Part shown: piece by piece, positions 1-64,000 of the stretch
Layout of the letters: every line of letters starts with the position of its first letter
How positions within the stretch are numbered: the first letter of the stretch is position 1
From: Zingiber officinale
Taxonomy: Eukaryota > Streptophyta > Magnoliopsida > Zingiberales > Zingiberaceae
Direction: 5' to 3'
Assembly: GCF_018446385.1 (NCBI RefSeq)
Contig: NC_055996.1
Coordinates: 12,697,317-12,761,316, forward strand
DNA length: 64,000 nucleotides
The notes under the pieces: generated by a model
What the model was told of the DNA's origin: nothing
Database searches by the model: none
The model's input: only the letters and a program-made list of their open reading frames with translations
Program-made: the position numbers and the translations under genes

Positions 1-770
1 CCCTTCCGGGCGCCTGGAGTGTGACATGGCCAACCAACCAGGATGCTCCACGTGGCGAAGTCGCGCAGGGGATAGAATTTGGTCCCGGGCGCCCGGACCT
101 GTTCCGGGCGCCCAGACCTCCGGGCGCCCGGATCCATCCCGAGCGCCCGGATCCATCCCGGGCGCCCGGACAGCCTTTTTCCAGCAGGTTCCTCACCAGT
201 AAACAAAGGTTAGTCCGAGAAAAATACCCTGCAAGACAGTGTTAGAATCTGATAAAACACAGTAAGTAATAATTGACAGTCTTCGGACTGTCCGAGTCTG
301 ACTTTGGATTTCCATCCGGAAACCCTAGGTCGACCCGACGCCTACTGTTCCCTCTGCGGGGAACGCGTCCTCACCTACTCCACTCAGGAGATTTACCTGT
401 TGCCAGTCGATCCTCCAGATCGACTGGACTTTTGCTCAGCACTCGATGCTTCCGGACTTTCTGCTGGACATCCGCTTCCCCGGCTAGTCCAGTCTTTCAC
501 CTGGTTCGCGACACCAGGACTTTTCACCTAGGGTTACCACCCCCTAGGACTTTTGCCTGAAGCCATCGACCTGCCAAGACTTTCCGCATAGGGTTACCAC
601 CCCCTATGACCTAGGGTTACCGCCCCCTAGGGTTTTCCCTTTGCCTAACCGCAGCTAGGACTTTCCTGAAATCCTCAAGTAGGCTTGTTAGACTAAAAAA
701 CATCTTAACTTTGAATTCTTTGCCGTTATCAAAACACGAGTTCGATCGTCGGATGCTTCCCGCACCAACA
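1..770 (-). repeat. Element A 3' LTR, truncated by window start
   Basis: Nearly identical to 15744-16460, the matching part of the other LTR of element A. It ends (plus strand) in CGCACCAACA, directly followed by the complement of a polypurine tract. It holds GC-rich palindromes of the type TCCGGGCGCCCGGA at about 85-175, with a different copy number from the other LTR, and hairpins at 403-427, 500-519, 527-548, 587-608 and 610-631. The first part of the LTR on its distal side is outside the window. Confidence 0.9.
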
Positions 771-1631
771 ATCTCCCCCTTTTTGATTATGGCAACACAA
801 ATTCGAAGTTAAGTAAACAAGCGAATAGATAGTCATTTTAAACACAGGCAAAATTTGCTAAGTATAGATGAACAAGGTAACTAAAGTAAATTTTGCCCTA
901 TATACTCCCCCTTAACTTTGGCTCCCCCTTAATTTTTGCTCCCCCTTAATTTTTAACTTGAATTTTATGTTTACATTTTTGCTACTCTCCCCCTTTGCCA
1001 TAATTCAAAAAAATGGGCAATGTATAAAGAGTTGTACATGATTAAAGTTAGCAATATTCAACAGAGTTTGGAAGTTTAAGGTCAATTGGAATTTAAGTTT
1101 TTAGGACAAGATTATTCTTTTAAGTTCAGTTGGTCCTTAAGTCCAAGCACAAGTCATGTTTATATATTAGGTATCAGAGCCATAGAGAGCAAAACATTCT
1201 TAAAAAAGAAATTGAGTATCTTTTGCCAACTGTCTAACCTTTAGCTACTTGCTGATTGTCTATAGGACAATAGCTTTTACTAGGTTAGTCAAGTTAAGTT
1301 ATTTAGGTCCAGATAGACTTGACTAGAGCTGGAGAACTTTAACTTGATTAATGTTTATTGCATATTTAACGCCCAGACTCATATTGATGCACAGATATAA
1401 GCATTCTTGAGTCCAGGCTATACCCTATGCATCTCACGCCATTCTATGTTTTTCAATCACAATCAAGGTAAACCTAGGTGTTTTGTGAGATGCTCTGGAT
1501 TAATTCTAGTGGAACATGATATCTAGGGGGATAACCTAGACTAAACCCAACTTTTGAAAGTCTAGTAAAATTGGACTTTTGAAAAACTATTTTTCCTAGA
1601 ATTTGAAAACAAAATAATAATAGTAAGATAT
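771..1631 (-). other. Element A 3' untranslated region with several polypurine tracts
   Basis: Noncoding stretch between the pol stop codon and the 3' LTR. The tract next to the LTR is the complement of AAAAAGGGGGAGAT (771-784). Further AGGGGGAG-type copies appear as CTCCCCCTT near 905, 922, 939 and 987. Repeated polypurine tracts upstream of the 3' LTR are a described hallmark of Sireviruses. No other reading frame of note was seen here. Confidence 0.7.
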
Positions 1632-4600
1632 CTATTCTACCCAACACATTCCTATTTGCCTTCTAAGTCCACTGAACTCAAGTTCAGGTAAGGGTTTTAT
1701 AAAAATGTCAGCTAGGTTTGATTTGGACTCAACGTGGTTGAGTGCAATTTCACCTTTAGCTACATGATCCCTTACAAAGTGGTGTTTTACCTCTATGTGT
1801 TTGGTCCTAGAGTGGTGTATAGGATTTTTGGTCAGATTAATTGAGCTGATATTATCAATAAAGATTTTAGTATTTTTATAGTCTAGTTGATAGTCTTTTA
1901 GTGTATGCATCATCCATAACAATTGAGATGCACATTCTCCTAGAGCTATGTATTCAGCTTCTGTAGTGGATAGAGCAACACAATGTTGCTTTCTGCTTGA
2001 CCAACTTACTAGGCACTGACGGCAGCCACCACTTGTACTTTTTCTGTCTAGCTTGCACCCGGCATAGTCTGAATCAGAATAGCCATAAAGGTCAAAAGTG
2101 CAAGTTCTTGGATACCAAAGTCCTACATTTAGAGTTCCTTTAATATACCTCAGTATTCTTTTAACATATGTTAGGTGTGACTCTTTTGCACAGGATTGGT
2201 ATCTTGCACACATACCTACTGCAAACAGTATGTCAGGTCGACTTGCAGTTAGATAAAGTAAACTCCCTATGGTACTCCTATAGTATTTTGGGTCTACAGG
2301 TTTTCCTTCAGGGTCAGAGTCAATGTTTATGTTGGTTGTCATTGGAGTATTTATAATTTTTGAGTTTTCCATGCTGAATTTTTTGATTAACTCCTTAGCA
2401 TACTTAGTTTGATAAATGTAGATTCCATCTTTGGTTTGTTTTATTTGTAAGCCTAAGAAAAAGTTGAGTTCCCCAACCATGCTCATTTCAAATTCACTTT
2501 CCATTAACTTAATAAATTCTTTTAGAAATTTTGAGTTAGTTGAGCCAAAAATTATGTCATCAACATAGATTTGGGCTATAAAGATGTCTTTTCCTATAGT
2601 TTTCACGAACAAAGTAGGATCGATTTGTCCTTGGTTAAATTCTTTGGATATTAAGTAATTAGATAATCTTTCATACCATGCTCTAGGAGCTTGTTTTAGT
2701 CCATATAGTGCCTTTTTTAATTTAAAAACGTGATTAGGGTAGTCTATGTCTTCAAACCCTGGAGGTTGGCTTACGTAGACTTCTTCCTTGATAAAACCAT
2801 TTAAAAAGGCTGACTTAACGTCCATTTGGTACAATTTGAATCCTTTATTGGCTGCATAGGCTAATAACATCCTAATGGACTCGAGTCTAGCTACTGGAGC
2901 ATAGGTTTCATCATAGTCTAGGCCTTCGACTTGACTAAACCCTTTAGCTACTAACCTTGCCTTGTTTCTTACTATATCACCGTGATCATCTAACTTGTTC
3001 CTAAAAACCCATTTAGTATCTATTATTGATTTATCTATGGGTTTAGGTACAAGGTCCCAGACTTGGTTTCTCTCAAATTGGGCTAATTCTTCCTGCATTG
3101 CAATGAACCAGTCTGGATCAGGCAGGGCTTCTTCTATAGTTTTAGGTTCAATTTTCGAAATTAGAGCAATCTGACTAAGGTTTCTATAGGACGATCTAGT
3201 TCTGACTCCTAGGTTTGGGTCACCCAAAATTTGGTCAGGTGGGTGAGAGGTGCTTATTCTAGTTGGTCTTATCTGTGAGTCAGAAACTGGTTGTTCAGAC
3301 TCATTAAGATTAGGTTGGATTTCATCATCATCTACATCTCTTGGATTAGTGTTAATATTTGTATTTATATTAGGTAAGTTGTTTTCTTCATCAAATATTA
3401 CATTAGTTGTTTCTTCAACTTTCAATGTATTTTGATTATATACTCTAAAGGCTCTACTGGTAGAGGAGTATCCTAAGAATATTCCTTGGTTAGATTTGGG
3501 TGTAAATTTTCCTAAGTAATCTTTAGTATTTAAAATGTGAACTTTACAACCAAATACTTTTAAATAGTTTAGATTGGGAATTTTATGATAGTAGAGTTCA
3601 TACGGTGTTTTGTTGTGATATTTGTTTATTAAAATTCTATTTTGAATATAATTTGCCGTATTTATTGCTTCAGCCCAAAATTGGTGACTTAACTCATATT
3701 CGTTTAACATTGTCCTAGCGGCTTCTTGTAGTGTTCTATTTTTACGTTCTACTAGTCCATTTTGTTGGGGGGTTCTAGGACATGAAAATTCATGTTGGTA
3801 TCCATTTATTTTACAAAATTGGGTGAACTTATGATTTTCAAATTCCCCTCCGTGATCACTTCTTATTCTTTTAATTTTAGTATCTTTTTCATTTTCCGTT
3901 AAGTTGCAAAAATTACTAAATATTTCATAGGTTTCATCTTTTGTTTTTAGAAATTTTACCCAAGTGTACCTAGAGTAGTCATCAATTATTACTAAGCAAT
4001 ATTGGTTCTTGTTTAGTGATTTGGCTCCATGTGAATCAAATAGATCAAGGTGAAGGAGCTCAAGTATGGTGTTGGATCTTTCTAGGTTAGTTGACTTGTG
4101 GGTTGACTTGGTTTGTTTTCCTTTTTGACATGCATCACAGATTGAATTTTCAATAAATTTTAATTTGGGCAAACCTCTAACTAGACCATTTTGACTCATT
4201 CTTGAAATAAGTCTTGTGTGTGTGTGACCCAGCCTTCTGTGCCACAGTTGGGTTTCCTCTTGTTGTGTCAGGAGACACTTTATAGAGGATATTGATAAAT
4301 TAATTGTGTAGATGCTATTTTTCCTAAGTCCCTTAAGTTTAATTTCTGGATTTTCAATATTTTTAACTAGACATCCAGATTTATCGAAATTAACTAGATA
4401 TCCGCTGTCACACAATTGACTTATACTTAGTAAATTAAAGTTAAAATTGTCAACCAATAAAACATTTCGAATAATGAAATTGGAACTAAGTTCAATATTA
4501 CCTTTTCCGATTACTTTAAGTTTACCGTTGTTGCCGAATGCAACTGATCCTAGACTCTTGTACTTGAGTTTGGTAAACTTCAACTTGTCTCCAGTCATAT

Positions 4601-4637
4601 GTCTGGAGCATCCACTATCCAACATCCATTGATCCAA
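1632..4637 (-). CDS. pol: Element A pol polyprotein: protease, integrase, reverse transcriptase, RNase H
   Basis: An uninterrupted 1001-residue frame. It has the aspartic protease motif [10 protein letters not shown] (about residues 7-16), a GAG-pre-integrase HHCC region (LWHRRLGH to CDACQKGK, about 130-175), an integrase core with catalytic residues in LDLFDSHG (about 200), RSDHGGEF (about 262) and the [11 protein letters not shown] block (about 295), then a copia RT (RVT_2) with YVDD near residue 690, and RNase H with SDSDYAGC (about 857) and STTEAEYIA. All key residues seen are intact, so the protein may still be functional. The frame opens right after an in-frame TAG, and no ATG precedes the protease; the first start-like codon is TTG. 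Pol may therefore need readthrough, frameshifting or joining to gag, but gag is 1.6 kb away. Confidence 0.93.
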
Positions 4638-6282
4638 TTCCTACACATGAAGTAGTTGAATTGGTTTCATTTTAATGGATTAAAGATAGCGTGATTGAAG
4701 CAGACACTATGTTTATTGTCTACTTAAATTTTCTATTCTATTGTATTAAAGATAATTTTAAAATTTAAGTTTTAAAATAATTTTGAAATTTAAGTTTTTT
4801 TTTTTAAATAATTTTGAAATTTAAGTTTTTTTTTTTAAAATAATTTTGAAATTTAAGTTTTTAAAATAATTTTGAAATTTAAGTTTTTAAAATAATTTTG
4901 AAATTTTAAAATAATTTTGAAATTTAAGTTTTTAAAATAATTTTGAAATTTAAAAATAATTTTGAAATTTAAGTCTTTAAAATAATTTTGAAATTTAAGT
5001 TTTTAAAATAATTTTGAAATTTAAGTTTTTTTTAAAATAATTTTGAAATTTAAGTTTTTTTTTTAAAATAATTTTGAAATTTAAGTTTTTAAAATAATTT
5101 TGAAATTTAAGTTTTTAAAATAATTTTGAAATTTAAGTTTTTTTTTTAAAATAATTTTGAAATTTAAGTTTTTAAAATAATTTTGAAATTTAAGTTTTTA
5201 AAATAATTTTAAAATTTAAGTTTTTTTTAAAATAATTTTGAAATTTAAGTCTTTAAAATAATTTTGAAATTTAAGTTTTTTTTTAAAATAATTTTGAAAT
5301 TTAAGTCTTTAAAATAATTTTGAAATTTAAGTCTTTAAAATAATTTTGAAATTTAAGTTTTTAAAATAATTTTGAAATTTAAGTTTTTTAAAATAATTTT
5401 CAAATTTAAGTTTTTTTTTTTTAAAATAATTTTCAGTTTGATTTTAATTACTTAGTCATCTCACCCGATCTAATTTCTCAATCAGGGAATCCTATAATTT
5501 TTTGTGAGATGAATTGAGGTTCAATTTAAGGGTTTTGTTTAGTCTTGTGTTAGATTCAGGTTTAGCTTTGGATTCAACAAGTAAGCATTCTTTGGATAAA
5601 CTTCTGGGCTATGGTGAGTCACAAGGAGCTCATTAAAGTAACCATGCCTTCGAGGTTTTCCAAATAGTCCTACCCATTAAACTTAATACTAAAACTTGGT
5701 CTAACTAGTTAGGATCCATTTAAGGGTAGCTTCGGTCAGTTCCACTTGGCCAAATGCACCAGGTCGAAGTCATATCTTCCTAGACATGCGATGCCCAAGT
5801 TTCCCTAACGTACTATCATCCAAAAACTTCACCAGTACTGTGGTTCAAGTTAAACTTATCCCGTTTTAATCTAACCTTAACTACCCTGCCGGGTAATCTA
5901 TTCTTGTTTTACCCATTCCGGGTAAATTAGGTTCAGTTACCCTGTCGGGTAGTTCAGTTGGAGGTGTCAGCTAGTTTGGACCCTCCATCTATTTTTCATT
6001 TATAATTTTGATTTGTTTAATTTTTAATTTTTAATTTAAATTTGAATTTTGAATTTGATTTTTAATTTTAAATTTTTAATTTAAATTCGAATTTTGAATT
6101 TTGAATTTGATTTTTAATTTTTAATTTTTAATTTAATTTCGAATTTTAAATTTTGAATTTGATTTTTAATTTTTAATTTAATTCCGAATTTTAAATTTTG
6201 AATTTGATTTTTGATTTTTAATTTTTAATTTTAATTTAATTTCGAATTTTGAATTTTGAATTTGATTTTTAATTTTAAAATT
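4638..6282 (-). other. Element A spacer between gag and pol
   Basis: No open frame of note. It holds a tandem repeat (4737-5440), a semi-unique part (5441-6000) and an AT-rich repeat (6001-6300). The middle part has three small hairpins with a changing loop and a TACCC/GGGTA type stem near 5884, 5920 and 5938. Sireviruses usually have gag and pol close together, so this spacer is either an expansion of a short linker or an element-specific feature. Confidence 0.6.
4737..5440. repeat. AT-rich minisatellite inside element A, unit about 25 bp
   Basis: Roughly 25-28 head-to-tail copies of a unit of the form AAATAATTTTGAAATTTAAG plus a run of 3 to 10 T. Units differ mainly in the length of the T run and in single changes (for example AAGTCTTT instead of AAGTTTTT). 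The run sits exactly between the gag and pol coding parts of element A. Assembly of copy number here may be unreliable. Confidence 0.9.
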
Positions 6283-6300
6283 TTAATTTAATTTCGAATT
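6001..6300. repeat. AT-rich imperfect repeat inside element A, unit about 60 bp
   Basis: About five copies of a unit composed of TTTAATTTTTAATTT and GAATTTTGAATTTGATT blocks. The last part overlaps the 3' end of the gag-side frame, so the final residues of that frame are encoded by repeat sequence. Confidence 0.75.
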
Positions 6301-7120
6301 TTGAATTACGATCGTTTTCATTTTAGCTTTCCCTGGATCACGGCCTCGATATGGTCTGTCGAGGAAGTATATTTGATCCTTCGGAACCCAGTATTGGCCA
6401 AGTCCAATTTGATTTATCAATTTGGACTTGGAGACCCATGCTTGGACTGATTTACTACTTTGTTTGTTTATTAAGGATAAATAAGATTTATATTTCTTTT
6501 TACTTTTATATCCTAGCCCAGTTCTATTGTAGACGGCTCTTTGTGTCCCAAGAATTAGATCCAAATTCTTGGAGCCCAGAGAGAACTTTTCTAAAGTAAT
6601 TTTTAAATCATTTAACTGATTTTTCAGATTTGAATTTTCTTTCTCAAGTTGTTGTACTTGAGTTGAATCTTCAGTTAAAGATTTTGAGTTAGTTACTCCT
6701 TTAAGAATGGTTACTTCTTTTAAAAGTGACTTAATTTTCAAATTTGACTTGGCTAATTTGTGAAGTAAATAATTGACTAAATTATTAAGCCTAGGAATAC
6801 TTACAGCGGAGTCTGGCCCTTCGAAAACGGATGCGGATCCGTGACTTTGCTCGGAGTCGGCTTCTGACTCGCTTTCAGATTCGATGATCTGGTCCCGGGC
6901 CATCAATGCGAGTAAACTCGTTTGGTCGAGTTCGTCGTCTTCGTCCTCCGAAGAAGATTCGTCCCAAGTTGCCTTTAGTGCCTTCTTTCTTCTTTGCTTT
7001 TTGACCTCCTTTTGGTTGGGACAGTTGGCCTTGATATGCCCTTTCTGGTTGCACCCGTAACATGTGACTTCGAACTTTACCTTTGAGTTTTGTTGGGCCT
7101 CCCTGGATTGGACTGCCTTC
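6283..7120 (-). CDS. gag: Element A gag, C-terminal part with zinc knuckle and coiled coil
   Basis: Continuation of gag on the far side of the element B insertion. The frame is open from the insertion site at 7120 downwards. Near 7070-7020 it encodes a canonical CCHC knuckle, CYGCNQKGHIKANC (C-X2-C-X4-H-X4-C). This is followed by an acidic Ser/Glu stretch, a predicted coiled coil (KSLLKEVTILK to LKITLEKF) and a GLGYKSKKKYK basic segment with a YWVPK motif near the end. Gag would package RNA in the virus-like particle. The N-terminal half is at 14248-15055. The frame has no ATG here because it is the downstream half of a split gene. Confidence 0.85.
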
Positions 7121-7125
7121 TTTAG
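7121..7125. repeat. Target site duplication TTTAG, left of element B
   Basis: TTTAG immediately precedes the 5' LTR of element B and is repeated at 14243-14247 right after its 3' LTR. It defines the insertion point inside gag of element A. Confidence 0.92.
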
Positions 7126-8940
7126 TGTTGGTGCAACCTTAGGTCAAGGTTGACCTGGTTGACCCGACTCGAGGTGACTTGACTCGAGTTGTATTTTGAT
7201 GTTTGACTTGGGAAGATTGTCGGTGCAACCTTAGGTCGAGGTTGACCTAGTTGAGTTACATGTTGATGTTTGACACTCGTGGAAGAGTTGTATTCTTGAT
7301 ATGGTACAAGAATAGATGTTTGGGAGATTATTGGTGCAATCGTAGGTTAAGGTTGACCTGGTTGACCTGATTCGGGAAAAAGTCCAAGTATGGAGACTTG
7401 GCAACGGAAAAGCCCAAGCAGGGAGCTTGGCACGCGAGAAGTCCAAGTGTGGAGACTTGGCACGGGAAAAGTCCAAGTATGGAGACTTGGCACTGGAAAA
7501 GTCCAAGCAGGGAGCTTGGCACAAGGGAAAGACCTAACTGGGATGTTAGGCAGGTAGAAAGTCCTGGTGAGTGAAACCAGGCAGTGGGAAAGTCCTAACT
7601 GGGATGTTAGGCAGTGTGGAAAGTCCTGGTGAGTGAAGCCAGGCAGTGGGAAAGTCCTAACTGGGATGTTAGGCAGTTGGAAAGTCCTGGTGAGTGAAGC
7701 CAGGCAGTGAGAAAGTCCTAACTGGGATGTTAGGCAGTGTGGAAATCCTGGTGAGTGAAGCCAGGTGGAAATCCTGGTGAGTGAAGCCAGGTGAAAGTCC
7801 TGGTGAGTGAAGCCAGGCAAGGGAAATCCAGATGGATCAGGGATGATCGGACATCTGGTGTAGAGAAAAGTCCAAGTGGGTCAAAGGGATTGACCGGACA
7901 CTTGGTGAAGAGTCTTAGCAGGTCAAGGGACTGACCGGATGCTAAGCATGATGTACCAACAGGTCAAGGTTGATCGGATGTTGATTTGGGAGACTTGGGA
8001 TTTGGTTTGGGCAAAAACCAAGCTCTGGATCGATCCAATGATCGTTTGTGTATCCGATCGATCCGGTGACCGATCGACAAAATGAAAGGTTCTGAGACAT
8101 CTGATCGGTCCCGAGACCGATCGGAAGAGTTGAGCAGAGACGCACCACCTCTCTGAGAGGTGGGATCGGTCCGGGAACCGATCGGGCTGATCGGTCCCCA
8201 TGACCGATCAGCAGAAGCCTGATCGGTCCACGGATCGATCAGGAGACGATCAGTACTCGCTGATCGGTCGGGACCGATCAGCATAGAGCCCGATCGGTCC
8301 CCACGACCGATCGGATCAGCCCCAGACCGATCGGGTGATGCCGATCGGTCCCCTAGCCGTTGCGACACAACGGCTAGATTCTGTGTCTTCTTCGCAGGTG
8401 CAGGTATAAGACCTCTACAGGAGACGAAGAAGATAACAACTCTCTTTCTCACGAGACTGTGATTTGAGCTTTGCTGAGCTCTCATTGTGTTGAAGCTCTG
8501 CGTGAGTTTCCTGCTGGTTTTCTAGCTGAGTTTGGATCCTAGAAGCTGCTGCTTCACCTGGTTTCCAATCGACAACAAGAGGCAAGCAAGTGTCTTTACA
8601 TTCCTGTTGTTCTTGTTTTCTTGTTCTTCGTGTACTCCTTATTGCTGTTGCAAAGATTGTGGTGAGGTTTCTCCACCCAGAAGGAGTATATATATTAGCC
8701 GGTTCTCCGGGGACTCATCCACCGACGGATTGATAGGCTTCGTCCACCTTACGGACACGCCGAGGAGTAGGAGTTTCATCTCCGAACCTCGTTACATCGA
8801 CGCGTTGAGGTTTGATCTTCTTATTTTCGTTTCTTGTTTTTATTTCCGCTGCGCTAACCCTAGTTTGTAGAAAGAAACGCGAAAGATTGGGGTCGGCTAT
8901 TCACACCCCCCCTCTCTAGTCGTACGAAGAGATCCCAACA
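7126..8940 (+). repeat. Element B 5' LTR
   Basis: Begins TGTTGGTGCAACC and ends GATCCCAACA. From 7380 to 7983 it consists of consecutive short hairpin modules. From about 8015 to 8350 it carries an array of long palindromes built on GATCGGTC/GACCGATC. The last 550 bp, with the sequence before the primer site, is almost the same in both LTRs, but the two arrays differ strongly in order and number of modules. Confidence 0.93.
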
Positions 8941-8942
8941 AG

Positions 8943-8954
8943 TGGTATCAGAGC
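8943..8954 (+). other. Element B primer binding site, tRNA-iMet type
   Basis: TGGTATCAGAGC two bases after the 5' LTR, complementary to the 3' end of initiator methionine tRNA, the usual primer for plant copia elements. Confidence 0.93.
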
Positions 8955-9001
8955 GAGGTCGCTCTTCGCCGGATTAACACCCGAGGGAGCACAAGCTAGA
9001 G

Positions 9002-10471
9002 ATGGATCAACTCGGAGAGGACATCACGATTCCACCCTTCTACAATTGCGACAACTTCGCGTTTTGGAAGGTAAGAATGAAATATTTTCTTATGACTAAT
9101 CTTGAGAATTGGAGGTGTGTGCAAGTAGGTTTCACTCCTCCGGAGGATGAAGAAGGAAAACCTCTCAAGAAGAAGAGGTGGACGAAGGAGCAAATCCACA
9201 AATCAACCATCAACGATGAGGTAACGAAAATCATTGAATTTTCTTTACCTAATGATGTTTTGTGTAGGATAGGTGGGTATAACGATGCCAAGGAGTTGTG
9301 GAATAACTTGACAAAGCTCCATGAGGAGAACTCCACTTCAAGTCATGAAGAGGAGTCAAGTGAGCCAAGGAGCTCACTTCATGAAGGAATGGATTTAGAA
9401 GTTGAGGGCCACTCAACATCTAAAGAAGAAGAGGAGGAGAGTTCTTCTTCAAGTTCGGAGCAAGAAGAAGAAGAAGCGTCTACCTCCGGAAGGGATGAAG
9501 AAGAGAGCTTTCATCCACCCTCAAACCTAGGTAACTCAAGCATTTTAATTTATAGCAAATTACACATAATGTGCTTTGAGTGTAGGGAGTATGGATATTA
9601 CAAGAGTAAATGTCCAAAGAGAGTTAGAAAGACTCCACCGGCGCCAAAGGTCAAGGAAGCCGGAGTCCCAACACGCAAGGGCAAGGAGCACGTGGTGTGC
9701 TTCCAATGCAAGCAAAGGGGACATTATCGGAGCCAATGTCCGAGAGGGAGGCAATCTCACAAGGACAAGAGATCGAGCACATGTATAGGGGGAGCTAGGG
9801 AAAACCCTAAGGTAATCTCTAAGGCACATTCTTGCAATTCTAGTAGGATGCATGCTAGTAGCCTTATTGCTATTGTCAAGAATGATAAGCATGTTAATTA
9901 TAGAAATCGATACACATGCTTAGGTGCCAAACATGTGAGCCTAGATAAGGATAACACTAGGAAAGCCAACCCTAGAATTAGCCCATCTAAGGCTAAGGAA
10001 AACCTAGGTAGGAATCCAAAATCATCTAGACATATGCCTAGGAATACCTCAAAGAAAAAAGATAAATTAAAGCTTGAGGTATTAGAGAAAGAAAATCAAG
10101 TCTTGAGGTCAAGACTTGACTCTCTAGAAAAGGCTCTTGAGGATTTGACTCTAGGGTCTAGGGGTCAAAAACCCAAGTCCAAGGACAAGAAAGGTTTGGG
10201 TCACAAACCTAAGTCCCAAATGGTCAAGCCCACTTACCACAATGTTCCATTCGATTATGGAACAAAACCTAGGGCTAGGAAGACCATTACCAAGGTTACA
10301 AGGGGAGTCACCCCTATAGTTGACCTTGACGAGACCCAAACAACCAAGGCTTCAAAGCCTAAGAGGGTCATTAGGAGGGTTGCTAGGGAAGTCATCCCTA
10401 GTGAATATTTAGTGAACCCAATGAGCTCAAATAGGTATTGGGTTCCTAGGAGCATCTTCTCTACCCCATAA
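9002..10471 (+). CDS. gag: Element B Gag protein, intact
   Basis: A 489-residue frame starting 47 bp after the primer site. It has an N-terminal UBN2-type copia Gag domain (FWKVRMKYFL, KELWNNLTKLHEE, residues about 20-112), an acidic Ser/Glu-rich linker (115-175), two zinc knuckles (about 190-204 and 233-247), a basic region, a coiled coil (LEVLEKENQVLRSRLDSLE, about 357-380) and a C-terminal tail ending RYWVPRSIFSTP. The first knuckle reads CFECREYGYYKSKC, so the zinc-binding His is Tyr; the second, CFQCKQRGHYRSQC, is canonical. The equivalent first knuckle of element C retains His. The frame is open although pol is gone, which suggests recent activity or selection on Gag. Confidence 0.9.
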   Translation: MDQLGEDITIPPFYNCDNFAFWKVRMKYFLMTNLENWRCVQVGFTPPEDEEGKPLKKKRWTKEQIHKSTINDEVTKIIEFSLPNDVLCRIGGYNDAKELWNNLTKLHEENSTSSHEEESSEPRSSLHEGMDLEVEGHSTSKEEEEESSSSSSEQEEEEASTSGRDEEESFHPPSNLGNSSILIYSKLHIMCFECREYGYYKSKCPKRVRKTPPAPKVKEAGVPTRKGKEHVVCFQCKQRGHYRSQCPRGRQSHKDKRSSTCIGGARENPKVISKAHSCNSSRMHASSLIAIVKNDKHVNYRNRYTCLGAKHVSLDKDNTRKANPRISPSKAKENLGRNPKSSRHMPRNTSKKKDKLKLEVLEKENQVLRSRLDSLEKALEDLTLGSRGQKPKSKDKKGLGHKPKSQMVKPTYHNVPFDYGTKPRARKTITKVTRGVTPIVDLDETQTTKASKPKRVIRRVAREVIPSEYLVNPMSSNRYWVPRSIFSTP

Positions 10472-12356
10472 ATGGGTTAGAGAGTGTCAACTCCAATAAG
10501 AAGGGTAGTTAACCCAACTTTGAGGAAATTGACACTCAAGGAGCATTTTCAAGGTTTTGTGAACCTTTGAAAATGAAAAGGAATTATCGTTTACTCCTTG
10601 AAGAGTAAATTGTGCCATATTTGAAAAATATCGATTTTAATCTTATTTGGCACAATTTAAGAAAACCTAGAGAAATACCATAATTGGGATTTTGGTTTTC
10701 TCTTAGGGATATATGGGCAATCTAGGGTTAGATTTTAAGTTAGCAAAGGCTAAGGATACTTAGATAGGGAATTTAGGTATTTTATTTGTGCTAACTTGCC
10801 ATGATTGGTTGCCATATGCCATGCCATGACATCATATTTAATTTATGATCATTTGAAATGTCATGATAATGCTTAGGTTATTTATATGTCATGTTTATTT
10901 AAGTTTCAAACTTTATGCCATGACATCATGACATTGGCACATGTTTTCATTTATGATATTATTTCATGACATGTCATCATCTCTTGCATTAAGAATCAAT
11001 GAAATTGATTTAAGGATAAAAACACATTTTGATATTGAGATCAAAGTGTAGTTTAGAAAATGCATGAGAACTTAGCCTAAGATGACCTTAACCCATATCT
11101 CACATCAAATTGACTTGAATGTGGTTTGATACACCTTAGATGTGTGTGAGATATTAGGATCATGAGTTAGGATCAAGGTGCATTGTTCTTGTACCTAGAT
11201 GACCCTAATTCAAGAAATTGGGGATCATAGGGAAAGCTTGTGTACAAGTCATGTACATTTAGCCCTAAGATTATGGTCCTAAATTCAAATGGTTTTAAAA
11301 GCATTTTAAAATTGATTTGAAAAACCTTGATGAAGCTTTCCTAGTGATAGCATTCATCATTGAACATTGTGATACAAAGTTGAGTTAAACTTGAACTATT
11401 TCAAAGTTTTTGAACTTTGTATCAAGATTGAAAAATGGAAGTTATTTTCATCGAAAATTATTTTTCCATGATAGTATATGTTATGAGGAATGTATCCTCA
11501 AAATTTTACGATTTTTGGAATTTTCTGAAATTTATTAGGAGTTTCTGAATTTCCGGAGAAGGGAAATCAGAAATCTCTGATTTCAGAGTATGGATCGGTC
11601 ACCGGACCGATCCAGGGAAGTCCTGATCGGTCTGGTGACCGATCAGTGACGATCCAGAAAGCGGGGATCGGTCTGGGGACCGATCCAGGGGGTTTCTGAT
11701 CGGTCCAGGGACCGATCAGTGCGTGCCAATTTCTGATTTTTCAGCTGTTGTCTGAAATTTCAGCTCGGGAAGTTGGTGCTTTGGATTTCCAAATGTTTGA
11801 AACTCTCCAAGACATTGATGGTGCAATGGTCAAGGGGGAGTTGACCTTTAGGGGGAGTTTTACCTATTAGTCAAGGGGGAGTTGACTTTTAGGGGGAGTT
11901 TTTACTCTTAAAGACTTGAGTGATATGGGATTATCACTAAGTTGATTGTTGAGTTTAGTATCAAGGGGGAAATTAAGAGTTTCAATGAAAGGTATGAGAC
12001 TTTCATTAGGAAGAAACTCTTGACCTTGATACCCTCTTTTTCCTTTTTGATGTGTGTCAAAAAGGGGAGAGTGTTCATTGGAGAAATTATTGGAGAACCC
12101 AAGTTAGGTTATCGGGTTAACCTAAGCTAGGGAAAGAATGTCAAGGAATGTTCAAGAAAAGAACATTGAAATTCTTTTTGATGTGTGTCAAAAGGGGAGA
12201 ATTATTGGAGAACCCAAGTTAGGTTATCGGGTTAACCTAAGGGGAGAATGTCCAGAGAATGTTCAAGGAAAGAACATTGGACATTGGAAGATGGTTGGAA
12301 AACCTAAGTTAGGTTATCGGGTTAACCTAACTTGATTATGGGTTTTGTCAAACATC
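10472..12356 (+). other. Element B noncoding internal region
   Basis: No convincing frame. At 11592-11719 there is a palindrome array of the same GATCGGTC family as in this element's LTRs. At 11832-11905 there are four AGGGGGAG polypurine-like tracts. At 12085-12330 a unit containing the hairpin CAAGTTAGGTTA/TTAACCTAACTTG is repeated three times with AAAGGGGAGA runs between. In A these positions would hold pol. Confidence 0.75.
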
Positions 12357-12370
12357 AAAAAGGGGGAGAT
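12357..12370 (+). other. Element B polypurine tract
   Basis: AAAAAGGGGGAGAT directly before the TGTTGG start of the 3' LTR; the site for plus-strand DNA priming. Confidence 0.9.
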
Positions 12371-14242
12371 TGTTGGTGCAACCTTAGGTCAAGGTTGACC
12401 TGGTTGACCCGACTCGAGGTGACTTGACTCGAGTTGTATTTTGATGTTTGACTTGGGAAGATTGTCGGTGCAACCTTAGGTCGAGGTTGACCTAGTTGAG
12501 TTGCATGTTGATGTTTGACACTCGTGGAAGAGTTGTATTCTTGATATGGGACAAGAATAGATGTTTGGGAGATTATTGGTGCAACCGTAGGTTAAGGTTG
12601 ACCTGGTTGACCTGATTCGGGAAAAAGTCCAAGTATGGAGACTTGGCAACGGAAAAGCCCAAGCAGGGAGCTTGGCACGCGAGAAGTCCAAGTGTGGAGA
12701 CTTGGCACGGGAAAAGTCCAAATATGGAGACTTGGCAGTGGAAAAGTCCTGGTGAGTGAAGCCAGGCAGTGGGAAAGTCCTAACTGGGATGTTAGGCAGT
12801 GTGGAAAGTCCTGGTGAGTGAAACCAGGCAGTGGGAAAGTCCTAACTGGGATGTTAGGCAGTGTGGAAAGTCCTGGTGAGTGAAGCCAGGCAGTGGGAAA
12901 GTCCTAACTGGGATGTTAGGCAGTTGGAAAGTCCTGGTGAGTGAAGCCAGGCAGTGAGAAAGTCCTAACTGGGATGTTAGGCAGTGTGGAAATCCTGGTG
13001 AGTGAAGCCAGGTGGAAATCCAGGTGAGTGAAGCCAGGTGAAAGTCCTGGTGAGTGAAGCCAGGCAAGGGAAATCCAGATGGATCAGGGATGATCGGACA
13101 TCTGGTGTAGAGAAAAGTCCAAGTGGGTCAAAGGGATTGACCGGACACTTGGTGAAGAGTCTTAGCAGGTCAAGGAACTGACCGGATGCTAAGCATGATG
13201 TACCAACAGGTCAAGGTTGATCGGATGTTGGTTTGGGAGACTTGGGACTTGGTTTGGGCAAAAACCAAGCTCTGGATCGGTCTGCAGACCGATCCAGCGA
13301 TACGTTTGTGTATCTGATCGGTCTGGTGACCGATCAGATAACAAACAGAAGGCGATCACGATTCTGTGAGCTTACTGATCGGTCTGGGGACCGATCAGCA
13401 TGGAGCCTGATCGGTCTGCAAGACCGATCAGGCGATATCCTGATCGGTCTGCCGACCGATCAGGTCCCCATGACCGATCAGCAGGAAGCCTGATCGGTCC
13501 ACGGGACCGATCAGGGTACGCACAGAGAGTTGGGCAACTCTCTGTGCTCTATTCTGATCGGTCTGGGGACCGATCAGCATAGAGCCTGATCGGTCCCCAC
13601 GACCGATCAGACCAGCCCCAGACCGATCAGGGTGATGCCTGATCGGTCCACACACTAGCCGTTGCGACACAACGGCTAGATTCTGTGTCTTCTTCGCAGG
13701 TGCAGGTATAAGACCTCTACAGGAGACGAAGAAGATAACAACTCTCTTTCTCACGAGACTGTGATTTGAGCTTTGCTGAGCTCTCATTGTGTTGAAGCTC
13801 TGCGTGAGTTTCCTGCTGGTTTTCTAGCTGAGTTTGGATCCTAGAAGCTGCTGCTTCACCTGGTTTCCAATCGACAACAAGAGGCAAGCAAGTGTCTTTA
13901 CATTCCTGTTGTTCTTGTTTTCTTGTTCTTCGTGTACTCCTTATTGCTGTTGCAAAGATTGTGGTGAGGTTTCTCCACCCAGAAGGAGTATATATATTAG
14001 CCGGTTCTCCGGGGACTCATCCACCGACGGATTGATAGGCTTCGTCCACCTTACGGACACGCCGAGGAGTAGGAGTTTCATCTCCGAACCTCGTTACATC
14101 GACGCGTTGAGGTTTGATCTTCTTATTTTCGTTTCTTGTTTTTATTTCCGCTGCGCTAACCCTAGTTTGTAGAAAGAAACGCGAAAGATTGGGGTCGGCT
14201 ATTCACACCCCCCCTCTCTAGTCGTACGAAGAGATCCCAACA
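12371..14242 (+). repeat. Element B 3' LTR
   Basis: Same start and end as the 5' LTR and near-identical ends, but 57 bp longer. The hairpin-module block (12622-13226) and the palindrome array (13273-13653) differ from the 5' LTR by exchanged or added modules. A CACTGG/AAGCAGGG module in the 5' LTR is replaced by a CCTGG/CCAGG module here, and the array here is more regular (CTGATCGGTCTGGGGACCGATCAG type). Confidence 0.93.
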
Positions 14243-14247
14243 TTTAG
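14243..14247. repeat. Target site duplication TTTAG, right of element B
   Basis: Copy of 7121-7125; element A gag resumes here. Confidence 0.92.
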
Positions 14248-15055
14248 ATCTTTCTTGTTGAAGCCCTTCTTCTTCTTGTAGAGCTTCTTTACAAGATTCA
14301 CAAGTTCGCTGGTCAGTTCATCTTCTGAATCTTCTGAGTCAGGTTCGTCTTCTGATTCCGATTCAATTTTTCGCCGTCCTCTTGATTCCCGTGTTCGACT
14401 CGTTCCTGCAATCAAAGCAATCCCTTTCTCAGATGGCTGTGCATTAGTTTGTTCATGGAGTTCGAATTCACTAAATAATTCGTCTAATTTCAAGGAGGAC
14501 AAATCCTTAGAGACTTTATAGGCATCTACCATTGATGCCCATAGTGTACTCCTAGGGAATGAGTTAAGGGCATACCTTATTATATCTCTGTTTCCACCTG
14601 ATTCCATGTAGAGAATTCAGGATATCTTGAATTTGCAAAGAACTTGCCGTCTCGCCTTCCTGCATTTTCAAATTGTATAGTTTATTTAGTAACAAATCAC
14701 GCTTACTTACCTTGGTTTCCGAGGTGCCCTCGTGTAGTTCGATCAGTTTCTCCCATAGTTCCTTTGCAGAGGAGAATGAACCGACTCTGTTGAGCTCTTC
14801 TTTGGTCAGACCGCATTGGATGGTGCAGGTAGCTTTGGCGTCGGCTTCCACCTTTTTGATAAATGCGGGCTCCCAGTTCTCACAGGATGTAGGCTTACCG
14901 TCTGTACCAGTTGGTAGTTGCAGTCCTGTTTTGACGATCATCCAGGTGTCGAACTGGATCTTTAGATATATCTCCATTCGCCCCTTCCAATATCCGAAGT
15001 CTTCTCCGGAAAATAGTGGGGGACGAACGGTGCTATATCCTTCTTGTTGGGCCAT
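14248..15055 (-). pseudogene. gag: Element A gag, N-terminal part, frameshifted and split
   Basis: Starts MAQQEGYSTVRPPLF at 15055. The UBN2-type Gag domain is clear: GYWKGRMEIYLK, the KELWEKLIELHEG helix, and SSLQIQDILNSLHG. The frame changes around 14600-14570, between RWKQRYNK and ESGGNRDIIRYALNSFPRSTLWASMVDAYK, so at least one frameshift or small rearrangement separates two clearly gag-like parts. The second part continues through an acidic EDEPDSEDSEDE stretch to KKKKGFNKKDL, where element B interrupts it. The remainder is at 6283-7120. Confidence 0.85.
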
Positions 15056-15288
15056 TTAAATCTATAAACACAGAAACAACAAGATCTATTCCAAGACTAA
15101 GTCTTGGATTAGTAGTGCGGGAGGAAGGAAAAAATAACAGGCTCAAGTGGTATTGACCAGCTTTGAGCAGAAAATCGATTCGTAAAAAGAGATTAGAATA
15201 TAGCTATGAGGCTAAATTCTAATCGACTCCGAACAAAACCACAAAAAAATTGTCTCAAATAGTGGTTGCACTGATTCAAGACGACCCT

Positions 15289-15300
15289 GCTCTGATACCA
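15289..15300 (-). other. Element A primer binding site, tRNA-iMet type
   Basis: GCTCTGATACCA on the plus strand, that is TGGTATCAGAGC on the element strand, two bases from the LTR. Confidence 0.92.
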
Positions 15301-15302
15301 AT

Positions 15303-16460
15303 TGTTGGATCGAGAAGCGCTAGAGGGGGGGTGAATAGCGCTCGTGGCTATTTCGTTCGATTATCGGAAAACTATCGGAGTTAAAGCGTGCAGTGGAATA
15401 AGCGAAAATAAAATAAAGAGACAACACAAAGAGACAGGTCGATTTTACTTCGTTCGGAGCCTAAGTCGACTCCTACTCGAAGGCCCGCGATCCTTGATCG
15501 CTTCCGGTGGGCAACAACTATAAGCTCGTTAACAGATTACAATTATGAGTACAAATAAAAGCTATCAAAAATTATACCGACGACAAGAAATGCTAATTCT
15601 GAAGCTTCGGGTCGTCGGGCACTTGTAGTAGCACTTCGGAGCGTCTTTTGGAGCAGCATGTTGATGAAAGATCACTTAGAATTCGTTGTCCTTTGAAGCT
15701 GCACCTCAACCCTCCTTTTATATGCGGTTCCGGGCGCCTGGATCCCTTCCGGGCGCCTGGAGTGTGACGTGGCCAACCAACCAGGATGCTCCACGTGGCG
15801 AAGTCGCGCAGGGGATAGAATTTGGTCCCGGGCGCCCAGACCTATTCCGGGCGCCCGGATCCATCCCGGGCGCCCGGACAGCCTTTTTCCAGCAGGTTCC
15901 TCACCTGCAAACAAAGGTTAGTCCGAGAAAAATACCCTGCAAGACAGTGTTAGAATCTGATAAAACACAGTAAGTAATAATTGACAGTCTTCGGACTGTC
16001 CGAGTCTGACTTTGGATTTCCATCTGGAAACCCTAGGTCGACCCGACGCCTACTGTTCCCTCTGCGGGGAACGCGTCCTCACCTACTCCACTCGGAAGAT
16101 TTACCTGATGCCAGCCGATCCTCCAGATCGACTCGATGCTTCCGGACTTTCTGCTGGACATCCGCTTCCCTGGCTAGTCCAGTCTTTCACCTGGTTCGCG
16201 ACACCAGGACTTTTCACCTAGGGTTACCACCCCCTAGGACTTTTGCCTGAAGCCATCGACCTGCCAAGACTTTCCGCATAGGGTTACCACCCCCTATGAC
16301 CTAGGGTTACCGCCCCCTAGGGTTTTCCCTTTGCCTAACCCTAGCTAGGACTTTCCTGAAATCCTCAAGTAGGCTTGTTAGACTAAAAAACATCTTAACT
16401 TTGAATTCTTTGCCATTATCAAAACACGAGTTCGATCGTCGGATGCTTCCCGCACCAACA
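15303..16460 (-). repeat. Element A 5' LTR, complete
   Basis: 1158 bp from TGTTGGATCGAG to CGCACCAACA (plus-strand reading). It matches 1-770 over their common part, with fewer copies of the CCGGGCGCCCGG palindrome block (15728-15885) and one shorter segment near 16110-16135 where the 3' LTR has a perfect 10-bp-stem hairpin. Confidence 0.93.
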
Positions 16461-17034
16461 ACTTATGCTTCTAAATGGGTTTAGGAACATTGCCAACATT
16501 ACAAGAACATATAGGGTCACACACAAAGGGCAATTAGATGTAGGATAGGTTCATATGATGAACCAAGAGGATTAGGTTCATATGATGAACCAAATTGGAT
16601 TAAGAGTAATCCAAATTAGACTAATTGAGTTGGACTCAATTTGATTCATGTATTGAATGAGTCTAATTTAGATTATGACTCATTGAATCAATTTAATTTA
16701 ATGGATAGAGATTCACTAAATTAAATTGACTTAAATCAAAGGTTGGATTTGATCAACCATGGGAGAATTTAAGTCAAGTTTGACTTGACTTGAGAGGGAA
16801 GATGAAGGGTCAAGTTTGACTTGACCTTGACTTGACCAAATGCCATGTCATTGTGACTTGGCATAGGGTCGGCCAATGATGATGTGCCACATCATCAAGG
16901 CAACTTCATGGTATGCCACCTCATGAGGGAAACCAAAAGTCTTGACTCTTGAGATTCCATGGAGGTTACAAACCTCATTGAAGTGGCCGACCACTTTTAG
17001 TGATGGAATGAATTGATTTTTCATTCAAGGCATC
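16461..17034. repeat. Fragment of older LTR G, left part
   Basis: Lies between the ends of elements A and F. The continuation on the far side of F (39572-39913) ends in a typical LTR terminus, CCCAACA, so I infer both pieces belong to one older LTR into which A and F inserted. The piece has two GGTTCATATGATGAACC hairpins near 16546 and 16576 and another, GATGATGTG/CACATCATC, near 16877. No coding frame. Confidence 0.5.
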
Positions 17035-18171
17035 TGTTAGTTGCTACTCGGAAACCTAATGGTTCCACTGTACAAAAATTTTATACAAAGGTCTGAACCT
17101 TTTCCTAGCTACCATGTGTTCTTTTAAATTAAACTTGGATCGCCTGCGGAACTTAACATGTTTGATCCAAAGTTTAATTTATTTGTTCTTTTAGGTTTAG
17201 ACTTGGATCTCCTGCGGAACTTAACACGTTCGATCCAAATCACCTAGGTTATTAATTCCATTAAATATTAATTTCCAAAATTGGCTTCCAGGACTGCATG
17301 GCGAGGCACATGACCTTCTTGGATATGGGAACAACCACCACTGCCTAGACAAAGCCTTTTAAGGAAAGCTAATATTTAATTTCCTTAAATAACTTTAGGT
17401 CAACCAAAAAGAACAATCAAATCACAAGGAAAAGAAAAATAAAAGAACACAACATCGAAAACTAATTCGAAATACTAGAATCGCATGCCTCTTGTATTTG
17501 GTATTTTTATAAAGAAATAAAGTATGATGCGAAAATTAAATACTAGTATACCTTTTCTTTTGTAAACAAAAAAAACCTCTAGGTCTTCTACCGTATTCCT
17601 CTTCTAATCCCGGACGTTGTGTGGGCAACGATCTTCCGAGACGAGAACCACCAAGGCACCTTCTTCTTCCTTCCTTCAAGTTTCGGCCAAGCATATCTTC
17701 TAAAGGATGAAGAACTTTTTTCACCAACCAAGCTCCAAGGGATGCAAGCTTTCTCTCCTTCTTCCTCAAGCTAGATCCGGCCACCTCCTCCAAGCTCCAA
17801 GAGATAAAGGATTTCGGCCACACAAGAGGAAGAGAGAAAAGGAGAAGGGCCGGCCACACCAAGGAAGAAAAGATAGAGAAAATAGAATAGAGTCGTTAGC
17901 CATGAAGCCTCCTCTACCCCCTCTTTTATAATCCTTAGTCTTGGCAAATAAGGAAAATTTAATAAAAACTTCCTTAATTCTTTTGCCATTGAAAAAGAAA
18001 ATTTATTTAATTAAAAATAATTTTCTTCTCATCAATTATAATGGTCGGCCACCACAAGCTATAAACAAGGAGAGTTTTAATTAATTAAAACTTCCTAATT
18101 TATCTCCAGAAATTTATAAAAATTTCTCCAATAATTTTAATCCCTTCATGGTTAGTAAAAAGGAAATTTTA
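17035..18171 (-). repeat. Solo LTR F, left piece
   Basis: Shows the LTR-end blocks also seen in E (33458-34400), such as CTACTCGGAAACCTA, the CTTGGATCGCCTGCGGAACTTAACA repeats near 17135 and 17200, and a pyrimidine-rich part with GGCCGGCC near 17850. It stops inside AAGGAAATTTTATA, where D sequence starts without its first 10 bases. Confidence 0.8.
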
Positions 18172-18463
18172 TATACTAAAAGCCTAAGCTTTTGTAAACA
18201 TTTGTTTTGAATAAAGAATCACATTTGGTCAAATTATCTACATTTGTTTGTAGTTGTTCAATTAATTTATATTGTAGATAACATAGTATGTGGTGTCACA
18301 TGCAGAAGATGATGTTATCAGTACCTTATAAATTATAAACAGTAGCTCACGACCAAAATGGAAAGGAACAAACCATTAGAAGGCTGTAGTGTAATTAGGT
18401 ATTAGTTTATCTTGACTATATAATTACACTAATACACTCAGAGTGTATTGAGTAGGACCATTT
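18172..18463 (+). repeat. Element D 5' LTR, first piece
   Basis: Matches 32924-33215 of the 3' LTR. It contains a polyadenylation-like AATAAA near 18212. It ends at the CATTT target duplicated by element C. Confidence 0.88.
18459..18463. repeat. Target site duplication CATTT, left of element C
   Basis: CATTT at 18459-18463 is repeated at 25733-25737. The empty site is visible in the other LTR of D at about 33207-33220 (AGGACCATTTGAGG). Confidence 0.93.
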
Positions 18464-19987
18464 TGTTAGGACCAAAAGTAGCTAGAGGGGGGGTGAATAG
18501 CTCGTCGCGTTCGCTCGGTGCGCTTCGTTGCTTGGCGTTGCTTGTTTCTTCTTGGATGTGCAGCGGAAAATACAGAAACAAACACAAACACGCTAACACT
18601 AGGATTTTACTTGGTATCCACCTCACAAGAGGTGACTAATCCAAGGATCCACACCAACGCACACACCCTCCACTATGAATAACACTCCTTTATGGTAACT
18701 ACCAAAGGCGGAGAAGCCCTACAACACTCTCAATACAAGAAGAAGAAAGGGAAATACAAGTTAAGCAAAAGCTTACAAGATGTGCAGTAAAAACCCTAAC
18801 CCTAACTTCTTCCTCTTGCAATAGATCCGCCTCTTGACTTGGAAAGCCTCCAAGAACCTTCAAGAACTGGCGATCACGTGCTTGTAGAGAGCTGTGGAGG
18901 AGCTGGAATGAATCTGAGAAGAGCTCGTCAAGAGATGCCGAAGACCACGCTCGCCTGCGGCTTTAAACGACGCAGCGGTCGGATCCCGATCGATTCGAAT
19001 GTTCCGAATCGATCGGAGGCTGGATCGATCCACGGATCGATCCGAGTTTCAGAAACCCGCTGGATCGATCCACGGATCGATCCGGCTATTCCAATCGATC
19101 CGTGGCCCACATACAGTGAGCGACCTGGATCGATCCACGGATCGATCCGAAGCTTTATTGACAAGAATCCGGATCGATCCACCGATCGATTCACGGCTGA
19201 TCGATCCACGGATCGATCCGGCGGTTTTGCCCAAACCAAGTCCCAAACCTCCTAACCAACATCCGGTCAACCTTGACTGTTGGTACATCATGCCTCGTAT
19301 CTGGTCACCCTTGACCGCCAGACTCCCACCAAGTGTCCGGTCAATCCTTTGACCCACTTGACTTTTACTCGTCGTGCCAAGTATCCGGTCACCCCATTGA
19401 CCTACTTCCCCACAGATGTCCGGTCAACCTTGACCCATCCGGACTTCCTTCCTTGCCAAGTATCCAGTCAATCCTTTGACCTACTTGGACTTCCCAACAC
19501 CGATGTCCGATCATCCTCGATCCATCCGATTTCCTTCCTTGCCAAGTATCCAACAATCCTTTGACCTACTTGGACTTCCAACACCGGATGTCCGATCATC
19601 CTTGATCCATCCGGATTTTCTTTCCTTGCCTGGCTTCACTCACCAGGACTTTCACCTAGCTTCACTCACTAGGGTTTTCCATCTACCTAGCTTCACTCAC
19701 TAGGACTTTCACCTGGCTTCACTCACCAGGATTTCCTTCTGCCTAGCTTCACTCACTAGGACTTTCACCTGGCTTCACTCACCAGGATTTCCTTCTGCCT
19801 AGCTTCACTCACTAGGACTTTCCTTCTGCCTGACATTCCAGTTAGGACTTCCCAGTCAAGTATCCAGTCAACCTTGACCTACTTGACTCTTCTTCAATCA
19901 ATATCTTATTGTCAAACATCTAAACCCTAACCAAGACTCAGCTTGGTTAACCAGGTCACCCTTGACCTGAGGGATATTGTACCAACA
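18464..19987 (-). repeat. Element C 3' LTR
   Basis: Carries a palindrome array built on GGATCGATCCACGGATCGATCC at about 18975-19220 and an array of hairpin modules at 19270-19886. The first 450 bp are virtually the same as in the other LTR, while the array regions differ by several small insertions and deletions. An AACCCTAACCCTAAC stretch near 18787 is only two telomere-like units. Confidence 0.93.
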
Positions 19988-20001
19988 ATCTCCCCCTTTT
20001 T
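19988..20001 (-). other. Element C polypurine tract
   Basis: Plus strand ATCTCCCCCTTTTT, that is AAAAAGGGGGAGAT on the element strand, next to the 3' LTR. Confidence 0.9.
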
Positions 20002-22360
20002 GATGTTTGACAATACCACAATAACACTTACAATCCCACATGTAAGTTAGGCTAATCCTATAGCCTCCTTCTTCATGCCACTAGGTAATGAACCCATAAA
20101 TTAAGCTTTTCATTCTCCCCCTAAGAGGGCAAACTCCCTCTAGGTAATGAAAACCTAACTTACTTCCTTTCATTCTCCCCCTATTGGCACACATCAACCC
20201 CCTACTAATAAAACACATCAACCCGTCTTTGGACACACATCAACCTATGCTCCAATTTTGGGCACACTTCAACAACTCCATTTGTTGAAGACTCTCCCCC
20301 TGAAGAGTTGCTCATCGTGATCACAATTTCACTCATTGTGATCAACTCAATATTGAAGGTCTCATACCCTTCATTATCCTTAACTTCTCCCTCAATGTTG
20401 ACAAATACCCAACCTTGAGCATTTTCAACCACTTGAGTTGCCACTTGAGATGATGAGGATATCCACTCCCCATTTATCCACATTTCAAGTTTAAATGCTC
20501 AACCTTGAGCAAGTTCACAACAGAAGGTTAACCACCTTCCAAGGTTCATGAAAAATAATTTTCATGTCTTTAAAGAGTCCCTCCCCCTAAAGACATGGTG
20601 GTAACTTCTGTCATTGCACCAACAATGACTTGGAATCCCTAAACCATTAGGAAAACCAATTTTAGAAGTTTTGAGGTTCAAATATTCAAAATTTGAAACA
20701 AACCTCAACCTAAACTTCAACTTAGCCTTCCTTAACCAATCCATCCTTGTTTTCACATGAAAACACCCTTTTTATGTATACAAATATATTTTATGGGTTT
20801 GGAATGGTTACCTAGACTAAAATCGGTTCAAAGATGCTGAAATCAGGCCTTCCCAGCCAAAATCAGCAACTTGGATCGATTGGAGTTGGGTTCCAATCGA
20901 TTGAACCTCTCTGAATCGATCCACTGATCAATTCAGACACCCTGGATCGATCGACTGATCGATCCAGCGAGCTTCTGCTCGCGGGAAATGCCTCCTGAAT
21001 CGATCCATGGATCGATTCAGGCACTCCAATCGATCCATGGATCGATCGGAGCTCTGATAGTTGCTGAAATTCCATTTCAGTCAACTTCAGAAACCCCTAG
21101 AAAATTCTACAAAAATCCAAAAATTATGAAATTTCGTGTAGACATTGTTTAGGGCATATATTATCAAGGAAAAATAGTTTTCTATGAAAATACATCATAT
21201 TTTCAAAGATTGACACAAACTTGAAAACTTGCAAAAACTTTAGTGTTTTCTTCAAGTTTGTGTCTAACTATTCAATGGTGATTACTATCAAAAGATAGCC
21301 TTCACCAAGGTTTTCCAAAATCATTTTGAAAACTTTTTCAAAACCAATATCCCACCATATTCCTTGGGCTTAATGCACATGACTTGTACATTAGCTTTCC
21401 CAATGATGGGAAAACACATATCTATGTGTTTTGATGAAACTAAAACTCAAAAGAATGCACTAAATCAACATCTTGAGTTTTGTTCATCATCCTAACATCT
21501 CACTTGTATCTAATGTGCACTAAAACACATACAAGTCATCTTATAGGTCTTTGTGAGATGTAGAGATTTTGGTTTTTGCCCTAATCTAGGGATCATGCAT
21601 ATCTATCTAGGCATTTTGGAGATATTAGACACCCACCTAGGATGTCACTTGTTAATAAGTGTTGTTAAATGCCTTTTGTCCTTAATTACAAGGAATTAAA
21701 CTAATGCATGATAATGTTATGGCATACATCAAAAGGAAATAATTTTCAAAAGAAAATATCCTATAACTACATGATGTATGAATGTCATGACATGGTATTT
21801 TTGTATTTTTCATAATAAGTCATGAATGCAAAAGTAGACATGATGTCATGGCATATGATGGGCAAACAATCATGGCAAGATTTAGCATAAATAAAATATA
21901 CCTAGATTAACTATCTAAGTATCCTTAAAACCTTAGCTAAACTTACAACTTAAACCTAGATTGCCCTTAAGTGCGTCAAGAAACGCCAAAACCTAAATTG
22001 GCATTTCTAATTCCCTTGATTAATTTATGCCAATTGAAATTAAGCATATTCCTCAAATGTTGGCATATTTCATTTTTCCACAAGAGTAGCACTTTAAAGT
22101 TAAGGCCCGGATTGCCTTAAATTTCCTAAGAACATACCAAAATCCCAACTTGGTAGCTCTTATGAATTTCCCAATATGTGCCTTTTAAGATTAAAATCAA
22201 ATTTTCACCACTAGGCACATTTTACTCTTTCAAGGAGTAAATAATAGTTCCATTTCATTTTCAAAGGTTAACAAAAACCTTGAAAATGCTCCTTGAGTGT
22301 CAATTTCCTCAAAGTTGGGTTAACTACCCTTCTAATTGGAGTTGACACTCTCTAACCCAT
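20002..22360 (-). other. Element C noncoding internal region
   Basis: No pol remains. Several CTCCCCCT tracts (near 20116, 20177, 20293, 20581) are the complements of polypurine tracts. At 20873-21050 there is a palindrome array (GGATCGATCGACTGATCGATCC type) matching the family motif of this element's own LTR. The stretch 21360-22360 aligns in style with 10480-11340 of element B read in the opposite direction (stock phrases such as TTGAGGAAATTGACACTCAAGG). Confidence 0.75.
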
Positions 22361-24131
22361 TTATGGGGTAGAGAAGATGCTCCTAGGAACCCAACACCTA
22401 TTGGTGCTCCTTGGATGCTCTAGGTACTCACTAGGGATAACTTCCCTAGATACCTTCCTAGTGACCTTGTTAGTGACTTTCTTAGACTTCTTAGAAGTCT
22501 TAGTCACTTTGGTTGCAAAAATACTCTTAGGGATGACTTCCCTAGTATTCTTGACTTGACCACTAAACCTAGGGTTTGTTCCATAACTATATGGAACCCT
22601 ATGATAACTAGGCACATCCTTCTTAGCCTTTGGTTTGTATCCCAAACCTCTATGGCTATTTGATGGCTTTGACTTTCCTAGCCCTAGGTTTTGCTCATTT
22701 TGCCCTTTTAGGATATTTTCCATCCTTTTTAGGGTCTTTTCCATTTTATCAAGTCTTGATCTCAAGACTTGATTTTCTATCATTAAATCCTTAGAATTTG
22801 GTTTTTCATTAAGTCCATGAGCATTTTGGTTTCTCGGCTTGTATCTAAAATCCTTAGAGTTATTGCCTAGACTTTTACCTACATTCCTAACCCTAGGAGT
22901 GATAGTCTTAGCATGTAGGGCCACATGCTTTTCCTTAAAGCCCTCATGCTTTCTATTCTTATGGTAAATTGTATTAAAATGATAAAAGTTAGACCTATCA
23001 TGCTTTTTACCATAATAAAAAGGAGTATGCTCAATAAATGTTACCTTCTTCTTTACCTTGGAGGCTCCCCCTTGACTAGTGCCTCCTTGAGCCTTGACCC
23101 TCTTCTTCCCCTTGGGGCATTGACTACGATAATGCCCCTTTTGATTGCAAGAGAAGCATATAATATGCTCCTTGCTCTTCTTTGTTGGGAATGGCCTCCT
23201 TGGGCTTCACCTTGCCCTTTTGTGCCACTTGGCCCTTCTTCTTGGCTAATTTAGGGCACTTGCTCTTGTAGTGCCCATGTTCCCTACATTCAAAGCATAT
23301 AATATGATTTTATTATTAATTGAAATATTTATACCTTTGCTTGTAGGGGTGGCATCTTTTCTTTGGATCCGGAGGTAGAAGCTTCCTCTTGATCGGACCT
23401 TGATTCTCCTCCATTTGATTTTTCTTGACTTGTGGAGGTAGAAGCTTCTTCCTCCTCTTCTTCTCTTGACCCGGATGTAGAAGCTTCTCCTTCTTCTTGA
23501 TCCGGCGTCACCAAGGATTGCTCCCCTTCAATCCTAGAGGTGGAGGCTTCATCATCTTGAATATGAAACAAGGAGTATGCTCTCTCCTTGTTCCCTTCGT
23601 TGCATTCCCTTGAGGATGAAGCTTCTTGGATTTCCTCTTCTTGGAGGTTGAGCATTTTCAACCTCGGAATCCTCCTCTTGGTCTTGCTCCAAAGAGTCAC
23701 CCTCTGGATTCTTCTTGATCTTGTACAGTGGAGGGGATCTCTTCATGAAGCTTGGCCAATTTGCTCCAAAGCTCCTTGGCATCTTCGAATTCTCCAACTT
23801 GAGCCAAGATGTGGCTAGGCAATAAGTTGACCAAAAGCTTGGTCACTTTGTCATTTGCCTCGCCCCTTTGAATTTGCTCCGAGCTCCATCTGCTTTTCTT
23901 TAGAAGCTTGCCCTTGGAGTTCGTTGGAGCTTTGAAGCCTTCCATTAGAGCAAACCATTGCTCTATCTCCATCATAAGAAAATTTTCGATTCTTGATCTC
24001 CAAGAATCGAAGCTTGCCGATGTGTATGGTGGAGCTACCCTTGTGTCAAATCCAAGTACATCTTGGAATTGCATCTTGAAGTTGAGCTTGATAAAATCTT
24101 GAACTTGAAGAAATTGCTTCAACTTCTTCAC
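22361..24131 (-). pseudogene. gag: Element C Gag, broken by frameshifts
   Basis: The N-terminal UBN2-type part is at 24131-23697 (FDSWRSRIENFLMMEIEQW, KELWSKLAKLHEE). The frame then shifts near 23700 into an acidic EEASTS-rich linker (to 23329). After a stop come two canonical zinc knuckles in other frames near 23285 (CFECREHGHYKSKC) and 23150 (CFSCNQKGHYRSQC). A last open part, 22924-22361, has a coiled coil (ENQVLRSRLDKMEKTLKRME) and ends CWVPRSIFSTP. Each block matches element B Gag in order. It is no longer translatable as one protein. Confidence 0.85.
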
Positions 24132-24193
24132 CCTCTAGCTTTTCTTGTTACGCTTGACCCTTCCGGCGATGATTCCGGTGAAGAGCAACCTCG

Positions 24194-24205
24194 CTCTGAT
24201 ACCAC
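24194..24205 (-). other. Element C primer binding site
   Basis: GCTCTGATACCA on the plus strand, the complement of TGGTATCAGAGC, two bases from the 5' LTR. Confidence 0.92.
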
Positions 24206-24207
24206 TT

Positions 24208-25732
24208 GTTAGGACCAAAAGTAGCTAGAGGGGGGGGTGAATAGCTCGTCGCGTTCGCTCGGTGCGCTTCGTTGCTTGGCGTTGCTTGTTTCTTCTTGGA
24301 TGTGCAGCGGAAAATACAGAAACAAACACAAACACGCTAACACTAGGATTTTACTTGGTATCCACCTCACAAGAGGTGACTAATCCAAGGATCCACACCA
24401 ACGCACACACCCTCCACTATGAATAACACTCCTTTATGGTAACTACCAAAGGCGGAGAAGCCCTACAACACTCTCAATACAAGAAGAAGAAAGGGAAATA
24501 CAAGTTAAGCAAAAGCTTACAAGATGTGCAGTAAAAACCCTAACCCTAACTTCTTCCTCTTGCAATAGATCCGCCTCTTGACTTGGAAAGCCTCCAAGAA
24601 CCTTCAAGAACTGGCGATCACGTGCTTGTAGAGAGTCGTGGAGGAGAATGAATCTGAGAAGAGCTCGTCAAGAGATGCCGAAGACCACGCTCGCCTGCAA
24701 CGCCAGCGGTCGGATCCCGATCGATTCGAATGTTCGAATCGATCGGAGGCTTGGATCGATCCACGGATCGATCCGAGCTTCTGATGAAGCACTGGATCGA
24801 TCCACGGATCGATCCGGCGCTATCGCGGCGACATCGTCCCGATCGATCGGTGATCGATCGGGACCTCTCGATCCACGGATCGATCCGAAGCTTCTGGGAA
24901 GAATGCGGATCGATCGCGATCGATCCACGGCTGAATCGATCCACGGATCGATCCGGCGCAATTTTGCCCAAAACCAAGTCCCAAACCTCCCTAACCAACA
25001 TCCGGTCAACCTTGACACTGTGGTACATCATGCCTCGCATCCGGTCACTCCCTTGACGTACTCGGACCAAGTGTCCGGTCAATCCTTTGACCCACTTGGA
25101 CTTTTACTCGTCGTGCCAGTATCCGGTTACTCCATTGACCTACTTGGACTCCCACGGATGTCTGGTCAACCTTGACCCATCTGGACTTCCTTCCTTGCCA
25201 AGTATCCAGTCAATCCTTTGACCTACTTGGACTTCCCAACACCAGATGTCCGATCATCCTTGATCCATCTGGATTTCCTTCCTTGCCAAGTATCCAGTCA
25301 ATCCTTTGACCTACTTGGACTTCCCAACACCAGATGTCCGATCATCCTTGATCCATCTGGATTTCCTTCCTTGCCTGGCTTCACTCACCAGGACTTTCAC
25401 CTAGCTTCACTCACTAGGGTTTTCCATCTGCCTAGCTTCACTCACTAGGACTTTCACCTGGCTTCACTCACCAGGATTTCCTTCTGCCTAGCTTCACTCA
25501 CTAGGACTTTCACCTGGCTTCACTCACCAGGATTTCCTTCTGCCTAGCTTCACTCACTAGGACTTTCCTTCTGCCTGACATTCCAGTTAGGACTTCCCAG
25601 TCAAGTATCCAGTCAACCTTGACCTACTTGACTCTTCTTCAATCAATATCTTATTGTCAAACATCTAAACCCTAACCAAGACTCAGCTTGGTTAACAAGG
25701 TCACCCTTGACCTGAGGGATATTGCACCAACA
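24208..25732 (-). repeat. Element C 5' LTR
   Basis: Partner of 18464-19987. The palindrome array is at about 24713-24957 and the hairpin-module array at 24995-25642. Compared with the other LTR the array has changed spacing and single-base differences, while the flanks are almost unchanged. Confidence 0.93.
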
Positions 25733-25737
25733 CATTT

Positions 25738-27794
25738 GAGGTCATTTCTTTTATACTGACTTTATAAAGGAACAAAGATCTCAGTTATTATGGAAGTGTG
25801 TGCTCTTAATCCTAATATAATAACAAGCACATATATTTGATATTTATTTCTTTAATTTATCAATGGGTGAGATTTAGTTCGATGAATCAATAAGCCCGAT
25901 AAGTTGGGAAATGATACCACTTATAGTGTGTGTTGTTGATTATAGAAGGAAATTGTGTCCTAGAGATACTAGGTTGATAATGTCCCCAAGAGGAGCTCAT
26001 AAGGATTGTCATGTTAAACCCTGCAGGTGGACTTAGTCCGACATGACGATAAGGTTGAGTGGTACTATTCTTGGATGAAGATATTAATTAAATGAGTTGT
26101 CAGTAACTCACTTAATTAGTGGACATTTGACATCTTAAACACAGGGAGACTAACACACTCATAATAATAAGGAGCCCAAAAATGTAATTTGGGATTGGTG
26201 CGGTAGTTCAATAATAGTTCTCTAGTGGAATGAATTATTATTGATAAAATTAAGTTGTGTGTTCGGGGCAAACACGGGATGCTTAATTTTACCGGGAGAC
26301 CAAAACCAATTCCTCCTCTCGGTCCCTATCGTAGCCTCTTATTTATAGAGTACTATACCCACCTATACCCTCCTTCTATTCCCACCTAAAGGGGGCCGAC
26401 CAAGCTAGCTTGGGAATCAAGCTAGGGCCGGCCTAAGCATGGTTTATGGGTGGCCGACCCTAATGTAATTAAAAAGAATTTTAATTTTTAATTTTTATTA
26501 TGTGGAAGATATAATTTATTACAGAGAATTAAAATTAAAATATCTCTCTTTAAAGGATCTACAAAAGATTAAAAGAAAGAGATTAGATCTCTTTTCTTAT
26601 TTGTAGATTAGAAAGATATTTTATTTTCTCTTTAAAAATTATTCACATGTTGAAAATTAAAATTATAGAAATTTTTTTTTATCAACCATGAAGGGATTTT
26701 AAAGAGAAATTTTATTTTTAAAATTTTCGGAAACAAATTAGGAAGTTTTAATTTGTTGATTGAAACTTGTCTAATTTGTCTCTCTATGATGTGGCCGGCC
26801 ATTATAAGTTTAATTGGGAAATTTTATTTTATTTTTCTCAATTAATTCATGTCAAGGAAAATTAAGAAAATTTTATTGTAATTAAATTTCCTAATTTACC
26901 AAGGCTAAGGAATATAAAAGAGAGGGTTGGGGTGCCTTCATAAGTTACAACCTCTATTGTTTTTCTCCCTCTCTTATTCCTTGGTGTGGCCGGCCATCCT
27001 CTTCCTCTCTTCTTCTTTGTGGTGGCCGAAACCTCTCTATTGGCTTGGAGCTCTTGTGGTGGCCGGATACTACTTGGAGAAGAAGAAGAAGATGGAGAGA
27101 AAGCTTGCATCCCTTAGAGCTTGGTTGGTGGTTTTCTTCATCCTTGGTGAAGCTTTTGTTTTGGCCGAACCTAGCAAGGAGGAGAAGAGGGTGTGTTGGT
27201 GATTTTTCATCTCGGAAGATCGTTGCCCACACAACGTCCGAGGTTAGAAGAGGAATACGGTAGAATATCAAGAGGTCTTTCTAAAAGGTATAACTAGTAA
27301 TTTTTCCTTTCCGCATCATACTAGTTATTTTTTGAAATAAATACCAAATACAAGAGGCTTACGATTCTAGTATTTCGAATATGTTTTTCGATGTTTCCTT
27401 GTGATTTGATTGTTCTTTTCGGTTAACCTAAAGTTATTTTAGGAAATTAAATATTAGCTTTCCTTAAAAGATTTTGTCTAGTCGGTGGTGGTTGTTCCCA
27501 TATCCAAGAAGGTCATGTGCCTCGCCACGTCAGTACTGGGAACCAATTATGGAAATTAATATTTAATGGAATTAATAACTTAGGTGATTTGGATCAAACG
27601 TGTAAAGTTCCGCAGGAGATCCAAGTCAAAACCTAAAAGAACAAATAAATTAAGTTTTGGATCAAACGTGTTAAGTTCTGCAGGCGATCCAAAATTTAAT
27701 TTAAAAGAACACATGGTAGCTAGGAAAAGGTTCAGATCTTTGTACAAAATTTTTGTACAGTGGAACCTCTAGGTTTTCCGAGTAGCAACCAACA
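25738..27794 (+). repeat. Element D 5' LTR, second piece
   Basis: Continues the LTR after element C and ends GAGTAGCAACCAACA. It contains GGCCGGCC-type motifs near 26400, 26795 and 26987. Two inverted blocks around AAGCTAGCTTGG occur near 26400. A purine/pyrimidine-rich part sits near 26940-27200. Small frames in it are composition artefacts. Confidence 0.88.
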
Positions 27795-27796
27795 AT

Positions 27797-27808
27797 TGGT
27801 ATCAGAGC
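27797..27808 (+). other. Element D primer binding site
   Basis: TGGTATCAGAGC two bases after the 5' LTR. Confidence 0.92.
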
Positions 27809-28987
27809 GAGGGTTTTGCCTCTGTGTATTTGGTATTAGTTTAATTATGCACATGTCATACATAATTTAGGCAGGTTAATAGTAGGATGTGCTAACTTTG
27901 TGGATGCAGGATCCAACTATTATGGCTTATAGTTTTTTTTTATGTGTGTGATTGGACCCTTGGACATGTCAAGGGCAATTATATGTGTGTGCATGATTGT
28001 ATTATAAAATACAGCAAGAGCTGTATTTAGTTTTTAATAGGATTTTATTTTTGATCTAGTTACATGTACATTCCTTTTATGGAATATAGGATCGATGGAT
28101 GTAAATGTTTATTTTATGTTCGATCTAGTTTACATGTACATTCTTTCGAGGAATATAGGATCGAAAAATGTAAAATTCTATTTATGTCGCGGATCGAATC
28201 TTGCAAAGCATGGAAGTTTTTGAGGACCAGAGGCGCAGCGGAACAAGGAGCAAGATGGATGCGACATCTAGACCCAGTGGCGGTGGCCAAATATGGCAGC
28301 AGCTTGGGATGACAACACACGGAGGATAATCATAGATAAAATCCATAATAGTTGAAAATTAGTTTTTCATTTATTGCTTTTATATTATGCTGTGTGTGCA
28401 TGTTAGTATACAAGTCTAGTAGGCTAGCATAGTTAAAATTCCTCATTTATAAATAACTAAGTGGGAGAGGGATTTTAAATAAATTCCACGGTCTCCATTA
28501 CTGGTTTGTAAGTGATGCAAACAAACTTGCGCGTTGGCTCTGAGTGCCTTCCTCCATATCGGCTGAGCTTGTTTGTGGATCACTAGAACAAACTTCCATT
28601 TTGGATGACTATAGGAAGTTAATTAAGAGCGTGTGATCTTCCCCATCGGAAGGGGCACAATCTTATTAATGGACTTAGTGTCAAGTAATGGTATACACTT
28701 AGGCATGTTTAATAGTATCCTCCCCATCGGAGTCACTGCTATTATTCGTGTGACCAAAGGATACCAACTATTAATTTTAATTGTCAAAAAGTTAGGTTGA
28801 CAAGATAATAAAATTAATGGGTTAAACCCTCCTTTTACAAATGCTGAATTTGTATACGTCCACACTATTGTGGCATACAAAATTCACGGTGTTTTGAGGC
28901 GTTGGTTAACTTAAAATAGTATTGTTTGAGGAATCAATATTATTCTAAATTTAGAGTTCTGACCAAAAGTTATTTGTGATTCTTAGG

Positions 28988-29413
28988 ATGACTTTCAACC
29001 CACTGTCCATCATACTACAACAGAATAGACTTACTGGTCCTAACTACATAGATTGGAAAAGGAACATGGACATTGTTCTTACTGCTGAAAGCTATAAGTT
29101 TGTACTGATTGAACCTTGTCCTGATGCACTCACTGGGGAATCTATCCAAGAGGAGATTGAATATCATAGGAAATGGGTAAAAGCAGATGAGATGGCGCGG
29201 TGTTACATTTTGGCTTCAATGTCAAATGTATTGCAACATCAGCATCAAGATTTACCAACAGCCTATGATATTATGAACAATCTCAAGGAACTCTTTGGTC
29301 ATCAGGATCGGGCTTCTAGGCAAGAAGCCATGAGAAAAATAATGACCGCACCATGCAAGACTCCTGTGAGGGATCATATCTTAAAGATGATGGCTTATCC
29401 GAACGAATACTGA
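28988..29413 (+). pseudogene. gag: Element D gag, truncated
   Basis: Starts MTFNPLSIILQQNRLTGPNY, a typical copia Gag N-terminus (DUF4219/UBN2 type). It continues with WKRNMDIVLTAESYKF, KADEMARCYILASMSNVLQHQHQ and VRDHILKMMAYPNEY, then a stop at 29411-29413. Downstream, gag-like remnants continue in broken frames to about 29780 with lysine-rich KKKK-type codons. No intact zinc knuckle was found. Confidence 0.85.
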
Positions 29414-29789
29414 TCCTTGGAGGAGAAATTGATGGGAAACCCGGATCGATATGATCCTCCAAACACTACCTAGAAGTTTTGAGCAATTCACTGAATTACA
29501 ATATGAACAAAAGGGTATATTCATTGGCGGAACTCCTAACAGAACTTAAGGTTTGTTTAGTCACAATTCTCATATTCACTATTGAAAATGATTCTACTTC
29601 TAAACCGAAGGAAAGAAGAAGAAGAAACAAGTTGGTTCAGCAAAGAAAGTGAATAAATCTCGGAGCGGGACCTAAAGCTGGAATGAAGAAGCAAGGGCAA
29701 GTGCTTCATCCGCAAACAGGCAGGACATTGGAAGGAATCAGAACAACAAAGGTATATCTCGTGCTCTAGTTGTTGAAACATGTTTAGCG

Positions 29790-32700
29790 GTGTTATCTAC
29801 CAGCACCTGGTGTGTAGATACGGGAGTCACTGATCATGTCTGCAATTCCTTGCAAGGGCTCCAGGAAACCCGACGACTATATGAAGGAGAGATTACTGTC
29901 TACATGGGCAATGCTACTAAGGTGGCGGCTGTTGCAGTGGGAGATGTCTACTTATCTTTTAATAGAAATAGAAATTTGGTTTTAAGAAATTATCTTTATG
30001 TACCCAGTTTTAGAAAGAATTTAATTTTAATTTCTAAATTGTTTTTGGATGGATATTCAGTTTCATTTAGTAACGATGTAGTTATTAAGAGAAATAAAGT
30101 GATTATCTGTTCTGGTGCATTAGTTGGCAATTTGTATACTTTAAATCCAATTTCTCCCATAAAGCAAAACATGGAAATTTATAATTCATCTTCTAACTCT
30201 AATAAGAGAAAAGAACCTTTGGAAATGAACCAAGCATATCTTTGGCATCTAAGGATTGGTCATATTAACTTAAGTAGGATTCAGAGGCTTATGGACGATG
30301 GACTTTTGGGTTCATTAGAGTTGGAAAATTTTCCAACTTGTGAATCTTGCTTAGAAGGTAAAATGACCAAGAGGCCTTTCAAGTCTAAGGGGTATAAAGC
30401 TAAAGAAGTGTTAGAATTGGTTCATTCTGATTTGTGTGGTCCTATGTCTGTCCAGGCAAGAGGAGGTTTTGAATATTTTGTCTCTTTTATAGACGATTAT
30501 TCAAGATATGGATACATTTACCTAATGCGCCGCAAGTCTGAATGCTTTGATAAGTTCAAAGAGTACAAGGCTGATGTGGAGAAACGACTAGGTAAAAGTA
30601 TCAAGACACTACGGTCTAATCGTGGTGGCGAATACCTCTTAGGAGAGTTTAGGAATTACTTATCGAGGTCGGATTCAATCCCAACCGTTGGTACACCCCA
30701 ATGAATGGTATGTAATCTAAGGAATAGGACTCTTATGGAGATTGTTAGATCAATGATGAGTTATTCAGAATTACCAAATTCATTTTGGGGATACGCTCTG
30801 GAAACAGCAGTGTACATTCTGAACTTAGTACCTTCTAAATCAGTTTCTTCTACTCCCACAGAATTGTGGAATGGGCGAAAGCCCAGTCTAAGACATATTC
30901 GGATTTGGGGTAGTCCAGCACATGTGCTGAAACCAGATGCTGATAAGTTATAATCTCGTACAGAAGTTCGCGTGTTTGTAGGGTATCCCATAGGAACGAA
31001 AGGTGGTTTATTTTATAGTCCTAAAGACCAGAAGGTCATTGTTAGCATCAATGCCCAGTTTTTAGAAGAAGACTATATAATGGATCACAAACCCAGTAGC
31101 AAAGTTGTTTTAGAAGAACTTAGAGAGGACACGTCAACCTTAGTACCAACAGTACAAGATGAAGTACCACAAGAGACTGCAACACGTGTCACACATGATA
31201 CACAACCACAGACTGTGCCTCGTCGTAGTGGGAGGGTTGTTAGGCAGCCTGATAGATTCATGTTTTTGGGAGAGTCTTCAGACTTGATCCCGGGTAAACA
31301 TGAACCTGATCCCCGAACATATGACGAAGCACTCCAAGATATAGATGCAGCATCTTGACAAAAGGCAATGGATTCTGAAATAGAGTCTATGTACTCTAAT
31401 AAGGTCTGGGAGCTCGTAGAACCACCTGATGGTGTAAAAGTTGTTGGATGCAAGTGGATCTACAAAAGGAAAAGAGGGACAGACGGGAAGGTAGAAACCT
31501 TCAAAGCTAGGCTTGTTGCGAAAGGGTACACTCAGAAAGAGGGAATCGATTATGAGGAGACATTTTCACCGATAGCCATGCTTAAGTCTATCCGGATACT
31601 CTTATCCATTGCTGCTCATATGGATTATGAGATTTGGCAAATGGATGTCAAGACAGCTTTCCTTAATGGAAGTCTTGAAGAGAATATCCATATGAAGCAA
31701 CCAGAAGGGTTTATTGAAAAAGGCAAAGAGCATCTAGTGTGTAAGCTCAATCGGTCCATTTATGGACTGAAACAAGCTTCAAGGTCTTGGAACATCCGGT
31801 TTAATGAAGTAATCCAGTCATATGGATTTATTCAGTGTCCGAATGAGTCTTGTGTATACAAGAAGTGTAACGGAAACGTGGTGGTATTTCTTGTACTATA
31901 CGTATATGATATTTTGTTAATTGGCAACAATGTCAAGGTATTATCGGACGTAAGGGTATGGTTGTCCAAACAATTTGATATGAAGGACTTAGGAGATTGT
32001 GCACACATTCTTGGGATCAAAGTTATAAGGGATCGCAAGAAAAGAATGTTGTGTCTGTCCTAAGCTTCATATATAGATACAATCCTTGCTCGTTTTAGCA
32101 TGCAGGATTCCAAGAAAGTGTTTCTTACCTTTTAGGCATGGAGTAGCTCTATCTAAAGAGATGTCTCCAAAGACATCAAAGGAGATAGAGGACATGAAAG
32201 CAGTTCCTTATGCTTCGGCTGTAGGAAGCCTAATGTATGCAATGCTATGTATGAGACCTGATATCTATTTTGCCGTGGGCATGGTTAGCAGATATCAAAG
32301 TAACCCTAGACAAGGACATTAGACTGCGGTAAAGCATATATTAAAGTACCTGAGAATGACTAGAGATTATATGCTAGTTTACCAAGCAGACGATCTGCTC
32401 CCTGTGGGTTACACGGATTCAGATTTCCAATCAGATAGGGACAACAGTAAGTCTACATCAGGCTATGTGTTTACTTTAGGAGGTGGAGCCATTTCATGGA
32501 GGAGTGTTAAGCAGAAATACGTTTCGGACTCAACCATGGAAGCTGAGTATGTAGCAGCCTCTGAGGCAGCTAAAGAAGCAGTATGGCTCAGGAACTTTCT
32601 AATGGACTTAGATGTGATTCCTGATTTGCCCAAAATCATCACAATTTATTGTGATAATGGCGGTGCAGTTGTAAACTCGAAGGAACCACGAGCTCATAAG

Positions 32701-32890
32701 GCAAGTAAACATATAGAGCGCAAGTACCACCTGATACGAGATATCGTGAAGTGAGGAGAAGTTGTCATCGCCAAGATTGCATCAGCGGATAACCTGGCAG
32801 ATCCTTTCACTAAGGCCCTTCCGGTGAAAGCTTTTGATCGGCATGTGGAGGGAATGAGAATCAGATGTATGGTAGAAGAAATGGCAGCTT
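29790..32890 (+). pseudogene. pol: Element D pol, multiply broken
   Basis: Recognisable order: protease (CVDTGVTDHVCNS near 29812), GAG-pre-integrase (LWHLRIGHINLSRIQRL near 30240, CESCLEGK), integrase (LVHSDLCGPMSVQ, SFIDDYSRYGYIY, RSNRGGEY), RT (from about 31370) and RNase H (GYTDSDFQSDRDNSKSTSGY, DSTMEAEYVAASEA). Breaks include stops near 30702, 30951, 31356, 32061, 32320 and 32752. Two catalytic sites are lost: the RT motif reads YVYD instead of YVDD, and the integrase motif reads RSN rather than RSD. Several stops replace expected Trp or Arg codons, as single transitions would. The element is inactive. Confidence 0.88.
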
Positions 32891-32902
32891 AGTCAATAGT
32901 AT

Positions 32903-32913
32903 AAGTGGGAGAT
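32903..32913 (+). other. Element D polypurine tract
   Basis: AAGTGGGAGAT immediately before the TGTTGGAG start of the 3' LTR. Confidence 0.85.
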
Positions 32914-33457
32914 TGTTGGAGTGTATACTAAAAGCCTAAGCTTTTGTAAACATTTGTTTGAATAAAGAATCACATTTGGTCAAATTATCTACATTTGTTT
33001 GTAGTTGTTCAATAATTTTATATTGTAGATAACATAGTATGTGGTGTCACATGCAGAAGATGATGTTATCAGTACCTTATAAATTATAAACAGTAGCTCA
33101 CGACCAAAATGGAAAGGAACAAACCATTAGAAGGTCGTAGTGTAATTAGGTATTAGTTTATCTTGACTATATAATTACACTAGTACACTCAGAGTGTATT
33201 GAGTAGGACCATTTGAGGTCGTTTCTTTTATACTGACTTTATAAAGGAACAAAGATCTCAGTTATTATGGAAGTGTGTGCTCTTAATCCTAATATAATAA
33301 CAAGCACATATATTTGATATTTATTTCTTTAATTTATCAATGGGTGAGATTTAGTTCGATGAATCAATAAGCCTGATAAGTTGAGAAATGATATCACTTA
33401 TAGTGTGTGTTGTTGATTATAGAAGGAAAATGTGTCCTAGAGATACTAGGTTGATAA
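32914..33457 (+). repeat. Element D 3' LTR, first piece
   Basis: Begins TGTTGGAGTGTATACTAAAAGCC and is cut by solo LTR E after GATAA at 33453-33457. Confidence 0.9.
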
Positions 33458-35856
33458 TGTTGGTTGCTACTCGGAAAACCTATAGGTTCCACTGTACAAA
33501 AATTTTGCACAAAGATCTGAACCTTTTCCTAGCTACCATGTGTTCTTTTAAATTAAATTTTGGATCGCCTGCAGAACTTAACACGTTTGATCCAAAACTT
33601 AATCTATTTGTTCTTTAGGTTTTGACTTGGATCTCCTGCGGAACTTAACACGTTCGACCCAAGTCTCCTTGTTATTAATTCCATTAAATATTAATTTCCA
33701 TAAAAGGTTCGACGTGGCGAGGCACATGGCCTTCTTGGATATGGGAGCAACCACCACCGACTAGACAAAACCTTTAATAGAAAGATAATATTTAATTTCC
33801 TAAAATAACTTTAGGTTAACCAAAGAGAACAATCAAATCACAAGGAAAAGAAAGAAACAAAAGAACACAACATCGAAAAACATATTCGAAATACTAGAAC
33901 GTAAGCCTCTTGTATTTGGTATTATTTCTATAAATAACTAGCATGATGCGGAAAAGGAAAAACTACTAGTTATATCTTCTAGAAAGACCTCTTGATCTTC
34001 TACCGTATTCCTCTTCTAACCTCGGACGTTGTGTGGACAACGATCTACCAAGATGAGAAAACACCAACCACCTTCTTCTCCTCCAAGCAAGGTTCGGCCA
34101 CAAAGGGAAAATCTTCACCAAGGAGGAAAACCAAAATACTAACCAAGCTCCAAGAGATGCTAGCTTTCTCTCCTTCTTCTTCTTCTTCTCCAAGTAGTAT
34201 CCGGCCACCACAAGAGCTCCAATGGAAGAGGGAGATTCGGCCACCACAAGAGGAAGAGAGGGAGAGGTTGGCCGGCCACACCAAGGAACAAAAGAGGGAG
34301 AGAAATAATAGATGTTGTGTCTCTTGAAGGCACCCTCACCCCTTCTTTTATATTCCTTGGCCTAGGCAAATTAAGAAATTTAATTACAATAAAATTTCCT
34401 CAATTTCCTTGACATGATTTAATTTAGAAAAATAAAATAAATTTTCCAAATCAAACTTCAATGGCCGGCCACATCATTGGAGAACAAATTGGACAAGTTT
34501 TAATCAACAATTAAAACTTCCTAATTTGTTTCCGGAAATTTTTAAAAATAAAATTTCTCTTTAAAATCTATTCATGGTTGATAAAAGGAAATTTCTATAA
34601 TTTTAATTTTATCAACATGTGAATAATTTTTAAAGAGAAAATAAAACATCTCTCCAATCTACAAATAAGGAAAGAGATCTAATCTCTTTCTTTAATCTTT
34701 TGTAGATCTTTTACAAGAGAGATATTTTAATTTTAATTCTCTTTAAATTATATCTTCCACATAATAATAAAAATTAAAATTAAATTTCTTTTTTAATTTA
34801 TTTTGGCCGGCCCTACTAGCTTGGGTTCAAGCTAGGGCCGGCCACCCAATCTCATACCTAGGCCGGCCCTAGCTTGATCCCAAGCTAGCTTGGCCGACCC
34901 TTATTGGGTGGGTATAGAAGGTGGGTATAGGTGGGTATAGAACTCTATAAATAAGAGGCTACGATAGGGACCGAGAGGAGGAATTGGTTTTGGTCTCCCG
35001 ATAAAATTAAGCATCCCGTGTTCGCCCCGAACACACAACTTAATTTTATCAATGATAATTCATTCCACTAGAGAACTATCATTGAACTACCGCACCAATC
35101 CCAAATTACATTTTTGAGCTCCTTCTTATTATGAGTGTGTTAGTCTCCCTGTGTTTAAGATATCGAATGTCCACTAATTAAGTGAGTTATTGACAACTCA
35201 TTTAATTAATATCTAAGTCCAAGAGTAGTACCACTCAACCTTATTATCATGTCGGACTAAGTCCACCTGCAGGGTTTAACATGACAATCTTTATGAGCTC
35301 CTCTTGAGGACATTATCAACCTAGTATCTCTAGGACACAGTTTCCTTCTATAATCAATAACACACACTATAAGTGATACCATTTCCCAACTTATCGAGTT
35401 TATTGATTCATCGAACTAAATCTCACCCATTGATAAATTAAAGAAATAAATATCAAACATATGTGCTTGTTATTATATTAGGATTAAGAGCACACACTTC
35501 CATAATAACTGAGGTCTTTGTTCCTTTATAAAGTCAGTATAAAAGAAACGACCTCTAATGGTCCTACTCAATACACTCTGAGTGTACTAGTGTAATTGTA
35601 TAGTCAAGATAAACTAATACCTAATTACACTACGACCTTCTAATGGTTTGTTCCTTTCCATTTTAGTCGTGAGCTACTGTTTATAATTTATAAGGTACTG
35701 ATAACATCATCTTCTGTATGTGACACCACATACTATGTTATCTACAATATAAATTAAATGAACAACTACAAACAAATGTAGACAATTAGACCAAATGTGA
35801 TTCTTTATTCATAATGAATGTTTACAAAGCTTAGGCTTTCAGTATACACTTCAACA
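33458..35856 (-). mobile_element. Solo LTR E inside the 3' LTR of D
   Basis: 2399 bp, TGTTGG to CAACA, flanked on both sides by GATAA (33453-33457, 35857-35861). It is the LTR of the same family as D in reverse orientation: on the minus strand it starts TGTTGAAGTGTATACTGAAAGCC and ends GAGTAGCAACCAACA. No internal sequence remains. Short frames in it are not genes. Together with the flanking D LTR it makes a long inverted repeat. Confidence 0.92.
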
Positions 35857-35861
35857 GATAA

Positions 35862-37667
35862 TGTCCCCAAGAGGAACTCATAAGGATTGTCATGTTAAAC
35901 CCTGTAGGTGGACTTAGTCCGACATGACGATAAGGTTGAGTGGTACTATTCTTGGATGAAGATATTAATTAAATGAGTTGTCAGTAACTCACTTAATTAG
36001 TGGACATTTGACATCTTAAACACAGGGAGACTAACACACTCATAATAAGAAGGAGCCCAAAAATGTAATTTGGGATTGGTGCGGTAGTTCAATAATAGTT
36101 CTCTAGTGGAATGAATTATTATTGATAAAATTAAGTTATGTGTTCGGGGCGAACACGGGATGTTTAATTTTATCGGGAGACCAAAACCAATTCCTCCTCT
36201 CGGTCTCTATCGTAGCCTCTTATTTATAGAGTACTATACCCACCTTCTATACCTACCTAAAGGGGGCCGGCCAAGCTAGCTTGGGAATCAAGCTAGAAGG
36301 GGTCGGCCCTAATGTAATTAAAAAGAATTTTAATTTTTAATTTTTATTATGTGAAAGATATAATTTATTATAGAGAATTAAAATTAAAATATCTCTCTTT
36401 AAAGGATCTACAAAAGATTAAAAGAAAGAGATTAGATCTCTTTCCTTATTTGTAGATTGGAAAGATATTTTATTTTCTTTTTAAAAATTATTCACATGTT
36501 GGAAAATTAAAATTATAGAAATTTCTTTTTATCAACCATGAAGGGATTTTGAAGAGAAATTTTATTTTTTAAAAATTTCCAAAGACAAATTAGGCAATTT
36601 TAATTTGTTGATTGAAACTTGTCTAATTTGTCTCTCTATGATGTGGCCGGCCATTATAAGTTTAATTGGGAAATTTTATTTTATTTTTCTCAATTAATTC
36701 ATGTCAACGAAAATTAAGGAAATTTTATTGTAATTAAATTTCCTAATTTACTAAGGCTAAGGAATATAAAAGAGGGGGTTGGGGTGCCTTCAAGAGGTAC
36801 AACCTCTATTATTTTTCTTCCTCTCTTATTCCTTGGTGTGGCCGGCCATCCTCTTCCTTTCTTCTTCTTTGTGGTGGTCGAAACCTCTCTCTTGGCTTGG
36901 AGCTCTTGTGGTGGCCGGATACTACTTGGAGAAGAAGAAGAAGGAGGAGAGAAAGCTTGCATCCCTTGGAGCTTAGTTGGTGGTTTTCTTCATCCTTGGT
37001 GAAGCTTTTGTTTTGGCCGAACCTAGCAAGGAGGAGAAGAAGGTGTGTTGGTGATTTTTCATCTCGGAAGATCGTTGCCCACACAACGTTCGAGGTTAGA
37101 AGAGGAATACGGTAGAAGATCAAGAGGTCTTTCTAAAAGGTATAACTAGTCATTTTTCCTTTCCGCATCATACTAGTTATTTTTGGAAATAAATACCAAA
37201 TACAAGAGGCTTACGATTCTAGTATTTCGAATATGTTTTTCGATGTTGCGTTCTTTTGTTTTTTCTTTTCCTTGTGATTTGATTGTTCTTTTCGGTTAAC
37301 CTAAAGTTATTTTAGGAAATTAAATATTAGCTTTCCTTAAAAGGTTTTGTCTAGTCGGTGATGGTTGTTCCCATATCCAAGAAGGTCATGTGCCTCGTCA
37401 CGTCAGTACTGAGAACCAATTATGGAAATTAATATTTAATGGAATTAATAACTTAGGTGATTTGGATCAAACGTGTAAAGTTCCGCAGGAGATCCAAGTC
37501 AAAACCTAAAAGAACAAATAGATTAAGTTTTGGATCAAACGTGTTAAGTTCCGCAGGCGATCCAAAATTTAATTTAAAAGAACACATGGTAGCTAGGAAA
37601 AGGTTCAGACCTTTGTACAAAATTTTTGTACAGTGGAACCTCTAGGTTTTCCGAGTAGCAACCAACA
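35862..37667 (+). repeat. Element D 3' LTR, second piece
   Basis: Continues 33457 after the GATAA duplication and ends GAGTAGCAACCAACA. Its counterpart in the 5' LTR is 25985-27794, with few differences apart from a short extra stretch (CGTTCTTTTGTTTTTTC near 37240) missing from the 5' copy. Confidence 0.9.
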
Positions 37668-39566
37668 CTCCAAGCTCCAAGAGATAAAGGATTTCGGCCA
37701 CACAAGAGGAAGAGAGAAAAGGAGAAGGGCCGGCCACACCAAGGAAGAAAAGAGAGAGAAAATAGAATAGAGTCGTTAGCCATGAAGCCTCCTCTACCCC
37801 CTCTTTTATAATCCTTAGTCTTGGCAAATAAGGAAAATTTAATAAAAACTTCCTTAATTCTTTTGCCATTGAAAAAGAAAATTTATTTAATTAAAAATAA
37901 TTTTTTTCTCATCAATTATAATGGTCGGCCACCATAAGCTATAAACAAGGAGAGTTTTAATTAATTAAAATTTCTAATTTGTCTACAGAAATTTATAAAA
38001 ATTTCTCCAATAATTTTAATCCCTTCATGGTTAGTAAAAAGGAAATTTTATAAATTAAAATTTTTCTTTTAAACATGTGGATAAAAAGAAAGTTATCTCT
38101 AAAAATTAAAATTTCTTTTAATCTACAAATAAGGAAAGATATCAAATCTTTTCTTAATCTCTTGTAGAAACTTATAAAAGAGAATATTTAATTTTTAAAC
38201 TCTCTTTTAAATCATGAACAGGGTTAAAAAGGAAAGTTTTCTTAAAATTTAAAATCCACCTTTTAATCAACAAATAAGGAAAGATTTCAAATTTTAAACT
38301 CTCTTTTAAACATGTAGATGATTTACAAAAAAGGAAAGTTTACCAAAAATTAAAATCATCCTTTAATCTACAAATAAGGAAAGAGATTAATCTCTCTTAA
38401 TCTTTGTAGAAAGCTATAAAAGGAAATTTTAATTTTAAACTCTCTTTAAAATCATCCACATAAGAAATAATTTTAATAAAAATCCTTTTAATATTCTAGT
38501 GGTCGGCCACCCAAGCTTGGGACCCAAGCTTTGGCCACCCACCAACTTGGGTCTTGGCCGGCCCTAGCTTGGGTTCCAAGCTAGCTTGGCCGGCCTCAAT
38601 GGATGGGTAAGAAGGTGGGTATGTGGTGGGTATGTGGTGGGTATAAATCTCTATATACAAGAGGCTACGATAGGGACCGAGAGGTGGAATTGGTTTTGGT
38701 CTCCCGATAAAATTAAGCTTCCCGTGTTCGCCCCGAACACACAACTTAATTTCATCAATAATAATTCATTCCACTAAAGAACTATTATTGAACTACCGCA
38801 CCAATCCCAAATTACATTTTGGGCTCCTTCTTATTATGAGTGTGTTAGTCTCCCTGTGTTTAAGATAATGAATGTCCACTAATTAAATGAGTTACTGACA
38901 ACTCACTTAATTAATATCTTAGTCCAAGAGTAGTACCACTCAACTTTATCGTCATGTCGGACTAAGTCCACCTGCAGGGTTTAACATGACAATCCTTATG
39001 AGCTCCTCTTGGGGACATTCTCAACCTAGATTACTAGGACACAATTTCCTTATATAATCAACAACACACACTATAAGTGATATCATTTCCCAACTTATCG
39101 GGCTTATTGATTTATCGAACTAAATCTCACCCATTGATAAATTAAAGAAATAAATATCAAATATATGTGCTTGTTATTATATTAGGATTAAGAGCACACA
39201 CTTCCATAATAACTGAGATCTTTGTTCCTTTATAAAGTCAGTATAAAAGAAACGACCTCTAATGGTCCTACTCAATACACTCTAAGTGTACTAGTGTAAC
39301 TATATAGTTAAGATAAACTAATATCTAATTACACTACGACCTTCCAATGGTTTGTTCCTTTCCATCTTGGTCGTGAGCTATTGTTTATAATTTATAAGGT
39401 ACTGATAACATGATCCTCTGTGTGTGACACCACACACCATGTTATCTACAATATAAATTAATTGAACAACTACATTTATCATAAATGTAGACATTTGACC
39501 AATGTGATTCTTATTTCTAGATAAATATTTATACCAAAAGCTAGGCTTTTAGTATACATCCTAACA
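37668..39566 (-). repeat. Solo LTR F, right piece
   Basis: Begins CTCCAAGCTCCAAGAG, repeating 17788-18173 for about 385 bp, then continues to the F terminus CTAACA. It contains three similar AT-rich blocks of the form CTACAAATAAGGAAAGA near 38120, 38270 and 38360. The GCATC target copy follows at 39567. Confidence 0.82.
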
Positions 39567-39571
39567 GCATC

Positions 39572-39913
39572 ATCTTCTTCCTCCTCTCTTCCTTCTTGCT
39601 CTCCCTCTCATCCTTCCTAAGACTCCTTTGGGGTGCTAGCACACTCTAAGGTTTCTTCTTCATCTCTTGTTTGTGTGGATACTTCTAGAGGTGTGTACAT
39701 TTGAACACACTTGAGATCCGATGGACCTTGGACGAGCGGGATTTGCCAAGTGTTTCGCTTCAAAGTTATACTCACTTTCTTGTAGATCTAGTGTAGATCT
39801 AAGGTAGGAAACATGTACATGTAAATTTTTATATATCTTCGCACGGATCCGTGGCAAAACTTCGGGGTTTCCGCAACGCAAAAAGCGGTTTTTGCAGCCC
39901 GAAAGTCCCAACA
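39572..39913 (+). repeat. Fragment of older LTR G, right part
   Basis: Runs from the F target copy to GCAGCCCGAAAGTCCCAACA, a typical copia LTR terminus. No primer site follows, so G is probably a solo LTR whose start lies left of the window or inside the region occupied by A. Confidence 0.5.
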
Positions 39914-41330
39914 TAAATTAGGTTTTTAAGTGCAAAAAAAAATTACCTAGGGTCACTTCTGCAAGTGACTAAGACATGGGAGAAGATATGCTTCGACATG
40001 CCGAGTCTCATGGAACGTTAAGATGACCCTATTGTAGGTGTATCAAGTGTAAAAATTAAATCCTAAATTGTTTAGGAATACATCCAACTTCTCACCACCC
40101 AACAAACTTGAGAGAAATTGAAGTATATATGCGAAGCTAGGGTTGGAACGGCCGACAAGCCTAATAAGGTAATAATTTGAGGACCAAGACTTACAAGTCT
40201 GCTTCGTTCATTTGGGTATTTTCTCAAATGACAAATGGTCGTGTTGGCCAACAAGTATGACTGTAATAAAGGAAATATTCATCAATATATTTGGTGTTTT
40301 TGATAATACGTATAATTTTATATATTAGATAAATATCTGACATAAATTATAGAGTCGGCAAAAAGACGACCGCACTCGTCCCAAACATTTCCCGTTAATC
40401 TATCCCAAGATCAACACTGACATAAATCGTAGAGGATAATATTGTTAGGAGGGACTTCTCTCAGTAATTCACTTGGCCTTACAAGTGGATTAGGTTTACA
40501 TTCCCATGGGCAAAGTTTTTACACAAATAACTGATTGTTTTATTTTCGATGCTTTTGACAGTTTCAATTTTTTTTTGTTTATGATAAACAAATGGATCTA
40601 GATTCTAATAGCGATTGTTTGATCTACCAACAAATAAGTTTTTTAATTCAAAGGATGGAATTAGCTATATACGAAGGAGATGGGAAGTTCTTGTTTATCA
40701 ATTAGTAGAGTTGTCAGCCGGGTGGGCTGGGTAGTCCACCATCTTGACAAGTCAGGAAATCTCCAAATGAGACCAATTCAAGATGGGTTGAGTTAGATGA
40801 GCAACACATCAAAAAGTAATAAATATAGAAAAATCCTTACAATTTATTTAGTTCCATCATTTCATAAATAAAGATGTCTAAAAAAAATCTCCAATAAATT
40901 TTTTGATTCTTGATTTCACACACACATATATATATATAATAAACATATTTCAATGTATATTCATAATCCATAATCCTTTTTTTAAAAAAAAAAAAAAAAT
41001 CCTTCTCGATTCGTTGGCTAACTTGAACTCACCATTGGACGGCTCACCTGGATAGGCAACCTGCATAGGTTGGTCCATTTAAGCCTATTTTTTTAAATAA
41101 ATTAATAAAATTTAACTCAATCTATTTAAACTATTTGACATGATGGGTCAACTGGATTGATCCAATCCAAATTGACGAGTTTATCTCTTAGTTATTTATT
41201 TGTTACTTAAAGTAAAAGATTTATTGCTAATCAAAGGCTGACTTTCATATCTTTTGATAACCGATGTGACTTACAAAGAAATGTACTTTGAGACCGCGTA
41301 CCACTTATTCTTTGGATGTTGATATAATAG
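39914..41330. other. Intergenic stretch without recognised genes
   Basis: AT-rich, with no convincing frames. Short dinucleotide runs (TATATA near 40930) and homopolymers (A16 near 40985) are present. Sequence near 40700-41170, with repeated GGGTTGGTCC and GGGTCAACTGG-type phrases, looks like old transposon debris, but I could not define ends. Confidence 0.5.
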
Positions 41331-42175
41331 GTAGAGACGGATGTACATATGGGCTATCCTGGGCTATAGCCCAATCCAAATTTTGTCTCTGGATTTTTTC
41401 CTTTTTTTTTTTATTTCTGCACCTTTCTCGTCTCGCCTTCTGTAAACTAGAAGAGAAGGGGAGACAAAGAAGTAAGCCAAGGCAAATCGGAGGGATGCAG
41501 CCGCGTAGGTCAACGTCGACTGCCCTCTCAGCTTTCCGGTGGACTCTAATACGCGCCATAGGAGCTATCGTCGTCGCCATCCTCGCGGTCCTCCTCTCGT
41601 CCACCATTTCTATGTCCCCGTTCCTTCTGTGAGCATCGCGTGAGGTTGCTTGATTTCGTGTGCTTGTTTTGTTGTTTAGGAACATGAAATTGAATACAAG
41701 CGGAAAACTAGCAAGCTATGCAAGAGTTCGCTCTGCCCCTAACTTGCAACTTGGATCGAATTTTGATCCAATTTTCGATGGCAACCTCAAGCTATGCAGG
41801 AGTCCTATTTCTATGTTGCAACTTGGATCAAATTTTGGTCCAAAATTCTTGCCATTGAATTTTCAGGACATCAATTTTCAGGACCTACTACCTCTACCTC
41901 ACCATCGGCCACACGTAAGTTAACATTGCATTAGCGATCATGCCTTTTATCATGATCTTCAAATTTTGAATGGTTATGTATCATTACCGGTCAATTAATT
42001 TAATAATTTTATAAATAATAAAAAAAGTATTCAATAATTTTTTTTAATTAAGTGAAATATATATAAAAAAAATATGAGATGATAACGTGCTCATACAAAG
42101 TGAACTTAGATGGAGGAATCGCCCAACTCGAGATTAGCACACCCCCACCTCTAATTTCTAGATTCGTCCGTAATA
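41331..42175. mobile_element. Possible old DNA-transposon remnant
   Basis: The left edge, AGAGACGGATGTACATATGG followed by GGGCTATAGCCC, and the right edge, TCTAGATTCGTCCGTAATAA, are loosely inverted (ACGGAY near both ends). This resembles common non-autonomous plant transposons. Between them is a GC-richer segment (41490-41640) with a 114-residue frame starting at 41288 that matches nothing I know. Ends and class are uncertain. Confidence 0.3.
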
Positions 42176-42566
42176 ATAGGTGCATTACATATCAAACAAT
42201 AGACGAACAAATTCGAGCCATGATAATATTGAAGAATACACACAAATAAATGCATAGAGAAGTAAGAAAAAACTCTTGAAGCAATTAAATAAAGAGATCT
42301 GTCTTTGGTATGCACATGCACCGATTCTAGAGAGCTCATAATTGGTCCAAAATATGGTTGAGTTAGTTATTATGGGGTTGATATTACTATAATAGATAAG
42401 GAGTCAAATTTCGATAAAGTCGAGAAAAATATCCTACTCATAGTGGTCAACTGTAGTTTCCCGATTTACTTCTTCACAGATGAACGTATGAGGTGAACAG
42501 TCTAGAGCCGCTGGAGTGGTGGATTCCACCTTCTATTACAATAGAGAGCTTAGCTTTTGACACTAG
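42176..42566. other. Intergenic, nothing recognised
   Basis: AT-rich sequence with no convincing frame or repeat. Confidence 0.4.
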
Positions 42567-42966
42567 AAGAGCATTCATATTAATTTTCTTAAATACAGAA
42601 TTTATTTTAAATTTTACATTTTATGTAAAAAAAACTTTCACATCAATTAACCTATCTATTTTCTAAATTTAGATTTCATGAAAAGTATTTTTTTTTTATT
42701 TAGGGAATAAAATATATTCTTTAAATATTAAAATATCATTTAATTTAGTGAAAAGGGATTGAATAATGAAAAGTAAATATTATATAAGGAGAGAGACAAA
42801 ATAATAAAAAAATAAAAGAGAGAAGAAAATAAAAAAAATAAAGAATAATGAAAATTTTAGGATAGTAAATATAATGTGTAATAAAAAATAATTATCTAAA
42901 TTAAATAAATACATTATTTATCTCAAAATTTAGAGATATTATAGAAAAATTTGTATGGATGCTCTA
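42567..42966 (+). mobile_element. MITE-like repeat, copy 1
   Basis: Starts AGAGCATTCATATTAATTTTC and ends with the inverse of AGAGCATCCATACAAATTTT. It is AT-rich and noncoding. A second copy in reverse orientation begins at 43101. Target duplication not clear. Confidence 0.55.
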
Positions 42967-43100
42967 ACAGTTAAAGTTGAAGTCTAGTCTTATCCATAAG
43001 ATTAACATATATCATATAAAATAAGAGTTTCAAGTTGAATAGTGAACTGTATATATATACACGTATATTTTGCTTTCATGAATTTAGTTGTGGCTTTTTA

Positions 43101-43452
43101 AGAATATCCATATCAGTTGCTTTATAATATTTCTAAAATTTAGAATAAATCATCTATTTTATTAGATTTAGATAATCATTTTTCACTATACATTACATTA
43201 GTTATCCTAAAATTTTCATTATATTTATTTGTTTATTATTTTCTTCTCTCTTCTATTTTTTTATTATTTGTTTTCCTATGTAATATCTAATTTTCATTAT
43301 CCAATCCATTTCTTTTATTTTTTTCTCTCTTCCAAATTAAATAATCTTTTAATATCTAGCGAATTAATTTAGAGAAGTACTATTTATGAAATATTCTAAT
43401 GCAAAGATTTTTTTTTAAATAAAATATAAAATTTAAGATAAATTATGTATTT
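43101..43452 (-). mobile_element. MITE-like repeat, copy 2, inverted
   Basis: Shares with the reverse complement of copy 1 the blocks TATAATATTTCTAAAATTTAG, ATTTAGATAATCATTTTTCA and TATCCTAAAATTTTCATTAT in the same order. The right terminus appears replaced by the start of the next repeat at 43453. Confidence 0.5.
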
Positions 43453-43930
43453 AGAGCATCCACAAGCCACTCCTATTATAACATCCACCACCTCATCAAA
43501 AAACATAAGGTCCACTGTCACAAACTCATTATAATAACATCTCTCTTTCATATACATTCTTTTAACATTACCACTTATTATTTATGAGTCTCACAATCTA
43601 ACCAATAATCTTACAATTATATCATATTAAATAAATATATTTTAAAATAATTAAATTATTTATTTTTAATAATAACCTTACTTTAAAAAAATAATTTACT
43701 ATTTTAAAAAAATATATTAAAATTTTACTATTTCAATCATTTTTAAAATTTATAATTTTTTAATAAGTAAAATAAAAAAATAAAAAAAAATATACACACG
43801 AGGTGGGCCTGACGTTTGCTTGAACACGTTGAATACCTTGAACGTGTTCAAGAGAAGGGTACTATAATATCCCTTCACAATGGTTTTAACACCAAGGAAG
43901 TGTTATAACATCCTATTAATGCATGTATGC
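43453..43930. repeat. AT-rich repeat starting AGAGCATCCACAAG
   Basis: Begins with the MITE-style AGAGCATCCACAAGCC and has TATAACATCC phrases near both sides (43480, 43905), partly inverted or repeated. It contains a GAACACGTT/GAACGTGTTC palindromic spot near 43824-43850. No coding frame. Confidence 0.35.
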
Positions 43931-44421
43931 TTTTAGGAAAGTTGATGTCGATGATCATGATGTATATTTTATAATTTTATATATTTAAATTTTTAAATAA
44001 AAATAAATATATAGGTTCAAAAGTATACTATTCCAAATAGGATACGATACCATCTCATTATTTTTATCTAAATTTTTGAGATTCCTAATTCACCACCTGC
44101 CCATGATAATATTGAAACTAAAACTATCAAATTAAGATAAAGATCAACGAATTTCAATTATATATTAAAAATAGATTCCGCGAGCTTGATTTATTTGACC
44201 ATTGACAAAACCGGAAAATTCAAAAAAAATTGCTTCGTAGAAAAAAAAAGAGAGAAATAAATAAATAATCACTTAAAATAATCATAACCAAAAATATATT
44301 TAAAAATGCTAAATAGGACACAAAGATTCCAAATCCGGAGAGCTGAGAAGCGGCATCTCGGCGCCGCGAGATCTCAGAGCGTCGCGCTACACGGCGACGA
44401 GTCGCCGCGAATCTTGGCTCG

Positions 44422-44534
44422 ATTGGTCGGACCGGACCGGTTCGTCTATAAATCAATCGCCCTCTTTCTCGTCTTCTCCATCGTTACATCCCATCGAGAC
44501 GGAGACGGAGACGGAGACGGAGACGGAGGCGGCG
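44422..44534 (+). promoter_or_regulatory. Core promoter and 5' UTR of the HHO-type gene
   Basis: An inverted CCAAT box (ATTGG, 44422-44426) and a TATAAAT box (44447-44453) precede the start codon at 44535. The 5' UTR contains about five GGAGAC units (near 44493-44528), a purine repeat of the kind bound by plant GAGA factors. The assignment is inferred from position. Confidence 0.6.
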
Positions 44535-45998
44535 ATGATGGGTTCGGCAGTGGTGGAGATGGGATCGGAGTTAGAGCTGTGTGCTATGCGGGCCGTCGCC
44601 GTCGGGTTCGTGAAGAAGGTGGTGACGGAGAGCAGGGAGAGAGGGCGGCAGGTGTGGCGGCTGGAGGAGTCCATCAAGAGTTTGGAGGAGGAGAAGCGCA
44701 AGATCGAAGCTTTCAAGCGCGAGCTCCCTCTCTGCATGCGCCTCGTCTGCGAGGGTCGGTCCGATGCTCCTCCCTTCTGCCCTTCCTTTAATTGATTTCG
44801 CTAGGATCCTTGTAGGTTAAAATTAGGGTTCTTTTGTTTGGGAATTTCGATCGCAGTGATCGAGGAGTTGAAGAGGGAGATCGATCGGTGCCGCGCCGAG
44901 GGTTTCGGCCGTGTGTTCCAGGAATTCATGCCGATTAAGGGTAAAATCCACGAGAGTAGCTCGGATTTCAGAGATAAGAAGAACTGGACGAGCTCGTTCC
45001 AACTCTGGATCTGCGAGGAAAGTAAAGATGACCAGAAACATGATAAGATGAACTTTAAAGAGGTTGGAAATACATAATTCTTTGTCATTTATTTGGGGGA
45101 AAAAATGAATCTTTGTTCACTTCTCGGAGTATTTTTGATCTTAAATGGATTCCTTTGGTTCTGATTGCAGAAATCAGTATTCGATTCTCGGAACGGCGGA
45201 GACACGTCCCTGCCGGTATTGGAACTATACAGCTCCAAGGAGGACGATGAGTCTGCCGCTGTGTTGTCTGACCTCTCTCTGTGCTCTACTACGATCACTC
45301 ATGGTTATGTGACTCCGGCCATCAAGAACCATCCAGTTAGTTGCCATAAGTACTGTACTAAAGAATCCCTGGAAGCATCTCCGGCGGCAGCACCTGGCAC
45401 ACACTATGGCTTGCATCTGCAACAGAAGCAGCCTAGGAAGATGAGGAGGTGCTGGTCTCAGGAGCTGCATCGGCGGTTTGTGCTCGCGACCGAGGAGCTC
45501 GGTGGTGCACATGGTAAGACCTCAGTTGAATGAAGCTCTTATTGCTGTCTATACTTCAGAATTACTATTTTGCTCATGTGGAGAAAGGAAATTGGTCGAT
45601 TTGTTCATCTTCCATCTGACAGAAAACAAGAAAACCTTTCTTATTATGATGCAGTGGCTACTCCTAAGCAGATTCGAGAAATGATGCTAGTTGATGAACT
45701 CACAAATGATGAAGTAAAGAGCCATTTGCAGGTGGATTCTTCTTTCCAATTTCCACATGTAGTTTCATCTTACTAATCCTAATCCAGCTGTATCATCATT
45801 GTTACACAGAAATACAGATTGCACACTCAAAAAACAAGCAGAGCAATTGATGGAGGCTTACGGGTTCCCGAAGAACAATACACTAATTCATCGCATCATA
45901 GTGTCTCGCAATCTATTTCTCCGATGAGTCCACTGCATTCAGGCCTGCATGGAGACAGCTCTGAAGATGGAAAATCTGAGAGCTATAGCTGCAAATGA
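44535..45998 (+). CDS. HHO/NIGT1-type GARP (MYB-like, G2) transcription factor
   Basis: Five exons inferred from reading frame and GT-AG sites: 44535-44754, 44857-45062, 45171-45513, 45655-45731, 45810-45998, giving 344 residues. The N-terminus has the coiled-coil HHO signature ([29 protein letters not shown], then [12 protein letters not shown] and EFMPIK). The GARP DNA-binding domain lies at about residues 232-290: [43 protein letters not shown]. Introns split the domain exactly at GGAH/VATPK and HLQ/KYR, as in HRS1/HHO genes. Arabidopsis members repress nitrate- and phosphate-starvation genes in the nucleus. An LSDLSLC stretch is EAR-like but not a strict LxLxL. The C-terminus after the domain is short. 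Which HHO orthologue this is cannot be told. Confidence 0.9.
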
Positions 45999-46999
45999 AG
46001 GAAACTTAAAATTAATCCTGTATTCAAAGAGCTAATCGCGACTTACAATAATTCCGGTTGATACCGCAGCAAATGGAGAAGATCAATGTACATTCATTTG
46101 CTTGGATTTTGTTTCTTGAGACAATATGAGGGGGGGTTGTGATGGCACTATTTTGTTTCTTGTGTGAGTGCAAGAAGAAATCATCATATCAGCTGCTGAG
46201 TCATTTGGTTCTTTGTGCAAGTTTCTTTTGGTTTTCTTAAATTTCAATAAATTCCCCAACAAACTCGCTGCTTTGTGTGTGGATGGTCCACAAGAAGGAA
46301 CCAGTTGGAAGAGATCGATCAAATTGGAAAACAGCAGCTTGCTTAGCAGACAAATCCAAATGCTGCAAGGGAATCTCATCACAAGGTGCCTTGTTCAACT
46401 TGTGCTCTATCTGATTTCGATTTCACCACGAATAAGAAAGGAATAATGTGGGAAAGAAAGAAGAAGAAAAAAATAAAGAATAAAAGGCATAGATTTCTAT
46501 TGGAGAAATGGTACAGCAGGATATCTTTTCAATTTATTAGATATTCAAGGTGGTTTTAATTTTGATAAATTAACAGATAAATTTCAAACTGATTTGATAT
46601 TATATTCGATTTACTTAATATTTGAAAATTTGAAGTGTTTATTTAGAGATAAGATTGCGATTGATTTGTGCATGTATTAAGGGAGTGGTTGTGGGAATTG
46701 CAGTCTACAGTCCACGTGAAATTAATTAATGCAAGCAAAGACTTTGAAAAAGTCAATAATCCACGTCGGAAGAGTTTGCATGCATGGAGGCTTATCGTTT
46801 TATTTATTACATTATATTATTATTATTATTTTATTAAATGCTTTAGATAACTTGTTTGATTTGGACTATTCACTGGGATCCGTGCATTTAAGTAGAAACA
46901 GTTTGACCGGACCACAGGTTTTCAAAATTACTCAGTAATGTATACTTAACCTAAAATTACTAAATCATATATCTATTTTTATTTTGAGTAAATCTTGTT
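45999..46999. other. 3' UTR of the HHO-type gene and AT-rich flank
   Basis: An AATAAA signal lies at 46246-46251, about 250 bp after the stop. After about 46450 the sequence is AT-rich without genes. A 92-residue frame at 46168-46446 overlaps the UTR and has no family features. Confidence 0.55.
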
Positions 47000-47145
47000 G
47001 GCCAGAATCTGGCCAGCTAGAAATCGCTATCTCCCAATTAAAATGCATGCATGGACATGCATATAATTAATGTGGCCATATGAAATTACTAAAATACCCA
47101 TGCATATGCATGCATGCATATATTCTAGCTGGCCAGATTCTGGTC
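47000..47145. mobile_element. Short MITE with long terminal inverted repeats
   Basis: About 146 bp bounded by GGCCAGAATCTGGCCAGC (from 47000) and GCTGGCCAGATTCTGGTC (to 47145); the inverted repeats are 23 bp with one difference. The centre is rich in ATGCATGC. Target duplication not clear. Confidence 0.65.
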
Positions 47146-47452
47146 ATTTAGCAATACCCTTTTATTTTTATGCATGTTACCATTTACAGACGAGTACCTT
47201 TCCTAAGTCAGAGTTGCTTTTCTCCCTTCTCACAGCACCGCCCCCACTCTTTCAAATGATGCTTCTACCGTCCTCTTAAGATGATGTACTGGTTAACATA
47301 TATAAAGTGTTATTATCATATGATTTAAAATTCGAATTTTAATATATCTAAAGTAAATATCTTTCTTATATATTAGTCATTATTCTAAAAATTAATAGTT
47401 ATCCATGATTTACCTCCTCTGTATTGATCATAAAATAAATTAACCGGGACAT

Positions 47453-47537
47453 TGAGAGCAAACTTATTCGTCTTTTGTCATTATTACCATCAAATGAGAG
47501 CAAACTTATTCGTCTTTTGTCATTATTACCATCAAAT
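47453..47537. repeat. Tandem duplication, 2 x about 42 bp
   Basis: GAGAGCAAACTTATTCGTC to TACCATCAAAT occurs twice in direct succession without change. Confidence 0.85.
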
Positions 47538-47859
47538 GATGCTTCTATCTTTTTTTTTTCCTTTGTATATTCTTTTCAATTTTATTTAATTTTATTTTTT
47601 TATTAATTTTGTTTAAAAGCAGCTAGCTCTCGCATTTATATATATTTTTAATTTTATTTAATTTAATTTTTTAATCAATTTTATTTATTAATCTGCAAAA
47701 GAAAGTATGCGACGTTCACTTTACTCATCTCTACCCGTAAGTCGACCTCTATGTTCTGTGTTGTATGAAGGAGCTTGAACTGTACTTTGAGATGGATCTA
47801 TCATATCAAAAAACTTATCTATTATATGCTCTCGCATATGTGTATCCATCTCATCTAAT

Positions 47860-49600
47860 ATCTCAATAACGTGGGGATGTCATGTTGGGTCGTGCTCCCT
47901 TGTCATTAAACCGATGTACGTGCATCAACAATCTCCTCTAATGAACATTGATACTTTGTAGCGGAATTAGAATGGATAAATAACGGTAATGTGCAAGATC
48001 GTGTTCGCATGGAAATTCGTATACAATTTTGATAAAACAGTTACATCTGTCGGCTAGCTGATGAGATGCTTCCTCAATGCATTTTAGCTGACCAGAAATT
48101 AACTTCATTGCCTCTAATGAAATCTGACACCTTATTTGACTAAAAATGTCATCATGTAAATGTTGATAGCGTGGAATGTTGAGAGATCTCTCGAATGACT
48201 TCTTAATATCCCCGAACTAAATTCTCAACATCTTATGTATTTTTTCAAAAGATGTTTGTAGGGATGATATGGTATTTCCCAAATATAACTTCAATCTCGC
48301 ATGTGCAGACTCTACCCTATAATAAAAAAATACATTGTGTTTTAATACTGAAAATAATTAAAATATACAATGAATAAAATTTAAATAATAAAGCTACAAA
48401 GTGACTATACTTTTGATTTGAATTGCTCCCGAGGTGCGTACATGTATCAGCCCATGCTGAAACAAACCGCTCTTTGTAAGAGTGTAACAATGTATCCCAA
48501 AGATAATTTAGAACACCCTCGAATCATTGATACTCCTTGCGCATAACATCCTACTTCAGCTGGTAAGACCACTATGTCGATGAATTAACGAGTAAGTGTC
48601 ATGATATATAAAAACATTGTCACTCCAAACTAAGCATAGGGGTGCATTTCTTCATTACGCATTAGTTTATGTGCCAAATATAAAGGATGTGACATGAATT
48701 GTGAAAACATGTTTCAATGGCATTAATAAGCGTCAAATCCCGATCTGAAACAAACACCAATGGCAACAATGTCTTCTTTTCAACCATCCACTTCTTTAAG
48801 GTACCTAATGCCCATGTTAGTTGTTCTGTCCTCTCATTACTAAAATATGCGAACATAAGTGAGTAAGTTCGCATTGTGAATGTGATACTCACAACCCCCA
48901 ATAGTGGTATCCGATACTCATTGGTCTTGTATGTGACATCAATGATCAACACAGATGAAAAATTGACAGACAACTCTAGACTTTTTGGATGAACCCAAAG
49001 AATATCTGTGATTTTGTTGGTGTCTGGATTTGTACGATAATTATGGAGGTATTCTTTCTTAATTAATTGGTCCAAGACATACTGAATAGAATTTAGACCG
49101 CCCTATTTAGCGGATTTTTTTGTGAAAATAACATTGTAAATGCTTTTGATCCCTGTAATGTTTGATGGGTCTCTTTCCTTCAAAATACTAAGAATTCCAT
49201 GAGCTGTGGTGTTATTGGTCATGTCGAGCATAAATTCTTTCTCTATTGGTTTTAACCTACACGGGTACTCATGACCATCAATATATTCTGCTAATTGATG
49301 ATTATGGAAACCACAAACAACCCTTAAACCTTACATTACACCATCTGGAAGTATTGGTATACCTCGCAGCTCAAATAGGCATTCACATTTTTTAATCCCA
49401 ATATTTTTTTAAGGATTGCCCATTAACTAGATTTCGTGGTGATTTGTACTTTTCACCTCTTTGGCACATAAGATAGCACTTTGACAGCTTGTCACCTTTT
49501 AAATTAGCAGAATTTTTAATAACCACTACAATACTATTCTTCAGATCAACTGTCTTTACCCAATTTATCAAATCTTTTCTACTCTTAAACATCTATATAA
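47860..49600 (-). pseudogene. MULE transposase / FAR1-related sequence pseudogene
   Basis: Best-preserved frame is 49075-48662: MDQLIKKEYLHNYRTNPD, then SVLIIDVTYKTNEYRIPLLGVVSI, LGTLKKWM, VFVSDRDLTLINAI and CHILYIWHIN. This is the MULE transposase domain, with Asp residues of the DDE triad in IDVTY and SDRD. Upstream (49592-49100), in broken frames, is a FAR1-type N-terminal region (MFKSRKDLINWVKTV, RGIPILPDG, GFHNHQLAEYIDGHEYPCRL, MLDMTNNTAHGILSILK). Downstream (48200-47880) a SWIM-like zinc region remains (LADRCNCFIKIVYEFPCEH). Several stops and frameshifts break it. It could also be a decayed domesticated FRS gene, but the inverted flanks favour a transposon. Confidence 0.75.
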
Positions 49601-49974
49601 AAAATTATAACAAAAATGTGTAAGTATGACATTATACAATCTTAACATAATTTCTCTACTTATAAAATAAATAACGAATATGTATAAAATAACGATAATA
49701 ACTAACCTGATCTGTGATAAATACGACTGTATAATCACAACTATTGTTGAAGATACACTCTCCACTAGGAACAACATTCTCAATTGACTAACTATCTGAA
49801 AATAAACTCAAATAGTCATTCATAATTTTCTTCTATACTTTACGAAAAGTAATGGCTAAGAAGATAACTATGTTTCAGGAAGAGAGAAGGAGAGGTTGAG
49901 AGGGAGATAGCAATGGAGGGAGGTGTGACTGAAGAGTGATTAAAAATGAAGTGTGAGGAAGGATTTAAAAGAGG

Positions 49975-50395
49975 AGATTCTGACATGTGTCAAAAATTGA
50001 AGTGTGGGTTAAGGGGAGGGGAAGTTCTGACTTGTGTCAAGGATTAAAGGGGGTAATTTAAAGGGAGAAAGGTGTTTTGACATGTGTTAAGGATTAGAGG
50101 GTGGATAATTTAAAGAGACTGAGAAATTCTGATATGTGTCAAGAGTTGAAAGTAGGGTAATTTAAAAGGATGAGAGATTTTGACAAGTGTCAAGGGTTGG
50201 AATGGGGTAATTTAAAAGAATGAGAGATTTTGACATGTGCAAGAGTTGAAAGGGGATAATTTAAATGGATAAAAGATTTTGACATTTGTCAAGGGCTGGA
50301 AGAAGGGTAATTTAAAGAGAGAGGAGATTCTGACATATGTCAAGTGTTGAAGAGGGGTAATTTAAAGGAAAAAAGTGTCTTGACATGCGTATAAT
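49975..50395. repeat. Subterminal tandem repeat, unit about 58 bp
   Basis: Seven to eight diverged copies of a unit of the form GGGTAATTTAAAAGGA, TGAGAGATTTTGAC, ATGTGTCAAG, AGTTGAA. Each unit has the inverted pair TTGACA/TGTCAA, that is two facing W-box-like TTGAC cores. It lies between the transposase pseudogene and the right end of the MULE. Confidence 0.8.
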
Positions 50396-50545
50396 AAACA
50401 AAATTAATTTAAAAAATAAAACTAAATAAAAATTAAAATAAAATAAAGAATAAAAAGTAGAAATGTCATTTGAAAGGGAGAGAGAGGAGGGGGGAGGGGT
50501 GTGCTGTCAAAGGGGGAAGCAATTTGCTTTCTAAGTTGACAAATT

Positions 50546-51587
50546 GATTTTTTAAATCAATTTTGACCAATTCATATTTAAAAAATTATTATTCTCGATA
50601 TATTAGGTTAAATTAATATTTAAAAATATTTTTACAATTATGAGAACTATATAAACACATAAAAATTAGTTTCGTGTCATTCCGAGGTTTCATGTCGTGT
50701 GAATTCGTCTAATTTTTATAATTATATATATATCTTCAAATATCAATTTGACTTAATACATATTGAGAGGATTTATTTTTTAACACGAATATGTCCATCT
50801 AATTATCATGATTGACTAATTGATTTAAAGATCTCAGAATGACATGAAGATATTTCTTATTTTTTCGTCTAATTCTTATGATTATAATTATACCCTCAAA
50901 TATTAATTTGATGTAATATAGTAAGAGTAATAATTTTTTAAATACAAATCTATCAAAATCAGTTAAAAAAATTTTGATTCCACTGCTTAAAAAAGATACA
51001 CGATTGGGAATAATAATAGGGACAAAAATAGAAGTGGATACATAATTATGTAATTTTAAAATTAGGATATATGATTTATAATTATGCTAAAAAGCTGAAG
51101 TGGAAAGGATAGAGAAATTAAAAAAAATATCAAAATAATAATTGTATTTTATTTTTCATTCTTAAAAATATCTTCAGCAATATTATAATAAATTTAACTA
51201 AAAAATAAAAAATATTTTAATATTAATTTTAATTAGTCAAAATTATTATAGCTATTATTGTTAAAATAAATTATAACATACAGTAATTTTTATCCAAACT
51301 GTAGGACAACATTATTACAAAATTATTTTTACGAATAAAAATTTTAAGGATAATGATAATTTTTGTCAATATATTTTTTATATACTTTTAAAAGTACTCA
51401 TTTTCTAAATAATTAAAGAAACTAAAATTTTACAAATTCAGTCAGTTTTTGTAAGCATTATAAATGACACCATTATTCTAGTCTTGGACTGTAAAGGACT
51501 ATAATAATATCGTAACTTGTTTTTTTTATATAATTTAATATCTAGCTATTTGAATCAATTAATTTTAGAGATAATTGATCTAACTTC
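50546..51587. other. AT-rich intergenic stretch
   Basis: No gene seen. Very AT-rich with a few partly repeated phrases (ATTTTTATAATTATATATA, CGTCTAATTCTTATGATTATAA). Confidence 0.5.
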
Positions 51588-52330
51588 ATGAAAATTTTTC
51601 ATCGGTCGATCACCAGGGTATATCAAAAAGTGTTCATAGAGGTCCATCCAAGCAATGGTAGAACCCGTCCGGATGATCTACTTGAGCCGTGGGCCACGAG
51701 CGTCGATGTCGACACCATCACTCCAAGCTACTTTTCTTTTTCTCAGTATTTTTTTTCTTTCTCCACTACAAATCCAAATTTATCTTCTTCTCAACACGGT
51801 TGAGCCGTCAGGCTAAAACTTAGGTAGGCGTTAACGTGACTCCGCTAATGCATCCAAGCGGCCAACATTCTTAAGATTGTCGTCCCACTGAAAAAAATCT
51901 TTATGGTATGTCGCAACTAAAATTCAACCCTTAGATTCTTGATTAACCACTAAAGGGACTTAACCATTGCACTCTCGTCCCGAGGGGCATATCATAACTT
52001 GTTAACCTATAAGTGGAACATTATCTAAAAGCAAGAAAGCTAAAATCAAGCCCCCGGACTATGATGTAGGAATCAATATTGGGCCTCCCATGCACCTAGG
52101 TTTAAAACCGAGAGACTGTAAGAAATTCACCTCTCGTGTTTAAACCATGGGGATCGCTAGGCCATTGTGTGGACTACCACTTACACTTTCGGATTTACTC
52201 TGATGGTGAATGAAAATTTTCATAAGGCCGGACTGATCACGATTAGTCGGATTATAACACATGGATACCAGCATAAAGTAAAATAAAGATGAATACCAGA
52301 GCATGTTTGGATTGGCCATGGCCATTTCTC
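51588..52330 (-). repeat. SINE-like repeats
   Basis: On the minus strand, from about 51995, the sequence CCCCTCGGGACGAGAGTGCA, then ATGGTTAAGTCCC and, about 40 bp on, GGGTTGAATTTT resembles a tRNA-type A box and B box pair. It has the same CCCCTCGGGA start as the better SINE at 60372-60569. The neighbouring part 52030-52330 is also of repeat character. No target duplication was found. A 71-residue frame at 51588 has no recognisable features. Confidence 0.4.
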
Positions 52331-53930
52331 ACTCAGAATCTTCATGAGATTAAAAGGCAAAACATCTATTAAAATTAGCAACTCAGAAATAGGAGCAGAC
52401 ATATCTACCTTGAACGAGCAACAATGGCACATTGGAAGCATTTAGGCTGGTTAAGTCCATGGAGTCTTGGCTTCGACTTCAGCTTCAACATTCGAAAAAC
52501 ACACAACAGAGATTGATACACAGCTTGCCACCCTAGACAGAGATGACGAAGCCATTAATCAAATCAAGCTCCAAGAAGCAGCTAAACACAATGAGAAACA
52601 TTACCAACAATCCACTCATATGGGGTAATATAAATATGCTAATAATGCAGGGGAAAGAAAATACAGCCAGCAGTATTAAATCAACCTGAGTCATTTGCTT
52701 CAGCTGAGTTAAATCTCAAAAGACAGCGTGCGCCAAAATTTTCACAGGATTTGAAAGTGAAATTGATGGTTTTCTCATCAAAATAAAAGTAGATCCTTGG
52801 AATTTTTAATGGATCGATACAACATATAACCACCTAATGGTTGCTACAAGATCTGAGTGCTCTGGTATTCAGTACAAAAGCCCAGACACCAACCCGCAAA
52901 GCAAATTGGAAGCATCATGACAATCTACAAGAATAAATTGAGTTCAAGTAGCTTGCCTCTCAACAATCAAATCAAAGTACAAAGCTTGCAATATATACAC
53001 ATTTCTTTATCATTATTGTTGTCGTTGTTTACTCATTTTGGAATCTAGGCTGCAGGATAATGATGAGATAAATTTGTCTCAATGATGACTTATTTATTCA
53101 AAGGTTGGCTTTCATAATCAAATTAATTGACAAATAATAAAAGTAATAAGAACCTGAAATTTGAAGAGGCAGGAATTCAGTTAAGCACCAACCAAGGACA
53201 GTTAAGGTATCTTTGCTTTGTTTTTCCATGCTATTCGTAACTGAATGATGTTCCTTGCAAAAATTATCTTATATACATCATAAAATAAACAAAATTCTTA
53301 AACTGTAGCGTACCTGATTGTTGAAGTAAGTTGCCAATACTTAATCTCATGATAAGCAAACTAGTCTCAGACAACTGAAAAGTTGAATTAAATTAAGGGC
53401 CTACCATTTACCCAACCAATGTGTTCTTAACATACAGACATCTGAAAGTTGCAGTAATTTGGCAACCTAAAGAAGAGTTAGACAGTCAATGGCAGACACA
53501 TGTAGATATAATCTCTGAAAGGCTGAAAAGAAACCTACTTGCTTTGTTGGAAATCTCCACAGAGTTACTGTTGTTTAGGGCAAACACCACTGCACCTCTG
53601 CAAACTGAGAGCTCTTGTGGCCCAATTCTGGAGGAAGAAGGGAATGTACTACTCCAACTGCTAAAGCTTCCTAAGTAGCTTTTCCTTTCTGTGAGACAAG
53701 GAGAGTGACTGCCTTTGGTTTGGTCCCCATCAGTGTTTCATCTTGAGGGACCATCACTCCTCACCCAACGCATTGCTACAATTGCTTCAATGATATCATC
53801 CACAGGCCATAGCTTTTTCCAGTGGTTTGAAAGTCTCCCTGGGGTATTAAACCACAGTCGTCTTGCTTCTCCTCGATTGTTGCCATGGTACATTTTAAAC
53901 TAAAGTGTCAAGACTTTTAGTTTTGGTTCT
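52331..53930. other. Unrecognised transcribed-looking region
   Basis: Composition is less AT-biased than the flanks. At 53907-53710 the minus strand has a frame reading MYHGNNRGEARRLWFNTP, then GRLSNHWKKLWPVDDIIEA and IVAMRWVRSDGPSR with a stop. The antisense plus-strand frame at 53715-53903 is also open. Another plus-strand frame is 53421-53678 (85 residues). I do not recognise any of these. It may be the end of a decayed gene or a noncoding transcript. Confidence 0.3.
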
Positions 53931-54561
53931 GATATATGATACAGGGTTTATAACTAGAGTAACAATTCATCTCATATCATGCTATTCATATACTAAACAT
54001 GATAAAGCTTTTATAGAATAACATCCTTTATCACTTGATCTAGCATGTTGTGTTGATCTTATCAAAAATAAAATGTGTTATTAATAGCAATAAAAATTTA
54101 CTTGTTTTACAAAATATATTTAAATAATAAGTAAACTCTATAACTTAATGGCCTCTCTAGTTGACTTTATATTGTTCTTTACTTGAAGATCACTCCAAAA
54201 TTGATTCCTCACAATTTAATTATTGCCAAAGATGTGAATACTAGTCTAAGGATAAATTAATTTATGTATTCATATATAAATAAATGCTACTTCAAGATAT
54301 TTATATTTGAAACTAAAATTATGACTAATGTAATCAACTAATATAAAGTAACTTTTAAAATATTTTGAAGTTTTGTTAAATATTTTCTATTAATAAGTAT
54401 AAGGGTAAAAAAGGTATTTAAATTATTGAAGGGGATATTTTAAGAGATATTAGTGAAACCTTAAGGGCATTTATAAAAAATAAATTTAAGGGCATTCTAA
54501 TAATTATGCGGAAACATATAATGCGGAAAGGAGTGAAGCGAACCAAATTTATGCGTCTTCC
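53931..54561. other. AT-rich upstream region of the RING-H2 gene
   Basis: AT-rich, no frames. A TATAATG element at 54519-54525, 37 bp before the start codon, is close for a TATA box, so the real promoter is uncertain. Confidence 0.4.
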
Positions 54562-55602
54562 ATGGCTTCTCCCTCCTCGCTGCCACGGCCGCCGCCGTCC
54601 GCTCCGCTTTTGCAGCGGCCACCCAAGCTCCAACCTCCGGCGGAAGAGATCTATCCTGAAGGAACCAGCAGCTCCGCCTCTTTATCCCTCAACCCCAGCC
54701 TCTTGATCGTCTCCGCCATCGTGGCCTTCGTGTTCGTCGCCTCCGCCTCCATCCACCTCCTCCTCCGCTTCCTTTCCTCCCGTATCCGCAGTTCTTCTGT
54801 CGCCGCAACACCCCCTCCGCTACCTCCGCCACCTCCAACACTCCCACCGCGACCTGACTCCCCTGACTCCAACTCCGGTTTCTCTGACAAAGACAAGGCA
54901 GCACTGGTGGATTCGCTTCCTCTGTTTTCCCTCGCATCCTCCCTGGCCGTCCTCCCCAAATCCTCCCCAGACTGCGCCGTCTGTCTCAGCCCCTTCCGCC
55001 CGCACGACGAGCTCCGCCTCCTCCCGGCCTGCCGTCACGCCTTCCATTCACAATGCGTCGATCCATGGCTCCGATCCGCCCCCTCGTGCCCTCTCTGCCG
55101 CACTTCCATCACTCTCCCGGCCACACCCCTGCCGCCGCCTCGCCAAGAAACCTCCACTCCAGGAAGCTTCCAGGTCGAGATCGGAAGCGTCAGCCGGCGA
55201 GAAACAACATCGGAGTCGGATCCAGCTGCCGGGAACCTTCCGCCGCATCTGCGGGCGTTCTCGCTAGGGTCGTCGTTCGAGTACATTGTGGACCAGGAAG
55301 TGGAGGCGGTGGTGTCGTGGATCCCAAGGAGGATCGTAAAGGAAGAAAAGAGCGAAGCGTCAGCGCCGCCGGAGCCCTCGCAGCCGGGCGCGGAGGTGGC
55401 AGAAGCGGCAGGGGGAGGAGGAAGGGGGTGGCTATCTTCCGCTTCCTCCGCTATATCTTCCTTACAGTTGTCTGGGAGGTGGAGCCACCGCTACGACGGC
55501 GGCGAGGGAGCGCGGTGGTCGCGGGATTTGGAGGGCAGCGCGCGGCGGGAGGCAGAGGAGGGCGGCTACTACGATTTCTACAGGTGGTTGATAGGGGCAT
55601 AA
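54562..55602 (+). CDS. ATL-type RING-H2 finger E3 ubiquitin ligase
   Basis: Intronless, 346 residues. Order: short Pro-rich N-terminus, one hydrophobic membrane segment (about residues 46-69, LLIVSAIVAFVFVASASIHLLL), a Pro-rich linker, a GLD-like motif (about 107-122, FSDKDKAALVDSLPLF), the RING-H2 domain C138-C179 (C138, C141, C157, H159, H162, C165, C176, C179, with W169 and a Pro before the last Cys), then a C-terminal region with SFQVEIGSVSRR and LGSSFEYIVDQEVEAVVSW. This tail is shared with the ATL4/ATL5-type branch. It would transfer ubiquitin to unknown targets at an endomembrane or the plasma membrane. Very GC-rich coding sequence, as in many commelinid genes. The start is the first ATG before the Pro-rich part. 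Confidence 0.93.
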   Translation: MASPSSLPRPPPSAPLLQRPPKLQPPAEEIYPEGTSSSASLSLNPSLLIVSAIVAFVFVASASIHLLLRFLSSRIRSSSVAATPPPLPPPPPTLPPRPDSPDSNSGFSDKDKAALVDSLPLFSLASSLAVLPKSSPDCAVCLSPFRPHDELRLLPACRHAFHSQCVDPWLRSAPSCPLCRTSITLPATPLPPPRQETSTPGSFQVEIGSVSRRETTSESDPAAGNLPPHLRAFSLGSSFEYIVDQEVEAVVSWIPRRIVKEEKSEASAPPEPSQPGAEVAEAAGGGGRGWLSSASSAISSLQLSGRWSHRYDGGEGARWSRDLEGSARREAEEGGYYDFYRWLIGA

Positions 55603-55786
55603 CCGTCATCTCCCCTCTTCCCCATGGAAGCTTCTTTCGCATCAGCCAAATGACGAAAATGCCCACTCTATTTCACATTTATTATTTTTGACCGTTTTGC
55701 CATTGAAATTCTTGCTGAGGTCTTGATTTAATATGGCTAATAGTTTAATGCAGTCATTAGCCCCACTTAATCCAAATTATTTGAGT
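55603..55786. other. 3' flank of the RING-H2 gene
   Basis: A second long frame (55053-55691) through the gene is a shadow. No canonical AATAAA was noticed in this stretch. Confidence 0.4.
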
Positions 55787-56110
55787 AGGGATACCGCAAA
55801 TTTACGGATAAGATGGTTCACTTTTTTAGATATTTGATTTGGATGGATAAGGTCAGACCTCTGGTTCAAAAAATTTTGGATAAGAAAAGGCCCTATTCAT
55901 TCATTGGATGGATAGACTGGACCTCACTTATTAAACAGGTGAAATCCAACTCATCCAACCAATGAATGAACAAAAGATCAGGACTGATTCAAGGATCCGG
56001 GACTAGAGGATCCCTGCCCTTGGATGGACCTCACCATTTAAAAATGGAGTCCATCCAAATTAAAAGTCTTCATGTCATGGACCATCCTCTTATCCGTAAT
56101 TTACGGACAG
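55787..56110. mobile_element. MITE-like element with inverted ends
   Basis: The left end has TTTACGGATAAGATGG (55801-55816) and the right end CCATCCTCTTATCCGTAA (56082-56099), largely inverted. Inside are further inverted pairs: CATTCATTGGATGG (55895-55912 area) against CCAACCAATGAATG (55958-55972 area), so the whole stretch could fold on itself. No coding frame. Confidence 0.55.
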
Positions 56111-56505
56111 AAGATCAGTGCTCAGATTATTTTGGGTTACATCAAGATAAACAAGATTAAGATAAGGTAGGATAGTGATGGATTGTTGTTCCTGTGAGCA
56201 TTTTTTTCAACTTAGTTTAGAAGAATCCAAAACAAGGTCACGAAGGTGACAGACTATGAAGTTCATACATACGTATAAAGCAGACAAAAGGGATGCACGG
56301 GTCGCCGTCGATGTCGATGCATCAGCAAAAATATAACAGTGGCATGCTCGTCGACTGTCACTGTCACTGTCACAGCTCTAATTATCTGCTAAAACATTAT
56401 CTCAACGTTAGGTCCATAATTTAACTGATCAGGGAAGATAACAATCCAATTAACAAAGCAACAGAGGCATGGAGGCAAATATTGCTATGATAAACTAAGC
56501 TTGAT
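56111..56505. other. Intergenic / 3' region of PIG-U
   Basis: Contains a GACTGTCACTGTCACTGTCAC trinucleotide-like run near 56355. Probably includes the PIG-U 3' UTR (minus strand); no other gene seen. Confidence 0.45.
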
Positions 56506-59500
56506 TCAGTGTTCAGCTTCGACTGTCTTTCTGAGCAACCGGTCATGCTTCAGCATTGAGCCAACGCTCTCAACCACCAGGATAGTCTGTAAAATTGCAA
56601 CTCTCGTGTAAATAGAATATTAGATTAGACAGTGGATTGTCTATGCAATCATGTTGAAATATAATCATGGTTCAAAATTGATGTTTCGTGAAATCAAATG
56701 TACAAGTACCTGTAAGCAAGCATAAGCAAGGCCGGTGGCGTAGTAAAAATTTGCATTTCCAGTCCCCTGTTAACGTTTTGAACCTTTCAGCTATGAAACG
56801 GGAAAAAAAAACTACTACAATAAGAATAATAGAGAGAGAATTACCCTCCAAATCCACAAGTTGTGCATAACAGGGCTGAAAAGAGAGACTGCAATATACC
56901 CGCAAAAAAGGAAGAAAGAAAATTGCATATCTGCATGAGTAACTTTGATTGTCATCACATGCCAATGTTCAAGTAAGAGACAGAGAAGATACGGATGAGA
57001 ATATTACCTGCGAGCTCATTAGAGAATAGTGTTACAAGACTCAGGTAAAGAGTCGAATCAGCAAGCTGTTGAACAGGAAAAATTAATACTCAAATTTAAC
57101 TGAACAAAGAATACGTGAAACCAGCATGAGATTAATCCTGAAAAGTTTAGTTCAGCTAGGATTAACACTTTGTAACATAAGTGAAATTGCATGGCACTTA
57201 ACCAATTTCCATTGATCATAGCCTATGATCATTCTACAGTTTTTATGCATTCTTGTTTTTTCCTTTGGCTTAATGGTGATCTAATGAATTTCTTGACTTG
57301 CTCAGTACCAAGAATCTGAAAATAGTTTGAGTAAATTGTCTAGTCATTGCAGTCGACCACTATCAGCTAATAAGACAAGATTGCAAGGAAAAACAAATTC
57401 TCATTCATAAAGAAGAATGATGTATATGAGCTGAAAGTAATGTTTACATTATGCTATGGAAGACTATCACTTTCTTCCAGAGAAAGGTTAATTTTTAGAG
57501 AAGTTTCAGAGTTCATAGTGCACACTAAGAACCCCGAGTCAAAAGAGGAAATTAATATATACTCTTAACTCCAGTAAAGGAACCAATTAACTGCCTAATT
57601 TGAGGAACTAAAACAACTGAAACTTAAATGTTAGAGGCGTAGGATGACTTATAATCAATTTTCTCAAGTGAGGATAACTTACTGATGGATAAGACTTTAG
57701 CATCGAAGATATTGCAATATACACAAAAGCAAGGAAGCACGGCCGGTGTTTTAGACGTATAGCCAATGGCAAGATCACGAAGAGAATATTGACATGAAAA
57801 ACTATAAGGAAGAAGTTCCTGAAGAAGTCAAAAACTTCGGCAAAAAAATACCTGCAGTCATTGTAGACATAAGAGCAGGCAAATAAATAATCAAAGCATA
57901 CTGAGATACATATAAAGGAAACCTTCAATATGCTCACCAAAGTAAACCTATATTAGGAGACAAATCTTCAACAGTAAGAATAAACCCATATGTTCTGCCA
58001 AAACAAACACAAAAGCAAGCAATTAAAAAAGGACATTTCTTGAAGCAATTTCTGCTGAAAGAATATCAAAAATTGATAATAAGGGAGATGCAGATAGCAG
58101 TTCTAGAAGATCCGTCTGCATAACAGATTGCCTAAAACATCTATCAGAATAAAAACAAGAAAACAATTGTAAATTACTTGAACAATCATTTCTCAAAGTA
58201 TGAACTGGTAACTGAATCTCAAGGAAGAAATAATCTTATTCAAATAAGTGAGATAAACATCTTAAATCATACCCTAATTTTGATAGTACGAAGTTGCATA
58301 TGATGAAGCATTAACAATGTTTTGTGATGGGTGCAGAACAGAAATTCGAATATACATGGAAACCAGCAAAATATGTACTCCAATTTCTGTTCTTTTTGAT
58401 ATAGAAACAACCTTCATCGCATTCTTGATTTTCCACTTCATGAAAAAATTACAATATGCTCCTAAAGAGTATCATGAGAATATTACCTAGCCCACGAGGT
58501 ACAATTACATCTATATAGGTGTCTAGGTTTGTCAGATATGAATCAGGCAAACAGTATATATCATGGAAGAAGGTGATCTTGAGATAAAAGGTTCCAATTT
58601 AAGAATCTAACTAGCAATGAATTGTAACTGTAGATTTTCTATCTTCAGGCAGTAGTAATACACAAGTTGAGGTGAATTAAAGAAATAGGCTTGATGGATC
58701 CATTCATAGAACATTCACCTTAAATTTGATGTCAGGTAGCAATCTAACACAACCCACAACCTTTTTCATCTGAGCTTGGGACTGACATTTACGGTTTTGG
58801 ATTAAAGAAATAGGTATAGAAAAAATATTGCATCAGCAAAGAAAAAGTGAATAACAAAGATACTTTAGTCATCACTGGTAAAACTTACTTCCTGAACATT
58901 TCTGTGATGCTTCCAATCCCCTTGAGGGATATACTACTCAAGACTAATACATAGCCTAACCACACAGACACCCATAATGCAAAATGTAGCACTGGAATCC
59001 ATAAGAAATGATTAATTGCTTTATCTGTTTGACTTGAAGTTCCTGAATTGACCTGAATCTTTGCTAAAGTACTGTTTTTTCTTGCATAAGAATTTTTCAG
59101 AAGAAACGATTTTGAAGGAGGAGCATCCAGACCATACCCTAACAAAAGAATGATCTGCAGTAAAGTTAATCAATTAAAGAAATCATTATTTTTAATTAAT
59201 AAGTAGATGTATGAAATAATTATGTGAATTGCAAAAAGAATACCGGCACAATCAAGATAACTGGATAAAGAGATAGGTGCACTGCAAAAACCCATCCAAA
59301 AGCTGCTAATGGAGGTATTCCTGGCAAAAACAAAAAAATTACCTTTTAGCAACAACGATAATAGTAATTCTTCTGCTGAATCAAGCAATAACTAGCACCC
59401 AACAGCTAAAATCTAAGGTTCCAAATTTATCTGATGGGTTTTACTTCCATTAGTGGAAACAACCTCTTGAAATGTAGGGGCTGCAAACAATAGACCCTTC

Positions 59501-62500
59501 CCGGGACTCCTCATTGGCAAAAGCTTTATACATCAGACTACCCTTTTTTTTAATTCCATTAAAAAAAATACACCTAACTTCTAACCACAAGCAACAATAT
59601 AATAACCATATCAGCCAACAAACAAATAATTAGTAGAAAGGAAATTAGTTGCATAACACAAATAAAACATGATTATCATCATCCAAAAATGAAACTGATC
59701 AAACAAAATTAACATGGAAAATCGAGAAGAATGTATGGATAGTACTTTCTGTATCAATTGGATTAAAAGAAAACCACTCCTGAAAATTTGAGTGAAAACT
59801 TCCGTATTTATCACAAAAATAAATAATCTGATGTTTTACAGCATATACATAAAACCACAATTCTGGACATGATTAATTCACCTGACCTCATTGTATAAAA
59901 AAAAATCCAGTAGTGGCACTACTAGCTTAGTAAAACGTATCATCTACGATTTGAGTTGACAATTTTAGGACTTTAAAAAAAACATAAAATAGTCCAAATG
60001 CATATTAACAGAAGTAACCTAAATGTGTCAAATTGTCAACAACAACAACAACAACAACAACAACCAAGCCTTTTCCCACTAGGTGGGGAAATGTGTCAAA
60101 TTGTACCATCAAAAAATGGGAACCACACACTGCTAATACTATATGCATGGAATAAGCCTGTAAAAAAAATTTAAAAAAAAACGAAAGAAAGAAAGAAAAA
60201 AAAAAACTACTACTTCACAAATCAGATTAGATGTGGATCAAAATAAATAGTACATTGCAAAAGGCTAATAATTAATCCTACAGGAATAGCATTTCAATTA
60301 GTAACTCGTGAAATTTCTAGTTCATATGTGAATCATTTTTCCAACTGTAGTGCCTGTTTAATGTTATTAAACGTGGCAAAAGGCGATTCGCTCGCCCCAG
60401 TGTCCCTGCCAATCTGTCCCTAGGCCAACACGGAGGAGGTAAATCACATGTGGCTACTAGCCATTAGTAAGGCATGGAGTAAGGCATGCTCGGACGCGCC
60501 GAGTTTCGACCCCAAGACCTCATGTGGCAACACCCTATGCTTTAACCACCGCACCATCCCGAGGGGACATGTTTAATGTTTATTAAAGAACATAGAATTA
60601 GAAGAATGCTTAATATTCACTAACAATATATATCTATGCAATAGAACTCTCAATAAATAAACAGCGAGCACTTATATTACGAAAGAAACTTTCAGAAAAT
60701 CAAAGCTTGGTACAAAATATCTGACATCAAGACAAATTATCTGACATCAAGACGTCATCAATAAGAGAAGAAAAGAGGCTTTGCTTACTTGAGCAAGCTC
60801 CATATATAGCCATGACAACCATCAAATTATCAATTGGTGATGTAGATGATCCAATGCAAATGACAATCGTCATTGGGTTCCAAAGATACATTAAAGCAGC
60901 AAAATCTCCAGAATCTACAAAACCTGACAACAAAAGTAAGATGAAATTAGTGCCTTATTTCAAATGATCCCCTACCCTGCTTCACTTCTCCGTCTGTTTA
61001 TTTTAACTCATGTACTACACTAAGTAATTAAACATATTTTATAGACACAATTCTAAATCTTCTATCTATTACCAGTTTTATGATGCACATGGCAATCATA
61101 CAGATGCTCCATGTCTAAGAAATTTGTCAACGAGTGCTAGTTCATATAGTATATATATGCACTGACACACTTTGAAAAAGAAGTGTACAACAACAACCAA
61201 GCCTTATCCCACTAGATGAGGTTTGAAAAAGAATTGTACATGAGAAAAAATTATAAGCAATTAAAGTGAAGATGATAAACATTCTACCCATGCAGTTTCA
61301 AGGATTTGGACAGACCTGAAGCTTCTACTAGCTTTGAGAGGTTGAGAATCTGCAAATGCTTGTGACGTGACAGCATAAGCTTCTTGCCAGTTGCACGGAT
61401 AAGGGTGGCAGTAATAAAGTCTACAAGCACAAACAGCAGACTGTTTTCGCATTGATGAGATTTAAATTTCTAAATTTGAATTATGATTATAAAACAGCAA
61501 CATGAAAACGATTCATTAAGAAGAATTCTGAGAGTTTCAAAAGCAAAACAGCAGAAGAACTCATTTGAGAAGAGAATAGCCAATGATGACAGATGATTCT
61601 CAATCAACAAATAATAATATTAAGAATCAAAATTGAGGCCATATAAATTATATAATAAAAGATGAACAGATGTAGTATCTAACAGTTGCATGATCAGACA
61701 TATTGACATAACGTTAGTGCGTGGCTCATGAAGTGCATCAAAATTGAGATTATTTAACTAGCAAATAACCAAGCTAATATGACACCCATAGACAGTTAAA
61801 GTTAGCTATGCCAGTACGACATGAGATAAAAGAAATAGTTTCATAATTGGTAATGTTAGCCTGCCACAAAAGGATTGCAGAAGCACAAAACATAAGATTT
61901 TCATTATGAGACTACATAAATTAAATGAGGAGCTACCTGCAGTAGAAATGAGGAGGTCGCCCTTCAGATCTGCAAAATTGAATCCCAAAGGAGATGTTTG
62001 TGAATTTGGCTAATGAATATCAAAACTAAACAATGTAACTTAAAATTTTATTCTGAAACTCTTCCATCATTTTCTTCCAAAACAAAATGTGCATATATAA
62101 GCATAAACCATAGTTATTTCATCTTTTTTTAGTTATATAGTTTCCCTAATTAGCATGGCACATACCTTTTAGTACTAAGGGGCCCGAGAATTGACAGTAG
62201 CACAGGGGAGCCATGATACATCGAACCTGGAAAAAAGGGACCAAAAACTAATAAATGCAATAAAGGAGGTATGTTCTTCTTCTTATGAGGATCAATTAAG
62301 TTCCAAGCCAAAAGGCAGCAGATTCTAGTGCAAAGGGATACAGACATCTGATTGTAACCAATAAACTTGGTTTGAAAACATCTACGATAGCTAGCAGATT
62401 ATCACATTTCCACAGGTAAAAATAAAACAGAAAAGGCACTCAAATTATACCATTCATGTAGGAACAACATGCAGCCATGCAGGTGGTAAATCTACAATTA

Positions 62501-63259
62501 TATAAAATTGAAACTATTCATCTACAAAGACACTCTTTTTTAATTGGTCTTTTCAAACAAACCAATCATGGTAACTTGCTGGCAGGTATCAAATGACTCG
62601 CAGTAGACATTGCCTCAATACAAGTATTACGTGCAAACAAAAGTACATTAATCACTCTATAACCGGCAACATAAGAATAAATATACAGCATAATATTTGT
62701 AATACAAGCTCAGATGATCACAAACAAAGTCATTTACATACTATAGGCATTCATTTATCCCAAATCGTATTTGATTCCACTTCGAGTAGTCATTTATATT
62801 TTCTCAAGAAACTAATATGGAAGCTCAAAGCATCCCTTGTTTTCTTTTCCTAACAGCAAAGCTAGTGGTCATTTCGGTAGCACATTAGATTCGTTTTGTT
62901 GCTCAATATACTTGACACAAAATGGCTCGGAAAAGACCAATTCAGCTCTTTCCCCCGTAGGAACTCGTGGAAATGGACTGACCTGAGTAGGGCGACATGG
63001 ACGCCTGCTTGAGCCAGTAACCTTCCGCCACTGTAAGAACAGAAATAGAAGACTAAAGAGGTTAACGAGTGTAAATGATAGGAAGAAGAGAGTAAACGGA
63101 GCAGGCGAAAGGGCTCGTACGGCGACGGAGGCTGGTGAGAGGGGTTGTGATCTCAGGATGAGATCCGAGGTGGAAATCCTTAGGCAAGCAAAAGAGGAGG
63201 AGGATACGGAAGGCGATCGCCGCCGCCGCCAGAGTCCAGTAGCCTCTGATTCCCGCCAT
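56506..63259 (-). CDS. PIGU: GPI transamidase subunit PIG-U (CDC91 family)
   Basis: Fourteen exons reconstructed from frame continuity and GT-AG sites (minus strand): 63259-63121, 63030-62983, 62226-62166, 61969-61937, 61440-61316, 60923-60789, 59320-59244, 59154-58889, 57994-57938, 57851-57683, 57065-57008, 56930-56845, 56766-56710, 56586-56506; 1392 nt, 463 residues. Landmarks: [140 protein letters not shown]. These match plant PIG-U throughout. It is a multi-pass ER membrane protein of the complex that attaches GPI anchors to proteins. Exon joins keep frame and every key block, so the gene looks functional. Small exons (33 and 48 nt) are supported by homologous sequence only. Confidence 0.93.
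60038..60090. repeat. CAA microsatellite with SINE/retroposon tail phrase
   Basis: CAACAACAACAACAAC followed by CAAGCCTTTTCCCACTAGGT, in intron 6 of PIG-U. A related phrase, CAACAACAACCAAGCCTTA then TCCCACTAGATGAGG, lies at 61189-61222 in intron 5. Such phrases are common short-retroposon ends in plant genomes. Both may be truncated copies. Confidence 0.45.
60372..60569 (-). mobile_element. tRNA-derived SINE in a PIG-U intron
   Basis: About 198 bp, minus strand, starting CCCCTCGGGATGGTGCGG. It has a tRNA-type A box (GATGGTGCGGTGGTTAAAGC region) and, some 35 bp later, a B box (GGGTCGAAACTC), the RNA polymerase III internal promoter. It is flanked by a near-perfect target duplication: TGTTTAATGTTATTAAA at 60355-60371 and TGTTTAATGTTTATTAAA at 60570-60587. 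It sits between exons 6 and 7 in the same orientation as the gene and does not disturb splice sites. Confidence 0.8.
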
Positions 63260-63655
63260 GGCTGCTCTCCTTCCGGTTAACACGAGCGACGCTTTGTGTT
63301 CGCCGTTGACACGAGCGACGGAGGCCGGCGATCGGCGTAGGGTAACAGATCCGGTGTAGGATCTTCAGTTGAAAAGTGCAACCAGCTCTTAGCCGGACGG
63401 CCCGGCCCGGCCCATTTATAAAATGCCTTTAAAATTTTGTTTTTGGCATTTCGAAAATTACAATAGTCTTAAAACATCACGGTTACTCTTAGTAATTAAT
63501 GCAGAGATGAAACTTGTAATTAAAGTATAAATCTTGCAATTAAACATAAGTAACAGCAATTTCTACATTAACCTTCCCAAACCACGCTATAAAAATGCAT
63601 CCTCAAATCCAATTGTCTCATCAACAAATCCACAACCACAATCACAGCTATTTCC
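63260..63655. promoter_or_regulatory. Divergent promoter between PIG-U and the prolamin-like gene
   Basis: 396 bp between the two start codons. It holds a GGCCCGGCCCGGCCCAT run near 63400-63413 (site II/TCP-like GGCCCA) followed by TTATAAAA, and a TATAAAAA at 63588-63595, 61 bp before the plus-strand start codon. The first probably serves PIG-U and the second the prolamin-like gene; this is inferred from position. Confidence 0.55.
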
Positions 63656-64000
63656 ATGAGGCGATCGATGGAGCTGCTGCCGCTTCTGCTGCTGGTGGTG
63701 GTGGCGAGCCTTGGCGTGTGGCCGCCGACGGCGGAGGCGCAATTCAGGCTGGGGTTCAGGGACTGCTCAGAAGACGAAGCCCAGTGGTTTTGCCGGAATT
63801 GGCGGCGGGGGCCGCACACACCGTTGCCGCAGCAGATAGCGGTGCCTCCACCGCCGACCGTGAAGGAATGCTTGGGCCCGGTCACCGCCGTCAAAGGCTG
63901 CGTGCGCTCCATCCTGACGTCCGGATCCTCCGGCAAGCTGCGGCTGGCGCCGGGGTGCTGTAGGGCCGTGGCGAAAACCCCGGAGCAGTGCTTTTCCGCA
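63656..64000 (+). CDS. Small secreted prolamin-like (ECA1/egg-cell-secreted type) protein, 3' end outside window
   Basis: 115 residues up to the window edge, no stop yet. MRRSMELLPLLLLVVVASLG is a clear signal peptide, with likely cleavage after TAEA. The mature part has the cysteine pattern of the prolamin-like domain (Pfam family formerly DUF1278): RDC, WFC, then KECLGPVTAVKGC, a GCC pair in APGCCRAV, and EQC. This family includes ECA1-gametogenesis-related and egg-cell-secreted EC1 proteins, small secreted proteins usually expressed in reproductive tissue. The domain here is nearly complete at the window end. An alternative start is the second Met (M5). Assignment to EC1 itself rather than the wider family is not justified. 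Confidence 0.85.
   Translation, partial: MRRSMELLPLLLLVVVASLGVWPPTAEAQFRLGFRDCSEDEAQWFCRNWRRGPHTPLPQQIAVPPPPTVKECLGPVTAVKGCVRSILTSGSSGKLRLAPGCCRAVAKTPEQCFSA

Follow-up and report, generated by a model that had tools for sequence, protein, structure and literature searches.

Element B, an LTR retrotransposon within the 64,000-nucleotide window of the ginger genome analysed here, carries in its U3 an array of self-complementary modules (positions 7380-7983), and self-complementarity beyond chance is shown both here and in the arrays of elements C and A, which represent two further LTR families of the window. The two arms of the module stems change together among copies of the array, and this covariation is real and lies above the background expected from the tree of copies, resting on four base pairs. 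The array is best read as an elaborated version of the palindromic cis-region known from Sireviruses; this version has inverted W-box cores in families B and C, and would have stayed self-complementary in the transmitted lineages. Palindromes of Sireviruses are suspected both of driving their elements and of attracting small-RNA silencing. With its several stem words, loops that recur and compensated changes that can be measured, the present array could serve to distinguish selection acting on sequence from selection on DNA symmetry or on the structure of a single strand, and the genome supplies many copies for this purpose (the B array had 4810 first-look candidates, the best 40 of which were scored).

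Element B and the architecture of its LTR array

Judged by its sequence hallmarks, element B is a Sirevirus-type LTR retrotransposon (Table 1). These hallmarks comprise the polypurine tract (PPT) octamer AGGGGGAG, which lies 10 bp 5' of the 3' LTR and is followed by AT/TG (12361-12371), five further internal copies of this octamer, four of them at 11833-11891, the PBS (TGGTATCAGAGC), the 5' LTR/PBS junction and the C-rich integrase signal near the LTR end (CAAGTGGTATCAGAGC and CACCCCCCC), and the CGG-CCG palindromes of the LTR. The junction of element C shows the same arrangement of octamer and AT/TG, again with one terminal and five internal copies. By eye, an inverted repeat also spans the PPT/3' LTR junction of B, with GTCAAACATCAAAA before the PPT and TTTTGATGTTTGAC within the LTR.

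Element B appears to be inserted in the gag region of element A, a Sirevirus-type element on the minus strand; around B lie the zinc knuckle of the element A gag and, on either side, element A frames matching RVT_2, integrase and Retrotran_gag_2 in Pfam. Pfam gives no match for the sole frame of at least 150 aa inside B, and only a zinc knuckle for that of C; the two elements, both short, are probably non-autonomous. The internal regions measure 3.4 kb in B (8941-12370) and 4.2 kb in C (19988-24205), without a pol-like frame of at least 150 aa. For element C (about 18464-25732, minus strand), an AAATG duplication fits by eye once the LTR end is moved inward by one base from where the alignment stops.

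Table 1. Positions in the window of the hairpin modules, of the LTR features of element B, and of the sister arrays in elements C and A.
Feature	Position	Strand	Remarks
5' LTR, element B	7126..8940	+	mate LTR at 12371-14242; TTTAG target-site duplication on either flank
Five simple modules, CCAAGT/ACTTGG or CCAAGC/GCTTGG, loops RTGGAG or AGGGA	7384..7519	+	
Seven alternating modules, CCTAAC-TGGGAT-GTTAGG and CCTGG-TGAGTGAAR-CCAGG	7533..7734	+	
Three CCTGG-TGAGTGAAG-CCAGG modules	7747..7817	+	tandem period 26
Type-II M1: CCAGATG, GATCA, GGGA, TGATC, bulge GGA, CATCTGG	7828..7858	+	word nearly constant over loci
Type-II M2: CCAAGTG, GGTCAA, AGGGA, TTGACC, GGA, CACTTGG	7872..7905	+	
Type-II M3: CTTAGCA, GGTCA, AGGGAC, TGACC, GGA, TGCTAAG	7914..7946	+	
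Type-II M4: CAACA, GGTCA, AGGT, TGATC, GGA, TGTTG	7957..7983	+	
Palindromic repeated-motif block, GATCGGTC..GACCGATC boxes, CGG-CCG core	8020..8375	+	motif class as in Table 3 of PMC2829016
TATA-like box TATAAG, 3' of the palindromes	8405..8410	+	by eye
Terminal polypurine tract AGGGGGAG, then AT/TG	12361..12368	+	octamer also at 9787, 11833, 11850, 11874, 11891
3' LTR, element B	12371..14242	+	same array, modules at about 12627-13232
Module array, right LTR of element A	15960..16380	-	mate at 1-771
Module array, 5' LTR of element C	24980..25640	-	LTRs 24207-25732 and 18464-19987

The array occupies the U3 part of the 5' LTR of B, 5' of the CGG-CCG palindromes and the TATA-like box, and consists of about nineteen dyad-symmetric modules, 15 simple ones (7384-7817) and four of a type that we call type II (7828-7983). 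The usual plan is a closing CC/GG, a variable stem and a purine-rich loop, to which the four type-II modules add an inner stem and a GGA bulge. The first-pass annotation had described these four hairpins, with their coordinates, and they match the sequence letter for letter; the simpler modules that it placed 5' of them are likewise present, fifteen in number. Its statement that the loops are fixed holds to the extent that they are alike, but they do vary (AGGT, AGGA, AAGGGAT, AAGGAT, AGGGAG, ATGGAG and others). Eight distinct stem words occur in B, every one of them complementary, and the module zones of the two mate LTRs agree at 99-100% per block except in one block (83%), where the module set is altered. 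The start of the B LTR is itself present three times in the first 250 bases (about 7130, 7222 and 7333), each copy being hairpin-capable.

When non-overlapping hairpins with a perfect stem of at least 5 and a loop of 3-12 are counted against 200 dinucleotide shuffles, positions 7380-7983 yield 17 (two of them alternative registers between adjacent CCTGG modules), compared to a shuffle mean of 3.7 and a maximum of 9. The modules of element C yield 14 (4.0 in shuffles) and those of element A 8 (2.9 in shuffles, maximum 8), and no excess is seen in the R-U5 controls, with 4 against 3.8 in B and 4 against 3.4 in C. Folding energies follow the same division: with the pairing span held to at most 42 and 100 shuffles, z-scores range from -4.4 to -9.2 over the B, C and A modules (in B, -5.5/-8.1 as RNA and -8.1/-9.2 as DNA) and from -1.7 to +2.2 over the R-U5 of B and C (in B, -1.7 to -1.0). 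Global folds of 7380-7983, with 20 shuffles each, give z-scores of -5.2 (sense) and -8.1 (antisense) for RNA, and of -6.8 and -7.6 for the two strands of DNA. The DNA fold resolves most of the array into separate modules, whereas the global sense RNA fold pulls many of the simple modules into other pairs.

In the array of element A, the loop GGYGGTAA recurs, enclosed by the stems CCTAGGG/CCCTAGG and CATAGGG/CCCTATG. The LTRs of this element (15744-16461 and 1-771, minus strand) belong to a different family, also have a CCGGGCGCCCGG palindrome block, and differ between mates there too. The module zones of B and C are about 80% identical over 330 bases, but their R-U5 blocks align at only 11-54%, which suggests that LTR parts may have been exchanged between the two families.

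Arrays of this kind have a documented background. Sirevirus LTRs carry palindromic repeated motifs (RM) in high copy in the upper LTR half, upstream of the TATA box, as described by Bousios et al. (2010, PMC2829016), and the block at 8020-8375 resembles these in being made of dyad boxes upstream of a TATA-like box with, by eye, a CGG-CCG core. The modules at 7384-7983 differ from the RM boxes in lacking the CGG-CCG core, in using several stem words per LTR, in sharing purine-rich loops and, in four cases, in having an inner stem with a one-sided GGA bulge. In maize Sireviruses, the complex palindromes of the LTR regulatory region show strong predicted structure, high variability and excess small-RNA mapping (PMC10760457, PMC5311732, in the parts accessible to us); like our array, they lie in the LTR regulatory region, but those parts, which concern a different plant, do not mention stems that covary around a shared loop or bulge. 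Sirevirus palindrome clusters at this place in the LTR are already documented (PMC2829016); for modules with compensated stems and a shared bulge, we recognised no prior paper among titles and abstract openings (subscription papers being thinly covered).

Variation and covariation among copies

We collected 80 LTR loci, 40 through the B region (the best 40 mentioned above) and 40 through the C region (the best 40 of 2008 first-look candidates); these are the closest copies rather than a random sample, and clustering of loci within 13 kb reduces them to about 64 elements. A search for allelic copies, by which assembly error could be gauged, found none: among the best 40 scored matches to the B junction, the window itself was the only full-length one, and the fetched B and C LTR loci included no two different places that match over their whole length.

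To keep the location of the arms independent of their own pairing, we identified them by the inner core followed by NGA, which in 70 loci gave 433 cores, 91 of them unique, including cores from the head and the palindrome block. In the 91 unique modules, 5.96 of the 7 bases of the outer arms are paired, compared to 3.47 (maximum 3.85 of 200) when the 3' arms are shuffled. When the three bases that follow the inner stem were left free, 526 type-II modules were kept from the 80 loci (183 cores near no word were dropped), and the three bases read GGA in 432, AGA in 81 and otherwise in 13, so that the bulge is less than the invariant GGA of the first-pass annotation. At the second pair of the inner stem, the same modules have G-C in 386 cases, A-T in 125, G-T in 14 and A-C in 1. 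Simple modules with the loop TGAGTGAAR, anchored on that loop in 70 loci, have the stem CCTGG/CCAGG in 258/525 and CCTAG/CTAGG in 189/525.

Stem words are mostly conserved by position across copies, and the first, CCAGATG/CATCTGG, is near-constant, contrary to the idea that the stem of any one module can vary freely. Where they do change, one-armed intermediates are common to several elements (TCTAGCA/TGCTAGG in 9 and CCAAGTA/CACTTGG in 6 of about 64), which would argue for a stepwise change of the stems. One-armed variants common to at least two elements comprise 10 kinds with G-U, 7 with A-C and 5 with other mismatches; counted by elements and with unshared variants included, the totals are 67, 41 and 69. 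In family C, the M3 stem has a fixed mismatch, with CCTAGCA or CCTGGCA against TGCGAGG (12 and 11 elements).

Covariation was assessed on a tree built from the module zone itself, using the 68 of 80 loci that have at least three of the four type-II modules, and against a null that keeps the number of changes per column; recombination between copies is likely and qualifies any count obtained in this way. Changes in both arms on the same branch number 8, compared to a null mean of 1.82 and a maximum of 6 in 2000. Family B alone (35 loci) has 5 such changes against 0.54 (maximum 3), and family C alone (33 loci) has 1 against 0.07 (maximum 2, P 0.07), which is not significant. Thus, the proposal that the two arms change together is borne out by both the pairing and the tree, and the tree background, named beforehand as what could refute it, is exceeded, albeit with few events. 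With the outer pairs numbered outward from the inner stem, these both-arm changes are confined to pair 6 of M2, pair 6 of M3, pair 2 of M4 and inner pair 2 of M1, and all are transitions. The repeated events in M3 (4 in the 68-locus tree, 3 in the family-wise trees) may be one event spread by recombination.

Within families, shared changes fall on 112 occasions in 270 paired columns and 115 in 235 unpaired columns of B, and on 17 in 340 and 17 in 248, respectively, in C; stems are thus barely slower to change than loops and linkers, a point on which the first-pass interpretation is not supported. A neutral history could account for this near-equality, if a few ancestral hairpin units had been multiplied, exchanged by recombination and left to drift, with a mutational context shared by the two arms (methylated C) mimicking covariation, and both the restriction of compensated changes to transitions and the exchange suggested by the comparison of B and C agree with it. 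The null, however, already allows for hot sites by keeping the column change counts, and the excess persists both in the full tree and in B, where, in addition, the eight different stem words are all complementary. We therefore consider such a history very unlikely.

DNA-level and single-strand readings of the array

In the reading that we prefer, and that we regard as evenly poised between right and wrong, the array would make up the upstream half of the palindromic cis-regulatory region, a DNA dyad array under structure-keeping selection of modest strength. Such arrays would have grown through tandem duplication of a hairpin unit; changes in one arm would be tolerated for a while and then completed by a change of the partner in lineages that are still transposing. 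The array would act mostly at the DNA level, presenting host factors with a tandem series of two-fold symmetric sites, and this platform would drive or tune the adjacent promoter. The Sirevirus context, the position 5' of the CGG-CCG palindromes and the TATA-like box, the hairpin excess in the B, C and A modules and its absence from the R-U5 of B and C, the pairing of the outer arms, the both-arm changes on shared branches and the W-box enrichment given below speak for this reading, and a role at the level of DNA fits, because there is no strand preference within families and either strand folds as DNA. On the other side, dyad sites for one fixed factor would be expected to stay with one word, not to vary while remaining complementary, the stems are barely slower than the linkers, family C retains its mismatched M3, and non-standard mismatches are as common as G-U wobbles in the element totals given above.

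The inner stems GGTCAA..TTGACC of B and C form two W-box cores (WRKY sites) placed head to head. The W-box TTGACY occurs 12 times in the U3 of B, compared to 1.8 in shuffles (maximum 9), and 15 times in that of C, compared to 1.5 (maximum 4), with 0 and 1 occurrences in the R-U5 of B and C. Since the array of element A is without any W-box, WRKY binding is not the function that the three arrays share. The arrays also differ from plain inverted W-box pairs in that their outer stems are not W-boxes, and neither is the inner word GATCA/TGATC. Within the literature coverage given above, no paper was found that joins the W-box or WRKY factors to a palindromic retrotransposon LTR.

Wobble pairs bear on whether the structure is selected as RNA. 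Pooled over families, G-U-making changes outnumber A-C-making ones (146 to 86 in paired columns, compared to 89 to 92 in unpaired ones), and among shared changes on the pooled tree the ratio is 82 to 39, but within families the preference is gone (40:39 in B and 8:9 in C). We rejected G-U wobble as a sign of RNA-sense selection and, because the pooled bias vanishes within families, do not claim RNA structure; the RNA-level selection entertained by the first-pass annotation is left without a robust wobble signal. Rfam gave 0 matches at the gathering score over 7100-9000, and a search for relatives in viral contigs gave 0 matches for each of two patterns (19 and 18 bases).

These data weigh on the possibility that the modules are RNA hairpins, by which the U3 at the 3' end of the genomic RNA would offer unpaired purines (GGGA, GGA, TGGAG) to the zinc knuckle of Gag or to the strand-transfer machinery, and would so signal packaging or transfer, to the benefit of short elements that lack pol. 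The fold of the sense RNA noted above, unpaired columns that are nearly free of C (1/205 by majority base), the pairing of 90% of C in the modules of B and of C (at most 87% and 86%, respectively, in 100 shuffles), and the pooled surplus of G-U over A-C, seen also in the element totals and at inner pair 2, all agree with it, as do the zinc knuckles in the element A gag (Pfam, 20.1 bits, just under the cut-off of 20.8) and in the element C frame (22.6 bits, over that cut-off). Against this stand the loss of the G-U excess within B and C, the ordinary pairing of C in element A (73%, with a shuffle maximum of 79%), the diversion of many simple modules to other pairs in the global sense RNA fold but not in the DNA fold, and the empty Rfam search; a packaging signal in U3 would, moreover, be unusual. 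Taken together, we find RNA hairpins distinctly unlikely.

We give a small though real chance to a broader variant, in which the array would work as a structured single strand, at the end of the genomic RNA or in cDNA, whose interchangeable stems hold the purine loops and the GGA bulge in place for a protein such as Gag, complementarity being kept either by selection or by correction of hairpins during reverse transcription. If true, U3 would contain a modular array, repeated along its length, that is recognised as a single strand and is without counterpart in the Sirevirus descriptions compared here.

The modules might alternatively matter chiefly as a substrate of host small-RNA silencing, as proposed for the palindromes of maize Sireviruses, whose palindrome regions are hotspots of small-RNA mapping (PMC5311732 and PMC10760457). 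Single modules here span only about 5-14 base pairs, however, and an element subject to silencing would be selected to lose structure, which makes this highly improbable.

Differences between mate LTRs

In eight pairs of mate LTRs with matching duplications, the mates agree closely outside the palindrome block and differ strongly inside it, one pair (L009/L019) only mildly so; a ninth pair, L035/L037, was left out because its ends are misplaced. The strong difference between otherwise near-identical mates is seen in the pairs L001/L003, L002/L011, L008/L013, L030/L029, L038/L039, L020/L040 and C5/C3, the blocks compared in B being 8020-8375 and 13265-13650, and the mates of element C differ in the modules as well as in the palindrome block. 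For L002/L011, 145 substitutions fall at LTR positions 801-1300, with 1 substitution and 2 gaps elsewhere. Among the seven pairs whose palindrome blocks were tested against other elements, one mate is closer to other elements than its partner is in five, and both mates are largely private in L002/L011 and L030/L029. The ginger 'Zhangliang' assembly (3.09 Gb, 22 pseudochromosomes) is built from nanopore reads with Illumina polishing (PMC8342452), and the differences could reflect either real instability or errors of nanopore consensus or assembly.

A copying process could keep the arms complementary without any selection: a single strand of U3, exposed as strong-stop cDNA, by strand displacement or in a cruciform, would form hairpins in which mismatch repair or template switching corrects one arm from the other. 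Single-stranded DNA of either strand does fold into nearly all modules, both-arm changes do share branches, and differences between mates cluster in the adjoining palindrome block, although this hotspot may be an assembly fault. Simple foldback should, however, delete a one-sided bulge, and here arms with a three-base offset still pair, with GGA or AGA retained in 513/526 modules; one-armed variants common to up to 9 elements would, furthermore, make the correction inefficient. We thus hold copying between arms to be unlikely. A double change between the mates of element C (CCAGATG/CATCTGG in C5, CCGGATG/CATCCGG in C3) was considered as evidence for it and set aside: of the 80 loci, L047 alone has the change, one-base gaps are numerous in this copy, and the assembly seems to be based on nanopore reads.

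Three further observations concern the same elements. The two LTRs of B (7126-8940 and 12371-14242) are 92.9% identical over their whole length but show no difference in their last 515 bases, so that dating by whole-LTR divergence would overstate the age of such elements. Within the palindrome block of L002, a 161-base stretch (L002:2335-2495) is unlike the mate LTR and for the most part has counterparts elsewhere in the genome, at about 79-95% identity among the best 40 of 709 first-look candidates; filler, a template switch and misassembly are the alternatives for its origin. Finally, element A contains long AT-rich tandem arrays at 4746-5415 (period 26) and 5991-6307 (periods 7, 14, 45 and 52).
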